Below are positions 1-64,000 of a stretch of 64,000 bases of DNA, piece after piece (the first letter of the stretch is position 1; every line of letters starts with the position of its first letter). Where the stretch lies: contig JAHEYP010000005.1 in assembly GCA_023251535.1 (NCBI GenBank), positions 62,001 through 126,000 on the forward strand. The letters run 5' to 3'. The notes beneath the pieces were generated by a model. The model did no database searches and was not told the DNA's origin. It saw only the letters and a list, made by a program, of their open reading frames with translations. The position numbers and the translations under genes are program-made. Source of the DNA: Bacteroidota bacterium. Lineage in GTDB: Bacteria > Bacteroidota > Bacteroidia > AKYH767-A > OLB10.

Positions 1-1462
1 ACTCAATTGAGTTCTTAATATCTGTAAAGAGCACTCGGTCTTTATCAACGAAAGGTACTACTTTTCTGTAATCCGAAATTAACTGCTCTAATTTTGAAGA
101 TGATTTTGCAGGACGACGGAATTCCATCGCTTGCGATGCATTCATTAATTCTATTGCAAGTATCTTCTCTAGATTCATTACTACTCTATATAGCTTCGTT
201 GCTGCATTTGCTCCCATACTCACGTGATCTTCTTGTCCGTTTGATGATACAATCGAATCAATTGATGCAGGTGTACATAATTGCTTATTCTGACTTACAA
301 TCGATGCAGCAGTATATTGAGGAATCATAAAGCCTGAGTCTAATCCCGGATTTGCCACTAAAAATGCCGGCAATCCTCTTAAGCCACTGATTAATTGATA
401 AGTTCTTCTTTCACTGATGTTCCCTAATTCGGCTAATGCAATTGCTAAGAAATCTAATGGCAATGCTAATGGTTGTCCGTGGAAATTACCCGCGCTGATA
501 ATTAAATCTTCTTCTGGAAAAACTGTTGGATTATCAGTTACTGAATTTACTTCAGTGGTAAAAACTGATGCTACATATTCTATCGTGTCTTTCGATGCAC
601 CATGCACTTGAGGAATACAACGGAAAGCATATGGGTCTTGCACATGTTGCTTCGCACGACTAATCATCTCGCTTCCGTTAAGCAACTCACGGTAACGGCT
701 AGCCGTATTTATTTGTCCTGCATGTGGACGAATATCATGTATCAAATGATGAAAAGGTTCTATCCTTCCATCAAAGCCTTCTAATGAAATTGCTCCAACT
801 ATATCTGCAATACGCTCTAATCTCTTAGCTTGAAGTATGCTCCAACTACCAAATGAGCTCATAAACTGAGTCCCGTTAAGTAATGCTAATCCTTCTTTCG
901 ACTTCAATACCACAGGCTTCAAGTTAAATTTCTTCAAAGTTTCTGCTGCCGACATCTTCTCACCATTTACTCGTACTTCTCCTAAGCCAATTAAAGGCAA
1001 ACTTAAATGTGCTAAGGGAGCTAAATCGCCCGATGCACCTAATGATCCTTGGTCGTAAACAACAGGAAGAATGTCGTTATTGAAAAATTCAATCATCAAT
1101 TGAACTGTCTCTACTTGCACCCCTGAATTGCCATATGACATTCCTTGAATTTTCAAGAACAACATCAACTTCACGATATCAGAAGGAACTTCTTCACCAG
1201 TTCCGCAAGCATGCGACATTACCAAGTTTACTTGCAATTGACCCAAGTCTTGCTTCGAAATCGATTTATTGTACAATGATCCGAATCCTGTGTTAATTCC
1301 ATAAAAAGCAGCATCACTACTTTCCATTTTCTTATCTAAGTAATCGCGACATTCTTTTATTTTCGCTTTCGACTCATCACTCAATGCCAACTTTGTAGAT
1401 GGCTCTAACATCAACTTTAACGTTTCAAACGTAACTTGATTCGAAGAAACAATATGATTCAT
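1..1462 (-). CDS. hutH: Histidine ammonia-lyase, 3' end truncated by window edge
   Basis: Reverse-strand reading from ATG at 1462 gives MNHIVSSNQVTFETLKLMLEP...AFYGINTGFGSLYNKSI...YDQGSLGASGDLAPLAHLSLPLIGLGEV; the ASGD motif forms the MIO cofactor. Absent from the ORF track because there is no stop before the window edge. Confidence 0.95.
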   Translation of the reverse strand, partial: MNHIVSSNQVTFETLKLMLEPSTKLALSDESKAKIKECRDYLDKKMESSDAAFYGINTGFGSLYNKSISKQDLGQLQVNLVMSHACGTGEEVPSDIVKLMLFLKIQGMSYGNSGVQVETVQLMIEFFNNDILPVVYDQGSLGASGDLAPLAHLSLPLIGLGEVRVNGEKMSAAETLKKFNLKPVVLKSKEGLALLNGTQFMSSFGSWSILQAKRLERIADIVGAISLEGFDGRIEPFHHLIHDIRPHAGQINTASRYRELLNGSEMISRAKQHVQDPYAFRCIPQVHGASKDTIEYVASVFTTEVNSVTDNPTVFPEEDLIISAGNFHGQPLALPLDFLAIALAELGNISERRTYQLISGLRGLPAFLVANPGLDSGFMIPQYTAASIVSQNKQLCTPASIDSIVSSNGQEDHVSMGANAATKLYRVVMNLEKILAIELMNASQAMEFRRPAKSSSKLEQLISDYRKVVPFVDKDRVLFTDIKNSIE

Positions 1463-1474
1463 TTTCTACTTTTT

Positions 1475-2842
1475 TTATTTCAATAGATCAGCTAACTGAT
1501 CAAGTTTAATTTTTTGCTGTGTGCCGTCAGACATGTTCTTTAATGTCACTTCACGGGAATTTCTTTCTTCAGATCCTGCTAGAATAACATAAGGAATATT
1601 CCTTGCATCTGCATATCCCATTTGCTTTTTCATTTTCACAGCATCAGGATATAGTTCAGCATATACTGCATTATTCCTTAGTGTACGAAGTATCTCCAAT
1701 CCGTAAGCTATTTCTTCACCTCCGAAATTCACAATCAGCACTTTCGTCGATAATGTTGCATCTGCAGGAAACAATCCTGCTTCCTCTAAAACATCATAAA
1801 TTCGATCAGCTCCAAATGAAATCCCTACACCCGACATTCCATTCAATCCGAATATGCCCGTTAAATCGTCATACCTTCCACCTCCACAAATACTGCTAGT
1901 AAATGAGGAACGTGAGTCATCAACCTTAACTTCAAAGATTGCTCCTGTGTAATAATTCAATCCACGCGCTAAAGTCATTTCAAATTCAAGGTTTACCTTT
2001 TTGAAATCTAACGCTTTCGTATATCCGAAAATCTCTTCGATCTCTGATATTCCTTTCATCCCAACTTCCGATGATTTTAGCATCGTTTTTAACAACTCCA
2101 ATTTCTGATCGTGAGTACCGGCAAATTCTAATAAGGGTTGCAAACTATTTACCGCATTCTCAGAAACACCTTTCGACAGCATTTCCGCCTTTACTTTGTC
2201 GACACCAATTTTATCGAGCTTATCAATTGCAACGGTAATATCAATAATCCTTTCAGCTTCACCTAAAATCTCAGCAATGCCTGATAATATTTTACGATTG
2301 TTTATTTGAACTTTTACACCCAAGCCAAGGTTATTGAATACTTCATCAAATAATTCGATCAACTCCAACTCATTCAACAAAGAGGTGGTCCCAATAACAT
2401 CTGCATCACATTGGTAAAACTCGCGGTAACGTCCTTTCTGAGGCTTGTCTGCTCTCCATACCGGCTGTATCTGATATCGTTTAAATGGAAATGTGATTTC
2501 ATTTTGATGCATCACTACATAACGTGCAAACGGAACCGTTAAATCATATCTTAATGCCTTTTCGGATATTCCTGCCGTTAGTTTCTTTGAATCTTTGTTT
2601 GCTAGTGCATCCGCATCAGCTTTTTCTAAAAAATCCCCCGAATTCAGGATTTTAAAAATCAACTTATCTCCTTCTTCACCGTATTTCCCCATTAGCGTTG
2701 ATAGATTCTCCATACTCGGAGTTTCTAATGGCAAATAACCGTATTTGCGAAATGATGCACGGATAGTATCGAAGATGTAATTCCTCTTTACCATTTCGTC
2801 CGGACCAAAGTCGCGTGTTCCTCTCGGAATTGATGGTTTCAT
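1475..2842 (-). CDS. hisS: Histidyl-tRNA synthetase
   Basis: MKPSIPRGTRDFGPDE..., motif 2 region KPQKGRYREFYQCDADVIG, ARGLNYYTGAIFEV, class II HisRS features. Confidence 0.97.
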   Translation of the reverse strand: MKPSIPRGTRDFGPDEMVKRNYIFDTIRASFRKYGYLPLETPSMENLSTLMGKYGEEGDKLIFKILNSGDFLEKADADALANKDSKKLTAGISEKALRYDLTVPFARYVVMHQNEITFPFKRYQIQPVWRADKPQKGRYREFYQCDADVIGTTSLLNELELIELFDEVFNNLGLGVKVQINNRKILSGIAEILGEAERIIDITVAIDKLDKIGVDKVKAEMLSKGVSENAVNSLQPLLEFAGTHDQKLELLKTMLKSSEVGMKGISEIEEIFGYTKALDFKKVNLEFEMTLARGLNYYTGAIFEVKVDDSRSSFTSSICGGGRYDDLTGIFGLNGMSGVGISFGADRIYDVLEEAGLFPADATLSTKVLIVNFGGEEIAYGLEILRTLRNNAVYAELYPDAVKMKKQMGYADARNIPYVILAGSEERNSREVTLKNMSDGTQQKIKLDQLADLLK

Positions 2843-2866
2843 TTTAACAATTTATTGTCAAGCAAA

Positions 2867-2919
2867 AAGCAGTTTAATGATAGAAATTACTTTACAATAC
2901 GACTATCATTAAACTGCTT
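2867..2919 (-). terminator. Rho-independent terminator for ettA (minus strand)
   Basis: Perfect 17-bp inverted repeat AAGCAGTTTAATGATAG / CTATCATTAAACTGCTT with 19-nt loop, followed on the minus strand by TTTTT. Confidence 0.75.
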
Positions 2920-2935
2920 CTCAAATAATTTTCAA

Positions 2936-4612
2936 TTAAGCTGTAAGCTTTTTATATCTGAACTTCTTGGCTTCTGTATTTCCAAGTCGTTTCTTTTTAT
3001 TTTCTTCATACTCTGTATATCCTCCTTCGAAGAAGTAAACTTGCGAGTCTCCTTCAAACGCCAAGATATGCGTGCAAACACGATCTAAGAACCAACGGTC
3101 GTGGCTAATGATTACCACACAGCCCGCAAAGTTTTCTAATGCTTCTTCAAGTGCTCTAAGTGTATTCAAGTCGATATCATTGGTAGGCTCATCGAGTAAT
3201 AATACGTTAGCTCCCATCTTCAATGTCATCGCTAAGTGAACACGATTTCTCTCTCCTCCCGACAACACTTCTAATTTCTTGCCTTGATCTGCACCACTGA
3301 AATTGAACTTCGAAATATAACTTCTGGCATTGGTGTTTTTTCCACCAATCACCATTTGCTCTGTTCCTCCACTGATGATATCGTAAACTGATTTACCTGC
3401 TACTAATTCATCGTGACTCTGATCTACATATCCCGCTACAACTGTCTCTCCTACTTTAAAACTTCCTGAATCAGGAGTTTCTTGTCCCATAATCATTCGG
3501 AATAATGTTGTTTTACCAGCACCATTCGGCCCAATAATTCCAACAATACCCGCTTGTGGTAAATTGAAACTTAAATTATCAATCAACAATCGATCTCCAA
3601 AACCTTTGCTAATGCCTTCCGCTTCAATTACGTTAGTTCCTAAACGAGGTCCCGCAGGAATGAAGATTTCTAATTTCTCTTCTTTCTCACGTGTCTCTTC
3701 GTTCAACATTTTATCATATGCTTGCAAACGAGCTTTCGATTTCGCGTGACGAGCTTTCGGTGCCATACGTACCCAGTCTAATTCACGTTCTAATGTTTTA
3801 GCTCGGCGACTTTCTTGTTTCTCTTCCATTGCAAGTCGCTTCGACTTTTGCTCAAGCCAGCTGCTGTAATTTCCTTGCCAAGGAATTCCTTCTCCACGAT
3901 CTAATTCTAAAATCCATCCAGCAACGTTATCCAAGAAGTAACGATCGTGCGTTACCGCAATTACAGTTCCTTTGTATTGTTGTAAGTGATGTTCTAACCA
4001 TTCTACCGATTCAGCATCTAAGTGGTTAGTAGGCTCATCGAGCAATAAAATTTCAGGCTCTTGCAATAACAAACGACAAAGTGCTAATCGGCGACGCTCT
4101 CCACCCGATAACACAGCAACCTGCGACTCAGGATCAGGACAACGTAATGCATCCATCGCAATTTCAATTTTGTTGTCTAATTCCCACGCGTTTGATGCAT
4201 CGATTTTATCCATCAACTCAGCCTGACGCTCAATGAGCTTATTCATCTCATCGTCTGTGCAAGGCTCGCCAAGTTTATTATTGACATCTTCATATTCTTT
4301 CAAAATATCAACAATCGGTTGAACGCCCTCCATCACAATCTCACGCGCTGTTTTGGTTGTATCCAACTCCGGCTCTTGCGGAAGATATCCTACATTGTAT
4401 CCCGGTGAAAACACCACTTCTCCTTGAAATGATTTGTCTAAACCAGCAATAATTTTCAATAAAGATGACTTCCCAGAACCATTCAAACCGAGAATCCCGA
4501 TCTTTGCTCCGTAGAAGAAACTAAGGTAAATATTCTTAAGTACTTGTTTTTGAGGAGGATAAGTCTTACTTACTCCTACCATCGAAAAAATAATTTTGCG
4601 ATCGTCAGCCAT
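2936..4612 (-). CDS. ettA: ABC-F type ATPase, energy-dependent translational throttle EttA-like; start chosen at MADDRK
   Basis: Two Walker A/signature sets (GLNGSGKSSLLK, LSGGERRRLALCRLL; GPNGAGKTTLF, LSGGERNRVHLAMTL), ABC-F linker; the upstream 21 codons of the ORF look non-coding. Confidence 0.93.
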   Translation of the reverse strand: MADDRKIIFSMVGVSKTYPPQKQVLKNIYLSFFYGAKIGILGLNGSGKSSLLKIIAGLDKSFQGEVVFSPGYNVGYLPQEPELDTTKTAREIVMEGVQPIVDILKEYEDVNNKLGEPCTDDEMNKLIERQAELMDKIDASNAWELDNKIEIAMDALRCPDPESQVAVLSGGERRRLALCRLLLQEPEILLLDEPTNHLDAESVEWLEHHLQQYKGTVIAVTHDRYFLDNVAGWILELDRGEGIPWQGNYSSWLEQKSKRLAMEEKQESRRAKTLERELDWVRMAPKARHAKSKARLQAYDKMLNEETREKEEKLEIFIPAGPRLGTNVIEAEGISKGFGDRLLIDNLSFNLPQAGIVGIIGPNGAGKTTLFRMIMGQETPDSGSFKVGETVVAGYVDQSHDELVAGKSVYDIISGGTEQMVIGGKNTNARSYISKFNFSGADQGKKLEVLSGGERNRVHLAMTLKMGANVLLLDEPTNDIDLNTLRALEEALENFAGCVVIISHDRWFLDRVCTHILAFEGDSQVYFFEGGYTEYEENKKKRLGNTEAKKFRYKKLTA

Positions 4613-4735
4613 TTCTAAGAGATTGATTAATGTAACTTTAGGCCCTGAAACTCTGTTTAGAGGAAAGGAATGCAAAAGTATCTCTTTCTATCGAGAAAGG
4701 AAACAGAAAAGCACCACTAAAAACGAATAAAAAAC

Positions 4736-6883
4736 ATGAACAACTTCCGTAAAATATTTTTCCTTTTCAGCGTGTTATCAGGATTAGCAAATTTTTCTTA
4801 CGCACAAGACACTAAGCTGAACTTCAAGCTTTTACAGCTATCACAATCGGAAAATGCAGCGCAAACGCCCATTGCAGTTCTCATAAAAGGTGATGTAAAT
4901 TACCTTAGAGAAGAACTGCCTCGCATTGGAGGAACATTCAAATTTGCTGCCGGAAATATTATTTCAGCTACTGTCCCTGCCGATAGAATTGTAGCCCTTT
5001 CGCTCGATCCTCATGTTTTTCGCATGGAAGAAGGTCGCTTAAACCTTCAACCCATGAACGACAAAATGCTGATTAACAACAAAATAGACAAAGTTCAAAA
5101 CGGCATTTCTCCTTTAACGCAAGGATATAACGGTTCAGGTGTAATTGTGGGTGTTATTGATACAGGTATCGACATTAGTCATCCCGATTTCAAAGACTCG
5201 CTAGGAAATACTAGAATTTTATGGGTGTGGGATCATGTTTTAGGTACTGCCCCAAATGCACCACAACCCTACAACTACGGACAACAATTTTCTGCTGCCG
5301 ATATCAATGCAGGACTAGCATCAGCTACCGACGACATTGGAGCCCATGGTACTCATGTAACAGGAATTGCAACCAGCAATGGCAATACAAATATTGTGTT
5401 TAAAGGTGCAGCACCTAAGGCTGATATCATTGCAGTAAAACTAAACTTTAATCAAGCAGACAATGCATGGCTAGGCAGTGTTGCTGATGCCGTGAAATAT
5501 ATTTTCGATAAAGCCGATTCATTAAACAAACCTTGTGTGATTAACATTAGCGCTGGAACTTATTACGGATCACACGACGGAAGAGATTTAGCCGCACAAA
5601 CTATCGATAATTTAATCACAGCACAGAATGGACGAAGCCTTGTTGCCGCAGCAGGAAATGCAGGAAATATTGCACATCATCTGCAACATTTACATGCTAG
5701 CGGTGGCGACACTTTGCTAACTTGGTTTTATAATACCGCATCACCGATTTATATTGAACTTTGGGCCGATACTGCCGACTTTAAAAATATTAAAGTGGCT
5801 ATTGGTGCAGATGTTACTACTCCAAACATTAAAAGTGTAGCTCAAAAACCTTTTATTGGAATTACAGGAAATGTTGGCGTTCTCAAAAACGATTCGATCA
5901 TCAGCAACACCGGACATCGTTTAGCAACTTATCAAACCTATGGACAATTGATCGGCAACAAATACAGCTTCATCTATTATATCAATCCTGATTCTGCATT
6001 CGATTACTTTAGATTAATGAGTAAAGGTTCAGGCAAATTTGATGTTTGGTCGTTTGATATGATTAATACTGGAATTCCAGCTCCAGGATTTTATCCGAAT
6101 ATTGCAAACTATGTTTATCCCGATTACAACCAAACTATTTGCAGCAGCTTCCAATGCAGTGATAAAGTAATTACGACGGGACAATATGTAAACAGAAACA
6201 ACTTCATCGATTACAACGGCAATATGCAAACGTTCCCTTTAACTGAAGGAGAATTAGCAGCAAGTTCGAGTAAAGGCCCTACACGCGATGGAAGAAACAA
6301 ACCTGATATTACTTCAACTGGAGAATATACTTTGTCGGCCTTACCTACTTCCGCTCAAGCGTGGTTTATTGCTAATCAACCTTACAAACTGGCATTCGAC
6401 GGAAAGCATATCAGAGATGGAGGAACCTCATCGGCAGCTCCTGCAGTAGCTGGAAGTATCGCTCTTTATTTTCAAATGAATCCGAATGCTTCGTGGCTCG
6501 ATGTTAAAAATAGAATTACTCTGTGCGCAGCAACAGACCTGTTTACAGGTTCTTCTCTGCCAAATAATGATTGGGGCTTCGGAAAATTAGATGCATTTAC
6601 TTTAATGACAGGATGCTCTGCTTCAGGGGTCAATGAATTAAATAATTTATCATTCGATATATTCCCGAATCCTGCAAATAGTATTTTACAAATCAGCAAT
6701 GCAAATATTAGCAAAAACATTTCTGTTTCTATTTACAATTGCACAGGGGCTATTGTTTACTCAGGAATTTTAGATGTAAACAACAAAACCATCGAAACAG
6801 CTGCATTAGCACCAGGATTATACTTGCTGAAACTTACTTCAGGAGATGTTTCAGGAACGAAAAAAATCCTGATTCAACATTAA
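4736..6883 (+). CDS. Secreted S8 subtilisin-like serine protease with T9SS type A C-terminal sorting domain
   Basis: Signal peptide; D (GVIDTGIDISHPD), H (HGTHVTGIA), S (GGTSSAAPAVAG) triad; C-term FDIFPNPANSILQIS...GLYLLKLTSGD. Confidence 0.93.
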   Translation: MNNFRKIFFLFSVLSGLANFSYAQDTKLNFKLLQLSQSENAAQTPIAVLIKGDVNYLREELPRIGGTFKFAAGNIISATVPADRIVALSLDPHVFRMEEGRLNLQPMNDKMLINNKIDKVQNGISPLTQGYNGSGVIVGVIDTGIDISHPDFKDSLGNTRILWVWDHVLGTAPNAPQPYNYGQQFSAADINAGLASATDDIGAHGTHVTGIATSNGNTNIVFKGAAPKADIIAVKLNFNQADNAWLGSVADAVKYIFDKADSLNKPCVINISAGTYYGSHDGRDLAAQTIDNLITAQNGRSLVAAAGNAGNIAHHLQHLHASGGDTLLTWFYNTASPIYIELWADTADFKNIKVAIGADVTTPNIKSVAQKPFIGITGNVGVLKNDSIISNTGHRLATYQTYGQLIGNKYSFIYYINPDSAFDYFRLMSKGSGKFDVWSFDMINTGIPAPGFYPNIANYVYPDYNQTICSSFQCSDKVITTGQYVNRNNFIDYNGNMQTFPLTEGELAASSSKGPTRDGRNKPDITSTGEYTLSALPTSAQAWFIANQPYKLAFDGKHIRDGGTSSAAPAVAGSIALYFQMNPNASWLDVKNRITLCAATDLFTGSSLPNNDWGFGKLDAFTLMTGCSASGVNELNNLSFDIFPNPANSILQISNANISKNISVSIYNCTGAIVYSGILDVNNKTIETAALAPGLYLLKLTSGDVSGTKKILIQH

Positions 6884-9093
6884 TCTGTTTTAATAAGCTT
6901 AAACATTTTTTGTCCTTTTTTATGCGATAAAATCATCGTATAAAAACCCGACGAAAGTGCTGAGGTATTTATTGTACTTGTTTGAGAGGAAAGAGTGCTT
7001 TCTGCAATTCGTTTCCCCGACAAATCATAAATTATTAGTTGGACCTTGCCCTCTGAAATTTCTTTATCAAATTCAATCGTTAAATAGTCCTTAACCGGAT
7101 TAGGATAAATATTAGCATTCAATTCTGAGAATGAATTTTCGTCGACTGAATTCAGTGAATTCTGAGTAAAAAGCACCACTCCTCCCGATTGATTTCCGAT
7201 CACTAAATCAAACGCTCCGTCACCATCTATATCCGCCATAGCCGGAGACGACTTCAACGGTTCATATAAATTTTTATACGACGAATCTACTAACGTAAAC
7301 GCACCTCCGAGATTTCCATCGATATCCGTATAGTCGTAGATATATCCGCTATATGATCCAACCAACAGCTCATAGCCGCTACCGTTATCAAATAAAACCG
7401 GATAACTATATCCCGCATTTCCTCCACTTCTTTTTACATCTACATTTCCGAATGTAGCCGTTTGAAACGTAAACACTGGGAACGATGTCGAACCAGTATT
7501 TCTATAGTAATTTAAGTTTCCGTTACGCTCTCCAATCACCAAATCAAGTAATCCGTCGCGATCAACATCTACTAACTGAGGCGCTGCATCATTTCCAACA
7601 TCAATATTCTGAAAATATGATTGCGAAAAAATAAAGATAGCTGACTGTCCCGCCCCTGCAATATTCTGAAAATAGGCCAACTTCCCATCTGCATCGCCTA
7701 CTAGTAAATCTTCATCACCATCGCCGTTCAAATCGCCGAAGGCTAATCGAGTACCGATTAATCCATATGTTCTAAAGTTCAAAGCACTATCGTTCATCAA
7801 GGTAAATGTATACTTACTTCCCGCAGATGTATTTCTGTAATACGCAACCTTACTCACCGAATTCCCATTGTCAAAATATGAATCATTGCTGATTAGCAAA
7901 TCTTTCTTCCCATCACTATCCCAATCAAAAAATACAGGATGCGACGATGTCCCTACTTCAATCATTTCATTTACTAAAAAACGGTTCTGTGTTAATGAAA
8001 ATTGGACATTAGTATTTGTTCCCGTATTCTTATAATAATAAACATTGTTATAGTCTTCGCCGTTATTATTGTAGTTAGTCACTAACATATCAACAACTCC
8101 ATCATTATCTACATCTAAACATTGCGGTGCGGCAATATCACGCATAGAGGCAGGAGTATTGTACGATGGAAACAAAGTGTCTTGTGCACATGCATACGCC
8201 GAATCAATATTTCCGCAGTTATGTACTTCCAATAAATTTCTTCCTACTTTATCACCGCATAAGAAATCTTTATCTCCATCACCATCTAAATCGATTGCCC
8301 AAATCGATGATCCTGAATCCATAATTTGATTTTCTTCATTTAATCTGAATGGATGCGCAGGCAACAAAGGACAAGTTGCATTTACAGGAAGTACTGCATT
8401 ATTCTTCGATGCTTCTTTGTAAAAATAACCCCAACAACCCGGAACATTATAAAACAAAAATTGATTCGCACTACCCAGAGAATCCATCGCCAAGTTTTTA
8501 TTTAATTCAATCCAACTTCCACTAATCGAAAATGCTAAAACATCCATATCGCCATCATTATCAATGTCGACAAGTGCCGGTGCATCAACTCGTGTGGTGT
8601 ATAAATTTGTTTGAAAGCCGAAATATGTTGTAGCCAATTGCATTGATACATTTGTAAAATATAATCCATTGCCAGCATTGATATCATTTCTGTCTACTCG
8701 AATTCCACCGTTATTATAACTGAACAAATCCATGTCTCCGTCATTGTCGTAATCATAGGTGCGAATCCATCCTTGCAAGCCATCCGGGCAAACACTTAAA
8801 TATTCAGGAGCATATTTGTAATTCGGAGTCCCACCTGTTCCAATATTCTCAAAAGCATTTAATCGATAAGTCTGCGCATCAAAAACCAATAAGTCATTTT
8901 TACCATCTCCATTTAAGTCGATGGAGGCAAAAACCGGACTATTCAATCCGCATGACCATCCATTATTCATCTCACTGCCTGCAACTATCACTTTTACCAA
9001 GGTATCTCGATAAAAGGTCACTTGCGCATCTAACACAGTGGATATCAGAATGAAAATTGCAATAAAATAGGATCTAAAGGAACTTATTTTCAT
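6880..9093 (-). CDS. Secreted FG-GAP/VCBS repeat protein with T9SS C-terminal sorting domain
   Basis: Many DxDxDGxxD repeats (DLNGDGKNDLLVFD, DYDNDGDMDLFSY, DIDGDGAFDLVIG); C-term NIYPNPVKDYLTIEF...GFYTMILSHKKGQKMFKLIK. Confidence 0.92.
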   Translation of the reverse strand: MKISSFRSYFIAIFILISTVLDAQVTFYRDTLVKVIVAGSEMNNGWSCGLNSPVFASIDLNGDGKNDLLVFDAQTYRLNAFENIGTGGTPNYKYAPEYLSVCPDGLQGWIRTYDYDNDGDMDLFSYNNGGIRVDRNDINAGNGLYFTNVSMQLATTYFGFQTNLYTTRVDAPALVDIDNDGDMDVLAFSISGSWIELNKNLAMDSLGSANQFLFYNVPGCWGYFYKEASKNNAVLPVNATCPLLPAHPFRLNEENQIMDSGSSIWAIDLDGDGDKDFLCGDKVGRNLLEVHNCGNIDSAYACAQDTLFPSYNTPASMRDIAAPQCLDVDNDGVVDMLVTNYNNNGEDYNNVYYYKNTGTNTNVQFSLTQNRFLVNEMIEVGTSSHPVFFDWDSDGKKDLLISNDSYFDNGNSVSKVAYYRNTSAGSKYTFTLMNDSALNFRTYGLIGTRLAFGDLNGDGDEDLLVGDADGKLAYFQNIAGAGQSAIFIFSQSYFQNIDVGNDAAPQLVDVDRDGLLDLVIGERNGNLNYYRNTGSTSFPVFTFQTATFGNVDVKRSGGNAGYSYPVLFDNGSGYELLVGSYSGYIYDYTDIDGNLGGAFTLVDSSYKNLYEPLKSSPAMADIDGDGAFDLVIGNQSGGVVLFTQNSLNSVDENSFSELNANIYPNPVKDYLTIEFDKEISEGKVQLIIYDLSGKRIAESTLSSQTSTINTSALSSGFYTMILSHKKGQKMFKLIKTD

Positions 9094-9142
9094 TTAGTTT
9101 TGGAGCTTGTGTTCTCCAAATGTAGGAAGATTATCAAAATAT

Positions 9143-9150
9143 TAACTTTG
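9143..9150 (+). promoter_or_regulatory. Bacteroidota-type -7 element TAACTTTG
   Basis: Exact TAnnTTTG, 4 nt before the ATG at 9155. Confidence 0.55.
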
Positions 9151-9154
9151 CAGC

Positions 9155-10015
9155 ATGATTAAAAATATTGAGAAGTACTTATCGCTCGTAAAATTCAGTC
9201 ATACTGTGTTCGCTCTTCCATTCGCAGCTATTGGTTACACATTGGCTGTAACTCAAACCGAACAGTCTTTCTCGTGGCCATTAGCTTTAAAAGTTGTTTT
9301 GTGTATGGTATTCGCTCGCTCGGCAGCTATGGCTTTCAACCGCTGGGCCGATAGAGCAATCGATATGAAAAACCCACGCACAATTGTGAGAGAAATTCCT
9401 TCTGGCAAAATTTCTGAAGGTGCTGCCCTCGCTTTTGTGATTTTCAATTGCCTTGCATTTATCATTACTACTTATTTCATTAATCAAGCTTGTTTCTACC
9501 TCTCTTTTGTGGCCTTAGCGGTGGTACTCGGCTACTCTTACACGAAGCGTTTCACTTCACTCTGCCATTTGGTTTTAGGACTAGGACTATCATTGGCGCC
9601 AATTGGTGCGTGGATAGCAGTTACAGGTGAATTTGCTGTTCTTCCACTCTTGTTTTCTGGAGCTGTTCTATGCTGGGTAAGCGGATTCGATATCATCTAT
9701 GCCCTGCAAGATGAACAATTCGATCGCTCGAATAATTTACATTCAATTCCTTCTTTATTAGGAACCGAAAAAGCGCTTTTATTATCGCGACAATTACATG
9801 TTGCCACTTCGTTATTCCTCTTTAGCGCAGCCTTTTACGGACATTTCAACAACCTGTATTTTGTGGGATGGGCTGTCTTTACAGGACTGTTAATTTACCA
9901 ACATCGTCTCGTAAAACCAGGTGATTTATCGCGGGTTAATCTGGCCTTCTTCACAACCAACGGTATCGCAAGTATCACTTTTGCGGTGATTGTAATCACT
10001 TCACTGCTCATGTAG
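9155..10015 (+). CDS. UbiA-family prenyltransferase (4-hydroxybenzoate octaprenyltransferase-like / menaquinone pathway)
   Basis: FSHTVFALPFAAIGY, NRWADRAIDMKNPRT, second motif DIIYALQDEQFDR, multiple TM helices. Confidence 0.9.
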   Translation: MIKNIEKYLSLVKFSHTVFALPFAAIGYTLAVTQTEQSFSWPLALKVVLCMVFARSAAMAFNRWADRAIDMKNPRTIVREIPSGKISEGAALAFVIFNCLAFIITTYFINQACFYLSFVALAVVLGYSYTKRFTSLCHLVLGLGLSLAPIGAWIAVTGEFAVLPLLFSGAVLCWVSGFDIIYALQDEQFDRSNNLHSIPSLLGTEKALLLSRQLHVATSLFLFSAAFYGHFNNLYFVGWAVFTGLLIYQHRLVKPGDLSRVNLAFFTTNGIASITFAVIVITSLLM

Positions 10016-10072
10016 CAAAACAGAGTGGAGAAATGGGGTTTTTTGTTTATTTTTGTTTGATATTGCCCATTT

Positions 10073-12496
10073 ATGCCAAACAGCTCTCAACATACTACAT
10101 CTCAGCAACTTACGTTTGACGAATTCAAAAAAGTTGTCCTTGAGGATTATCGCATAGCACAGGAAAGTCGCCAGGCCAGCTTGATAGGAAGGAAAGAAGT
10201 TCTTACCGGTAAAGCCAAATTCGGAATTTTTGGTGATGGAAAGGAAGTGGCTCAACTTGCTATGGCTAAAACTTTTAAGAATGGAGACTTCCGCTCTGGT
10301 TATTACCGTGATCAAACTTTTATGTTTGCTGCGGGAATACTCACCATTCAAGAATTTTTTGCTCAATTATACGCTCATCCCGATGTCAATGCCGACCCTT
10401 CTTCTGCAGGTCGATTGATGAACGGTCACTATGCTACTCGCTTGTTAAACGATGATGGTAGCTGGAAGAGAATAGTTGACATGAAAAATTCGTCGGCGGA
10501 TATTTCGCCAACTGCAGGTCAAATGCCTCGCTTACTCGGATTAGCTTACGCTTCAAAATTATATCGCGCTTACCCCGAATTGGCTAAGCAAATGGACGGA
10601 TTTACCTCTAACGGTGATGAAGTTGCGTTCGGAACTATCGGCGATGCAAGTACTTCGGAAGGCTTATTCTTCGAAGCTATTAATGCCGCAGGTGTTTTGC
10701 AAGTCCCTATGGCGATAAGCGTATGGGATGATGGCTACGGAATTTCGGTTCCCGCTAAGTTCCAAACTACTAAACAAAATATTTCTGAAATATTAGCAGG
10801 CTTCGAGAAGACTGACGAGAAACAAGGTTATCTTATTTTCAAAGGCAAAGGTTGGGATTACCCTGGCCTTGTTGATTTATACGAAAAAGGAATTGCTCAA
10901 GCACGTAAAGAACATGCTCCCGCTTTGTTCCACATTCGTGAAATGACCCAACCGCAAGGTCACTCGACTTCTGGTTCACACGAACGTTATAAATCGAAAG
11001 AACGCCTCGAATGGGAAGAACAATTCGATTGCATTCGTAAGATGCGTGAGTGGATTATCGACACTGCAATTGCTACGAATGAAGATTTAGAAGCGATCGA
11101 AGCAGCAGCGAAGAAAACTGTTAATGAGGCTAAGAAAAAAGCATGGGATGCTCATTGTAATGCCATTAAAGCGGAAGCTAAAGATGCAGCCGCTATGATG
11201 ATTGCTGCAGGTGCTGAAAGTGCTAATAAAATTTTTATCGATCGCCTTGCTTCGCAACTTTCCGAAATCAATGAGCCAGAGCGTCGCGATATAAATGTTG
11301 CAGTGAAAAAAGTGTTGCGTTACATTAAAGAAGATGATACTGCAGGACGTGATCAGTTGCTTACTTGGTATCGCAATTTCGATGCAGTAAATAAAGATCG
11401 TTACGATTCACATCAATATAGTCAGTCGAAGTGGAATGCTTTGGCAGTTTCTAAAAGTGATATCAAATATGCTCCCGATGCACCTCAGATGGATGGCAGA
11501 GAAATTCTTCAAGCTAACTGGGATGTATTACTAGAGAGAAAAAAAGAAATCGTCATCTTCGGTGAGGACGTTGGAGGTATTGGTGGAGTAAATCAAACCT
11601 ACGCAGGCCTTCAAGCAAAGTATGGCGATAATAGATTAATTGATACCGGTATCCGCGAAGCAACAATCATCGGTCAAGGTATCGGACTTGCTCTTAGAGG
11701 ATTCAGACCTATTGCTGAAATTCAATACCTCGATTATTTAGCTTATGCTATTCAGATTTTATCTGATGACTTAGCGTGTTTGCAGTATCGTACTAAAGGC
11801 GGACAAAAAGCTCCGTTGATTGTTACTACCCGAGGACATCGACTCGAAGGTGTTTGGCATTCAGGTTCACCAATGCAATTTATACTTGGTGCGCTACGAG
11901 GAATGCATGTGCTTGTCCCTCGAAACATGACTCAAGCTTCAGGATTTTATAACACATTGCTCGAAGCTGATGAACCTGCATTGGTGATTGAACCATTAAA
12001 CGCTTACAGAAATAAAGAAAAACTTCCTAGCAATCTTGGCGACTTCAAAATTCCTATCGGAGTGCCTGAAATTTTACAGCAAGGAAAAGATGTTACGCTT
12101 GTCACCTACGGTTCTTGTGTACGTATCGCGCAAGAAGCATTAAATATTCTTGCAGAACATAATATCAGTGTGGAATTAATCGATGTGCAAAGTTTATTGC
12201 CTTTCGATATAAACCACATGATAGCTGATTCTATTTCAAAAACTAATAAAGTTCTCTTCTTAGACGAAGATGTACCGGGTGGAGCTACTGCATTTATGAT
12301 GCAACAAGTTATGGAAAACCAAAAAGCTTTCCGTCACCTCGACATGGAACCACGAACATTAACAGCGAAAGAACATCGTCCTGCTTATGGTTCTGATGGC
12401 GACTACTATTCTAAACCTTCTGCCGAAGATGTTTTTGATGCAGTTTACGAAATGATGCATGATTACAACCCTGCATCTTACCCTGCAATTTACTAA
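10073..12496 (+). CDS. Fused E1 alpha/beta subunits of a 2-oxoacid dehydrogenase (branched-chain type)
   Basis: N-terminal TPP-binding E1-alpha (GDASTSEGLFFEAINAAGV...) and C-terminal transketolase pyrimidine/C-terminal domains (EDVGGIGGVNQTYAGLQAKYG...) in one ORF. Confidence 0.93.
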   Translation: MPNSSQHTTSQQLTFDEFKKVVLEDYRIAQESRQASLIGRKEVLTGKAKFGIFGDGKEVAQLAMAKTFKNGDFRSGYYRDQTFMFAAGILTIQEFFAQLYAHPDVNADPSSAGRLMNGHYATRLLNDDGSWKRIVDMKNSSADISPTAGQMPRLLGLAYASKLYRAYPELAKQMDGFTSNGDEVAFGTIGDASTSEGLFFEAINAAGVLQVPMAISVWDDGYGISVPAKFQTTKQNISEILAGFEKTDEKQGYLIFKGKGWDYPGLVDLYEKGIAQARKEHAPALFHIREMTQPQGHSTSGSHERYKSKERLEWEEQFDCIRKMREWIIDTAIATNEDLEAIEAAAKKTVNEAKKKAWDAHCNAIKAEAKDAAAMMIAAGAESANKIFIDRLASQLSEINEPERRDINVAVKKVLRYIKEDDTAGRDQLLTWYRNFDAVNKDRYDSHQYSQSKWNALAVSKSDIKYAPDAPQMDGREILQANWDVLLERKKEIVIFGEDVGGIGGVNQTYAGLQAKYGDNRLIDTGIREATIIGQGIGLALRGFRPIAEIQYLDYLAYAIQILSDDLACLQYRTKGGQKAPLIVTTRGHRLEGVWHSGSPMQFILGALRGMHVLVPRNMTQASGFYNTLLEADEPALVIEPLNAYRNKEKLPSNLGDFKIPIGVPEILQQGKDVTLVTYGSCVRIAQEALNILAEHNISVELIDVQSLLPFDINHMIADSISKTNKVLFLDEDVPGGATAFMMQQVMENQKAFRHLDMEPRTLTAKEHRPAYGSDGDYYSKPSAEDVFDAVYEMMHDYNPASYPAIY

Positions 12497-12514
12497 CGGC
12501 TACGCATATACGAA

Positions 12515-13330
12515 ATGGAGTTCAAACGAGTAACCGAAAGCGATTCGAAATATGATCATCTCGAAAAGATGAGCGTTAACGAATTGCTTACAGGCATCAA
12601 CAACGAAGATCAATCGGTAGCTATTGCTGTTCAAAAATCAATTCCTACTATCGAAGCGTTAGTGAATGCTATCGTTCCTCGAATGGAAAAAGGTGGTCGT
12701 CTATTTTATATGGGCGCAGGAACTAGCGGACGATTAGGTATCGTTGATGCATCTGAATGTCCTCCTACCTACGGAATTCCTCATGGTATAGTAGTTGGTA
12801 TTATTGCCGGTGGCGATACTGCAATAAGAAAGGCTGTTGAGTTCGCAGAAGATAGTACTACTCAAGGCTGGATCGACTTGCAAGAATATAACATCAACGA
12901 TAACGATACTGTTATCGGAATCGCAGCATCAGGCACCACTCCTTATGTGATTTCTGCAATGAATAATTGCAGAGCGAACAATATCATCACTGGCTGCATT
13001 ACGTGCAATCCCGGTAGTCCAATTATGGCTGCTGCCGATTTCCCAATTGCTGCTGAAGTAGGTCCCGAATTTGTTACCGGCTCAACAAGAATGAAAGCTG
13101 GTACTGCTCAGAAATTAATACTTAATATGATTTCCACAGCAGTGATGATCAGAATGGGAAGAGTAAAAGGAAATAAAATGGTTGATATGCAACTTAGTAA
13201 TAACAAATTGATTGATAGAGGCACTAGAATGGTGATGAATGAATTATCGATCGATGAGAAAACAGCAGAACAATTATTAAAAGAAAATGGCAGCGTTAGA
13301 AAAGCTGTCGACGCTTACAAAAAACTATAA
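12515..13330 (+). CDS. murQ: N-acetylmuramic acid 6-phosphate etherase
   Basis: SIS domain, MGAGTSGRLGIVDASECPPTYG, GPEFVTGSTRMKAGTAQKLILNM. Confidence 0.96.
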   Translation: MEFKRVTESDSKYDHLEKMSVNELLTGINNEDQSVAIAVQKSIPTIEALVNAIVPRMEKGGRLFYMGAGTSGRLGIVDASECPPTYGIPHGIVVGIIAGGDTAIRKAVEFAEDSTTQGWIDLQEYNINDNDTVIGIAASGTTPYVISAMNNCRANNIITGCITCNPGSPIMAAADFPIAAEVGPEFVTGSTRMKAGTAQKLILNMISTAVMIRMGRVKGNKMVDMQLSNNKLIDRGTRMVMNELSIDEKTAEQLLKENGSVRKAVDAYKKL

Positions 13331-13359
13331 ACGTAAAACACTTTTCTAGAATTTACGTT
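13330..13359. other. Imperfectly explained stem-loop AACGTAAA-N14-TTTACGTT downstream of murQ
   Basis: 8-bp perfect inverted repeat, no clear U tract. Confidence 0.4.
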
Positions 13360-13390
13360 ATAATTCAAAAAACAATCTACTAATTATTCA

Positions 13391-13957
13391 ATGCAGGATA
13401 TTGAACCATACTATGCATGGCGCCATATGTACATCAGTGCAGAGGATGAACTATCACCATTCTTTGGACGTGAGTATAGTGAGTTCGAATATTCGAATAC
13501 AGTTTACAATTATTATATCCACCCACAATGGGATGATTTCGGATCGACAACACTTTATATGAAAGTGATTTTTGCCGACTACGATCAGCATTATGCCATC
13601 ATAGAATTTATTGGCGAATGGAACGATGCTATCAATAATGATATTATGATGCTCAAGCGCGATATCATTGATGAGATGATCGCTCAAGGTATACGCTACT
13701 TTATTTTAGTAGGTGAAAATGTATTAAACTTCCACGCATCCGACGATTGCTATTATCAAGAATGGTTCGATGATATTGAAGAAGGATGGATCGCCGCAGT
13801 TAATTTCAGAGAACATGTTTTACAGGAATTTTCTCGTGCGAACATCGACTTTTACCTCATTTATGGGGGCGAATTGGATGAACTTAAGTGGCGAACTTAT
13901 AATCCCAACCACTTGTTTTCCACTGTTGAAGGGGTCATAGGACACAGATTGGCCTGA
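13391..13957 (+). CDS. Conserved hypothetical protein
   Basis: Intact 188-aa ORF with good coding character between murQ and rlpA; no recognised family. Confidence 0.75.
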   Translation: MQDIEPYYAWRHMYISAEDELSPFFGREYSEFEYSNTVYNYYIHPQWDDFGSTTLYMKVIFADYDQHYAIIEFIGEWNDAINNDIMMLKRDIIDEMIAQGIRYFILVGENVLNFHASDDCYYQEWFDDIEEGWIAAVNFREHVLQEFSRANIDFYLIYGGELDELKWRTYNPNHLFSTVEGVIGHRLA

Positions 13958-14010
13958 TTTATGCTCCTTTTGCTGCAAAACGTTACTATATTTACAACGT
14001 TCTGCTTACA

Positions 14011-14700
14011 ATGACAAACTCTATCTTAATAGGATTACAAGTTTTGCTTGTTACTTTTTTGCTGCAACCGAAGAAAAAGCCGGCTGCCGCAAGGGTTCAA
14101 CATGGCAAAGCTTCGTACTACGGAAAAGAATTTGAAGGCAGGAAAACTGCCAACGGCGATATTTTTAGAAATGCTGACTATACAGCAGCGCATCGCACCC
14201 TCGACTTCAATTCTTATGTTCGTGTCACCAACGAGAAAAATAATTTAAGTATAACGGTGCGCATTAACGATAGAGGTCCTTATGTTCGCTCACGCGTTAT
14301 TGATTTATCAGAAGGCGCAGCAAGAAGAATCGGGAGTTTCCAACACGGATTAGCATCGGTAAGATTAGAGACATTAAACATCATTAAAAAGACTCATGAA
14401 ATCGATAGCATTTTTTCATGCAACGATATTCTCGATTGCTTAGGAAATCCTGAAACTTTAAAAGGTTATTCTATTTCTCTATGGAAGACAAAAGATATTG
14501 TTCATGCACTATATGTTGCAAACGAACTGTATCTTCATGAGGATATTGATAAAGTAATCATCGTTGCTTCAGGAATTGGCGACCAACGTACTTTCACTTT
14601 AGTGATGAGCGAATTCCCAACCAAAGCAGCAGCCATTGCAAGCAAAGACTATTTCGAAAAGAAAGGTTTTATGAGCGTGAAGTTTTTTCAACCTTCGTGA
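14011..14700 (+). CDS. rlpA: RlpA-like double-psi beta-barrel protein with SPOR-like C-terminus
   Basis: GKASYYGKEFEGRKTANGDIF...VRINDRGPYVRSRVIDLSEGAARRIG; C-term SPOR-like TFTLVMSEFPTKAAAIASKDYFEKKG. Confidence 0.9.
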   Translation: MTNSILIGLQVLLVTFLLQPKKKPAAARVQHGKASYYGKEFEGRKTANGDIFRNADYTAAHRTLDFNSYVRVTNEKNNLSITVRINDRGPYVRSRVIDLSEGAARRIGSFQHGLASVRLETLNIIKKTHEIDSIFSCNDILDCLGNPETLKGYSISLWKTKDIVHALYVANELYLHEDIDKVIIVASGIGDQRTFTLVMSEFPTKAAAIASKDYFEKKGFMSVKFFQPS

Positions 14701-15146
14701 TCAAATAACGAAAGGAATACTTCTACTGCTTTTTGATCGACAGGAAATGTAAAGTCGGCAGGATCTAAAGACTCGATCTTCTTCCACTTAAATTCTTCTT
14801 CTCCATTCGTATCTACTACCCTATCTGCCTTCCTGTAAAGATGACTGATATCGTTTTTTAAATGAACAATATAATATACTCCAACTACTTGATGCGACTC
14901 GTTGAATTTCGATTGAACAAAAAAATCGGTTGTGTGAAAATGCGTAGCGCTTTCTACTTCTTGATTTAACTCTTCCTTTATTTCTCGCAAAAGAGCATCG
15001 TAAATTCCTTCTCCAAATTGAAGTCCGCCGCCAGGAAGCTTTCGCATAAAAGTATCGTAGTGAAATTCTTCGGCAATAAGCACTTCCTCATAGCTATTCA
15101 TGATGAATGCATAAACTCGAATATTAAAGAATTTGTCGTTTTTCAT
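14688..15146 (-). CDS. NUDIX hydrolase
   Basis: Nudix box GGGLQFGEGIYDALLREIKEELNQE. Confidence 0.88.
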   Translation of the reverse strand: MKNDKFFNIRVYAFIMNSYEEVLIAEEFHYDTFMRKLPGGGLQFGEGIYDALLREIKEELNQEVESATHFHTTDFFVQSKFNESHQVVGVYYIVHLKNDISHLYRKADRVVDTNGEEEFKWKKIESLDPADFTFPVDQKAVEVFLSLFDHEG

Positions 15147-15404
15147 ATGAGAAATGGATCTTCAAAGATACATTTATTGAAATATCTTACAATTCATATT
15201 TCTGATGTAATCAACAAATCCGAAGCAATTTGGTTCGTTTTTGCGATAAATTCCTCTCAACTTGTTCAATAATCGTCTTTTTCTTACATCGACTTTTACT
15301 TAGAACTTACTGCTTTTTATCACGTATAAATGCAATACAGTAACTGTTAAAGTTCTGTTTTCAATAGCATATCTATTAACTTGTGATTACCTAAAATAAT
15401 AAAC

Positions 15405-16286
15405 ATGAAACAAATCTCTTTAGCTATTTGCTTAGCAGTATTAGCCCTTACGGGATGTAAAAAAGATGATGCAGGCGACAGCTCTACAGGAACTCCTACA
15501 GGAGGCGGCACTTCTTCTGTCCCTTCTACTTTTACTCAAAAGGTATTGCTGGAAACTTTCACTGGTGCCGGACAACCTCAGTGTCCTGATGGCTTTGTAA
15601 AACTCGACAACATTGTTGCAGCCAATAGCGCTAAAGCTATTCCGGTTTATATTCATTATAGCGATGCAATGGAGATTGCTCAATACACTACATTACAATC
15701 AACTTTTGCTAACGGATTAGCTCCTCAATTCCCAAGCGGAATGATTAACAGAACTCCATCTCTTAGCATGGTTATCTTTAATCGCACTCAATGGCAATCG
15801 AATTTTGATGTTGCTAAAGTTAAACCTGCTAAATGCGGATTAGCAATATCATCTTCCATATCAGGAAATACGGCTTCGGTAACTGTTCATTCTGGATTTA
15901 ATGAAGCACTAACCGGAAGTTATAATGTGACGGTATATTTACTTGAAAATAATGTCAGTGGCACTGGATCGAATTATGATCAACGTAATTCTTATAATGC
16001 TGTCACCGGACATGCGTATTATGGTTTAGGTGACCCAATAACTGGATTCAAACATAATTACGTCCTTCGTAAAGTTGCAACTTCTGCCTTAGGTGATGCA
16101 ATTGCAAGCACTAATGTAAAAGTAGGAGGCGAAGACATTAAAACATTCAGTATTCCTATCAATGGCTATAATAGCAACGAACTTTATGTTGTTGCATTTA
16201 TCAGCAAGGTAGGAACTACTGCTACCGACCGCGAAATCATGAATGTGCAACGCGTGAAGTTAGGAAGCACTCAAAACTGGGATTAA
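15405..16286 (+). CDS. Omp28-related lipoprotein, paralog 1
   Basis: Lipobox ALTGC; QKVLLETFTGAGQPQCPDGFVKLDNI; ends MNVQRVKLGSTQNWD like the downstream paralog. Confidence 0.85.
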   Translation: MKQISLAICLAVLALTGCKKDDAGDSSTGTPTGGGTSSVPSTFTQKVLLETFTGAGQPQCPDGFVKLDNIVAANSAKAIPVYIHYSDAMEIAQYTTLQSTFANGLAPQFPSGMINRTPSLSMVIFNRTQWQSNFDVAKVKPAKCGLAISSSISGNTASVTVHSGFNEALTGSYNVTVYLLENNVSGTGSNYDQRNSYNAVTGHAYYGLGDPITGFKHNYVLRKVATSALGDAIASTNVKVGGEDIKTFSIPINGYNSNELYVVAFISKVGTTATDREIMNVQRVKLGSTQNWD

Positions 16287-16303
16287 CAAAATTTACCATA
16301 TTC

Positions 16304-16334
16304 AAAAAAAGGCGCTCAAAAGGCGCCTTTTTTT
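16304..16334. terminator. Rho-independent terminator
   Basis: AAAAAAAGGCGCtcaaaagGCGCCTTTTTTT. Confidence 0.85.
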
Positions 16335-16406
16335 GTAAGATTAAACCTCTTTTATAATACTAGGACTATTATAACGTTGTATTTTTATTGTTCAGCATTT
16401 TAAAAG

Positions 16407-17291
16407 ATGAAAAACGCACTTTACTTAGCTTTTGCTATTCTCTTCCTTTCTGCTTGTCAGAAGAACGAACCAGGTTTCGACTCTGCCGATGGTTTAAAAA
16501 ACAGCAACGTTTTACAAGAAGTCGCTCCTACAACATTCACTCAAAAATTATTGGTTGAAATGTATTCAAGTGCTGTTTGCGCCACTTGTCCCGATGCCAT
16601 ACAGAAATTCTTGAACTATGAATCTCAATATCCCGGGAGAGTGATTGGAGCCGACATCCACACCTTCGATCCGATGGATGTTCCGATGTACGATACACTC
16701 GACAATATGTTAAACATTACGGCTTTCTCTTCAGGCTCGTTTAATCGATTGCCCTATAATGGAAGTGCTGTCATTCATAAAACAGAATGGAGCTCAAGTA
16801 ATATTGTGAATACAGCACTGCAAAAAACAGCAAATTGCGGACTCAAAATAAACTCAACAATTACAGGAAACAATGCCGACATTTTAGTCTCATGTGCATT
16901 CAATACTAACTTAACTGGCGACTACCGACTAACCGTTTACTTAACGGAAGATAGTGTGACTGGATCAGCCAGCGGATATAATCAATCGAACTATTACAAC
17001 AATACTCCTTCGAGTCCATTCTATCAATTAGGAAATCCTATAGTTGGATATTATCACCGAGATGTTTTACGCAAAGTACTAACAGCGGGGAAAGGAAATA
17101 ACATAACTAACGGTGGCGCAGTAACTAAAGGAGTCGTAATCAATAAAACCTTCACAACTTCTATTTCCAACTACAACAGCTCGCGATTAACGGTAATTGC
17201 TTTTGTCAATAAAGTTGGCAGCACTACAACTACTCAAGAAATTTTAAATGTTCAGAAAGTAAAATTAGGAAGAAATCAAAACTGGGATTAA
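16407..17291 (+). CDS. Omp28-related lipoprotein, paralog 2
   Basis: Lipobox FLSAC; KLLVEMYSSAVCATCPDAIQKF; ends LNVQKVKLGRNQNWD. Confidence 0.85.
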   Translation: MKNALYLAFAILFLSACQKNEPGFDSADGLKNSNVLQEVAPTTFTQKLLVEMYSSAVCATCPDAIQKFLNYESQYPGRVIGADIHTFDPMDVPMYDTLDNMLNITAFSSGSFNRLPYNGSAVIHKTEWSSSNIVNTALQKTANCGLKINSTITGNNADILVSCAFNTNLTGDYRLTVYLTEDSVTGSASGYNQSNYYNNTPSSPFYQLGNPIVGYYHRDVLRKVLTAGKGNNITNGGAVTKGVVINKTFTTSISNYNSSRLTVIAFVNKVGSTTTTQEILNVQKVKLGRNQNWD

Positions 17292-17932
17292 TCTCTGCTT
17301 TCTATCAAAGCTACTAACTCAGCTATCATCATCGCTGTAGCGCCCCAGATTTTTATTCCTGAATAATCATAATAAGGAGCCTTTACCGAATATCCGCGAG
17401 CACTTGAAAAGGTAGTCTCCTTTTTATTTTCACTTGCAAGAAAAAAAGATAGCGGCACCTCTAAGATATTCTTAACTTCATCAACACTAAGATTGTAATC
17501 GGGACGCTTAGAAACATATCCTACAAAAGGGTAAACTAAAAAATTACTTGGAGGAATATACAATTCCGTTAAAGCTCCTAACACATTTATCTCTGCTGAC
17601 GACACTCCAACTTCTTCGTGAACTTCACGTAGTGCCGTCATTAAAAACCCTTCGTCACCTTCTTCAACCTTCCCTCCCGGAAAACTTACTTGATGCGCAT
17701 GAACATCGCCTTCTACACCAGTGCGCTCCATCAATACTAGTGTAGCTTCACCAGTTTCGGAAGGGAACAGCAATGCCATTACACATCCTGTTTTATAAGA
17801 TTTTACTTCTTTCAAATATTCAGAAGCAGGCTTACGATGATCAGGTGCCATCATTCGATGCGCATCAATCCCAGGCAAGTCATTAGATAATGCTCGCTTT
17901 AATAGGACTATTGCATCGTCAAAAATCACCAT
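17288..17932 (-). CDS. NUDIX family CoA pyrophosphatase-like protein
   Basis: Nudix/CoA motif QVSFPGGKVEEGDEGFLMTALREVHEEVGV. Confidence 0.88.
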   Translation of the reverse strand: MVIFDDAIVLLKRALSNDLPGIDAHRMMAPDHRKPASEYLKEVKSYKTGCVMALLFPSETGEATLVLMERTGVEGDVHAHQVSFPGGKVEEGDEGFLMTALREVHEEVGVSSAEINVLGALTELYIPPSNFLVYPFVGYVSKRPDYNLSVDEVKNILEVPLSFFLASENKKETTFSSARGYSVKAPYYDYSGIKIWGATAMMIAELVALIESRD

Positions 17933-17944
17933 GCCAAATCCAAT

Positions 17945-19708
17945 TTATGCAGGAAGTAGTTTTTCAATTTTACGCTCACCGATTTGTTGACGCCACATCG
18001 CATAATACAATCCGCGAAGCTCTAGCAATTCTTCATGACGACCCGATTCAATTATATGTCCTTTTTCAAGTACAAATATTTTGTCGGCATGCATCACAGT
18101 TGAAAGTCGGTGGGCAATTAAAATGGTGATATGCTCTTTATGTTCTGATACCTTACGAACAGTCTCATTTATTTCTTCTTCAGTAAGTGAATCAAGAGCA
18201 GATGTAGCTTCATCAAATACTAATAACGATGGCTTACGTAACAATGCTCTCGCTATTGATAAACGTTGCTTCTCTCCTCCCGATACTTTCACTCCTCCTT
18301 CTCCAATAACCGAGTCTAATCCTTTATCAGCACGTGATAAAAGATTATTTAAAGCTGATTTCTTCAACACCTCTAAACATTCTTCATCAGTAGCACCTGG
18401 AGCAACGAACAATAAATTCTCTCTAATAGTTCCTGAGAACAATTGAGTGTCTTGCGTTACTAATCCAATTTGTGCTCTTAACTCATCGAGATTTACTTCT
18501 TTCGAGCCAGTATTATTATAGTAGATTTCTCCTTCTAACGGACGATATAATCCTACTAACAATTTCACTAATGTAGTTTTTCCTGAACCCGACGGACCAA
18601 CAAATGCAACTGTTTGTCCCTTGTCAGTTTCAAATGAAATATTAGACACAGCATATCCAGATGCCGTTTGATGCTTGAATGAAACATGATCAAATGAAAA
18701 CTTCGAAATCGTTCCGAGGTTAGCTGGATGATCGGGCTTACGCTCAGGTTCAATATCTAATATCTCTTGAAAATTATTCAACGACACTTCTGCTTCGCGA
18801 TACACATTGATAATATTCCCTAACTCTTGTAATGGTCCGAAAATAAAGAAGCTATAAATAAACATCGTAAAGAACTGTCCGATGGAAATTTGCTTGTCAA
18901 ATATCAAATACAACATCATAAACATGATCGCTGTTCTTAATAAGTTAACGCAAGTACCTTGAATAAAGCTTAAACTTCGAATGTATCTTACTTTCTTTAA
19001 TTCGAGTTGAAGAATTTTATCAGTTGTTGAATTCAAGCGATTAATCTCTTGCTGTGATAAACCAAGACTCTTCACTAACTCGATATTACGAAGTGATTCG
19101 GTTGTTGCTCCCGCTAATGCCGTTGTTTCTGCTACAATGATCTTTTGAATCTTTTTAACCTTCTTACTTAAGTATGAACTTAACATTCCTAAAATCGGAA
19201 TTGTTCCGAAATACACAGGAGCAATAATCCAATGCACATTGATCGCATAAACAGCTACGAATATTATCGCAACAACAGATGTGAATAATACATTGATGAA
19301 AGTGCTAATCAAACGCTCAACATCAGAACGTACTTTTTGAAGCTTCCCTAATGTCTCTCCACTTCGCTGATCTTCAAATACTGAATATGGCAGCTCTAAA
19401 CTATGACGGATTCCATCAGCATAAATTTGAGCCCCCAATCGCTGGGTAATCACATTCACATAATAATCTTGAAAATTTTTGGCAACCCTGCTAATAAAGG
19501 CTACTCCAACAGCTGCGGTTAGCAATAAACCAACACCTTTAAAGAACTCAGATTTGCTGTGTTTATCGAATTTGGTCACGTAATCGTCGATCACGTGCTT
19601 AAAAATATAGGGATCTAATAGTGAAAACACCTGATTTACAGCGGCTAAGCCTAATGCTAGCACCACTAGTTTCCAGTAGCCCTTGAGGTAGTTAAAAAGT
19701 AATTTCAT
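17945..19708 (-). CDS. ABC transporter, fused permease/ATP-binding (MsbA-like exporter)
   Basis: TM domain then GPSGSGKTTLVKLL, VSGGEKQRLSIARALL, LLVFDEATSALD. Confidence 0.93.
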   Translation of the reverse strand: MKLLFNYLKGYWKLVVLALGLAAVNQVFSLLDPYIFKHVIDDYVTKFDKHSKSEFFKGVGLLLTAAVGVAFISRVAKNFQDYYVNVITQRLGAQIYADGIRHSLELPYSVFEDQRSGETLGKLQKVRSDVERLISTFINVLFTSVVAIIFVAVYAINVHWIIAPVYFGTIPILGMLSSYLSKKVKKIQKIIVAETTALAGATTESLRNIELVKSLGLSQQEINRLNSTTDKILQLELKKVRYIRSLSFIQGTCVNLLRTAIMFMMLYLIFDKQISIGQFFTMFIYSFFIFGPLQELGNIINVYREAEVSLNNFQEILDIEPERKPDHPANLGTISKFSFDHVSFKHQTASGYAVSNISFETDKGQTVAFVGPSGSGKTTLVKLLVGLYRPLEGEIYYNNTGSKEVNLDELRAQIGLVTQDTQLFSGTIRENLLFVAPGATDEECLEVLKKSALNNLLSRADKGLDSVIGEGGVKVSGGEKQRLSIARALLRKPSLLVFDEATSALDSLTEEEINETVRKVSEHKEHITILIAHRLSTVMHADKIFVLEKGHIIESGRHEELLELRGLYYAMWRQQIGERKIEKLLPA

Positions 19709-19795
19709 GCGATTGTTGTAGGTACAAATATAGCAATTAACAGGGGATTGTTATTAAGCACTATGGCTTCCCCTTAGTAAAGTGACAATATTCGG

Positions 19796-19803
19796 TAGTT
19801 TTG
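19796..19803 (+). promoter_or_regulatory. Bacteroidota-type -7 element TAGTTTTG
   Basis: Exact TAnnTTTG, 33 nt before the ATG at 19836. Confidence 0.5.
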
Positions 19804-19835
19804 GAACGTTACAAACATCAAAGTCGATTAAAAAT

Positions 19836-20345
19836 ATGAAATATTTTATTGCACTCGCATTCTTATTGATTTGCGGAAACTTATCTGCTCAACATACAGT
19901 GGTTATGAAAGATGGCAGCAAAATGAATGGTGAGCTCCAATCTATTAAAGAAAACACGGTGACGTTCTTTTATAAAGGAAGCAATATCACTTTTCACGTT
20001 GGTGAAATATCAGCAATCTACTTTGATGGAAATGTTCCCGCTACGTCTTCAGCTTCGTCGGGATCAAATTCAGGACAAAAAGGGGTATCCTTCGTAATGC
20101 CAGGTCGAAAATTGACTCGCCAGCCTAAAATCGATAACTTAACAATGGAAAAAGGCATCGTAGTTATTGCAATTACGATCAATAAATACGGAAATGTTAT
20201 GAAAGCGGATCCAGGTGCAGAAGGAACAACAACAACTAGCCAATACCTACTTACAAAGGCTAAACAAGCAGCAGAAAGCGCTATGTTCGATGGAGGAACA
20301 ACTTTTCCACTCGAACAAAAAGGAACTATTACCGTTACCTTCTGA
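19836..20345 (+). CDS. Secreted protein with TonB C-terminal-like domain
   Basis: Start at MKYFIALAFLLICGNLSAQ (signal peptide); C-terminal MEKGIVVIAITINKYGNVMKADPGAEGTTTTSQYLLTKAKQAAESAMF...KGTITVTF matches the TonB-CTD pattern. Confidence 0.75.
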   Translation: MKYFIALAFLLICGNLSAQHTVVMKDGSKMNGELQSIKENTVTFFYKGSNITFHVGEISAIYFDGNVPATSSASSGSNSGQKGVSFVMPGRKLTRQPKIDNLTMEKGIVVIAITINKYGNVMKADPGAEGTTTTSQYLLTKAKQAAESAMFDGGTTFPLEQKGTITVTF

Positions 20346-20356
20346 TTCCCGATTAA

Positions 20357-20380
20357 ACATATTGATTCGCGTCAATATGT
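20357..20380. other. Stem-loop ACATATTGA-TTCGCG-TCAATATGT
   Basis: Perfect 9-bp inverted repeat immediately after the preceding stop codon. Confidence 0.6.
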
Positions 20381-20389
20381 CCGTTTTAT

Positions 20390-20429
20390 AAAGTGATACA
20401 GACTAATTGTCGTATCACTTTATTTTTTT
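20390..20429 (+). terminator. Rho-independent terminator upstream of clpB
   Basis: AAAGTGATAC-N12-GTATCACTTT followed by ATTTTTTT. Confidence 0.8.
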
Positions 20430-20507
20430 ATGCCATTTTTACCTAACTTCAGAGAAGAATTCACAATGGACCTCTTTTTGATAGTCCCTTGAAAAAACAT
20501 AACAATT

Positions 20508-23120
20508 ATGAACTTTAATCAATTCACCGTAAAATCGCAGGAAGCTGTACAGCAAGCACAGACAATTGCTCTTTCCAATGGTCAACAGGCGATCGAAACA
20601 GGTCACTTGCTGAAGGCATTATTGGAAGTCGATGAAAATGTAGTTCCTTTTCTCTTGAAGAAAGTAAATGTAAATCTTCCTGCATTAAAGAAACAACTCG
20701 ACACTATCGTTAACGGCTATCCGAAAATTAGCGGAGGGAATCCTTATGTAAGCAACGAACTGAATGTTGTATTTCAAAATGCAACTTCACTTTTAAAAGA
20801 ATACAAAGACGAATTTGTTTCCGTTGAACATTTACTTCTTGCTTTATTGAATGGCAAAGATTCGATCTCTCGTTTACTGAAAGAAAATGGAGTTAGCGAA
20901 AAAGATCTTAAAAATGCAATTCTCGAATTACGAAAAGGGGAAAGAGTTACAAGTGCTTCAGCCGAAGAGACATATAATTCTTTGAGCAAATACGCTCGCA
21001 ATTTAAACGAATTAGCGAGAAACGGAAAACTTGATCCTGTTATTGGTCGCGATGAAGAGATTCGTCGTGTACTTCAAATTTTATCGAGAAGAACAAAAAA
21101 CAATCCGATTTTAATTGGAGAACCAGGTGTTGGTAAAACAGCCATCGCTGAAGGACTTGCTCATCGTATCATCAATGGAGATGTTCCCGAAAATTTAAAA
21201 TCGAAAGTGATTTACTCTCTCGACATGGGTTCTCTTATCGCTGGTGCGAAATACAAAGGTGAGTTCGAAGAGCGTTTGAAAGCTGTCGTTAAAGAAGTAA
21301 TCAGCGCTGAAGGCGAAATCGTTCTCTTCATCGATGAGATTCATACCCTCGTTGGGGCAGGTGGCGGTGAAGGAGCAATGGATGCAGCAAACATCTTGAA
21401 ACCTGCACTCGCTCGAGGTGAATTAAGAGCAATCGGTGCAACAACATTAAACGAGTATCAGAAATATATCGAGAAGGATAAAGCACTCGAACGCCGTTTC
21501 CAAAAAGTGATGGTGGAAGAACCAGATGTTCAAGATACTATATCTATTCTTAGAGGATTAAAAGAAAAATACGAGGCTCACCATAAAGTTCGAATTAAAG
21601 ACGAAGCTATTATTGCCGCTGCAGAATTGAGCGACCGATATATCAGCGATCGATTTTTACCTGACAAAGCTATCGACTTAGTAGATGAAGCTGCAGCAAA
21701 ATTACGTCTTGAAATGGATTCTGTTCCAGAGGAACTCGACGAAATCCAACGCAAGATTATGCAACTCGAAATCGAACGTGCCGCAATCAAACGCGAAGGA
21801 GATAGTAAAAAAGTAAATGAGATAAGTGAGGAGCTAGCGAACTTAAACGAGCAACGTAATGCCATCAAAGGAAGATGGGAAGCTGAGAAGGATGTTATTA
21901 AAACCATCCAACAAGCGAAAGCAGATATCGAGAATTTAAAACTCGAAGCTGATCAGGCCGAACGTACTGGAGATTATGGTAAAGTTGCAGAGATCAGATA
22001 CGGAAAAATTAAACAGGCAGAAGAGAAGCTCGTTACTTACAATCAGAAATTACACGAAGCGCAGAAAGATAAACCTCTCATTAAAGAGGAAGTAGATGCA
22101 GAAGATATAGCTGAAGTGGTAAGCCGCTGGACAGGTGTTCCCGTGAAAAGAATGCTGCAAAGCGAACGTGAAAAATTACTTCACTTGGAAGAGGAGTTAC
22201 ACAAACGTGTAGTAGGACAAGAAGAGGCTATCGCTGCTCTTTCTGATGCTGTGAGAAGAAGTCGCGCGGGATTACAAGACAATAAACGTCCGATAGGTTC
22301 TTTTATATTCTTAGGAACAACAGGCGTTGGTAAAACAGAACTTGCAAAAGCGCTTGCCGATTTCTTATTCAACGATGAGAATGCAATGACACGTATTGAT
22401 ATGAGTGAATATCAAGAGCGGCATAGCGTAAGCCGATTGATTGGAGCGCCTCCGGGATATGTTGGATATGATGAAGGCGGACAGTTAACCGAATCAGTTA
22501 GAAGACGACCTTATTCAGTTGTATTGCTCGACGAAATTGAAAAAGCTCATCCCGATGTATTTAACATCTTGCTGCAAGTACTCGACGACGGACGATTGAC
22601 CGACAACAAAGGAAGAATGGCTAACTTCAAGAATACAATCATCATTATGACTTCAAATATCGGAGCGCATATCATTCAAGAAAATTCGGAGAAGTTAACC
22701 GAATTTAATCGCGAAGAAGTTTTAGCTAAAACAAAACTGGAAGTATACGATTTGCTCAAGAAAACTATTCGACCAGAATTCTTAAATCGTATCGATGAAA
22801 TCATCATGTTTAGTCCGCTGAATCGTGAAGAAATCAAAGAAATTGTCCAGCTTCAATTCAATGGCATTGCTAAGATGTTATCGAAAAACGATATCAAACT
22901 TTCTATCACCGATAACGCAATCGATTGGCTTTCGCAATTAGGATACGATCCGCAATTTGGAGCAAGGCCACTTAAACGAGTAATGCAGAAAAGAATCTTG
23001 AATGAATTAAGCAAGCAGATTCTTGCAGACACCATCAATAAGGAAGATGCAATTCTAATCGACCTCGACGATAAAAACAATTTCGTGTTTAGAAACGTTA
23101 ATGAACACGCAACTGCATAA
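20508..23120 (+). CDS. clpB: ATP-dependent chaperone ClpB
   Basis: Clp_N repeats, two AAA+ domains ([30 protein letters not shown]), middle coiled coil. Confidence 0.98.
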
Positions 23121-23149
23121 TTTCAACAAACATAAAAGTGCTTAAATTA

Positions 23150-23179
23150 AAAAGCCACCTTCATCAGGTGGCTTTTTTT
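23150..23179. terminator. Bidirectional Rho-independent terminator between clpB and the arginase-family gene
   Basis: AAAAGCCACCT-TCATC-AGGTGGCTTTTTTT. Confidence 0.88.
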
Positions 23180-24272
23180 ATTTTATTAATCCGTTAGATT
23201 TTGCAAGTACTCCGCATAAATGAAACAACATCCTCGCTCCTACATTTCCATCCCAATCATCTTTCCCTGGACCAACTTCGTTTAAGTCGAACGAAATAAT
23301 TCTTTTCTTACTTTTTGCTAATTCGCTCAGCAAATAAGTAATCTCGTGAAACTCGAATCCTCCCGGAACTGGAGTTCCTGTATGCGGACATAATTTCGGA
23401 TCTAATCCGTCGATATCAAAACTAACATGCACATATTCAGGCAAAGCATCGATTACTTTTTTGCAAACGGCTTTCCAACTTGCACCTTCATACTGACTCT
23501 TTCTAACATCAGCATAAGTAAATACGTTAACTCTCTTTTTATTGGCAACAGCAAAGGCTTGTTCTTCCGCACAATAATCGCGAATACCTAACTGCACTAA
23601 CTTCGACACTTGCTTTAATTGCAAAGCATTATACATAATAGAAGCATGCGAATAAGTAAATCCTTCGTATGCTTTACGTAAATCCATATGCGCATCGATT
23701 TGCAAAATCCCGAAGTTCTTGTACTTTTTTGAAAGAGCATTGAAAAAACCTAGCGGAGTACTGTGATCACCTCCAACCATTCCTACTAACTTACCTTTTG
23801 CCATCCATTTAGCAACTTCCGCTTCAACTTCAGAAATCATTGATGCGCTGGCAGCATTAACTTCTTCTTGTAGCGACTTCAACTTTGGATCTTTCGCAGG
23901 CGATTTTCCGTCAGCAAATGCATCAATAATTTTAGCTGCTGATTTTTTAGCAGACTTGCTTTTCTTATGTAAATCTTTAGAAATATCGGTCATAGCTATG
24001 CCCTGCTTCCAAAGCTCAGGGAATTCACTGTGATATAAATCTACTTGAGCAGAGGCTTCTAAAATCGCTTCAGGTCCGTCAGACGTACCTCCGCCATAGC
24101 TTACAGTTGCTTCCCAAGGAACAGGAACCAATACAATAGATGACTCATCAGTATTAAAAGGCAAACCGAAAATATTTGCATCTTTTAATCCAGGACTATT
24201 CGGATCAAAATTCTTAACTTTTAAATCTCTTGAAGAAATCGAGTTTGTTTTTTTGCTTTTCGCGGTAGCCAT
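23178..24272 (-). CDS. Arginase/agmatinase/formimidoylglutamase family protein
   Basis: GGDHSTPLGFF, LQIDAHMDLR, SFDIDGLDP ureohydrolase metal-binding motifs; start at MATAKSK. Confidence 0.9.
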   Translation of the reverse strand: MATAKSKKTNSISSRDLKVKNFDPNSPGLKDANIFGLPFNTDESSIVLVPVPWEATVSYGGGTSDGPEAILEASAQVDLYHSEFPELWKQGIAMTDISKDLHKKSKSAKKSAAKIIDAFADGKSPAKDPKLKSLQEEVNAASASMISEVEAEVAKWMAKGKLVGMVGGDHSTPLGFFNALSKKYKNFGILQIDAHMDLRKAYEGFTYSHASIMYNALQLKQVSKLVQLGIRDYCAEEQAFAVANKKRVNVFTYADVRKSQYEGASWKAVCKKVIDALPEYVHVSFDIDGLDPKLCPHTGTPVPGGFEFHEITYLLSELAKSKKRIISFDLNEVGPGKDDWDGNVGARMLFHLCGVLAKSNGLIK

Positions 24273-24327
24273 AACAATTAATTTATGCTGCGAAGATAGC
24301 AAGATATTAAATCAGGAAAAAATGATA

Positions 24328-25377
24328 CTATTTACTCTTCTTAACCGAAAACGAGAAGGTAGTTCCTTTGCCTACTTCACTTGTAACACTAATATACTGA
24401 TGATGAGCTTCGATAATATGCTTCACGATAGCCAATCCTAGTCCTGTGCCTCCTTGCTCGCGAGAGCGACTTTTGTCGACACGATAAAAACGTTCAAACA
24501 ATCGAGGAAGGTGATGCTTCTCTATTCCTATTCCATTATCTTCAACATCAACAATTATTTTGTCATCTCCATCGGCATAACGAATGACTGTTTGTCCACC
24601 CTCTTTTCCATATTTAATGGAATTCACCATTAGGTTCACCAAAACCTGACGAATCAAATCACGGTCACCAAAAACATATTGTGGTTTATCTAAATCAGCC
24701 TTAAGAACAAGATCAACTTTCTTTTCTTTAGCTTGCAATTCCAAAGACTCAATAACATCCTTTGTTAAATCAAGAATATCGAAAGTACGCATCTCAACGA
24801 TTAACTCACCAGCTTCTAATTTTGATATAGATTCTAAGTCGTCAACCATTGCAATTAATCGGTCGATACTTTTACTTGCCTTATTCAGATAAAGAATGTT
24901 CACATCAGCATCATCAATACCTCCATCAATTAAAGTATGCACATAACCTTGCGCAGAAAAAATTGGAGTTTTTAGTTCATGAGAAACATTACTCAAAAAC
25001 TCACGACGATAAACTTCAACTTGCTTTAACTGATCAATTTCTTCTCGCGACTCGTTACTCCAGTCAACTAGAATTCGATTAATTTCAGATGTAATATCTC
25101 TTTCTTTTTCTTCAAAAGCTCGAATGGGCTCATTCGGATTCTTTAAACGAATGATATGCTTGTAAATTTGATAGAGATTTGAAAATATGTATTTACCATA
25201 CAATACTCTAAATGTCAAACCACAAACAGTAAAAACAATTAAAAACGAAACTAAATAAAAATATCCTGGAGGATCAACTTTGGCGATTGACAACATAACA
25301 AACTCCAATAATGTCAGCACTGCTGCCATCACTATTGAAGTAATTAATGCTATTTGAGTAGGATTGACTCGTTTCAT
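24328..25377 (-). CDS. phoR: Sensor histidine kinase, PhoR-like
   Basis: Two TM helices, H-box SHELKTPIFSAQGY, N/G boxes NLMVNSIKYG, GGTGLGLAIVKHI; paired with phoB in a phosphate locus. Confidence 0.88.
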   Translation of the reverse strand: MKRVNPTQIALITSIVMAAVLTLLEFVMLSIAKVDPPGYFYLVSFLIVFTVCGLTFRVLYGKYIFSNLYQIYKHIIRLKNPNEPIRAFEEKERDITSEINRILVDWSNESREEIDQLKQVEVYRREFLSNVSHELKTPIFSAQGYVHTLIDGGIDDADVNILYLNKASKSIDRLIAMVDDLESISKLEAGELIVEMRTFDILDLTKDVIESLELQAKEKKVDLVLKADLDKPQYVFGDRDLIRQVLVNLMVNSIKYGKEGGQTVIRYADGDDKIIVDVEDNGIGIEKHHLPRLFERFYRVDKSRSREQGGTGLGLAIVKHIIEAHHQYISVTSEVGKGTTFSFSVKKSK

Positions 25378-25421
25378 TTCTAGAATACGAAAATAAGGAA
25401 ATAAATGAAACGTAATCTTAA

Positions 25422-26108
25422 TTACATATCGAACTTGTACCCAATTCCCTTAATAGTTTTAATGGAATCGTCGCCTAGCTTTTCACGAATTTTGCGAATA
25501 TGAACATCGATGGTACGATCACCTACGATAATATCGGTTCCCCATACTCTCGACAATATATCTTCACGCGTAAAAACTTTTCCCGGTTTAGAAGTTAGTA
25601 ATGAAAGTAATTCAAATTCTTTTCTAGGTAATGAAATTGCCTCTTCGCCTCTATACACTAAATAGCTTTCACGATCAATCTTTAGATTTCCGATTTGCAC
25701 CGTTGAAGATGCTACCGGCGCACTTCCATTCGACCTACGTAAAAGAGCCTTTATTCTGCTAATCATGATTCTTGGCTTGATAGGTTTGCTGATATAATCA
25801 TCTGCCCCTACATCAAATCCTGCTAGTTGCGAATACTCTTCGTTACGTGCTGTTAAAAAAGTAATAATTGTATGCTCTAATTCAGGTAAATCACGCATTG
25901 TTCTGCATGCTTCAATACCATCCATTACTGGCATCATAATATCAAGAATTACTAACTGCGGCTTCTCTCGTTTGGCAATATCAACAGCTTCTCTACCATT
26001 CTTAGCTAACAAAACATTGTAGCCTTCTTTCTTCAAATTGTAGTCCATGAACTCCAGAATATCCGGTTCATCATCTACTAACAAAATTTTTATTGTTGAA
26101 TTGTCCAT
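25422..26108 (-). CDS. phoB: OmpR/PhoB-family response regulator
   Basis: Receiver LVDDEPDILEF...LDIMMPVMDG and winged-helix C-term TREDILSRVWGTDIIVGDRTIDVHIRKIREKLGDD. Confidence 0.9.
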   Translation of the reverse strand: MDNSTIKILLVDDEPDILEFMDYNLKKEGYNVLLAKNGREAVDIAKREKPQLVILDIMMPVMDGIEACRTMRDLPELEHTIITFLTARNEEYSQLAGFDVGADDYISKPIKPRIMISRIKALLRRSNGSAPVASSTVQIGNLKIDRESYLVYRGEEAISLPRKEFELLSLLTSKPGKVFTREDILSRVWGTDIIVGDRTIDVHIRKIREKLGDDSIKTIKGIGYKFDM

Positions 26109-26125
26109 TTAGTTTTAATTCACAG

Positions 26126-26172
26126 TCCAAAGATCGATACCGTGTATTACCAAATTGTTAATTGTGGATTAA
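26126..26172 (-). promoter_or_regulatory. Candidate PhoB box array and -7-like element upstream of phoB
   Basis: Minus-strand TTAATCC (26172-26166), TTAACAA (26161-26155), GTAATAC (26150-26144) at 11-bp period; CTTTGGA at 26132-26126. Confidence 0.5.
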
Positions 26173-26275
26173 GCGATTCATATTTTTTCTGAAATCACAA
26201 TAAGAACTTCCGATTTTAAGTGGTACAAAGATACATCGAATAGGATCATATTGGGTTATCATTAGATTAACCTAC

Positions 26276-26333
26276 TTAACATTTTCATAAAGTTACTTTA
26301 ATACTGAATTAGGATTACAATATGTCCTTTGCA
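26276..26333 (+). promoter_or_regulatory. Candidate PhoB box array and -7-like element upstream of the TonB receptor
   Basis: TTAACAT 26276, ATAAAGT 26287, TTAATAC 26298 (11-bp period), CTTTGCA 26327. Confidence 0.55.
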
Positions 26334-26350
26334 TTGGAAATCAGAAACTA

Positions 26351-29161
26351 ATGAAAAAGCACATTATCTTTACCTTAATTATTTGTTTAACAAGTATTTA
26401 CAATTTGTTAGCACAATCGGGAAGTATCGAAGGAATACTGACTGACAGCCAAACTGCAGAAACATTAATTGGCGCCAATGTTATTATCAAAGGTACTACG
26501 TCAGGTTCAGTAACCGATATTGACGGGAAGTACTTAATCTCCAATTTAAAACCTGGCTCTTACTCTTTAATCGTTTCTTATGTTGGTTATACGAACCAAA
26601 CATTTGATGCAATTTCAGTATCTGAAGGCAAAAAAACAACTTTAGACATTAAACTGCAATCAAACGTTAAGCAATTAAAGGAAGCTAATGTTAGTACTAC
26701 ACGCATTACTCATACCGAGAATGCTGTATTAGCAGAAATGCGAAAGGCTGAACAGGTTGTTGTTGGAGTATCAAGTCAACAAATTGGCAAAACACAAGAT
26801 AAAAACGCGACTGAAGTAATCCGACGTTTACCTGGTGTTACAGTGATCGAAGATCGCTTTATCATGATTCGTGGACTAAGCGAGCGTTATAATGCTGTTC
26901 TTTTGAATGATGCATTAGCTCCTAGTGTTGAATCTGATAAAAAAGCTTTCTCATTCGACTTAATCCCTAGTAATATGATAGATCGTATCTTGATTTACAA
27001 ATCAGGAGCACCTGAACTTCCCGGTGAATTTGCTGGAGGTGCGATTAAAATTTACACTAAGAATTTCCCAGATAAAGATTTTATTACTGCAGGATATACC
27101 ATCGGAGTACGATCGGGAACTACCTTCAACGATTTCTATCAATCGGCCGGAAAATCGAACGACTGGATGGGAATCGACAACGGCAGCAGAGACTTGCCTG
27201 ATTGGTTTCCTTCAAGTATTTCAGGATTAAATACTGATCAACAAGTGGCTTTGGCTAAAGATCTACCAAACACATGGATTGCGAAACAAAAATCGGCTCC
27301 AATCGATCAGAAATTCAATTTCGGATTTGCTAAATCATTTTCGATTGGCAAAATTAAAGCTGCGAATATTACGAATATCAATTACTCGACTTCTTACGAA
27401 AATCGCGAGGCTCAAAACTACAACTACAATCAGTATAATATTGAGCAACAAAAAAGCGATACTATCTACTCTTATAACGATAACACTTACTCAAAGAAAA
27501 TCAATTGGAGCATAATGCATAATTGGGCTTTTCAGTTGTCGTCAAAAACAAAAATCGAGTTTAGAAATTTATTTAATCAAACAGGGAATAATAGCACTGC
27601 TATTCGTACTGGCGAAAACTTTGAAGAAGGCAACTTGGTTCGAAATTATGCTTTCCGTTATAACGAGAGAAGTATTTACTCTGGACAACTTTCTGGATCG
27701 CATCACTTAAATCAAGAAAGAACTAAAATCAACTGGAATTTAGGTTATTCACTTACAAGAAGCAAAGAACCTGATTACAGAAGATTACGTACGTTCAACT
27801 CAATCTACGATACAGATACTTCATATGTAGTTCAAATCAACACCACAGCTTCACAACAAGATGCAGGAAGATTTTACTCTAAATTGAATGAAGATATTGG
27901 AATGGCATCAGCAGATTTAGAACAAGATATTTACTCAATTAACGAAGTAAGAAAGATAAAATTAAAAGCAGGATTTTATGCTGAATCAAAAACAAGATCT
28001 TTCAGTGCAAGATGGATGTCGTATAAAAGAGCAAGCTTCGATAATTTCGATTATTCATTACTATACCTACCTGTTGACCAAGTATTCTCTTCTGAAAATA
28101 TCAACGATAGCACAGGATTTAAAATCGACGAAGGAACAAATGCTACTGACAAATACACTGCTGATAATTTCTTAACAGCAGGATACGTAAGTATCAGCTG
28201 GCCAATATCGGATAAGTTAAACGCAAGCGGTGGTGTTCGTGTAGAAAACAACCAACAACATTTAAGTTCTAAAAACAATAACGGAAATAAAATCGAAGTA
28301 GATAATCCTACAACGAAAGTATTACCATCACTTAATGTTTCATATAACTTAACATCGAAATCACTCGTACGTTTGGCATATGCAAGAACGTTAAATCGTC
28401 CTGAATTCAGAGAGCTAGCTCCTTACGCTTATTACGATTTCATCTTCAATAATGTATTGAAAGGGAATACTGAATTAAAGACTCCAGATATCGATAATTT
28501 AGATGCACGTTGGGAGTTTTATCCTGGAATCGGAGAATTAATTTCAGCTGGTGTATTTTACAAATTTTTCACTAATCCAATAGAGCAATACTTCGAACCT
28601 GGTGCAGGATCAGGTGGAACAAGAAATTTCATTTACAATAATGCGCAGAAAGCTACCAGCTACGGAGTAGAACTTGATATCAAGAAATCTCTTGAGCCAA
28701 TCTTTAAAACAGGATTCCTAAGCAAGCTTGCTATTGGAGCGAACACCTCTTTAATAAAAAGCAATGTTGATTTAGGTGATCAAGCAGTTGGACAAAAAAG
28801 CAATCGTCCGATGATGGGACAATCGCCTTACACAATCAATGCAGGCCTGTACTACGCTAACGAAGAAAACGGATTGCAATGCAATTTACTATACAATATT
28901 GTAGGGAAAAGAGTTTATGCAGTTGGAACAGTAGGAACACCTGATGTTTATGAACTTTCAAGAAATTCAATCGACTTCTCTATCTCTAAAAAATTAGGAA
29001 AATTTGTAGAAGTAAAAGCCGGAGCACAAGACATTTTAAACGAAGCATTCCGTTTAAAACAAGACTCAAATGAAGATGGAACTATCAATGGTGCTGATGA
29101 AACAATAATGAGTTACAAACGAGGAAGTTTGTTCTCACTTGGTTTCTCTGTCAAATATTAA
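26351..29161 (+). CDS. TonB-dependent outer membrane receptor with carboxypeptidase-regulatory-like N-terminal domain
   Basis: SGSIEGILTDSQTAETLIGANVIIKGTTSGSVTDIDGKYLI; plug domain ATEVIRRLPGVTVIEDRFIMIRGLSERYNAVLLND; C-term beta-barrel ending FSLGFSVKY. Confidence 0.93.
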   Translation: MKKHIIFTLIICLTSIYNLLAQSGSIEGILTDSQTAETLIGANVIIKGTTSGSVTDIDGKYLISNLKPGSYSLIVSYVGYTNQTFDAISVSEGKKTTLDIKLQSNVKQLKEANVSTTRITHTENAVLAEMRKAEQVVVGVSSQQIGKTQDKNATEVIRRLPGVTVIEDRFIMIRGLSERYNAVLLNDALAPSVESDKKAFSFDLIPSNMIDRILIYKSGAPELPGEFAGGAIKIYTKNFPDKDFITAGYTIGVRSGTTFNDFYQSAGKSNDWMGIDNGSRDLPDWFPSSISGLNTDQQVALAKDLPNTWIAKQKSAPIDQKFNFGFAKSFSIGKIKAANITNINYSTSYENREAQNYNYNQYNIEQQKSDTIYSYNDNTYSKKINWSIMHNWAFQLSSKTKIEFRNLFNQTGNNSTAIRTGENFEEGNLVRNYAFRYNERSIYSGQLSGSHHLNQERTKINWNLGYSLTRSKEPDYRRLRTFNSIYDTDTSYVVQINTTASQQDAGRFYSKLNEDIGMASADLEQDIYSINEVRKIKLKAGFYAESKTRSFSARWMSYKRASFDNFDYSLLYLPVDQVFSSENINDSTGFKIDEGTNATDKYTADNFLTAGYVSISWPISDKLNASGGVRVENNQQHLSSKNNNGNKIEVDNPTTKVLPSLNVSYNLTSKSLVRLAYARTLNRPEFRELAPYAYYDFIFNNVLKGNTELKTPDIDNLDARWEFYPGIGELISAGVFYKFFTNPIEQYFEPGAGSGGTRNFIYNNAQKATSYGVELDIKKSLEPIFKTGFLSKLAIGANTSLIKSNVDLGDQAVGQKSNRPMMGQSPYTINAGLYYANEENGLQCNLLYNIVGKRVYAVGTVGTPDVYELSRNSIDFSISKKLGKFVEVKAGAQDILNEAFRLKQDSNEDGTINGADETIMSYKRGSLFSLGFSVKY

Positions 29162-29180
29162 TGAGACAATAAATTAATGT

Positions 29181-29210
29181 AAAGGCGAATGAAATTCATT
29201 CGCCTTTTTT
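29181..29210. terminator. Rho-independent terminator after the TonB receptor
   Basis: AAAGGCGAATG-AAATT-CATTCGCCTTTTTT. Confidence 0.88.
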
Positions 29211-29215
29211 CATTC

Positions 29216-29273
29216 TTAACAATTCGTTTAAGAATCATTAACAATCCTATGATATTGTAATATTAATCTTGCA
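29216..29273 (+). promoter_or_regulatory. Candidate PhoB box array and -7-like element upstream of the lipoprotein gene
   Basis: TTAACAA 29216, TTTAAGA 29227, TTAACAA 29238 (11-bp period), TCTTGCA 29267. Confidence 0.55.
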
Positions 29274-29300
29274 CTATCAGAAACAACAAAAAACTAATTC

Positions 29301-30659
29301 ATGAAATCATTTAATTTCAGAAAAACAATTACTGCATTATCTATCGCAGTTATTGCAACTTCCACAGTATTCACAGGATGTAAAAAAGACAGTGAAGACA
29401 CTACTACTCCTACTCAAACTGGACAAGAGATCACAGTTCAAGACAGTATCACTGCAAACACTACTTGGACAGCAAACAACAAATACATTTTAAATGGATT
29501 TGTTTACGTAACTAACGGAGCAACGTTAACAATTGAAGCCGGAACAATCATCAAAGGAGATAAAACCTCTAAAGGAACTTTAATTATCAAACGTGGTGCT
29601 AAAATTATGGCAACAGGAACTGCGTCGAACCCAATTGTATTTACATCTGCACAAGCTAAAGGTTCACGTGCTCCTGGTGATTGGGGTGGTGTTATCGTTT
29701 GCGGTAAAGCACCAGTTAATTTAGCAGGTGGAGAAGGACTAATTGAAGGTGGTCCGGATGCATATTATGGCGGAACAGACGCTGCTGACAACTCAGGAAA
29801 AATTCAATATGTACGTATCGAATTCGCTGGTGTGGCTCTTCAACCAAATCAAGAAATCAACGGCTTAACACTTGGTGGTGTTGGTAACGGAACAACAATT
29901 GATCACGTTCAAGTTTCTTATGGTGGAGATGATGCATTTGAAATGTTCGGAGGAACAGTTAACATGAATCACTTAGTTACTTTTAAAACAACAGATGATG
30001 ATTTAGATACTGACAACGGATTTAGCGGTAAAGTTCAATTCGCAGCAATCTTACGTGATCCAAACATCGCTGACGTTTCAGGATCAAATGCATTCGAATC
30101 AGATAACGATGCTTCTGGAACAACTGCAACGCCTTATACAAATCCGGTATTTTGCAATATCAGCGTATTCGGACCAAAATCAGATACTGCTAATGCTGTA
30201 AACGGAAACTTTAAACGTGGTGCTCATATCCGCAGAAGCTCAAAAGCTTGCATTTATAATTCACTTATCAGCGGTTTCCCTATCGGATTACTAGTTGACG
30301 GTGCAAATGCGGAATCAAATGCAAGTAATGATGCATTACAAATCAGAAATACTATCATCTCAGGTTGCAACACTCCATTAGCTGTTGCCTCAGGAAGCAC
30401 TTTCGATATCACAACTTGGTTCAACAATGCAGCTTATGGCAATTCAATCCAGTATTCAAACTCGAACTTGGCGAACGATCCTTATAACTTAACAAGCCCT
30501 GATTTCTTACCAAAAACGGGTTCTCCACTACTTTCTGGAGCTAATTTTAGCGCTTCGAACCTATCTGGATTAACAATTACAACATATAGAGGTGCTTTCA
30601 GCACTACTAACTGGACTTCAGGATGGGCAAATTTTGACCCACAAAACACTGACTATTAA
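29301..30659 (+). CDS. Lipoprotein with right-handed beta-helix-like repeats, function unknown
   Basis: Lipobox TVFTGC; LTIEAGTIIKGDKTSKGTLIIKRGAKIMATGTASNPIVFTSAQAKGSRAPGDWGGVIVCGKAPVN; between a TonB receptor and a phosphate-type porin. Confidence 0.85.
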   Translation: MKSFNFRKTITALSIAVIATSTVFTGCKKDSEDTTTPTQTGQEITVQDSITANTTWTANNKYILNGFVYVTNGATLTIEAGTIIKGDKTSKGTLIIKRGAKIMATGTASNPIVFTSAQAKGSRAPGDWGGVIVCGKAPVNLAGGEGLIEGGPDAYYGGTDAADNSGKIQYVRIEFAGVALQPNQEINGLTLGGVGNGTTIDHVQVSYGGDDAFEMFGGTVNMNHLVTFKTTDDDLDTDNGFSGKVQFAAILRDPNIADVSGSNAFESDNDASGTTATPYTNPVFCNISVFGPKSDTANAVNGNFKRGAHIRRSSKACIYNSLISGFPIGLLVDGANAESNASNDALQIRNTIISGCNTPLAVASGSTFDITTWFNNAAYGNSIQYSNSNLANDPYNLTSPDFLPKTGSPLLSGANFSASNLSGLTITTYRGAFSTTNWTSGWANFDPQNTDY

Positions 30660-30684
30660 TTATTTCTGCTTTTATTCCAAAATC

Positions 30685-30713
30685 GGCCTCCCAACTAGGG
30701 AGGCCTTTTTTTT
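30685..30713 (+). terminator. Rho-independent terminator
   Basis: GGCCTCCC-AACTA-GGGAGGCC followed by TTTTTTTT. Confidence 0.9.
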
Positions 30714-30717
30714 GCAC

Positions 30718-30775
30718 TTAACATTAACTTAACATTGGCATAAAATACCCTTAACAATTTCTTAATCGCTTTGCA
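30718..30775 (+). promoter_or_regulatory. Candidate PhoB box array and -7-like element upstream of the porin-pst operon
   Basis: TTAACAT 30718, TTAACAT 30729, ATAAAAT 30740, TTAACAA 30751, TTAATCG 30762: five heptamers at exact 11-bp period; CTTTGCA 30769. Confidence 0.65.
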
Positions 30776-30794
30776 GTGGAAAAAAGCGACAATA

Positions 30795-32255
30795 ATGCAC
30801 AAATCAATCCTAACCTCAGCCAAAGTAATCCTTGTATTCGTGGCTGCCATGTTCACGCTGAATGCGCAAGCTCAGCAGACAGACTCTACTCAAACAGACA
30901 CTACTGTTGTAGAAGAGTCATCAGAAGCAACTAGTTCATTTTCAACATTCGAACTAGAACCTGAAGACACTACCCAACAAACAATTGGAAAGATGTACAA
31001 CGACATCGAATTCCTGAAGAGATTCCAGATTTCAGGATATTTCCAAGGACAGTTTCAATGGGCTGACTCATCAGGAATAGCTTCAGCGTCAGGTGGTAAT
31101 TTTAGCCCAGGGATTGACAAACGTTTCAGTGTTAGACGTGGTCGTTTAAAAGTTACTTACGATAAATATTTCAGCAAAGTCGTTTTCCAAACCGACATGA
31201 CCGAAAGAGGTCTTCGTGTAGTTGAAGCTTATGCAAGTATTACTGAAGAAAAATTCTATTGGGCAACATTAACGGCAGGTATTTTCAACCGACCGTTTGG
31301 ATATGAAATCGAATACACTTCGAATATGAGAGAGGCCCCTGAAAGAGGTCGCATGTCGGGAAATTTATTCCCAAATGAACGAGATTTAGGAGCAAAAGTC
31401 ACCATTCAAGGTCCGAAATTCGGAATCTGGAATTGGCTAAAATTAGATGTTGCAATGGTAACGGGAGTTGGTTCAGAAGATGCAAACGTTGGTATTTCTG
31501 ACTATGACAAAAGAAAAGATTTAATCACTCACTTAACGGTAAACCGTGCTAACAGAAACGAAGATATTAAATACGGATTTGGAGTATCATATTATGATGG
31601 TGGTGTGATTTTCAATATCGACTCAACAAAAAAAGTGGCATCATATGTGCTTAACGAAGATAGCGCAGGTATAAAAACATTCCATGTAGACTCTGTAGCT
31701 CCTGATAGTTATGCACCAAGAAAATATTACGGCATCGATGCTCAATTCCAAAAAGACTTTAAATGGGGGATTTTCACTTTGAAAGCTGAATATATTCAAG
31801 GTACTCATTCAAGCCAAGGTTCTACAACAAAAGCATACCAATCTAAACCAACTGCATCAAATCCTGTGTACATCAGAAAATTCAATGGAGCGTACTTTGA
31901 ATTAGCACAAAACTTTAACCGACCAACTTCAGAAAACAAATTCTTGAATACTATTTACTCCATTATCCCAGGACAAATAGTTGTTAAATACGACTGGTAT
32001 GACCCAAATACAGAAGTTAAAGGAGATGAAATCGGAAAGAATGTAACATCAGGAGCCACAGGAAGAAAAACTACTAATGCTACCGATTTAAGATATGACA
32101 CCTTCGGATTTGGAGTAGCATACTTCTTAAGTAATAATGCAAAAGTGCTTGCTTATTATGACATGGTTACGAATGAAACATCTAAAAACTTAAGCGGATA
32201 CACGCAAGATTTAAAAGACAATGTATTCACATTACGTCTTCAATATAAATTCTAA
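30795..32255 (+). CDS. Phosphate-selective porin O/P-like outer membrane protein
   Basis: Signal peptide, RFQISGYFQGQFQWAD...RFSVRRGRLKVTYDKYFSKVVFQTDMTERGLRVVEAYASI; C-terminal aromatic LRLQYKF. Confidence 0.87.
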   Translation: MHKSILTSAKVILVFVAAMFTLNAQAQQTDSTQTDTTVVEESSEATSSFSTFELEPEDTTQQTIGKMYNDIEFLKRFQISGYFQGQFQWADSSGIASASGGNFSPGIDKRFSVRRGRLKVTYDKYFSKVVFQTDMTERGLRVVEAYASITEEKFYWATLTAGIFNRPFGYEIEYTSNMREAPERGRMSGNLFPNERDLGAKVTIQGPKFGIWNWLKLDVAMVTGVGSEDANVGISDYDKRKDLITHLTVNRANRNEDIKYGFGVSYYDGGVIFNIDSTKKVASYVLNEDSAGIKTFHVDSVAPDSYAPRKYYGIDAQFQKDFKWGIFTLKAEYIQGTHSSQGSTTKAYQSKPTASNPVYIRKFNGAYFELAQNFNRPTSENKFLNTIYSIIPGQIVVKYDWYDPNTEVKGDEIGKNVTSGATGRKTTNATDLRYDTFGFGVAYFLSNNAKVLAYYDMVTNETSKNLSGYTQDLKDNVFTLRLQYKF

Positions 32256-32274
32256 AAAATCAAATAATACAGAC

Positions 32275-33105
32275 ATGAAAAATATGTTAAATAAAATTCT
32301 TGTTGCCTTGTTAGTTTTATCAAGCAACCTTTCATTCGCTCAAAAAATTGTTATTAAAGGAAGTGACACTGTACTACCTTTAAGTCAAAAAGAAGCAGAA
32401 CAATACATGAAAACCAACAAAAGCGTAAACATTAGCGTTGTTGGTGGTGGATCAGGTGTTGGTATTGCTGCACTTATCGATGGAAATACAAACATCGCAA
32501 TGTCATCACGTCCAATCAAAATGGATGAGAAAATTAAATTACAAGATGCAGGAAGAACTTATAAAGAAGTAAAAGTTGCTTTTGACGCATTAAGTATTAT
32601 CGTTAACCCTTCAAACAAAGTATCTCAATTAACGAGAGAGCAAATTGAAGGAATCTTTACTGGTAAAATTAAAAACTGGAAAGAAGTTGGTGGCGACGAT
32701 TTAAAAATTGTAGCTTATGCAAGAGAGACTTCTTCAGGAACTTATGAGTTCTTCAAAGAACACCTATTAAATAGAAAGAATTATGCTGCATCTTGCCTTA
32801 ATATGCCTGCATCAGGAGCGGTAATCCAATCTGTAAGTCAAACTAAAGGTGCTATCGGATATGTAGGACTAGCTTATGTTGACAAATCAATTAAGACATT
32901 AGGAGTTTCAATTGACAAAGGGAAAACATTTGTAAAACCTTCGAAAGAAACAGCAAAAAACAAAACTTACCCTGTAGTTCGTCCTTTGTTCTTCTACTAC
33001 CCAGTTAAAACTGAAGCATTAGTTAAGCCATTTATTGATTACGTAACTTCTGCGGTAGGACAAAAAATCGTTGACCAAATCGGCTACGTTACATTAGATA
33101 AATAG
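32275..33105 (+). CDS. pstS: Phosphate ABC transporter substrate-binding protein
   Basis: VIKGSDTVLPLSQKEAEQYM, VGGGSGVGIAALIDG, IFTGKIKNWKEVGG, ARETSSGTYEFF; start at MKNMLNK. Confidence 0.95.
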   Translation: MKNMLNKILVALLVLSSNLSFAQKIVIKGSDTVLPLSQKEAEQYMKTNKSVNISVVGGGSGVGIAALIDGNTNIAMSSRPIKMDEKIKLQDAGRTYKEVKVAFDALSIIVNPSNKVSQLTREQIEGIFTGKIKNWKEVGGDDLKIVAYARETSSGTYEFFKEHLLNRKNYAASCLNMPASGAVIQSVSQTKGAIGYVGLAYVDKSIKTLGVSIDKGKTFVKPSKETAKNKTYPVVRPLFFYYPVKTEALVKPFIDYVTSAVGQKIVDQIGYVTLDK

Positions 33106-33176
33106 CCTAAAGAAGGCCATTATACAATTTGATTTGTATTTTTGACCTTATAATAAACATTACTATTTGATTTATT

Positions 33177-34373
33177 GTGATTAAGAAATTCATCAACAAA
33201 CTTATTGAAGGCATTTTAATGCTAAGCAGTACCGTTACTACATTAACGGTACTGCTCATTATTGTCTTTCTTTTCAGCGAAGGAATTTCAGTTTTTAAAG
33301 AATCTCCACTTGAAGGTGATAATATCATAGTACTAAATCACCAAAACAAAGTAAGTCATATCTCATCCACTGATATCAAAGATATCTTTGATCAGGAAAT
33401 TACTAATTGGAAGTCTATTGGAGGCACCGACGACTCCATTATTCTATTCACTTTCAATGATATTGGCAATTACTTTTCAGAAGAAGAACTTGGACCGGAG
33501 TTTGAATACTTGCCTGCTAAAATGGATTCATTAATTGAGGCAGAACATGGAATGATAGCTGTATTTTCAAATAAGTACTTATCTAAAAACCATCATTCCA
33601 AAGTTATTCAGGCCGACAACGTAAATCCTTATACTTTTATCACAGGTAAGGAGTGGTTTCCTACGGCTAACCCTGCCGTTCAACTAGGTGTTCTCCCGTT
33701 AATCTTGGGAACACTTTATGTTTCTTTCGTTGCAATATTATTTGCATTACCTGTAGGATTAGCAACAGCTATTTACATGGCTGAAGTTGCTGATGAGAAA
33801 ACAAGAAGAATATTTAAGCCGGTAATTGAATTATTAGCGGGTATCCCTTCCGTAGTTTATGGATTCTTCGGATTAATAGTTATTGTTCCTTTGATTCAAA
33901 GCACTTTCAATTTACCTGTAGGTGAAACAGGACTAGCGGGAAGTATTATCCTTGGGATAATGGCTCTTCCTACTATCATCACTGTTTCGGAAGATGCTTT
34001 GCGCAACACGCCACGATCAATGAAGGAAGCTAGTCTTGCGCTAGGAGCAACAAAATGGCAAACAATAGTTCGCATAGTAATTCCTTATTCATACTCTGGA
34101 ATTTCTGCAGCTGCAATACTTGGTATCGGTAGAGCGATTGGAGAAACAATGGCCGTACTTATGGTTACCGGTAATGCCGCTGTTATACCGCATACATTAC
34201 TTGAACCAGTGAGAACTATTCCTGCAACTATTGCAGCAGAATTAGGAGAAGCACCGGCTAATGGAATTCATTACAAAGCTTTATTTGCTTTAGGATGTAT
34301 TCTATTCTTAATAACATTAACCATTAATCTTTGGGTTGAATTTAGCTCGAAGAAACGTCGTTTCGGTAAATAA
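33177..34373 (+). CDS. pstC: Phosphate ABC transporter permease PstC with extended periplasmic loop (GTG start)
   Basis: C-terminal permease (LGVLPLILGTLYVSFVAILFALPVGLATAIYMAEVA..., [22 protein letters not shown]); about 100-residue PstS-like insert after TM1. Confidence 0.92.
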   Translation: MIKKFINKLIEGILMLSSTVTTLTVLLIIVFLFSEGISVFKESPLEGDNIIVLNHQNKVSHISSTDIKDIFDQEITNWKSIGGTDDSIILFTFNDIGNYFSEEELGPEFEYLPAKMDSLIEAEHGMIAVFSNKYLSKNHHSKVIQADNVNPYTFITGKEWFPTANPAVQLGVLPLILGTLYVSFVAILFALPVGLATAIYMAEVADEKTRRIFKPVIELLAGIPSVVYGFFGLIVIVPLIQSTFNLPVGETGLAGSIILGIMALPTIITVSEDALRNTPRSMKEASLALGATKWQTIVRIVIPYSYSGISAAAILGIGRAIGETMAVLMVTGNAAVIPHTLLEPVRTIPATIAAELGEAPANGIHYKALFALGCILFLITLTINLWVEFSSKKRRFGK

Positions 34374-34376
34374 CAA

Positions 34377-35249
34377 ATGGAAAAACCTGATATCTCACGT
34401 AAGCGGCTAGCCGAAGCAATAGCATTCTGGATTTTCAGATTGCTATCATTAGGTGTAATGGGAATTTTATTTTCCATCCTCGGATTTATTCTTTACAAAG
34501 GAATTCATGTAGTAAACTGGGATTTCATCACCAAAATGCCGGAAGATGGTATGACAAAAGGTGGAATTTATCCTGCTATCATTGGAACACTTTGCCTGAT
34601 TGCCGGCAGCATGATATTTGCATTCCCTATCGGGGTGATGTCGGGGATTTATATTAACGAGTACACCAAAGATAGTTGGTACCGTCGCTTCGTTCAATTA
34701 ATGACGGCCAATCTCGCGGGTATCCCTTCCATCGTATTTGGTTTATTCGGAATGTCGCTGTTTGTAAACAAACTCGGTTTCGGAGATTCAATTATTGCAG
34801 GATCTTTAACATTAGGATTACTTGCATTGCCTGTTATTATTCGCACTACAGAAGAAGCACTCAAATCAGTTGATGATTCATACCGTCATGCCAGCTTAGC
34901 CCTTGGCGCTACTAAATTGCAAACTATTAGCCGGGTAACTTTACCTGTTGCATTACCGAATATTATCACAGGATTTATTCTAAGTATTGGAAGGGTGTCA
35001 GGTGAAACTGCACCAATCTTATTCACCGTTGCAGCATATTTCCTTCCAAAACTTCCAACAAGTATTCACGATCAAGTAATGGCCTTGCCCTACCACTTAT
35101 ATGTTATTTCTACGAGTGGAACCAACATTAATGAGTCTAGAGGAATGGCTTATGGAACCGCGGTAGTTTTAATATTGATTGTTCTTATTCTGAACCTCAT
35201 CGCCAATGCGGTTCGTAGATATCTTGGCAAAAAGTACAAAACAAATTAA
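34377..35249 (+). CDS. pstA: Phosphate ABC transporter permease PstA
   Basis: [59 protein letters not shown]. Confidence 0.95.
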
Positions 35250-35259
35250 GCATCATAAC

Positions 35260-36012
35260 ATGTTTAAGATAGAGAGTAAAGATGTTCATCTTCATTATGG
35301 CGCCTTTCATGCATTGAAAGGCATCAATATGTCGATCGAAAAAAATACGGTAACTGCGTTAATCGGACCTTCTGGTTGCGGTAAGTCTACATTCCTTCGC
35401 TTATTCAATAGGATGAATGATCTTATTGATGATATTAAGATTGAAGGCCAATGCTTACTCGACGGAAAAGATATCTATAGCAAAGATGTTAAAATCGATG
35501 ATTTAAGAAAGCGCGTAGGAATGGTTTTCCAAAAACCCAACCCATTCCCGAAAACTATTTTCGAAAATGTTGCTTACGGTCTCCGTGTAAACGGAATCAC
35601 TCATAAGTCTTTTATTGAAGAACGCGTTGAACGTTCATTGAAACAGGCTGCACTTTGGGATGAAGTAAAAGATAAATTGAAGAAGTCGGCAATGGCATTA
35701 TCTGGTGGACAGCAACAACGTTTATGTATTGCAAGAGCGTTGGCTATTGAGCCATCTGTATTGCTAATGGATGAACCAGCTTCAGCATTAGACCCGATTT
35801 CTACTGCTAAAATTGAGGAATTGATTTATGAATTAAAGAGTGACTTTACTATTATAATTGTAACTCACAATATGCAACAGGCAGGTCGTATTAGCGATAC
35901 TACCGCATTCTTTTACCTTGGCGAATTAGTTGAAATCGACAGCACTAAAAAGATCTTCACTAATCCTAATGACACTCGAACACAGAACTATATTACAGGT
36001 CGTTTTGGTTGA
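35260..36012 (+). CDS. pstB: Phosphate ABC transporter ATP-binding protein PstB
   Basis: [59 protein letters not shown]; start at MFKIES. Confidence 0.97.
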
Positions 36013-36063
36013 TATGCAACATCAATCAAAAATGTACGTTTAATAGATTAAGAATTTACAACA

Positions 36064-36744
36064 ATGACACACCTCGATAGTGAATTAAAACAATTAAGAA
36101 CGGACTTACTTGACATGTTCGAATTGGTTTTATCACAACTAGATAAATCAAAACAATCATTAATCAACCTCGACAAAGATTTAGCACGCGAGGTATTGGT
36201 GAATGAGAAAAGAGTAAATAGCTACGAGCTGCAAATCGATCGCGATTGCGAAAATATTTTAGCGCTTTTCAACCCCGTTGCTGTTGACTTAAGATTCCTC
36301 TTGGCAGTTCTTAAAATAAACTCTAACCTCGAACGTGTTGGCGATATTGCTGAAAGTGTTTGCCAGTTTGTAATGAACTTCAAACTTGAACCGGAGAAAA
36401 AATTACTTGAAGCTTCTCGCCTTCTTGAAATGTTCGATGTAAGTAAGGAAATCCTTAAAACTGTAAAAGACGCATTCGAACATGAAGACACAAAACTTGC
36501 TAGAAGTGTTTTCACTCAAGATGAAACGCTCGACGAGATCAACATCAACGCACACACTATTATTGCTGATTACATTTTAAATAATAACGACCGAATCAAC
36601 CAGAGTTTGTATACTTTAAGTATGATTCGAAAATTAGAAAGAGTCGGTGATCAATGTAAAAATATCGCTGAAGAAATTATCTTCTACATCGAAGCGAAAG
36701 TTTTAAAGCATAAGTCGTTTCAGCAGAAGCAAGAAACCAAATAA
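36064..36744 (+). CDS. phoU: Phosphate signalling complex protein PhoU
   Basis: Two PhoU three-helix repeats, LRFLLAVLKINSNLERVGDIAE, KLERVGDQCKNIAEEIIFYIEAK. Confidence 0.95.
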   Translation: MTHLDSELKQLRTDLLDMFELVLSQLDKSKQSLINLDKDLAREVLVNEKRVNSYELQIDRDCENILALFNPVAVDLRFLLAVLKINSNLERVGDIAESVCQFVMNFKLEPEKKLLEASRLLEMFDVSKEILKTVKDAFEHEDTKLARSVFTQDETLDEININAHTIIADYILNNNDRINQSLYTLSMIRKLERVGDQCKNIAEEIIFYIEAKVLKHKSFQQKQETK

Positions 36745-36783
36745 ATAAAAAAGCCTCGATTACGAGGCTTTTTTATTTATTTG
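36738..36783. terminator. Bidirectional Rho-independent terminator (21-bp perfect stem) covering both stop codons of phoU and the IMPase gene
   Basis: CAAATAAATAAAAAAGCCTCG-ATTA-CGAGGCTTTTTTATTTATTTG. Confidence 0.9.
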
Positions 36784-37571
36784 CTAAATTCATTTTTTAT
36801 AATCCCGAGAAATTCATTGTGAATTCCCGAATTGCAAGCCAAAATTTCTTTTCCGAATACATAATCGTTTCCTCCTTTAAAGTCACTTACGTCACCTCCT
36901 GCTTCTTTTACTAAAAAGCACCCTGCTGCTACATCCCAAGCGTTTAAACCGTATTCAAAGAATCCCTCCATCCTTCCACAGGCAACGTATGCCAAATCAA
37001 CAGCTGCTGATCCTAAGCGACGTAATCCATGTGTATTGTGCATGCAATAGTCAAATACTGCCATATATGGAGTCATTCTATCATAGTTGGTATATGGAAA
37101 TCCGGTAGCAATTAATCCTTTCGACAATTCATTGCAAGACGAGACTTTTATTGGACTACCATTACACCATGCTCCACCTCCACTCCATCCATAAAAGCAT
37201 TCATCGAGATTGATTTCATAAATCACTCCTAACACCATCTCGCCATTGTGCATCAATCCGATGCTCACACAAAAACATGGTAATCCATGAACAAAATTTG
37301 TTGTGCCGTCTAATGGATCAATGATCCATACATACTCACGATCTTTTAATGTGATTGTATTCTCTTCTGTAATGAAACCTGCATCAGGTATTAAATCCTT
37401 TAATCCGTCGACAAGTATTTTTTCGGTTTCCTTGTCAACATAAGATACAAGATCATTAAGTCCTTTGTACTCGACTGCCGTCAATGAGAACGACTTTCGT
37501 TGTTCACGAATGAAGCTGCCTCCTTTCTTCGCAATAGCGACTACTTTATCGCAAAGTTCTTTATTGATCAT
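36777..37571 (-). CDS. suhB: Inositol monophosphatase family protein
   Basis: ITEENT, WIIDPLDGTTNFVHGLPCFCVSIGL, NAWDVAAGCFLVKEAGG. Confidence 0.92.
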   Translation of the reverse strand: MINKELCDKVVAIAKKGGSFIREQRKSFSLTAVEYKGLNDLVSYVDKETEKILVDGLKDLIPDAGFITEENTITLKDREYVWIIDPLDGTTNFVHGLPCFCVSIGLMHNGEMVLGVIYEINLDECFYGWSGGGAWCNGSPIKVSSCNELSKGLIATGFPYTNYDRMTPYMAVFDYCMHNTHGLRRLGSAAVDLAYVACGRMEGFFEYGLNAWDVAAGCFLVKEAGGDVSDFKGGNDYVFGKEILACNSGIHNEFLGIIKNEFSK

Positions 37572-38728
37572 TTCGTTTTGTTTAAAACAGAATCGCGTTT
37601 GATAAACACTAATCCTGAGAGGCCTAACAACATCAATACCGCAGCAATTACTTCTGCTTGCGTTACTGTTAATCCCATTAAATCGAATTTATTGTTTACA
37701 CGAATTTGCTCTATCATCATTCGTTCGATTCCATTCAACAAAAGATAAAGCGAAAATAATTTACCAGGAACAGTAAACTTTTTACGGACCGACCATAAAA
37801 CAAAGAATAAAAGTATACAGGTAATAGCTTCGTATAATGGAGTCGGATAAACAGCATCAGTAAGCATCATACAATGATGCCCTTCACATCCCGGAATAGG
37901 AATACCACTATTGATAACATTATTAGGATAAGAATATGACCATGCCCAGTCAGGGAGCCAACTTAAAAACGATGGCTTAGGATTTAAATTCACAATTCCC
38001 CAATCGCCATCTCCTGCAATTTGACATCCAAGCCTTCCTGTTCCATATGCTAGCATTAATCCCGGAGCCGTTGCATCAGACAAATCAAGAGCGCCTATTT
38101 TATGCTTTCTGCCAAAGTAGATAACCGCTGCTGCTCCGCAAATTAGTCCGCCATACATTGTAAGACCACTAAACGACAACAAAGCGTCAATAGGATCACG
38201 CATTAAATCGTCGAGGTTCTCGAGATTATGGAAAATCTTTGCTCCTATAATTCCTGCTATCGCGGCAATAAAAGTAATGTTCATTACCAATTGATGAGGG
38301 AACATTTCTTGCTCTTCATGAACCAATTCAGGCAAACGATTTTTTTCTCCCTCACGGTAACGCATATACCCCATTATCGCTGCTACTAGCAATCCACCAA
38401 TAATATTCCCCTTAGCCGACAATAGTACACCTTGTGTGTCCGCAACAAATTCAGAATAATTCATTGCTGCATATAAAAACTTAAACCCAACAAAAAATCC
38501 AGTCAATGCTGAACCAAAAATATCTGCTCGTGATGCAGGTGCGCCTTTAATTACTTTTACTAAAAACGATTTTAATATTCCTTGTTTCTCTTTTCGCAAT
38601 AATTCTGATTGCAAAGTATAGGCAGCCAACATAAACGATATGGCCATCATAAATCCAAAACTTTGAATTGGCAATGGAATGTTTATGCCGAATAGATCTT
38701 TAAGTAAATCTGATATTGTAGGATACAT
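37568..38728 (-). CDS. lgt: Prolipoprotein diacylglyceryl transferase
   Basis: GLTMYGGLICG, YGTGRLGCQIAGDGDWG, YPTPLYEAI, NGIERMMIEQIRVNN. Confidence 0.92.
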   Translation of the reverse strand: MYPTISDLLKDLFGINIPLPIQSFGFMMAISFMLAAYTLQSELLRKEKQGILKSFLVKVIKGAPASRADIFGSALTGFFVGFKFLYAAMNYSEFVADTQGVLLSAKGNIIGGLLVAAIMGYMRYREGEKNRLPELVHEEQEMFPHQLVMNITFIAAIAGIIGAKIFHNLENLDDLMRDPIDALLSFSGLTMYGGLICGAAAVIYFGRKHKIGALDLSDATAPGLMLAYGTGRLGCQIAGDGDWGIVNLNPKPSFLSWLPDWAWSYSYPNNVINSGIPIPGCEGHHCMMLTDAVYPTPLYEAITCILLFFVLWSVRKKFTVPGKLFSLYLLLNGIERMMIEQIRVNNKFDLMGLTVTQAEVIAAVLMLLGLSGLVFIKRDSVLNKTK

Positions 38729-38743
38729 AGCTTTTTTGTTCGG

Positions 38744-40081
38744 TTAATGCGCCGACACCAATTTTAAAATTTCATTCTCACAGAATTCAACTTCCGCAAG
38801 TCCTTCCGAACTCACTCCAATAATTTTACATGAAACTATTTTATTTACTAACTGTTCATTATAAGGAGTTGCCACTCTAATATAGTTTGAACTATATCCG
38901 TACATAAGTCCTTCTTGCTTCTCTGCTTCAAATAAGACAGGCCATTCGCTTCCAACTTGAGATTCATAAAATGCACGTTGCTTTTTCAACGACAAATTAC
39001 GAAGGACTTTATTTCGTTGCTTTCTGATATTTATAGGAACCACTCCAGGCATATCAACCGCAGGTGTGTTTGCACGTTCCGAATAAGTAAATACATGCAA
39101 GTAGGAAATATCTAAATCCTTTAAAAACTGAACTGTTTCATTAAACAACTCGTCGGTCTCTCCAGGAAATCCAACAATCACATCAACACCAATAGCAGCA
39201 TTCGGCATTAGCGATTTGATTTTCGTTACTCTATCAACATAAAGCTGACGAAGATAACGTCGACGCATAGCCTTCAACATCTCATCCGATCCGCTTTGCA
39301 ATGGAATATGAAAGTGAGGCACGAATTTACTCGACATCGAAACATGTTCAATAACTTCATCTGTCACCAAATTCGGTTCAATTGATGAAATACGAACACG
39401 CTTTAATCCTGTTACATTTTCTAGTGCTTTCGCTAAGTCAATAAACTTTTCAGCTCTAGAGCCATTTTCTCCCGACAACCCGAAATCGCCTAAGTTCACT
39501 CCTGTAAGTACAATCTCTTGCGCACCGGAAGCAACTATTTTTTCTACTTGAGCAATTACGTTTTTAACATTGTCGCTTCTCGACATCCCTCTTGCTTGAG
39601 GAATAGTACAAAAAGTACAACTGTAGTCGCATCCATCTTGAACTTTCAAAAACACACGCGTGCGATCGTCGGATGAGTATGAACTGATATAATTCTTCAC
39701 TTCCTCAATTTCACAAGAAATTACGTTGCCATGTTCCTGCTTTTGAAGATTATCGAGGTATTGAAGGACATTAAATTTTTCGTTTGCTCCCAACACAAGG
39801 TCAACTCCTTGCATATCGGCAATCTCTTGCGGCTTTAATTGCGCATAGCATCCTACCACGATCACTTTACCATCGGGATTCGAAGCCATGGCTCTATTAA
39901 CGATCTGACGGCACTCACGGTCGGCATTTTCGGTTACAGAGCAGGTATTGATCACATATACGTCGGCAGGTCCCGGAAAATCCGCTTTACGCCAACCTGC
40001 GTCCTTAAATTGACGGGCTAACGTTGAAGTTTCCGAGAAATTCAACTTACATCCAAGTGTATGAAACGCAACTGTTTGCAT
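38744..40081 (-). CDS. mtaB: tRNA (t6A37) methylthiotransferase MtaB-type radical SAM enzyme
   Basis: MQTVAFHTLGCKLNFSETSTLARQF; radical SAM CSYTCTFC-like DGCDYSCTFCTIPQARGMSRS; PHFHIPLQSGSDEMLKAMRRRY. Confidence 0.92.
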   Translation of the reverse strand: MQTVAFHTLGCKLNFSETSTLARQFKDAGWRKADFPGPADVYVINTCSVTENADRECRQIVNRAMASNPDGKVIVVGCYAQLKPQEIADMQGVDLVLGANEKFNVLQYLDNLQKQEHGNVISCEIEEVKNYISSYSSDDRTRVFLKVQDGCDYSCTFCTIPQARGMSRSDNVKNVIAQVEKIVASGAQEIVLTGVNLGDFGLSGENGSRAEKFIDLAKALENVTGLKRVRISSIEPNLVTDEVIEHVSMSSKFVPHFHIPLQSGSDEMLKAMRRRYLRQLYVDRVTKIKSLMPNAAIGVDVIVGFPGETDELFNETVQFLKDLDISYLHVFTYSERANTPAVDMPGVVPINIRKQRNKVLRNLSLKKQRAFYESQVGSEWPVLFEAEKQEGLMYGYSSNYIRVATPYNEQLVNKIVSCKIIGVSSEGLAEVEFCENEILKLVSAH

Positions 40082-40182
40082 GGGAGTGCAAAAGTACAAA
40101 AAGAAGTTGGTTGATGCACGGGTCGCAGATAATTGAAACTGAACAATTTAAGTGATTGATGCCGATAATCAATTCACTTTTA

Positions 40183-40190
40183 TAGCTTTG
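40183..40190 (+). promoter_or_regulatory. Bacteroidota-type -7 element TAGCTTTG
   Basis: Exact TAnnTTTG, 7 nt before the ATG at 40198. Confidence 0.55.
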
Positions 40191-40197
40191 TGACATC

Positions 40198-41829
40198 ATG
40201 CGACATATTATTTATGCATTTGTTATCCTGTTGGCCGGATGCGGAAACGTTAATAAAAACAATAGCGATAAAACTGTATTTCGCTACAATGAAGCCTTTG
40301 GAATAACATCGCTCGACCCTGCATTCTCAAATAATCAGTCTAATATTTGGGCATGCAACCACCTTTTCAACGGCCTAGTTCAACTCGACGACCAACTTAA
40401 CGCCAAACCAGCGATAGCTAAGTCATGGGAAATCTCAAGCGACGGAAAGAATTATCTATTTCATTTGCGTGAGGATGTCTATTTTCAAAAAGACACTTTA
40501 CTAAACCCCAACAGAAAAGTAATAGCATCCGATTTCGTATACAGTTTTAATCGAGTTACGAATGAAAAAACGGCATCTCCGGGATCATGGATATTCAATT
40601 TTGTGAAGAAAGATTCTTCTAATGTATTAACTGGAGTAAAAGCAATTAATGACAGCACACTCGAAATTAACCTTTCTACTCCATTCCCTCCTTTTATCGG
40701 ATTATTAAGCGCAGCATATTGTTCTGTTGTTCCTCATGAAGTAGTGGAGTTTTACGGTAAAGATTTCAGAAAACATCCCATCGGCACCGGACCATTCAAA
40801 TTTGATCGATGGATAGAACGAACTGCATTAGTACTTCACAAAAACGAAAACTATTTCGAATTTGATTCAGCAGGAAAAAGACTCCCCTATTTAGACGCTG
40901 TAATGATTTCATTTATCAACGACAAACAAAGTGCATTCTTGGAATTTTTAAAAGGGAAACTCGATTTAATTTCAGGGTTAGATGCGGGATTCAAAGATGA
41001 CTTACTGACTCCTGGAGGAAAAATGCGTGCAAAATATACAGGACGATTTAAAATGGAAACGGCACCGTATTTGAATACCGAGTATTTAGGATTTATAATG
41101 GACCCAAGTTTAGAATCGATGAAAGGGAATCCATTAAACAACATTAAAATTAGACAGGCTATCAGCTACGGGTTCGACAGAAAAAAAATGATAGCTTATC
41201 TTAGAAATAGTATGGCGACTCCCGGCACTGGTGGAATTATTCCTCCAGGAACACCGGGCTTTACAAATGCAGAAACTTACGGATACAATTATAATCCTGA
41301 ATTAGCTAAAAAATTATTGGCAGAAGCAGGTTATCCTAACGGCAAGGGATTACCGACAATTACTATGAGCACTACCAGTTCATATCAAGATTTATGTGAA
41401 TACATCCAAGGACAGCTTTCGGAAATTGGGATAAAAGTTAATGTTGAAATTAATCAATCGGCTCAACATCGTCAGATGGTTGCGAAACAACAATTAGTTT
41501 GGTTTCGAGCATCATGGATTGCCGACTATGCTGATGGAGAAAATTATTTATCCCTTTTTTACTCTAAAAACAAAGCCCCTGCAGGACCAAACTACACGCA
41601 CTACTCTAATAGGCACTTCGACGAACTTTATGAGCAATCGTTGTTAACGCAAAATGACAGTATGCGACAGGAACTGTATCGTGCGATGGACGAAACAGCG
41701 ATGAAAGATGCGCCAGTTGTAGTACTTTATTATGACAGAGTTTTGAGACTGGTACAAAACAAAGTCAGCGGACTCACTATGAATCCGCTGAACCTTTTAA
41801 ATTTAAAGACTGTTAAAATCAATAATTAG
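40198..41829 (+). CDS. ABC transporter substrate-binding lipoprotein, family 5 (peptide/opine type)
   Basis: Lipobox LLAGC; ITSLDPAFSNNQSNIWACNHLFNGLVQLD; AKSWEISSDGKNYLFHLREDVYF; LLAEAGYPNGKGLPTITM. Confidence 0.92.
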   Translation: MRHIIYAFVILLAGCGNVNKNNSDKTVFRYNEAFGITSLDPAFSNNQSNIWACNHLFNGLVQLDDQLNAKPAIAKSWEISSDGKNYLFHLREDVYFQKDTLLNPNRKVIASDFVYSFNRVTNEKTASPGSWIFNFVKKDSSNVLTGVKAINDSTLEINLSTPFPPFIGLLSAAYCSVVPHEVVEFYGKDFRKHPIGTGPFKFDRWIERTALVLHKNENYFEFDSAGKRLPYLDAVMISFINDKQSAFLEFLKGKLDLISGLDAGFKDDLLTPGGKMRAKYTGRFKMETAPYLNTEYLGFIMDPSLESMKGNPLNNIKIRQAISYGFDRKKMIAYLRNSMATPGTGGIIPPGTPGFTNAETYGYNYNPELAKKLLAEAGYPNGKGLPTITMSTTSSYQDLCEYIQGQLSEIGIKVNVEINQSAQHRQMVAKQQLVWFRASWIADYADGENYLSLFYSKNKAPAGPNYTHYSNRHFDELYEQSLLTQNDSMRQELYRAMDETAMKDAPVVVLYYDRVLRLVQNKVSGLTMNPLNLLNLKTVKINN

Positions 41830-42914
41830 TCTTTCCAATCGGCAATAAACAAATTAGTATCATGTGTGCCGTTGTTATTTCTATTAGAAGAGAAAATCAA
41901 ATGCTTACCATCAGGGGAGAACATAGGGAAAGCATCGAACATTGAATCAAACGTAATTCTTTCCATATTTTTACCGTCAAGTCCGATCATATATAAGTTG
42001 AACGGTAATCCGTGAGTAGCTGCAAAATTCGTTGCGAAGATTACTTTCTTTCCACTTGGATGGAAAAACGGAGCCCAACTAGCATTTGGAAGATCGGTGA
42101 TTTTAGTAAGTCCAGAACCATCAACATTACAAGTATAAAGCGACATATTAGTTGGCATTACTAAACCATCTTTTAACAACGCATTATATTCAGCAACTTC
42201 TTCAGGAGTTTTAGGACGAGAAGAACGGAAGATCAAGCTTTTGCTATCGGGAGAAAAGAAAGCTCCACCATCGTAACCTAATTGATTGGTTACTTGCTTC
42301 ACATTACTTCCATCGATATCCATAGTATATAATTCAAGATCACCTGAACGAAGACTAGTGAATACTATTTTCTTACCATCAGGAGAAACAGTTGCTTCGG
42401 CATCATATCCCGGAGTGTTAGTCAACTGTTTTTTAATGTTTCCTTTTAAGTCTGCAACGAAAATGTCGAAATCAGAATAAATAGCCCAAACATATTTATG
42501 ATCTTCACGCTTTGGTGGATCAGGTGGACATTCCTTATTTCCTACGTGAGTAGAAGCATAAAGAATTAATGAATCACCCGGCAAGAAGTAAGAACAAGTG
42601 GTTCTTCCCATGTTAGTACTAATAAGTTGCGGAGGAGTTGTCTTAGTATCTTTATTAGATAAATCGAAACTAAAAATTTGATCACACTCTTTACCATTTG
42701 CTTTATCGCGCATTTGGTAGGTAATCATCTTCCCGTTAAAGCTAAAATATGCTTCAGCATTATCACCACCGAAAGTTAATTGGCGAACATTCGACAAATG
42801 TTTTTCCTCTCCTTTATACAAAAGTGTTTTCGGATCAAACTCAGGCTTTGCTTCCTGAGCATACATTGTACCTGCAGCTAAAAGTGCCAGTACTAATAAT
42901 TGATATTTTTTCAT
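41826..42914 (-). CDS. TolB-like WD40/PD40 beta-propeller periplasmic protein
   Basis: Repeated DGKKIVFTSLRSGDLELYTMDIDGSNVKQVT / SPDGKHLIFSSNR. Confidence 0.88.
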   Translation of the reverse strand: MKKYQLLVLALLAAGTMYAQEAKPEFDPKTLLYKGEEKHLSNVRQLTFGGDNAEAYFSFNGKMITYQMRDKANGKECDQIFSFDLSNKDTKTTPPQLISTNMGRTTCSYFLPGDSLILYASTHVGNKECPPDPPKREDHKYVWAIYSDFDIFVADLKGNIKKQLTNTPGYDAEATVSPDGKKIVFTSLRSGDLELYTMDIDGSNVKQVTNQLGYDGGAFFSPDSKSLIFRSSRPKTPEEVAEYNALLKDGLVMPTNMSLYTCNVDGSGLTKITDLPNASWAPFFHPSGKKVIFATNFAATHGLPFNLYMIGLDGKNMERITFDSMFDAFPMFSPDGKHLIFSSNRNNNGTHDTNLFIADWKD

Positions 42915-43328
42915 AAGTATTGAATAAGTGCAGCGAAAGTAATCTAAGCATCAGACTTAAAATGTCACATCTTAGTCATAAATCCAAATACAGACATAAA
43001 TCATAATTTGGACTAAAAATCATTAGTTACACTCTTAATTTTCCTCATTTCAAATTCCAAATTCGCATTTTCAAAATAAAAAAAAACTCCGGCAAGTTGT
43101 TATTTTTGAGTTAAAGTGAAGTCCATCTTGATTTCAGGCTCAAAACTTCGTATATTTGATAATTATTCAAAACATACAATAAACAGGAACGTATAATCGT
43201 TTACATAAAAACTGCCCTGTTTTAAACAAATTCATTCTTTAAAAATATTCGTGCCTATAAGCTGAAAATCTACACATAGAAAAATTTACGAGTACCCATC
43301 TCAAACCAACCTTAAACAAGGAGGAACT

Positions 43329-43916
43329 ATGTGTAAACAGCAAGTCACTGACAATGAATTAGTCGCGCGCTTTATTAAAGGAGAGGAAAGCGCACTCCAA
43401 AGCTTAATTATTCGTCACGAAAGGAAGATCTATACCAGTATTTATTTATTGGTAAAGGACAGGGAATTGTCGGATGATATTTTCCAGGACACCTTTATTA
43501 AAGTCATAAACACCTTAAGGTCAGGAAATTATAACGAAGAAGGAAAGTTCTTATCGTGGGTATTGCGTATTGCTCACAACTTGGTAATCGACCATTTCCG
43601 AAGCCTAAAGAAAATGCCTTTAGTTCATGACACGGAAGAGTACAGCATCTTTGATACGCTTCCATTAATGGATGATAATATTGAAGACAAAATCATTTTA
43701 GAACAGATCCATAAACAGATTCGAGTATTAATTGAAGAACTCCCCTATGATCAACGTGAAGTTGTGATTATGAGACACTTCGGAAACATGAGCTTTAAGG
43801 AAATTTCAGAAGTGACCGGGGTAAGCATCAACACCTCACTAGGCAGAATGCGATATGCTTTAATTAACCTTAGAAAACTGATCAAAGAAAAAGATCTTTA
43901 TTTAAACGTATCATAA
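43329..43916 (+). CDS. ECF-family RNA polymerase sigma factor
   Basis: Sigma70 region 2 (LSDDIFQDTFIKVINTLRSG...FLSWVLRIAHNLVIDHFR) and region 4 (LPYDQREVVIMRHFGNMSFKEISEVTGVSINTSLGRMRYALINLRK). Confidence 0.95.
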   Translation: MCKQQVTDNELVARFIKGEESALQSLIIRHERKIYTSIYLLVKDRELSDDIFQDTFIKVINTLRSGNYNEEGKFLSWVLRIAHNLVIDHFRSLKKMPLVHDTEEYSIFDTLPLMDDNIEDKIILEQIHKQIRVLIEELPYDQREVVIMRHFGNMSFKEISEVTGVSINTSLGRMRYALINLRKLIKEKDLYLNVS

Positions 43917-43969
43917 CAATAATTACTTAGGTACAGCGTTTCATAGAAAATAACCTCTTAAAAAAGCCT

Positions 43970-44200
43970 ATGAACGAAAGTTGTACTCTAAACGATTTAG
44001 TTTTATACCTGCATAATGAAACCACCATTATACAAACGGTGGAAGTTCAGAATGCTATAGATAATGATGAAGAAGTAGCTGAAATATTCGATGACCTTAA
44101 AAAAATCACGGGATATATTCAAGAAATCAGCATACGACCTGCGGGTGCTCTTCGAGAGTCTATATTAAATTACGCCCGTTTAACGGCCGGAACCAAATAG
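43970..44200 (+). CDS. Small acidic protein downstream of the ECF sigma factor
   Basis: 76 aa, same operon, no TM helix; spacing of 53 nt. Confidence 0.75.
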   Translation: MNESCTLNDLVLYLHNETTIIQTVEVQNAIDNDEEVAEIFDDLKKITGYIQEISIRPAGALRESILNYARLTAGTK

Positions 44201-44212
44201 GTGTAAACCACT

Positions 44213-44240
44213 AGAAGCCAATTCAATAGAATTGGCTTCT
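44213..44240 (+). terminator. Rho-independent terminator
   Basis: AGAAGCCAATTC-AATA-GAATTGGCTTCT then TTATTAAT. Confidence 0.75.
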
Positions 44241-44331
44241 TTATTAATATTAGCAAAGTACAAGTATATTAAAATTATTTTTTTGCCAATTTTTTTAGGC
44301 ATTTCACCCAAATATTAATGCCGTTTGCCAA

Positions 44332-44347
44332 TGTGATAAAAATCACG
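44332..44347. promoter_or_regulatory. CRP/FNR-family-like palindrome TGTGATAAAAATCACG
   Basis: GTGAT-AAAA-ATCAC inverted repeat matching TGTGA-N6-TCAC(A), 44 bp upstream of the ATG at 44391. Confidence 0.45.
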
Positions 44348-44390
44348 TGCATTTTAGGTCGTAAATTTCGAGACTAATTATTTACAGCCC

Positions 44391-47300
44391 ATGTTCTCGA
44401 AAAAAACTATTCTGATTTTTTTATTCCTTTTGGCCGGCATTAACGTATTTGCCGCTCGCTTTAGCAGTTCAAGTTGTACTCAACTAAATACTGGCGCTTC
44501 AGCACTTCCTGGGTCAACTGCCAATCAAGTAATTCGTGTTGATTTAGTTGGAACAGGAAACAATTCAGGTTCTTCGTGGACACTATCGTCGATATCGTTT
44601 TCTCTAACGAATAGCAGCAACTACTCTTCTGCGAAACTTTATTACGGAACTAGCACTTCATTTTCTAGTGCTACTTTAATACAAACAATTAGCAATCCTG
44701 GTAGCTCTGCAACGTTTAGCTCATTCTCAACAACACCAACTGCTTCAGGAAGTTCGGCCACAACAATATCGTTGTTCCTTGTTGTCGATTTAAAATCTAG
44801 CATTTCTTGTAATAATGCGGTAATAGATGCTTCGGTTGCTTCTAGCGGATTAAACATTGGAGGAAATGGAGGAGGAAACAACTTAACTCCAACAACAAAT
44901 AATCCTACAGGAAACGGAAATGTTGCAACATCAGTCACTCCTACAATTTCAATTGCGGCATCAGCAACAACAATTTGCTCCGGAACTTCAGTAACCTTCA
45001 CTCCCACTATCGCAAATGGCGGAACAACCCCAACTTACCAATGGAAAGTTAATGGAACCAATTCAGGGACAGCTTCTACTTTTACGTCTACGACATTAAC
45101 CAATAGCGATATTGTCACTTGCGTGCTTACCTCAAATCATGTATGTGCCAGCACTAGTACCGTTACATCCAACGCGGTAACAATGACTGTTGATGCTTAC
45201 CCAACGGCATCAATAACACAAGGAAGCACAGTGAATATTTGTCCTCCGACAACTTCAACCACACTAAATGCCTCCACGAATCAATCAGGGGTTACTTATT
45301 CATGGAAAAAAGACGGGAACACCATTTCAGGTGCATCATCATCTACTTACGCTGCAACATTTGGCGGATCATATTTAGTAACGATCACAAATGCTACAGG
45401 ATGTTCAACGACTTCTTCTGCTACTGTGGTGAATATAGGAAATAGCTTAGCAATTGCTGCCTCTTCAAATTTGTCAGCCGTTTGCCCTAATAGTACGATT
45501 AACTTAACTACAACTAATAGTACTAATTTCACAAAAACCTTTACTAATAGCACCTCGGTTTCAATTCCTGACAATTCAACAACTGGAGCTACTTCAAATA
45601 TTGATGTTTCAGGATTACCAAACACATTAACAGGAGCAACAGTTACAGTTTCTTTATCGATTAACCATACTTTTAATGATGACTTAGAAGTTTATTTATT
45701 GAAACCCGGCGGATCAATCACTACAGCATCATCAGGATCGCAATTATTCAATAACGTTGCAGGAACTTCAATCACATTAACAAGTGATAATGGAGGAAGT
45801 GGAGCAAATTATAGCGGAACGCTATTCACAGATGCCGCTTCTTCAAACATCACTAGCATTAACAATTCAAACATCAACAATATTTCTGGAAGCTATCGTC
45901 CTGAACAAGCGTTTTCAACTTTATCGGGTAACCCGAACGGAACGTGGAGCTTAAAGGTTTTTGATGATGCATCTACAGATACAGGAAGTTTAACTTCATG
46001 GACTATCAACATTACTTATCCTGATGGAACTACATACGCGTGGACTTCTTCCCCTGCAGGATTTACATCAACTGTAAAAAACCCAACGAATGTTGCTATA
46101 AGCAATACCACAACATATACTGTTGTTGCTACAGATCAAATTGCCGGATGTACATCATCTGCTTCAGTAACTGTTAATGGCGATATTATTAAACCTGTTG
46201 TTAATTGCAAAAATGTTTCTGTGAACTTAAACAGCGCAGGTCAAGCATCAATAACTGCTTCTCAAATCAACAATGGATCAACCGACAACTGTACAATTTC
46301 TTCTATTGTTGCGAGAAAAACAAATTTTGATTGCTCTAACTTAGGTGCCAATTCTGTTTACTTAGTAGTAACTGATAACTCGGGAAATGTCGATTCATGC
46401 TTAGCAACTGTAACAGTAATTGACAACATTAAACCGATAGTTAATTGCACGAGTATAACAGCAGCATTAGGCATTGACGGCACAGTTACTGTTTCGCCTT
46501 CAAGTTTAAATAATGCAAGCAGTGACAATTGCGGAATTAGCAATTTCAGTTTAAGTAAATCAACATTTAATTGCCAAAACGTTGGAGTAAACAGCGTTTA
46601 CTTGATTGCAACAGATGCTTCAGGGAATAAAGATTCTTGTTTAACAACTATTACGGTAACATCCGACTTATCAGCAACAGCAACAATCACAACTCCTATT
46701 TCTTGTTACGGCGGAAATGCAACTGTCTTGGTTGCTGCTACAGGTGGATCAGGAATTTATTCTGGAACAGGCTCAATTCAAGTCATTGCCGGAAATTATA
46801 ATTACACCATTACCGACAACAACGGCTGCTCTACATCAACTTCCATTTCTGTTTCTCAACCTACGGAACTTAATGTAACGGGAAGCTCCGTAGATCCATT
46901 ATGTCACGATGACGCAAACGGCTCAATTAATTTGTCAGTCTCTGGAGGCACTCCAAGTTATACTTATGTATGGAGCAGCGGACAAACAACTGAAGATATT
47001 TCTTCATTAGTTGGCTCTAATTATACAGTCACTGTCACTGACAATAATGGTTGTTCAAAAACAAATAGCTATACATTATCAAATCCTTCTCAGCTTTCTG
47101 CAACAATTACTACAACAGACAATGCTTGCTATGGTAGTAACAGCGGCACGGCAACAGCAAGTGTAAGCGGAGGGACTACTCCATACTCATATCTGTGGGA
47201 TAATGACAACGAAACTGCTTCTGCAATTTCAGGTTTATATGCAGGGTTCTATAATGTAATCATCAATGATCTTAACAATTGTACTATTTCAGTTCCTTTT

Positions 47301-48893
47301 GTAATTACACAACCCGACCCTGTTGAAGTACAAATCTTAAATGACAACAACACACAAATTTGCTATAACAGCACAATTTCACTTACAGGATATATTGACG
47401 GTACTTATCAATCTCTTATTTGGCATACAACTGGTGATGGGACATTCAGTAATAATTCCGATTTGTCGCCAGTATATACTCCTGGAACAAATGATATCGC
47501 TTTAGGTAATGTCGACTTAACGCTAGAAGTATTAGGTCAAACAGGATGCTCTACGTTCACTGCATCTATTACTGTTCTAGTTAAAAATAAACCTGCAAAA
47601 CCTGCTCCTATTTCAGGACCATCTATGCTTTGCCTCGACAATTCAGGCAGTTTCTCTATCACTCCTTCAAGTGATGCAAACAGCTATGCTTGGTCGACAG
47701 GCAATGCAAGCAGCATTACGTCTGGACAAGGCTCTACTTCAGTAAATGTTTACTTCCCTTCGTCAGTTACAAATTCAGGAACATACATTTTCGTTTCAGG
47801 AGTAAATGAATGTGGAACAAGCTTAGCCTCTCAAGTATGGGTTCGCCATAATGTTGGTGCTGCTCAATTCCAAGTCGGACCAAACTCTGTTTGTCCGGGT
47901 TCATCAAATGTTTATTACAAAGTAAGAACCGTTGAAGGAGCAGATTCAATTCGTTGGTTCTTACCTCCCGGTTGTTCATTCGTATCTCAAAACGACACTT
48001 CAGCATACATTGATTTCTCAAACTCTTACAATGGTGGATCTATCAATGTAATTGCGTATTTCGCTTGTGGAAATTCACATGCATCATTAAAAACAAATAT
48101 TCCAATCACTCGCGTACCGGGAAATATCACAGGTCCTATAGCAGGTTTATGCGACACCACAGTAACCTATAGCATTGCTGCTGTTTCAGGTGCTGCCTCT
48201 TACCTTTGGGTAGTTCCTGCTGGAGCGAATATTGTTGGAGCATCAAACGGAACTACATGCACTATTCAGTTCAACCCAGGATTCACAACAGGAATTATAT
48301 CTGTTTACTCGATTAACATTTGTGGTGTTGCCGGTGGAGCAAGATCTTTAAGTGTAAAAGGAATTCCTCAAACACCTTCTGTTATCAACGGACCAATAAC
48401 AATCTGTGCATTCCAACAAAACGTAGTGTATTCTACTCCTGCTATCACTGGTGTTAACTCTTATATCTGGTCAGTGCCTTCAACAGCAACTATAGTTAGT
48501 GGGCAAGGAACTAATTCGATTACAGTAAACTTTGGAAATAAGAGCGGAGGAATTAATGTTCAAGCAAATCGCAGTTGCTCAGGTAACAGTTCAACTAAAT
48601 CACTAGGATATACAATCAACTGCCGCGAAGGAATTTCAGAAGCAGTAAACTCACTGAATGTATTACCTAATCCTTCACATGGAAACTTCTCTGTAGCTTA
48701 TACTTCAGATAAAGTAACAGCAACTGTTATTTCAATTATCGACTTCACGGGACGAATCATTTATCAAGAAGAAAAACAATCAAATGAAGGATTAAACGAA
48801 TTCCCAATGCAAACGAACCTTTCTGCGGGAATGTATATCCTTCGCACAGAATCAGGCAATGATCTTCAACAAAAAACATTTATCGTTGAATAA
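44391..48893 (+). CDS. Large T9SS-exported multi-domain surface protein: proprotein convertase P-domain, HYR-like, SprB-like repeats, PKD/Ig-like, type A sorting domain
   Basis: P-domain SIPDNSTTGATSNIDVSGLPNTLTGATVTVSLSINHTFNDDLEVYLLKPGG...GTWSLKVFDDASTDTGSLTSWTINI; repeats CYGGNATVLVAATGGSG, CHDDANGSINLSVSGGTPSYTYVWSSGQTTEDIS; C-term LNVLPNPSHGNFSVAYTS...GMYILRTESG. Confidence 0.9.
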   Translation: MFSKKTILIFLFLLAGINVFAARFSSSSCTQLNTGASALPGSTANQVIRVDLVGTGNNSGSSWTLSSISFSLTNSSNYSSAKLYYGTSTSFSSATLIQTISNPGSSATFSSFSTTPTASGSSATTISLFLVVDLKSSISCNNAVIDASVASSGLNIGGNGGGNNLTPTTNNPTGNGNVATSVTPTISIAASATTICSGTSVTFTPTIANGGTTPTYQWKVNGTNSGTASTFTSTTLTNSDIVTCVLTSNHVCASTSTVTSNAVTMTVDAYPTASITQGSTVNICPPTTSTTLNASTNQSGVTYSWKKDGNTISGASSSTYAATFGGSYLVTITNATGCSTTSSATVVNIGNSLAIAASSNLSAVCPNSTINLTTTNSTNFTKTFTNSTSVSIPDNSTTGATSNIDVSGLPNTLTGATVTVSLSINHTFNDDLEVYLLKPGGSITTASSGSQLFNNVAGTSITLTSDNGGSGANYSGTLFTDAASSNITSINNSNINNISGSYRPEQAFSTLSGNPNGTWSLKVFDDASTDTGSLTSWTINITYPDGTTYAWTSSPAGFTSTVKNPTNVAISNTTTYTVVATDQIAGCTSSASVTVNGDIIKPVVNCKNVSVNLNSAGQASITASQINNGSTDNCTISSIVARKTNFDCSNLGANSVYLVVTDNSGNVDSCLATVTVIDNIKPIVNCTSITAALGIDGTVTVSPSSLNNASSDNCGISNFSLSKSTFNCQNVGVNSVYLIATDASGNKDSCLTTITVTSDLSATATITTPISCYGGNATVLVAATGGSGIYSGTGSIQVIAGNYNYTITDNNGCSTSTSISVSQPTELNVTGSSVDPLCHDDANGSINLSVSGGTPSYTYVWSSGQTTEDISSLVGSNYTVTVTDNNGCSKTNSYTLSNPSQLSATITTTDNACYGSNSGTATASVSGGTTPYSYLWDNDNETASAISGLYAGFYNVIINDLNNCTISVPFVITQPDPVEVQILNDNNTQICYNSTISLTGYIDGTYQSLIWHTTGDGTFSNNSDLSPVYTPGTNDIALGNVDLTLEVLGQTGCSTFTASITVLVKNKPAKPAPISGPSMLCLDNSGSFSITPSSDANSYAWSTGNASSITSGQGSTSVNVYFPSSVTNSGTYIFVSGVNECGTSLASQVWVRHNVGAAQFQVGPNSVCPGSSNVYYKVRTVEGADSIRWFLPPGCSFVSQNDTSAYIDFSNSYNGGSINVIAYFACGNSHASLKTNIPITRVPGNITGPIAGLCDTTVTYSIAAVSGAASYLWVVPAGANIVGASNGTTCTIQFNPGFTTGIISVYSINICGVAGGARSLSVKGIPQTPSVINGPITICAFQQNVVYSTPAITGVNSYIWSVPSTATIVSGQGTNSITVNFGNKSGGINVQANRSCSGNSSTKSLGYTINCREGISEAVNSLNVLPNPSHGNFSVAYTSDKVTATVISIIDFTGRIIYQEEKQSNEGLNEFPMQTNLSAGMYILRTESGNDLQQKTFIVE

Positions 48894-48911
48894 CAGAAAA
48901 TAATCTTCAAG

Positions 48912-48937
48912 AGAGGCTCCATTACGGGGCCTTTCTT
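48912..48937 (+). terminator. Terminator-like hairpin
   Basis: AGAGGCTCC-ATTAC-GGGGCCTTTCT then TATTTTT. Confidence 0.6.
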
Positions 48938-48973
48938 ATTTTTACGCTTTGGCAAACTCTATATTGCAAAGCA

Positions 48974-49618
48974 ATGACTCGAAAAGAACGGTACGATTTT
49001 ATTATTGATTACTTCAGTAAACATAATCCTGATGCAGAAACAGAACTTCATTATAGCAATCCTTATGAATTGCTTGTTGCAGTAATCTTGTCTGCTCAAT
49101 GCACCGATAAACGAGTAAACTTAGTTACTCCCGCTCTATTTCGTGCTTATCCCACAGCAGAAGATTTAGCAACGGCTATGCCGGATGATATCTTTTCGTA
49201 TATACGCTCCGTTAGTTATCCCAATAACAAGGCCAAGCATCTTGCAGGAATGGCAAGAATGTTAGTGAATGATTTTAATGGAGAAGTCCCTTCCGAAATT
49301 GATGAACTAGTAAAACTACCCGGCGTCGGAAGAAAAACGGCCAACGTAATTGCTTCTGTTGTTTACAATATGCCTGCAATGGCTGTTGATACGCACGTGT
49401 TCAGAGTTTCCGCGAGAATCGGGCTCACTTTAAATGCTAAAACTCCTTTAGCAGCAGAAAAACAATTAGTGAAGTATATCCCCGAAGAACAAATACCATT
49501 GGCTCACCATTGGCTTATCCTCCACGGAAGATATATTTGCCTTGCTCGTACGCCGAAATGCGCCGAATGTCAAATCAAATCGGCGTGCAAATATTTTTTA
49601 AGTAAGAAGAAGAGTTAA
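48974..49618 (+). CDS. nth: Endonuclease III
   Basis: HhH LPGVGRKTANVIASV, VDTHVFRVSARIGL, 4Fe-4S cysteines C-X6-C-X2-C-X5-C (CLARTPKCAECQIKSAC). Confidence 0.96.
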   Translation: MTRKERYDFIIDYFSKHNPDAETELHYSNPYELLVAVILSAQCTDKRVNLVTPALFRAYPTAEDLATAMPDDIFSYIRSVSYPNNKAKHLAGMARMLVNDFNGEVPSEIDELVKLPGVGRKTANVIASVVYNMPAMAVDTHVFRVSARIGLTLNAKTPLAAEKQLVKYIPEEQIPLAHHWLILHGRYICLARTPKCAECQIKSACKYFLSKKKS

Positions 49619-50838
49619 ATTCTTGTGGCCATCAAGAGATTCAAATCTCTAAACGGCATCCTGCAAATATCTGCAACATATTTATTGGTAACTGTACCTC
49701 TATACAGATAAGCTGCACATCGCACATGATGATCTTGCCATAGTAGCGGATCCATTCCTCCTTCTTCTCCCATGTTCAATAATATCTGAGTGAAGATATT
49801 ACTCAATGCATAAGAGGCAGTGCGTGCAACACGACTGGCAATATTAGGAACACAGTAGTGTATTACTCCGTATTTTCTAAATGTAGGATTCGAGTGATTA
49901 GTTACTTCAGATGTTTCAAAGCATCCTCCTTGGTCGATACTTACATCAATAATTACCGATCCGAAACGCATTTCACTTACCATTTCTTCAGTAACTACAA
50001 CCGGTGAACGTCCTTCTTTTCCTAATATCGCACCAATTGCAACATCACATGTTTTTAGTGCTTTAAGAAGGTTAGCAGGATTTAATGTTGATGTATAAAC
50101 GCGCGAACCAAGGTTTCTTTGCAATCTTCTTAATTTATAGATCGAATTATCAAACACTTTTACGTTCGCTCCTAATCCAAGTGCTGCTCTTGCCGCATAT
50201 TCACCTACTGTTCCTGCTCCTAGAATTACAACTTCAGTTGGAGGAATTCCCGGTACACCACCCAATAACTCTCCTTTCCCTCCTGCAGTATTACTTAACA
50301 ACTCCGATGCAATCAAAATCGATGTACTTCCCACGATTTCACTCATGGCTTGTATTACAGGATATACATCAGTTTCATCACGTAAATATTCGTAAGCTAA
50401 TGCGGTAATTTTTTTTGTCGATAGGCGTTGAAGAAATCCTTCTTGTTGCATGCCGATTTGAAGTATCGACATCAACGACTGCTTGTCTTTAAAGTAATCA
50501 AGCTCTTCTAATGATGGCGGAGCAACTTTTATTATTAAATCAGATTGATATACTTCTTTTGTTGAGTAAGCAATTTTTGCTCCGGCTTCGCTATAGTCTG
50601 AATCCGTAAAATTGGCATTCTTTCCCGCTCCGGTTTCTACTAAAATTTGATGTCCGTTATTAACCAACACTGCTACCGATTCCGGCACTAAAGGAATCCT
50701 GTTTTCTTGAAATGATGTTTCTTTAGGTATGCCTATGAAAAGATTTTGTCGAAGCTTACCTACTTCTAAAACACTTTCCTGTGGCATCATCACCCCTTGT
50801 TGGGCCAATGTACTGATTCCTTTGAATTGCTTACTCAT
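49615..50838 (-). CDS. ald: Alanine dehydrogenase
   Basis: GIPKETSFQENRIPLVPESVAVLVNNGHQILVETGAG; NAD motif VVILGAGTVGEYAARAALGLGANVKVFD; start at MSKQFKG. Confidence 0.88.
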   Translation of the reverse strand: MSKQFKGISTLAQQGVMMPQESVLEVGKLRQNLFIGIPKETSFQENRIPLVPESVAVLVNNGHQILVETGAGKNANFTDSDYSEAGAKIAYSTKEVYQSDLIIKVAPPSLEELDYFKDKQSLMSILQIGMQQEGFLQRLSTKKITALAYEYLRDETDVYPVIQAMSEIVGSTSILIASELLSNTAGGKGELLGGVPGIPPTEVVILGAGTVGEYAARAALGLGANVKVFDNSIYKLRRLQRNLGSRVYTSTLNPANLLKALKTCDVAIGAILGKEGRSPVVVTEEMVSEMRFGSVIIDVSIDQGGCFETSEVTNHSNPTFRKYGVIHYCVPNIASRVARTASYALSNIFTQILLNMGEEGGMDPLLWQDHHVRCAAYLYRGTVTNKYVADICRMPFRDLNLLMATRI

Positions 50839-51253
50839 AACGACATGTAATTGTGCGTGTATTATTATCTGAAGTGATAAAAATATCTGCTTTTGCAAAA
50901 TTTAACAAACTTTCAACCTTTTCGGGCCACTCAATGAAGCAATAATGTCCCGAAAACACGTAATCTTCATATCCGATATCATACGCTTCCTCCAAACTCT
51001 TTAACCTGTAAAAGTCAAAATGAAACACCGGATCACCCGAAGCTGCTGTGTACTCATTTACGATCGAGAAGGTGGGACTTTGAACTTCATCACTTACTCC
51101 TAACGTTTTACTTAACTCTTTAACGAAGGTTGTCTTTCCCGCTCCCATTTCTCCATGTAAGCAGAATATTTTTTGAGAGGAGGCAAACTGCAATAATTCG
51201 GCAGCCACCTCCGGCAATTGTTCTAAAGTTACTGTGGTCCACGTTCGGGTCAT
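50831..51253 (-). CDS. tsaE: tRNA threonylcarbamoyladenosine biosynthesis ATPase TsaE
   Basis: LHGEMGAGKTTFVKELSKTLGV, QSPTFSIVNEY, HFDFYRLKS, FIEWPEK. Confidence 0.95.
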   Translation of the reverse strand: MTRTWTTVTLEQLPEVAAELLQFASSQKIFCLHGEMGAGKTTFVKELSKTLGVSDEVQSPTFSIVNEYTAASGDPVFHFDFYRLKSLEEAYDIGYEDYVFSGHYCFIEWPEKVESLLNFAKADIFITSDNNTRTITCRYE

Positions 51254-52806
51254 GACTTACTCTGCAAAGTAATTACAGGGATGATCATTTCCTCAGGGGA
51301 TATACCACCATGCTGAAATGTGTCTCTGTAAAAATTAACATAATAATTAAAATTATTCGGGTAGGCGAAGAATTTATCTCCCTTTATAAACACATAAGAT
51401 GTGCTCACATTCATTTTCGGAAGAAACGCATCGGCGGGATTTCTTATCTCCATCACATCTTTCTTCTCGTAATTCAAGCTCTTCCCTACTTTATATCGGA
51501 GGTTTGTATTCGTATTTCTATCGCCTACAATTTTCGATGCATCATTAACCTTAATAGTTCCGTGATCGGTAGCAATAACTACTTTACATGGCTTCTCTGC
51601 AATTCTCTTTAATGCATCTAATAAAGGTGAATGCTCAAACCACGACTTCGTAATTGATCGATACGCTTTCTCATCTTCTGCCAACTCACGTATCACTTGC
51701 ATATCGGTACGAGCATGTGAAAGCATGTCGACAAAATTATATACAATCACATTAAATTTATTCTGATATAAATTAGGAATTGAGTCGACCAACGCTTTAC
51801 CCGCATCTATATTGGTAACTTTTGTATACGAAAACTTATACGTCTTTTTAAGACGTTGTAATTGATCGGCTAAGAAGTCTTCTTCATATTGATTTTTCCC
51901 TCCCTCGTCTTCGTCGTTCACCCATTTATCAGGAAATCTCTTCTCGATTTCTGAAGGCATCATCCCAGCAAAAATGGCGTTTCTAGCAAACATAGTAGCA
52001 GTAGGCAAAATACTGCAATAGGTTTCGTCTTCAATAATTTTAAATAAGTCGGTTAAGACAGGCTGAATCGTTTTCCATTGATCATATCGTAAGTTATCGA
52101 TCAAGATAAAAAACACCGGCTCTTCTCCCGCATCTACCAATGGCAAGACCTTACGACGCAAAAGATAATGCGACATTAATGGCGCTTTCTCTGGATCTTT
52201 CAGCCATTGCAAATAATTATTGTCGATGAATTTTCCGAAGAGATGATTTGCCTCTGCTTTCTGCATGGTCAAAATATCATACATACCAGGATCTTGCGTG
52301 TTCTCAAGTTCGATCTCCCAATACACCAACTTTTTGTAGACATCAACCCACTCGTTCCAACTCAACTTATCACTCATGCTCATGCCTATCTGGCGAAATT
52401 CTTGCTGATAGCCTTGTGTGGTTTTCTCACTAATCAATCGCTTGTTATCGAGATTCTTTTTGATCGACAATAAAATTTGATTCGGATTCACTGGCTTTAT
52501 GAGGTAATCGGCAATTTTACTACCAATCGCTTCCTCCATAATTTCTTCCGCTTCATTTTTCGTAATCATGACAACTGGAATTTCATTTCTCAGATTTTTT
52601 ATCTGCACCAACGTCTCTAATCCGCTTAATCCCGGCATATTTTCATCGAGAAAAACAATATCATATGCTGTCTTTTGCACCAAATCTAACGCATCACGGC
52701 CATTAGTTGCCGTTGTCACTTCGTACCCTTTTTCCTGAAGAAATAGAATATGTGGCTTCAACAAATCAATTTCGTCGTCGGCCCAAAGAATTTTAATTTT
52801 TTCCAT
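51250..52806 (-). CDS. porX: PorX-type response regulator with PglZ alkaline-phosphatase-superfamily effector domain
   Basis: Receiver WADDEIDLLKPH...FLDENMPGLSGLET...LIKPVNPNQ; PglZ FILIDNLRYDQWKTIQP, ATMFARNAIFAGMMPSEI, NFVDMLSHARTD, VIATDHGTIKV; start at MEKIK. Confidence 0.93.
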   Translation of the reverse strand: MEKIKILWADDEIDLLKPHILFLQEKGYEVTTATNGRDALDLVQKTAYDIVFLDENMPGLSGLETLVQIKNLRNEIPVVMITKNEAEEIMEEAIGSKIADYLIKPVNPNQILLSIKKNLDNKRLISEKTTQGYQQEFRQIGMSMSDKLSWNEWVDVYKKLVYWEIELENTQDPGMYDILTMQKAEANHLFGKFIDNNYLQWLKDPEKAPLMSHYLLRRKVLPLVDAGEEPVFFILIDNLRYDQWKTIQPVLTDLFKIIEDETYCSILPTATMFARNAIFAGMMPSEIEKRFPDKWVNDEDEGGKNQYEEDFLADQLQRLKKTYKFSYTKVTNIDAGKALVDSIPNLYQNKFNVIVYNFVDMLSHARTDMQVIRELAEDEKAYRSITKSWFEHSPLLDALKRIAEKPCKVVIATDHGTIKVNDASKIVGDRNTNTNLRYKVGKSLNYEKKDVMEIRNPADAFLPKMNVSTSYVFIKGDKFFAYPNNFNYYVNFYRDTFQHGGISPEEMIIPVITLQSKS

Positions 52807-52924
52807 AGTTGATGTAAACGCAAAAATAGTCTTATTAATATGCAAATCCGTTTACGATATTTGCAAAATCATAATTCATTCACTTCAAACACTAATTTCG
52901 AAGTGAATATAAAAAATAGATCTC

Positions 52925-54160
52925 TTGAAAATCAATAAAAAGAAAATCTTTAATGATCCCGTTTACGGATTTATCACAATTCCGCACCCATTAATCTTTG
53001 ATTTGATTGAGCATCCTTGGTTCCAGCGACTAAGAAGAATCCGCCAACTAGGACTAACCCATATGGTTTATCCGGGAGCTTTGCATACCCGTTTTCATCA
53101 TGCTTTAGGAGCCTTACACCTTATGAGTCAAGCAATTGAGACGATAAAATCGAAAGGCCATGAAATTACCGAGGAGGAATCTTTAGGAGCGTTGGTTGCG
53201 ATCCTTTTACACGATATCGGACATAGTCCCTTCTCTCATGCTCTCGAACATAGCATCGTAAAAGGAATAACGCATGAGAAAGTATCGCTTTTGTTCATGG
53301 AAGCGTTAAACACCGAGTTCAACGGACAGCTTAGTGTGGGCATCCAAATTTTCAAGAACGAATACCCGAAAAAGTTTTTGCACGACTTAGTTTCCAGTCA
53401 ACTCGACATGGATCGCCTCGACTATTTGAACCGCGATAGCTTCTACACCGGCGTTTTAGAGGGGAAAATCGGAGCTCAGCGAATTATTAAAATGTTGGAT
53501 GTGCATAATGACCACCTGGTCATTGAAGAAAAAGGCCTTTATTCGATTGAGAAATTTATTGTTGCTCGCCGACTGATGTACTGGCAAGTTTACCTCCACA
53601 AAACAACATTGGCTGCCGAGCAAATGCTTGTTAATATTCTAAAAAGAGCAAAAGAATTAGCCGTTAACGACCCTAACTTATTCGCCACACCGGCACTAAA
53701 GCAATTCTTGACCAATAATTTCACAGAAAAAGACTTCGCTGAAAACCCTGAAATACTTCAACTTTTCAGTAAACTCGATGATTATGATATTTACGCGTCA
53801 CTTAAAGTGTGGACCGACCACGATGATGTTGTTTTGTCGAGACTTTGCAGAGGTATGGTAGAGCGAAAAATCTACAAAATCAGATTGCAAAAAGATCCTT
53901 TCGAAATCGAAAAAACAACTCCTTATCTCGATAAAGTTCGCAACAATTATCACTTGCCAGAAAAGGACCTTCACTACTTCGCTTTTACCGGAAAAATTAG
54001 CAATAGCGCATACAATCCCGATAGCGAACCGATAAGGATTTTATACCGCGACGGAACCCAAATTGAACTCTCTTTGGCAAGCGATCAACTCGAAGTTGCG
54101 GTACTTTCATCACCTATACAGAAAAACTTCTTTTGCTGCCTCCCCGAACTAATTGATTAA
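52925..54160 (+). CDS. HD-domain phosphohydrolase (dNTPase-like), TTG start
   Basis: [61 protein letters not shown]. Confidence 0.9.
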
Positions 54161-54208
54161 CAGATACTTTATGTTGCAGATTTCGACTCTCTGAAAAAGC
54201 TTATTTGT

Positions 54209-54216
54209 TACCTTTG
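54209..54216 (+). promoter_or_regulatory. Bacteroidota-type -7 element TACCTTTG
   Basis: Exact TAnnTTTG, 9 nt before the lpxD ATG at 54226. Confidence 0.5.
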
Positions 54217-54225
54217 CAGGCTGAC

Positions 54226-55272
54226 ATGGAATTCACTGCTAAACAGATTGCCGAATTGCTTCAGGGTACCGTAGACGGTAACGCAGAAGCTAAAGTTAGT
54301 CGCCTCTCAAAAATTGAAGAAGGCACTGAAGGATCATTAACTTTCTTGGCCAATCCAGCCTATACCCAATTTATCTATACCACCAATGCCTCTGTTGCAA
54401 TTGTGAACAGTGATTTTGTGGCTGAAAAAGAAATCTCGGCTACTTTGGTTCGTGTTGAAAATGCTTATGCAAGTTTCGCTAAGCTTTTAGAGGTTTATAA
54501 TACCATTCAGCGCAATAAAGTTGGCATCGACTCTCATGCTTTTATTGAGTCATCGTCGAGTTACGGAGCAGATGTTTACATTGGAGCTTTTACTTACATC
54601 GGAAAAAATGTAAAGATTGGCGACAGAGCTAAAATTTACCCGAATGTTTATGTGGGCGACAATTGCACTATAGGCAACGATACTACCATTTTCCCGGGCA
54701 CTCAGATTTATTCTGATTGCGTAATTGGAAATCATGTTACACTTCATGCAGGTTGCGTAATTGGTGCCGATGGATTCGGATTCCAACCAAATTCAGAAAA
54801 CAACTATCAAAAAGTTGCTCAAATCGGAAATGTGATCATTGAAGATCATGTTGACGTAGGAGCAAATTCTTCTATCGACCGTGCAACGCTGGGATCGACA
54901 ATCATCCGCAAAGGAGTGAAACTTGATAATTTGATTCAGATTGCGCACAATGTGGAAATAGGAGAAAATACAGTGATCGCAGCTCAAACAGGAGTTGCGG
55001 GATCGACCAAAATCGGCAAGAATTGCATGATCGGCGGACAAGTTGGAATTGTGGGTCACCTTACAATTGCTGACGGAACCAAAATCGCTGCTCAATCTGG
55101 AGTTGGAAGTAATATCACTAAACCAAATGAAATTCTACAGGGATCACCTGCTTTCGGCATAGGCGACTACAAACGAACTTATGTTGTATTCAGAAAACTT
55201 CCCGACTTGGAAAGAAAAATCCAAGACCTTGAAAAAACAATAGCTTCTTTACGCGACAAAGCATCTTCTTAA
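54226..55272 (+). CDS. lpxD: UDP-3-O-(3-hydroxyacyl)glucosamine N-acyltransferase
   Basis: LpxD N-domain then hexapeptide repeats; [14 protein letters not shown]; start at MEFTAK. Confidence 0.96.
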
Positions 55273-55279
55273 AATTAGC

Positions 55280-56668
55280 ATGCAGCTTAAACAATCAACG
55301 ATTAAAAAGTCGGTAACCGTTTCGGGTGTCGGCCTTCATACAGGAGTTCCTGTAAACTTAACCTTTCATCCTGCTCCTGAAAACCATTGGTATAAATTCA
55401 AGAGAGTCGATCTTCCCAACCAGCCTATCATAGAAGCTGATGTTGACAATGTGGTTGACACTTCAAGAGGTACAACCTTACAGCAGAATGGCGCAAAGGT
55501 GAGCACTACAGAGCATGCGCTTGCAGCATTGGTAGGTCTTGAAATCGACAATGTGCTTATTGAGGTAGATGGACCTGAAATCCCGATTATGGATGGCAGC
55601 TCTCGCCCGTTCGTTGAAGCATTGTTGCAAGCAGGACGTATCGAACAAAATGCAAATCGTGATATTTATGACCTTCATGAGAATACAACTTACGAAGAGC
55701 CTGCTCGTAATGTAGAAATGTTAGCTGTTGAAAGTCCTGAATACCGCATCACCGTAATGGTTGATTATAATAGTCCTGTATTAGGAACTCAGCATGCTCA
55801 ACTTCACAAGTTAGATGAATTTGAGAGTGAAATTTCACAATGCAGAACATTCGTATTCCTTCATGAATTAGAAATGCTTGTAAAGCATAACCTCATTAAG
55901 GGTGGCGATTTAAATAATGCAATCGTAGTAGTTGACAGAGAAGTGAGCCAAGAGAAACTGGACGAACTATCGAAACTGTTCAACAAGCCGAATGTCCAAG
56001 TTAAAGAAAGAGGATTTTTAAATAATGTGCAGCCACATTTCCAAAACGAACCGGCGCGCCATAAACTTCTTGATATCATCGGCGACTTAGCATTGATCGG
56101 GCAACCGATCAGAGGGCACGTATTAGCTGCTCGTCCCGGACATGCGGCGAATGTTGAATTAGCAAAAAAAATTAAAGCATTAATCAAACGCGATCGCCAT
56201 CAAGTGAGAAAGTTTGACTTGAATGCACCGACATTATACGACGTAAATAAAATTGCGAGCATGCTACCGCACAGGTATCCTTTCTTGCTCGTAGATAAAA
56301 TCATTGAACTATCCGACTCTCATGTTGTAGGCGTTAAAAACGTTACCATGAATGAATGGTTCTTCCAAGGACACTTCCCTGAGAATCCTGTAATGCCAGG
56401 AGTATTGATGATAGAAGCAATGGCTCAAACCGGAGGAATTTTGGTATTGAGCACTGTGCCTGACCCTGAAAACTACTGGACGTACTTCATGAAAATTACG
56501 GAAGCGCGCTTTAAACAAAAAGTAATGCCTGGCGATACCATCATCTTCCACCTTGGATTAGTTTCTCCTATCAGACGAGGAATTTGCCACATGAAAGGAG
56601 AAGCAATTGTGGGCGACAAAGTAGTTATGGAAGCCGAAATGATGGCTCAAATTGTTAAGAAAAGCTAG
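55280..56668 (+). CDS. lpxC/fabZ: Bifunctional LpxC deacetylase / FabZ 3-hydroxyacyl-ACP dehydratase
   Basis: LpxC N-term SGVGLHTGVPVNLTFHPA...STTEHALAAL...CRTFVFLHELEML; FabZ C-term MLPHRYPFLLVDKIIEL...GHFPENPVMPGVLMIEAMAQTGG. Confidence 0.97.
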   Translation: MQLKQSTIKKSVTVSGVGLHTGVPVNLTFHPAPENHWYKFKRVDLPNQPIIEADVDNVVDTSRGTTLQQNGAKVSTTEHALAALVGLEIDNVLIEVDGPEIPIMDGSSRPFVEALLQAGRIEQNANRDIYDLHENTTYEEPARNVEMLAVESPEYRITVMVDYNSPVLGTQHAQLHKLDEFESEISQCRTFVFLHELEMLVKHNLIKGGDLNNAIVVVDREVSQEKLDELSKLFNKPNVQVKERGFLNNVQPHFQNEPARHKLLDIIGDLALIGQPIRGHVLAARPGHAANVELAKKIKALIKRDRHQVRKFDLNAPTLYDVNKIASMLPHRYPFLLVDKIIELSDSHVVGVKNVTMNEWFFQGHFPENPVMPGVLMIEAMAQTGGILVLSTVPDPENYWTYFMKITEARFKQKVMPGDTIIFHLGLVSPIRRGICHMKGEAIVGDKVVMEAEMMAQIVKKS

Positions 56669-56671
56669 AAC

Positions 56672-57463
56672 ATGAGCAGCACATTCACTTCAGTACATCC
56701 CGATGCAAAGATCGGTGCGAATGTTCAGATTGACCCATTTACGTTTATCCAAGGAGATGTTGAAATTGGAGAAGGGACATGGATTGGATCCAATGTGACC
56801 ATTTACGATGGAGCACGAATCGGGAAAAACTGTAGAATATTCCCAGGCGCAGTTATTTCTGCCGTACCTCAAGACTTAAAATTCAAAGGAGAAAAAACAA
56901 CAGCAGAAATCGGCGACAATACAACTATTCGTGAATGTGTAACCATCAACAGAGGAACATCTGCATTAGGGAAAACAGTTGTAGGCGCCAATTGCTTATT
57001 GATGGCTTATGTGCACATCGCACACGACTGCATCGTAGGCAATAATGTTATACTTGCAAACTCTGTAAACCTTGCTGGACACGTTTTAATTGACGATTGG
57101 GCAATACTTGAAGGATATGTTGGAGTATCACAATTCATGCATATCGGAATGCATAGCTTTATTGCAGGACAAACAGGAGTACGAAAAAATGTACCTCCAT
57201 TTGTTAAAGCTGCTCGCGAACCATTGTCTTATACAGGAATCAACTCTGTAGGATTAAGAAGAAGAGGATATAGCGATGAAGTGATTAATGATATTCAGGA
57301 ATTTTATCGATTGGTATATCTGCGAGGACATAATGTTACGAAAGCATTATCCATTGCAGAAAGCGATATGAAATCATCAGATCATTTGAAAATGATGATT
57401 GAATTTATTCGATCAAGTGACAAAGGAATTATCAGAGGATTAACCTCTGGTGAAGAAGAGTAA
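56672..57463 (+). CDS. lpxA: Acyl-ACP--UDP-N-acetylglucosamine O-acyltransferase
   Basis: VHPDAKIGANVQIDPF, VTINRGTSALGKTVVGANCLLMAYVHIAHDCIVGNNVILANSVNLAGHV, GINSVGLRRRGYS. Confidence 0.96.
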   Translation: MSSTFTSVHPDAKIGANVQIDPFTFIQGDVEIGEGTWIGSNVTIYDGARIGKNCRIFPGAVISAVPQDLKFKGEKTTAEIGDNTTIRECVTINRGTSALGKTVVGANCLLMAYVHIAHDCIVGNNVILANSVNLAGHVLIDDWAILEGYVGVSQFMHIGMHSFIAGQTGVRKNVPPFVKAAREPLSYTGINSVGLRRRGYSDEVINDIQEFYRLVYLRGHNVTKALSIAESDMKSSDHLKMMIEFIRSSDKGIIRGLTSGEEE

Positions 57464-57475
57464 ACCTGCGCAGTT

Positions 57476-58102
57476 TTGATACGCATCGAACTTGAAACAA
57501 TTGGCAAACGCCATCAACACCTATGGACATTCAGAGGTATTGATTATGTTTTCGAAGAAAAAACGCGTACTGCAATCATAGGATTTAATGGATCTGGAAA
57601 ATCAACTTTACTACAAATCATTTCCGGATATCAGCAAGCCAGCGAAGGCAAAATAACTTATACGCATAATACTGCGGAAGTTGCTTCTGAGAAACTTTTC
57701 AATCTTTTGTCAATCGGTGCACCCTATATTGATTTGCCTGAAGAATTATCTATTGAAGAGTTAATCACATTTTTCTCACCTTTCAAAGCATTCCAACAAG
57801 GAATCAGCATTGAATCATTCTTAGAAATTAGTCAACTGAAGCACGCTAGAAACAAATCTATAAAGCAATTCTCTTCGGGGATGAAGCAACGATTAAAACT
57901 TGCGATGGCGATTTTAAGTGACACACCTCTACTCCTACTCGACGAACCATTATCTAATTTAGATGCTAATGGCGTTGCATGGTATAAAGAAATGATCGAC
58001 ACCTATACTTCTCAGAAAACAACGATAGTTGCGTCGAACAATATTGAAGATGAAATTTATTTTTGCAGCGGAAGAATAAACATTAACGACTACAAAAAGT
58101 AA
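57476..58102 (+). CDS. ABC transporter ATP-binding protein (orphan), TTG start
   Basis: Walker A GFNGSGKSTLLQII, signature QFSSGMKQRLKLAMAILSD, Walker B LLLLDEPLSNLD. Confidence 0.9.
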   Translation: MIRIELETIGKRHQHLWTFRGIDYVFEEKTRTAIIGFNGSGKSTLLQIISGYQQASEGKITYTHNTAEVASEKLFNLLSIGAPYIDLPEELSIEELITFFSPFKAFQQGISIESFLEISQLKHARNKSIKQFSSGMKQRLKLAMAILSDTPLLLLDEPLSNLDANGVAWYKEMIDTYTSQKTTIVASNNIEDEIYFCSGRININDYKK

Positions 58103-58103
58103 A

Positions 58104-58973
58104 TTACTTTTTACCCATTAAATACTTCTTAATGTAATATACCGGCTCGAAGAAAAACAAGAGAAACGGTATCCTAACAACAAAATCAAAATTCTTCTTA
58201 GGTGTAAAGACTGCTCTAATAAAATACTGGACCGATTTCGGCATCGACTGCTTATAACCATTAACGCGATCCTTATCGAACCCTTCTTTAGTATGACTAA
58301 CCGCATTAGAAAAAGGGCGCGAAACGTAAAGCGGATTAAACTCTATTCCGAAAGCCTTACTCATTTGAGAACGTAAGTCATTTTTTTCAAGAATTACATC
58401 TTCATAACAGACAGTAATTATTGTCCTAGGATCTTTTTCAATCTTTTTAGAATCCCTCCAATATTCATGAAACAATAAAGAAGCAAAGAGATATCGCACA
58501 TAAATATTCTTACTGATACCGAACGGAAATTTATCACTCATTAGATTAATCCACTTCGTAAAAGCTATTGATTGAATATTAGCAGCAGGGTGTCGATTAA
58601 TTAGTACTAATCCTACGTCAGGAAATCGTTTAGGAATATCTTTATAATAGACAGTATGCATAGGGCTTTTCTCCACAAAAATTGGAGACCCACTTATCTC
58701 TCGACAATAATTCATTGCCTTATTAAAAAACTCGAAATGATCTTTTGAAGAAGAGAAAATAGACTTAATCACATCTTCTCCCAGTAACTCGTTAAAATAA
58801 TTATCATTCAAAAAAGTTGATTCCACAAATGGCTTTTTTAATGCAATCGTATAAAACTTTGATTCATGTTTCGACCCAAAAAAGTTGGGTTGACCATTAA
58901 TCAACATATACAATATCATACTGGTTCCGGAGCGGGGGGCACCAAGAACAAACACTGTTTTTAACGAATTCAT
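58104..58973 (-). CDS. Sulfotransferase family protein
   Basis: 5'-PSB-like FVLGAPRSGTSMILYML; VGLVLINRHPAANIQSIAFTKW (3'-PB-like); ITVCYEDVILE; start at MNSLKT. Confidence 0.85.
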   Translation of the reverse strand: MNSLKTVFVLGAPRSGTSMILYMLINGQPNFFGSKHESKFYTIALKKPFVESTFLNDNYFNELLGEDVIKSIFSSSKDHFEFFNKAMNYCREISGSPIFVEKSPMHTVYYKDIPKRFPDVGLVLINRHPAANIQSIAFTKWINLMSDKFPFGISKNIYVRYLFASLLFHEYWRDSKKIEKDPRTIITVCYEDVILEKNDLRSQMSKAFGIEFNPLYVSRPFSNAVSHTKEGFDKDRVNGYKQSMPKSVQYFIRAVFTPKKNFDFVVRIPFLLFFFEPVYYIKKYLMGKK

Positions 58974-59113
58974 AATATTAAAAGTCTTTATGGCGGAGAT
59001 AAAGCCAAAAAATCCAACCATAAACGACTATCTGATTACAATGTTAAGGAATCAGCGGTTACTATCATAATATTATTTTATTTATCGTAACTTATATGAT
59101 ACAAAATTAGAAC

Positions 59114-59269
59114 ATGAAAGACGACTCTACCTTCATTTACGACCACATTAGCGAGGAAGAAAAAGAAACTACCGAGGCTAATGAAACAGGAAGCCTCGGC
59201 AGTTTTCGATTTATTGCGGAGGAATTATTAATCCTCTCTACACTATTTATAATGCTTCAAATGCTATAA
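59114..59269 (+). CDS. Small 51-aa acidic protein with C-terminal hydrophobic segment
   Basis: MKDDSTFIYDHISEEEKETTEANETGSLGSFRFIAEELLILSTLFIMLQML*; below the ORF-track length cutoff; acidic N-term then TM-like tail. Confidence 0.5.
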   Translation: MKDDSTFIYDHISEEEKETTEANETGSLGSFRFIAEELLILSTLFIMLQML

Positions 59270-59305
59270 AAAAGCATCTTGCATTAATGTTTTTCACTAC
59301 TTTAA

Positions 59306-59326
59306 CGCATAATCTTACATTATGCG
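59306..59326. other. Stem-loop CGCATAAT-CTTAC-ATTATGCG
   Basis: Perfect 8-bp inverted repeat between the small ORF and the convergent gene. Confidence 0.5.
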
Positions 59327-59338
59327 ACAGAAGCTCTT

Positions 59339-59728
59339 TTAATAATCAACTTTATCAAGGAAGATATTGAACTCCTTCCTTAAATCATGGAATATCTTTT
59401 CAAATTGTTCTAGTTTTTCTCTCTGAACTTTGTGAACATTATCGAGTCCTGGTTCAGGCTCTGCAACAACTCCTTTTTCTACATCTTCAATTAAATTCTC
59501 ATGCTGCTTTAAATCATGACGAATAATATCGAGCTGTTCTCTCTGAAGGATAAACTGGTTTTGAAAATGTTCAACCGATGCCATTGCATTTTTAGGTTTA
59601 AAATCACCGACGACAACTGAACCTAAATGAGTTTTAAAAGTTTCAATTTCTTTTTTCAGAAATTGAATTCTGTCTTGCCAGGCATCATGTTCTTCTTTCA
59701 TGTTACCTAATTTAAGAGTGGGATTCAT
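59339..59728 (-). CDS. Hypothetical coiled-coil protein
   Basis: 129-aa charged, heptad-rich ORF (KEEHDAWQDRIQFLKKEIETFKTHL...). Confidence 0.7.
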   Translation of the reverse strand: MNPTLKLGNMKEEHDAWQDRIQFLKKEIETFKTHLGSVVVGDFKPKNAMASVEHFQNQFILQREQLDIIRHDLKQHENLIEDVEKGVVAEPEPGLDNVHKVQREKLEQFEKIFHDLRKEFNIFLDKVDY

Positions 59729-59763
59729 GGTATGAGAGTTTTAATGGTTAATATAAATAAGAA

Positions 59764-59786
59764 GGGGCTGCACAAAGTACAGCCCC
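59764..59786. other. GC-rich stem-loop GGGGCTG-N9-CAGCCCC
   Basis: Perfect 7-bp GC-rich stem 36 bp upstream of the minus-strand gene start. Confidence 0.5.
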
Positions 59787-60410
59787 CTATAATTTTCAGG
59801 TTAACAATTTTACCATATCAGTTGTATCAAGATACATATCGGTAGATATTTGAGTTAAAAGTAATACGATATCATCCAAATCGCAAATTTTCAAAGAAAT
59901 GTTTTCAGGAAAGCGACCAAAATCATTTTATTGATTACCACTTGCCAAAAATTCAGGCCATCCTGCACATATCGAAAACAAAGGCAACCAATTTAATAAT
60001 AACAGGCTGAAGCAACTCCTTTAAAGGTCGACTTTTAGGATAACTGGAGCACCATTTAATATAAGAATCGGAAGAATTAGGCCTCCATTTATTATAAAAC
60101 AAGCCAAATATGGATCACAATACTTGAGTAATTAATGACATTAAATGGCAATGTTTCATTGAAAAGGCATTAATTCTAAGGCAATTCTACCCAAAAACGC
60201 ATAGGTTCTTACCAACATGTTTTAATTAAAAAGGAAATTGGTTGAATATTTTTCAGAGGAGAGTTTCACTTTAAAAGAAAAAAACGCCTAGAAACGAGGC
60301 ACAATTGACAACAATTCCTTTGTCAACCTTACAATAGACTGTTATTGTAATTATAACGAAATGCTCATGCTGGTGGGGTTGTAGTTTGCATACATCAAAT
60401 CAACATGGTT

Positions 60411-60848
60411 ATGAGATACTTTACAATTTCACTACTCGCTGTCGTTCTGGGCAGCTGTATTTGGTCCGACTCTTTCGGGCAAGTACAAAGCTCCAGGAAA
60501 TATCGGATAGTAGCTTATAAGAATGGAGCTCCTCAGATATACAGCGTATCAAATGAGGTAGAAATCATCCCCCAAATGAGCTTCTATATTCCCAACACCT
60601 TTACTCCTAATGGAGATGGGTTAAACGATACATTCGGAATAGCAGGAGAAGCGCTGAAAGAATTCCGAATGCAAATATTTAATCGCTGGGGACAATTAGT
60701 TTTCGAATCAGGAAATCCCAATGAACGTTGGGACGGAACCTACCAAGGCGACAAAGTAAGTGAAGGAGTATACGTATATAAAGTAACAGCTCAAGGGCCT
60801 ACCGGCAAAAGAGAAACCAAAGAAGGTAATTTAAACGTTGTGCTATAA
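60411..60848 (+). CDS. Small exported protein consisting mostly of a gliding-motility-associated (CHU_C, T9SS type B) C-terminal domain
   Basis: Signal peptide then YIPNTFTPNGDGLNDTFGIAGEALKEFRMQIFNRWGQLVFESGNPNERWDGTYQGDKVSEGVYVYKVTAQG. Confidence 0.88.
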   Translation: MRYFTISLLAVVLGSCIWSDSFGQVQSSRKYRIVAYKNGAPQIYSVSNEVEIIPQMSFYIPNTFTPNGDGLNDTFGIAGEALKEFRMQIFNRWGQLVFESGNPNERWDGTYQGDKVSEGVYVYKVTAQGPTGKRETKEGNLNVVL

Positions 60849-61022
60849 TGACATTTGTTCTAATAGCATACATCGTTAAGAAAGTTAAGGGAAATCCGGA
60901 CCGGCCGAGCCCCAAGGTATATCTAAAAATACCGCTTTCATCGATCCGTTTGAGGCTGTTTTAAGCACCTGAAATGAATCTCCCGGATTAGCAGATTAGC
61001 GCCAAAAGTTGCAAAACCTTTG

Positions 61023-61057
61023 GGCGAATGATCAAATTTTTATGGCGAATGATCAAA
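61023..61057 (+). repeat. Tandem direct repeat GGCGAATGATCAAA (two copies, 21-bp period)
   Basis: Copies at 61023-61036 and 61044-61057, identical over 14 nt. Confidence 0.85.
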
Positions 61058-61081
61058 ACAAATTGGTCAATCGCCATTTTT
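61042..61081 (+). terminator. Terminator-like hairpin ATGGCGAATGATCAA-loop-TTGGTCAATCGCCAT plus T run
   Basis: 15-nt arms, one A-A mismatch and one U-G wobble, followed by TTTTT. Confidence 0.6.
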
Positions 61082-61279
61082 GTTACACCAAGCGAAATTT
61101 TTCCATCTGTAAATCAATCACTTACGCATTTCAAGTGTTACAACATTTTGTGCTAACGTTTTTCTGGATATATTTGAACTGTTCACGCAAAAAAGCCTGT
61201 CTTTTAATAATTTATAAAAGATGCCCGGGTCAGGGCCTGAATTGTTATTGTCCAATTCAAACCCACACAAATACAAGAA

Positions 61280-64000
61280 ATGAAACAACAAAAACAGGAG
61301 TTAAAAAGATTGCCGTTACAAATCTTTGCGCTGTTAGTACTTCTTACAGGAAGTTACACAGCCAAGAGTCAGAATTGGTATCCAAACAACTACTGGACAT
61401 TTGATGGCTCAAATGCTTTAACGGATTCAATGGGAAATTCGGATTTAAATCCGTCGTACTATCAGTCAACTTATGCAATTAGTCCCGCTTCGTCAACAAC
61501 TGGAGTAGGCAAATACCTTACTTTAACAAATACCGCTAAACTCATAGTAGCATCTAGCCCATTACCGGCTGATTCAGGAGTTACGGTAGAATTTTTATTT
61601 AGAGCTGGTGCAAATATTAATTCACCTGTTCAATTCTTCAGCCGTCGCGATGGCGCAATAAACCTAAGGCTATATTTCCCTTACATTCGATTTACTACTA
61701 AGAGTATTCCAACCGGATCTTCTACTGCTGTTACAGACAATTTAGATATTCAATTGGAAGCGATTGGAAGAGGGTCATATAACTACTTCGTTGATAATAA
61801 CTGGCATCACATCGTTTTTAAATATGATGCCAAAAACGGAACAAAAGAAGTTTGGGTTGACGGACAATTGCCTGCTGGTTTCAGTAAGACTTTAGCAAAA
61901 GGAAGTATTCCTGCAAACGCATCAAGTCCTAATAGTAACATTTGCGACATAAACACAATCACTGACTACACAAAATATGTTGGAGATCTCGATGAAATTG
62001 CTGCATACAAGTATGCACTTCCTTCAACGATGATTTACAAACATTACACGGAATTCACACAGAAGAAGCACTATTCATTCGCAAACTCTACAGTTGCTGC
62101 TCCGGCAGCGGCATCGATTGTTGGAAGTCTGAATATAAATGAATTTGCTCCTGGACATCCGACTCCTACCGTAGATGCCTTGACACAGCTTAAAACTTTC
62201 CCTGCAGCAAGAGCATTACCTTCTTCAACATTATTTCCGAATACAATGATTTTCAATCCTGCTCACGTAGCAGGTGATGGAACTGCATCATATAGCACTA
62301 GTACATTGGTGCAAAGAAGTAAAGAAGTACAAAAGGAATTAGTCACAAACTTCTATTATGCACTTTTAGTGTCGAGCAATACGCATAGTGTTGCTGACTT
62401 TGGCGATACAAATACTTATGATGGTGCATGGATTAAAATGGCGAACCTTAATCCATCATGGAAGACTTCAGCTAACTCATATTGGGAGCAATTAAGTCCT
62501 CAAGGAATTGGAAAAGCTTCTACTGAACCATACATCAAATGTGAATGTATGCCAGCTGCATCGTACTTAAGAAATTCATCGGGTCAATATATCGATCGCT
62601 ATGGTAATGTTATTACTACCTCAAAAGTAGTAAGTCCTGAATCAGCGTTGGATTCATTAAAATTTGACGGACAAACAATGCGCTACTATCTTGATCAGTT
62701 AACGAAGAAAATGACGCGTCCGTTAAACACGTTATTTGAAAACGGTGAAGTAATTACAAACTGGACAAGCACTGGTTTACAGAAAGACCCTACTGTACTT
62801 GCTGCATTTAACGCAAGCGGATTAGGCGATTGGTCAAAATATTCAGGCAGAGGAATGAAACGATTAACTACTGCTTACACGAATGAATTTTTATCATTAC
62901 CTGCTCTTGCTAATACACGTTTCAGCCATTATTATTTAAACGGACATCCGCAATACAGCTGGAACTGGTCAGAAACCCGCACGATAAACTCTCTTGTTAA
63001 CGGTCAACGTTATTCATCAGGAGATATCTATATGCAACGTCCAAACATTTGGAGATACTGGCAAGGTGCTGCACATGGATGGCAATTTATAGTTGACAGT
63101 CGCTTTACTGAAATAAGTTTAGGTGATAAATTATTTGCGCCTTATGTTTCTCCGGGTTGGGTCGACGAAGAGCTTATCCCTCGTCCTGCACAATGGTTAG
63201 GCTTCTTAAAAGTAATTGCAATGAGTGGAGCAGAATATTTCCAAACAGGATATTTTGTTACGAAGCAACCATACCAAAACCCGAACAACTATGTTTGGCA
63301 GATGGCACTTCCGGGATATGCTGAAGCAATCACTACTCGCTACGAAGATTTAATGTTTAATGGTAGTTTGATGAACGGAGATGTTCCTGCAGACGCAGCT
63401 TCAAATCCAAATCAACCTGGTTATTCTTTCTATGCAGGTGATGTAACGAAATTAGTTGTCGGAAGGAAACACAATACGCTTAACAAATATGCATTAACAG
63501 GTACAATTCAACCTAACTCAAACATGGTTGGGAATGCTCCTTTAAGCGGTGTTGCGTCAATTAAACTGAACGGACAAACATTAAAGTTCAATATTCGTCG
63601 TCAAGGAAGTACTTATATTTATGACAACACGAATACTGCCTCTCCTGTATTTTATCAACTTGATTTGTGGCATGAAGAAACTCACCCTTACTATTGGAGC
63701 AAAAACTTCAACTTAGAAGGTGAATTATTCGACAACACTACATCAACAAGTGCAGAAATAAGAACATATGTTCCAGCAGGAACTGTTGCAGGAGACTATA
63801 CTAATTTCACTTCTTGTGTAGGATTCAAATCGGTTGGAGTTGTAGAATACAATTTCGTTCCTAGAGGAACAGCAGCTACTCAATATGTATGGGTTAGAGC
63901 GAGAAGTAAAACAGGAACTAACACTGGATTTACCATCTCTCTTGACGGAACAACTACTAATAGTATTACTTGTGTTAAAGACACTAACTGGACATGGTAT
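61280..64000 (+). CDS. Large exported protein with LamG/concanavalin-like N-terminal domain, 3' end truncated by window edge
   Basis: ATG at 61280, signal peptide LPLQIFALLVLLTGSYTAKSQ, then NWYPNNYWTFDGSNALTDSMGNSDLNPS...SGVTVEFLFRAGANI...NNWHHIVFKYDAKNGTKEVWVDGQLPAG; frame open to 64000. Confidence 0.85.
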   Translation, partial: MKQQKQELKRLPLQIFALLVLLTGSYTAKSQNWYPNNYWTFDGSNALTDSMGNSDLNPSYYQSTYAISPASSTTGVGKYLTLTNTAKLIVASSPLPADSGVTVEFLFRAGANINSPVQFFSRRDGAINLRLYFPYIRFTTKSIPTGSSTAVTDNLDIQLEAIGRGSYNYFVDNNWHHIVFKYDAKNGTKEVWVDGQLPAGFSKTLAKGSIPANASSPNSNICDINTITDYTKYVGDLDEIAAYKYALPSTMIYKHYTEFTQKKHYSFANSTVAAPAAASIVGSLNINEFAPGHPTPTVDALTQLKTFPAARALPSSTLFPNTMIFNPAHVAGDGTASYSTSTLVQRSKEVQKELVTNFYYALLVSSNTHSVADFGDTNTYDGAWIKMANLNPSWKTSANSYWEQLSPQGIGKASTEPYIKCECMPAASYLRNSSGQYIDRYGNVITTSKVVSPESALDSLKFDGQTMRYYLDQLTKKMTRPLNTLFENGEVITNWTSTGLQKDPTVLAAFNASGLGDWSKYSGRGMKRLTTAYTNEFLSLPALANTRFSHYYLNGHPQYSWNWSETRTINSLVNGQRYSSGDIYMQRPNIWRYWQGAAHGWQFIVDSRFTEISLGDKLFAPYVSPGWVDEELIPRPAQWLGFLKVIAMSGAEYFQTGYFVTKQPYQNPNNYVWQMALPGYAEAITTRYEDLMFNGSLMNGDVPADAASNPNQPGYSFYAGDVTKLVVGRKHNTLNKYALTGTIQPNSNMVGNAPLSGVASIKLNGQTLKFNIRRQGSTYIYDNTNTASPVFYQLDLWHEETHPYYWSKNFNLEGELFDNTTSTSAEIRTYVPAGTVAGDYTNFTSCVGFKSVGVVEYNFVPRGTAATQYVWVRARSKTGTNTGFTISLDGTTTNSITCVKDTNWTWY

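Follow-up and report, generated by a model that had tools for sequence, protein, structure and literature searches.

Four promoters in the phosphate locus of the window (the whole 64,000-nucleotide stretch of DNA analysed here) carry 7 bp direct repeats in fixed slots upstream of a CTTTG-type promoter element. These arrays are very probably (about 90%) Bacteroidota-type Pho boxes for phosphorylated PhoB (PhoB-P), which would activate three transcription units and phoBR under phosphate starvation. The proposed binder is encoded in the locus by phoB (25422-26108, minus strand), an OmpR/PhoB-family response regulator gene, followed by the sensor histidine kinase gene phoR (24328-25377, minus strand). 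The plus strand carries genes for a TonB-dependent receptor (26351-29161), a secreted lipoprotein (29301-30659; same position as FII of Flavobacterium, no Pfam match), an outer-membrane porin-like protein (30795-32255; no Pfam match), which is the first gene of the pst unit, and pstS, pstC, pstA, pstB and phoU (32275-36744; PstSCAB and PhoU by NCBIfam models). The porin start is the ATG at 30795, as a TTG start at 30771 would lie in the promoter. Intrinsic terminators on the plus strand separate the receptor gene from the lipoprotein promoter (29181-29207) and the lipoprotein gene from the porin promoter (30685-30705). The TonB-receptor, lipoprotein and porin-pst units therefore each need their own promoter, which explains the presence of three arrays in the same direction in addition to the divergent array of phoB. 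The regulator has the receiver and winged-helix output domains of a PhoB protein, and is paired with phoR next to the pst genes. Its best NCBIfam matches are PhoB models, but at 215 bits both fall short of the curated cut-offs (296 and 270 bits), so that its identity rests also on context.

Counted from the C of the CTTTG element, the register consists of four slots spaced 11 bp apart, at -51, -40, -29 and -18, and the arrays are direct repeats of at least two 7 bp units with 4 bp spacers and an 11 bp period, as in Pho boxes. In the TonB-receptor promoter (26276-26315, plus strand) the units are TTAACAT at 26276 (-51), ATAAAGT at 26287 (-40), TTAATAC at 26298 (-29) and a weak TTAGGAT at 26309 (-18). 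The lipoprotein promoter (29216-29255, plus strand) has TTAACAA at 29216 (-51), TTTAAGA at 29227 (-40), TTAACAA at 29238 (-29) and a weak ATGATAT at 29249 (-18), while the porin-pst promoter (30718-30757, plus strand) has TTAACAT at both 30718 (-51) and 30729 (-40), ATAAAAT at 30740 (-29) and TTAACAA at 30751 (-18). The phoB array (26144-26172, minus strand) fills the -40, -29 and -18 slots with TTAATCC (26172-26166), TTAACAA (26161-26155) and GTAATAC (26150-26144).

When the coordinates were rechecked, the 51 bp spacing of the original prediction was exact at all three plus-strand promoters (26276 to CTTTGCA at 26327, 29216 to TCTTGCA at 29267 and 30718 to CTTTGCA at 30769), and the two divergent phoB boxes lay at -40 and -29 from CTTTGGA at 26132, as described. 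The further boxes proposed at -40 and -29 are present as slots, but their sequences often match TTAACAW poorly (TonB receptor, 4/7 and 5/7; lipoprotein -40, 4/7; porin -29, 5/7). The -18 slot was absent from the original prediction; its strongest box among the four promoters is that of the porin (7/7), and that of phoB matches at 4/7. The proposal of an identical register at four starts holds for the 11 bp phase and not for the boxes themselves, phoB having a different set: what the four promoters have in common is the phase relative to the CTTTG element, not one identical set of boxes.

The -7 elements of the window are imperfect versions of the Bacteroidota sigma-A sequence TAnnTTTG, matching at 4-5 of 6 positions. 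The slot in the TonB-receptor promoter (26324-26331, plus strand) reads GTCCTTTG, with a predicted start at about 26336, and the lipoprotein (TAATCTTG, 29264-29271, plus strand), porin (TCGCTTTG, 30766-30773, plus strand) and phoB (GATCTTTG, 26128-26135, minus strand) elements have predicted starts at about 29276, 30778 and 26123, respectively. Since TAnnTTTG occupies -12 to -5 in Flavobacterium psychrophilum (PMC9723704), the slots would lie at about -60, -49, -38 and -27 relative to the start site, and the predicted leaders would be 15-25 nt at all four genes. It is very unlikely that the PhoB sites are real but the TonB-receptor and lipoprotein genes are activated from other start sites, leaving the register only partly functional. 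The TonB-receptor promoter has a weak -7 element and poor units at -40 and -18, as such a reading would have it, but the slots are those of the strong porin array, the predicted leaders are short throughout, the arrays are conserved in relatives, and the F. johnsoniae orthologues are strongly induced. A perfect TAnnTTTG (TATCTTTG) is found further upstream of phoB (26226-26233, minus strand), without good boxes, and is possibly a second, phosphate-independent phoB promoter. A generic sigma-70 scan gave fewer matches than in shuffled sequences, and no Rfam match was found in the window.

The window has a G+C content of 38% and TTAACAW occurs about 50 times, mostly within genes, so the boxes and CTTTG elements might simply have been picked by eye from AT-rich sequence. 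The original prediction had called for statistical testing on this account. When the window was scanned on both strands and its 1361 TTTG/CTTG sites were ranked by a four-slot TTAACAW score, the four promoters took ranks 1-4, with scores of 26, 22, 21 and 19 of 28, and the next-best site scored 17. The summed register score (triple-box) of the four upstream regions was reached in none of 2000 dinucleotide shuffles, contrary to what would be seen if shuffled sequence gave the same register frequently. Three promoters with one exact TTAACAW position in common were also found in none of 2000 shuffles, and in 0.12% of circular shifts. The shuffle test used -7 elements that the earlier reader had chosen, and it was therefore repeated on other genomes. 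Without a -7 element, the triple-TTAACAW pattern gave matches at the control level. With up to three mismatches, the three-box pattern was likewise at the control level overall (14 vs 15), and its best two matches and one of the next two were known promoters. Searched across 24 genomes from the family, the exact three-box pattern matched twice, each time at a pho gene (porin and TonB receptor), with no control matches.

In related genomes, tblastn was used to find orthologues of phoB, the TonB receptor, the lipoprotein, the porin and pstS, the -7 element was picked by a rule blind to the boxes, and a match required at least 6/7 identity to TTAACAW. In 74 promoters of relatives, boxes peaked at -51 (25), -40 (27), -29 (21) and -18 (12), and 88 of 138 box matches fell in a single phase of eleven (that of -51, modulo 11). 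A second set, made up of named genomes and class-wide loci, had 102 boxes in the four slots, whereas reassigning the -7 positions among the promoters gave an expectation of 11.75 ± 3.93 (maximum 30 in 5000). The two sets share some genomes and are not strictly independent, and the loci are related, so the counts are not independent events. The comparison of orthologous promoters nevertheless bears out the slots of the window, and the consensus unit is TTAACAW. The phoB array is kept at the same place before phoB of relatives. In some phoB promoters of the same order (e.g., L020), the boxes seem to be in place and the -7 element reads TTTA or TTTC, not TTTG. The pstC loci across the class mostly lack an operon promoter and were uninformative for the register. 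The slots of the relatives show the fixed core-promoter spacing of Pho boxes, and their position suggests that the downstream units replace the -33 element.

Base composition does not account for these results. In loci of at least 48% G+C, the mean four-box score was 14.6 at the register, and none of the other shifts tested exceeded 10.4. Genomes with a G+C content of 55-68%, among them Hymenobacter and Flavobacteriales MAGs, keep TAAC at -50, -39 and often -17 of the TonB-receptor promoter, where the rest of the sequence is GC-rich. The register is not an AT-rich artefact. The slots are also specific to pho genes, with a box in 73 of 156 pho promoters (47%) compared to 12 of 239 non-pho promoters (5%) on the same contigs (Fisher p = 2e-23). 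About half of the pho-gene promoters of relatives thus have no scoring box in the slots under the blind rule, whether through a wrong choice of -7 element or start, because the genes are internal, or through true absence. The shuffles, the ranking within the window, the further loci, the non-pho controls and the high-G+C genomes all reject chance, and an origin by selection from AT-rich sequence is hardly credible.

Relatives carry 49 distinct sites with a score of at least 21, and 42 of these precede homologues of phoB, the TonB receptor, the lipoprotein, the porin or pstS. The arrays are placed, like Pho boxes, at the promoters of phosphate-acquisition genes and of phoB. The other seven lie at a PF07396 phosphate-selective porin, PhoX alkaline phosphatase (two), pstS (one) and PlcP-type loci (three). 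The last three lie immediately before a locus for a PlcP-type metallophosphoesterase and a glycosyltransferase, two of them in near-identical loci with a short ORF between site and genes. In one relative (L043), the PF07396 porin gene has the same array and lies just upstream of pstS, in place of the window porin (30795-32255), suggesting that the porin was swapped while the promoter was kept. Genome-wide scans of the source genome (G000), which were pattern searches, returned the porin and phoB promoters, one array near a histidine kinase gene, a site at C13:35060, and one control match. The C13 array (C13:35060-35114; L095:1501-1555) has four units in register (ATAACAA, TTAACAA, GTGACTA and CTAACAT) and the -7 element TAAAATTG. 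It lies upstream of a PlcP-type lipid-remodelling operon encoding a PF12850 metallophosphoesterase and a PF13528 glycosyltransferase, with a 46-codon ORF between. This operon is likely to be a further Pho member, although the site by itself is suggestive and not proof, given the control match in the scan. In F. johnsoniae, PhoX, PlcP and a phoBR-linked glycosyltransferase are phosphate-induced (PMC8115612).

Two arrays of the source genome (C54:140076-140131, L094, and C46:187994-188039, L092) consist of TTAAC/ATAAC units with an 11 bp period and adjoin histidine kinase genes that are RprX-like by sequence impression. The C54 array is followed by a perfect TAGATTTG, which gives slots at -63, -52, -41 and -30, 1 bp off the Pho register. 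The kinase-linked arrays possibly belong to another OmpR-family regulator. Because TTAAC arrays occur near these genes, boxes of this type do not belong to PhoB alone, and box sequence by itself is no proof of PhoB. One paper on RprY gives no binding motif. That the TTAAC direct repeats are the target of another OmpR/PhoB-family regulator (e.g., RprY-like), which would control the phosphate locus in place of PhoB, is improbable. The kinase-linked arrays lend it some weight, as does head-to-tail binding to direct repeats being common to the family, but throughout the phylum arrays in register cluster at pho genes, including phoB itself, and the C54 array misses the register by about 1 bp when measured from its best -7 element. 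The phosphate induction of syntenic genes and the binding of PhoB to the pst region in Bacteroides fragilis also fit PhoB. A somewhat broader alternative, still unlikely, is that several OmpR/PhoB-family regulators of Bacteroidota share nearly identical TTAAC arrays of 11 bp period, and that the phase of the array relative to the -7 element, not the box sequence, distinguishes their targets, with PhoB at -51/-40/-29/-18 and the kinase-linked arrays shifted by about 1 bp.

In the preferred reading, control by PhoB, the phosphorylated protein encoded in the locus would form one or two tandem dimers, bound head-to-tail on 11 bp units with the core TTAACAW (loosely [TGA]TAAYAW) that are locked at the -51, -40, -29 and -18 slots. 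The downstream units would stand in for the -33 element and set PhoB against RNA polymerase, which would recognise TAnnTTTG. Phosphate starvation would then switch on the TonB-receptor, lipoprotein and porin-pstSCAB-phoU units, and phoBR itself. Recruitment of RNA polymerase by tandem dimers of PhoB-P is most likely, because the slot layout is similar to that of E. coli and the polymerase-contact residues are kept. Residues W184, G185, V190 and D192 of E. coli PhoB, implicated in contact with RNA polymerase (PMC3348028), are present as W/G/V/D in the window PhoB and invariant in nine aligned Bacteroidota proteins. In F. johnsoniae, phosphate depletion induces the Fjoh_0545 receptor, the Fjoh_0546 FII lipoprotein and phoB (Fjoh_0544), while the phoBR-linked OprP gene and phoR showed no significant induction, which counts against this explanation (PMC8115612). 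A single activator held at a fixed position by the polymerase, as originally proposed, remains the best reading of the sequence, the register being conserved and concentrated at pho genes, and the locus having both a PhoB with intact contact residues and phosphate-responsive syntenic counterparts. Autoregulation of phoBR is likewise favoured by the conserved array of phoB and by the induction of Fjoh_0544. The start sites, PhoB as the binder here and the contact with polymerase are all predictions from sequence.

The arrays would give Bacteroidota, whose phosphate-starvation genes have so far been known by expression, a concrete Pho box that extends across the phylum and has an exact register. 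No Pho box consensus or register for the phylum was found in the open-access literature; subscription papers were mostly outside the search, and so priority cannot be claimed. The register flags further members (PhoX, the phosphate-selective porin and PlcP-type lipid remodelling) by sequence alone, making the Pho regulons of uncultured Bacteroidota predictable. It also gives a defined set of promoters for studying the contact between a response regulator and a sigma factor specific for TAnnTTTG.

The locus most closely resembles that of F. johnsoniae, where phoBR adjoins a TonB-dependent transporter gene and the FII lipoprotein gene, both induced by phosphate depletion; the terms 'promoter' and 'Pho box' do not occur in the main text of that study (PMC8115612). 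In B. fragilis, pst expression depends on PhoB, and PhoB binds the pstC promoter region in EMSA; the available portion of that paper describes the shift of a 512 bp fragment, without a defined consensus or register (PMC3547664). The PhoB (SphR) box of Synechocystis consists of three direct repeats in tandem that share a conserved TTAA core, and binding requires every one of them (PMC11126600), but it belongs to another phylum with another core promoter, and the likeness covers the repeats and not the register. Pho boxes with 11 bp units are textbook, and the unit sequence differs between species (PMC4415409). Those of E. coli phoA and pstS also have two to four 7 bp units with an 11 bp period, downstream units that overlap the -35 region, and strict spacing to the core promoter (PMC4415409, PMC10294691). 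Measured from the first base of the promoter element (-10 element in E. coli, TAnnTTTG slot in the window), the four units of E. coli pstS lie at -50, -39, -28 and -17 and those of the window at -48, -37, -26 and -15, i.e., the same layout 2 bp closer to the promoter element. The window unit is TTAACAW in place of CTGTCAT and the core promoter is TAnnTTTG. Given the variation of unit sequence between species, the TTAACAW consensus separates the window box from that of E. coli, not from the Pho-box family.

Follow-up and report, generated by a model that had tools for sequence, protein, structure and literature searches.

The locus considered here raises the question of whether an 11-bp-periodic array of heptamers, found ahead of a porin–pst operon in a Bacteroidota genome, is an operator for the phosphate regulator PhoB (i.e., a Pho box) and, if so, which other genes share it. 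Promoters and regulators of Bacteroidota are poorly mapped, and PhoB has been studied in B. fragilis, where it binds the pstC promoter by EMSA with the motif not given (PMC3547664), and in F. johnsoniae, in a paper from which the term Pho box is absent (PMC8115612). No published Bacteroidota Pho box for pst or for the phoBR cluster was found among open-access papers. The original prediction, made on the 64,000-nt stretch of DNA analyzed here (the “window”), described five heptamers, 11 bp apart, between the previous terminator and the porin–pst genes and proposed them as a candidate Bacteroidota Pho box. The features immediately at issue are these (window positions):

30685..30713, plus strand: intrinsic terminator of the preceding lipoprotein gene, GGCCTCCCAACTAGGGAGGCC-T8, with an 8-bp stem at 30685-30705
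30718..30768, plus strand: predicted PhoB operator array of five heptamers, one per 11 bp
30766..30775, plus strand: weak -7 element TCGCTTTG within TCGCTTTGCA (consensus TAnnTTTG; PMC9723704)
30795..32255, plus strand: porin O/P-like protein of the outer membrane, encoded by the leading gene of the operon

The predicted words and coordinates proved exact (TTAACAT at 30718, TTAACAT at 30729, ATAAAAT at 30740, TTAACAA at 30751, and TTAATCG at 30762), as did the placement of these tandem direct repeats between the terminator and the porin ATG at 30795 (the preferred start; the other candidate, TTG 30771, overlaps the -7 element). The first two heptamers form a perfect repeat; Tandem Repeats Finder, run independently, recovered a period-11 repeat covering only these two words, which marks words 3 and 5 as degenerate. 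Against the consensus TTAACAT the five words score 29/35, a value reached in none of 300 third-order Markov shuffles of the window (mean maximum 22.6, top 27), and at periods 7–24 other than 11 the best five-word score in the real window is ≤25. This consensus was taken from the array itself, which makes the shuffle test descriptive and leaves the promoters of relatives as the source of unbiased evidence.

We therefore compared the promoters of porin homologues taken from 29 genomes and found the same array in many of these promoters (e.g., TTAACATTAAATTAATATTGGAGTAACCTGACGTTAACACTATCTTAATCTATTTGCA). Across 21 porin promoters from outside the genus, the mean four-word score was 19.0 at period 11 and 15.1–16.1 at the remaining periods between 7 and 23, except for period 22, a multiple of 11, at 17.6. 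Base autocorrelation, which involves no assumed word, peaked in orthologous promoters outside the genus only at 11 (+0.084) and 22 (+0.072). Within the same family and the same order, orthologous porin promoters show the period-11 footprint under both shuffle and other-period controls. A sigma-70-like match (TTAACA-17-TAAAAT, 10/12) does overlap the window array, which might then be such a promoter, or else a chance or low-complexity repeat beside a terminator; yet no shuffle attained the array score, the -7 box of the Bacteroidota sigma factor is TAnnTTTG (PMC9723704), and the array is kept across families while its flanks differ. The comparative data contradict this explanation, which we regard as extremely improbable.

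The array also keeps a constant register with the core promoter. Flavobacterial promoters place TAnnTTTG at -12 to -5 (PMC9723704), and before the porin–pst operon the TTTG begins 52 bp past the array start, i.e., at phase 8 modulo 11. The same phase recurs in 34 of 37 array promoters, even though TTTG lies outside the weight matrix with which the arrays were found (described below), and the number of units varies by whole steps, with start-to-TTTG distances of 41, 52, 63, and 74 bp. From the end of the fourth porin–pst heptamer to the -7 box is 8 bp; in E. coli, ~10 bp separate the Pho box from the -10 (PMC1906773). That TCGCTTTG is weak is as expected for an activator-dependent promoter, from which transcription would start near 30778.

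If PhoB is the activator, its genes are close at hand, as the window holds a complete phosphate cluster, with phoR and phoB on the minus strand (24328-26108) and the transport genes on the plus strand:

24328..25377, minus strand: PhoR/PnpS-like sensor histidine kinase
25422..26108, minus strand: PhoB response regulator, its winged helix closest to the E. coli PhoB DNA-binding domain (1gxp)
26351..29161, plus strand: TonB-dependent receptor (PF07715, PF13715, PF14905)
29301..30659, plus strand: secreted lipoprotein, like the F. johnsoniae FII lipoprotein by position and partner (synteny with Fjoh_0545/0546)
32257..33105, plus strand: pstS (TIGR02136), following the porin
33177..34373, plus strand: pstC (TIGR02138)
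34377..35249, plus strand: pstA (TIGR00974)
35206..36012, plus strand: pstB (TIGR00972)
36064..36744, plus strand: phoU (TIGR02135)

The window porin has no direct Pfam match, and PF07396 (Porin_O_P, phosphate-selective porin O and P) is matched by 4 of 17 aligned members of its family (best E 6.9e-7); profile searches with the porin and with the lipoprotein found no solved structure. In PstC (33177-34373), residues ~48–136, between the first membrane helix and the permease domain, weakly resemble PstS-type phosphate-binding proteins (PF12849, E 5e-4; TIGR02136, E 1e-5). The regulators form a cognate PhoB–PhoR pair: the best NCBIfam and PDB matches of the response regulator are PhoB, with PhoB models scoring highest although its 215 bits fall below the curated NCBIfam PhoB cut-off of 296, and its recognition helix, DRTIDVHIRK, is nearly that of E. 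coli PhoB (DRTVDVHIRR).

In gene order and Pfam domains, on which the comparison was made, the window resembles the PUSIV (phoBR) cluster of F. johnsoniae, where phoR–phoB likewise stand beside a TonB receptor and a lipoprotein. Phosphate depletion there raised the phoBR-linked TonB receptor (log2 8.0), the lipoprotein (9.9), phoB (3.1), and plcP (8.6), and left the OprP-like porin beside phoR uninduced (log2 -1.3, p 0.25; PMC8115612). By analogy with this cluster, the porin–pst operon may be induced at low phosphate, with the difference that in F. johnsoniae OprP adjoins phoR; the same study describes plant-associated strains without pst (PMC8115612).

How specific the array is to such genes cannot be read from raw counts. 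Across the genome, TTAACA-N5-TTAACA with one mismatch occurs 58 times vs. 71 for a reversed-pattern control and a loose three-word pattern 310 vs. 425 times (no enrichment in either case), and a four-word pattern reaches 29 vs. 27. With counts at control level, ranking by weight matrix and gene position was needed. The matrix was trained on 14 arrays from outside the genus (porin promoters of relatives), is informative at C5 and at all seven heptamer positions, and served to score 629 gene starts across 859 kb of the organism's own genome—a sample of 40 stretches, some picked for pattern matches, which if anything adds competition. The porin–pst array ranked first of 629 at 28.5 bits and was the best-scoring of the strong four-word matches found genome-wide. 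Beyond what had been predicted, the window holds three more period-11 arrays, each before a leader of the Pho cluster, alongside one further pair of words:

26144..26183, minus strand: array before phoB, 12.9 bits, with TTTG in phase at 26131-26128
26256..26273, plus strand: TTATCAT and TTAACCT as a pair at 11-bp spacing, ahead of the next array and not in its register
26276..26315, plus strand: array before the TonB receptor (TTAACAT, ATAAAGT, TTAATAC, TTAGGAT), 16.6 bits, with TTTGCA in phase at 26328
29216..29266, plus strand: array before the lipoprotein (TTAACAA, TTTAAGA, TTAACAA, ATGATAT, ATATTAA), 13.9 bits, with CTTGCA at the promoter phase

The four cluster leaders thus rank 1 (porin–pst), 4 (TonB receptor), 6 (lipoprotein), and 8 (phoB) of 629, with a chance of 1e-8 that all four fall in the top 8 and, as training on porin promoters makes the porin rank (and not the other three) partly circular, of 9e-7 for the three without it. 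The original prediction had named equal frequency upstream of unrelated genes as the scan outcome that would count against it; the scan did not yield that outcome, and the array is positioned specifically upstream of phosphate-regulon genes. Together with its conservation in relatives, this ranking supports the candidate Pho box, with binding by PhoB as its predicted consequence. The array before phoB points to probable autoregulation. Third in rank stands an operon outside the window:

L158:15231-17209 (contig C13, ~35-37 kb): PlcP-like metallophosphoesterase followed by a glycosyltransferase, in one operon, with the array ~170 bp upstream

These two genes are the known lipid-remodeling pair of phosphate starvation (PMC4796936), and the operon likely serves lipid remodeling under phosphate limitation. 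Matches before repeated 505-aa secreted propeller genes (C11, C14, C45) were taken as false positives, because they lack the promoter element and apparently coincide with the 3′ end of a repeated sequence ahead of the genes. Several such genes, similar to one another and bearing a type IX tail, occur in the genome (L123:8689, L123:11256; L170; L182), and before each lies an almost identical short AT-rich sequence with the look of a weak array.

The additional arrays, too, are conserved. TonB-receptor orthologues have a mean of 16.7 bits with an 11-bp period and of ≤1.7 with any other period tested, and the mean for paralogous TonB receptors, which carry no array, is -3.6 bits; among 67 lipoprotein orthologues (class-wide and named genomes), 24 reach 12 bits at period 11 and at most two do so at any non-multiple period; and the phoB promoters of relatives also carry the array. 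These data bear on the suggestion that the periodicity reflects phased A/T tracts that bend the promoter in the manner of an UP element rather than a specific operator. The words are AT-rich, as promoter regions are, and 11 bp is near one helical turn; but the near-helical periods 10 and 12 yield nothing (no gene start of the 629 exceeds 14 bits at either), unrelated and paralogous promoters lack the array, and the matrix carries information at C5 and throughout the heptamer, all of which makes bending a very unlikely account.

A protein other than PhoB is the more substantial concern, since tandem 11-bp repeats are a feature shared by regulators of the OmpR family, of which the genome encodes five. 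The second-strongest array in the genome lies beside another of these:

Contig C54, ~140077 (L146:1-1352): strong array of TTAAC words scoring 22.7 bits, TCTTTGCA in phase, flanked on one side by a divergent pair encoding a histidine kinase and an RprY-like regulator and on the other by a secreted two-component-propeller protein

This array, next to the divergent kinase gene, may be a PhoB target or the site of that other regulator, and a paralogous regulator might accordingly recognize similar DNA. A related motif, that of Riemerella anatipestifer PhoP, is moreover noted as ArcA-like (PMC9603813). Set against these points, the arrays cluster on phoBR, pst, the phoBR-linked TonB receptor and lipoprotein, and plcP, phoB has an array of its own, and the E. 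coli PhoB-like helix (DVHIRK) is kept only by the window's PhoB among the five regulators. We therefore judge it unlikely that an RprY-like or other OmpR-family protein, instead of PhoB, is what binds the porin–pst array.

An operator for PhoB would be one of the textbook kind with a lineage-specific word. As in E. coli, the units are tandem 11-bp direct repeats (7 conserved and 4 less conserved positions), they lie upstream of pst and phoB and just upstream of the core promoter, and the regulator is of the same family and has almost the same recognition helix. The differences are in the word (CTGTCAT there, TTAACAT here), in the core element (-10 there, the Bacteroidota -7 TTTG here), and in number, the basic E. 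coli box having two units and the Bacteroidota arrays four to seven. B. subtilis PhoP boxes consist of TTAACA-type hexamers at ~11-bp spacing, at a Gram-positive sigma-A promoter. They share the 11-bp unit structure, and the Pho-box word varies by lineage (reviewed in PMC4415409). The departure from CTGTCAT, anticipated in the original prediction, is real, yet the consensus is close to known sites elsewhere. The box of cyanobacterial SphR (PhoB) has at least three tandem repeats of 8 bp with a 3-bp linker and the consensus CTTAACCT (PMC1906773), i.e., the same 11-bp period and a TTAAC core, though in another phylum and at another promoter type. Within the phylum (Flavobacteriales), the Riemerella study gives a DAP-seq motif with the core TTTAACA (583 peaks) and an EMSA on a 35-nt site before the regulator's own operon; there the protein is named PhoP, and the text consulted describes neither an 11-bp array nor a link to pst (PMC9603813). 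Period and word both have precedents, then, and what is added here is the Bacteroidota pst array, its phase lock to the promoter, and its distribution. CTGTCAT would be one version of the PhoB word, the TTAAC type being common to the window and to SphR.

On the combined evidence, the porin–pst array is very probably a PhoB activator-binding operator (a Pho box array) of porin–pstSCAB–phoU. When phosphate is scarce, PhoR would phosphorylate PhoB, whose dimers, to judge from the E. coli PhoB–DNA complex, would bind head-to-tail on the tandem 11-bp units along one face of the DNA. There PhoB would occupy the usual place of the -33 element and bring RNA polymerase to TCGCTTTG, the weak -7 element in phase with the array, with the proposed start leaving a short leader before ATG 30795. 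The same regulator would act on phoB itself, the TonB receptor, and the lipoprotein via their weaker arrays.

Whether the model extends to the phylum is a broader claim, in which we place qualified confidence: a Bacteroidota-wide PhoB operator of variable 11-bp TTAAC units, added in whole turns and helically locked to the -7 TTTG, that controls pst, phoB, the phosphate TonB receptor–lipoprotein pair, and lipid-remodeling genes. In a phylum sample of pstS promoters, a score of 12 bits is attained by five with period 11 and by none with a period that is not a multiple of 11. Most promoters of that sample, in which one family is dominant, stay under this score at period 11, and in distant relatives low scores are frequent among both lipoprotein and pstS promoters. 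In one family of the same phylum (f72), each genome encodes between two and four pstS-like genes, frequently side by side, with the array absent before those examined (loci include L300, L304, L306, L307, L309, L310, L312, and L313). If the phylum-wide operator holds, the Pho regulon of uncultured Bacteroidota would be readable from DNA alone, as the matrix and the geometry—11-bp units locked to TTTG—would predict phosphate-regulon genes in cultured and uncultured members alike, unknown TonB receptor–lipoprotein pairs included. The lipoprotein family of the window (further loci L094, L096, L098, L100, and L101) occurs in 127 of 147 genomes of the class, with a TonB receptor adjoining in nearly all named loci, and at times takes the form of long ORFs (~1260–1290 aa) that contain two copies.
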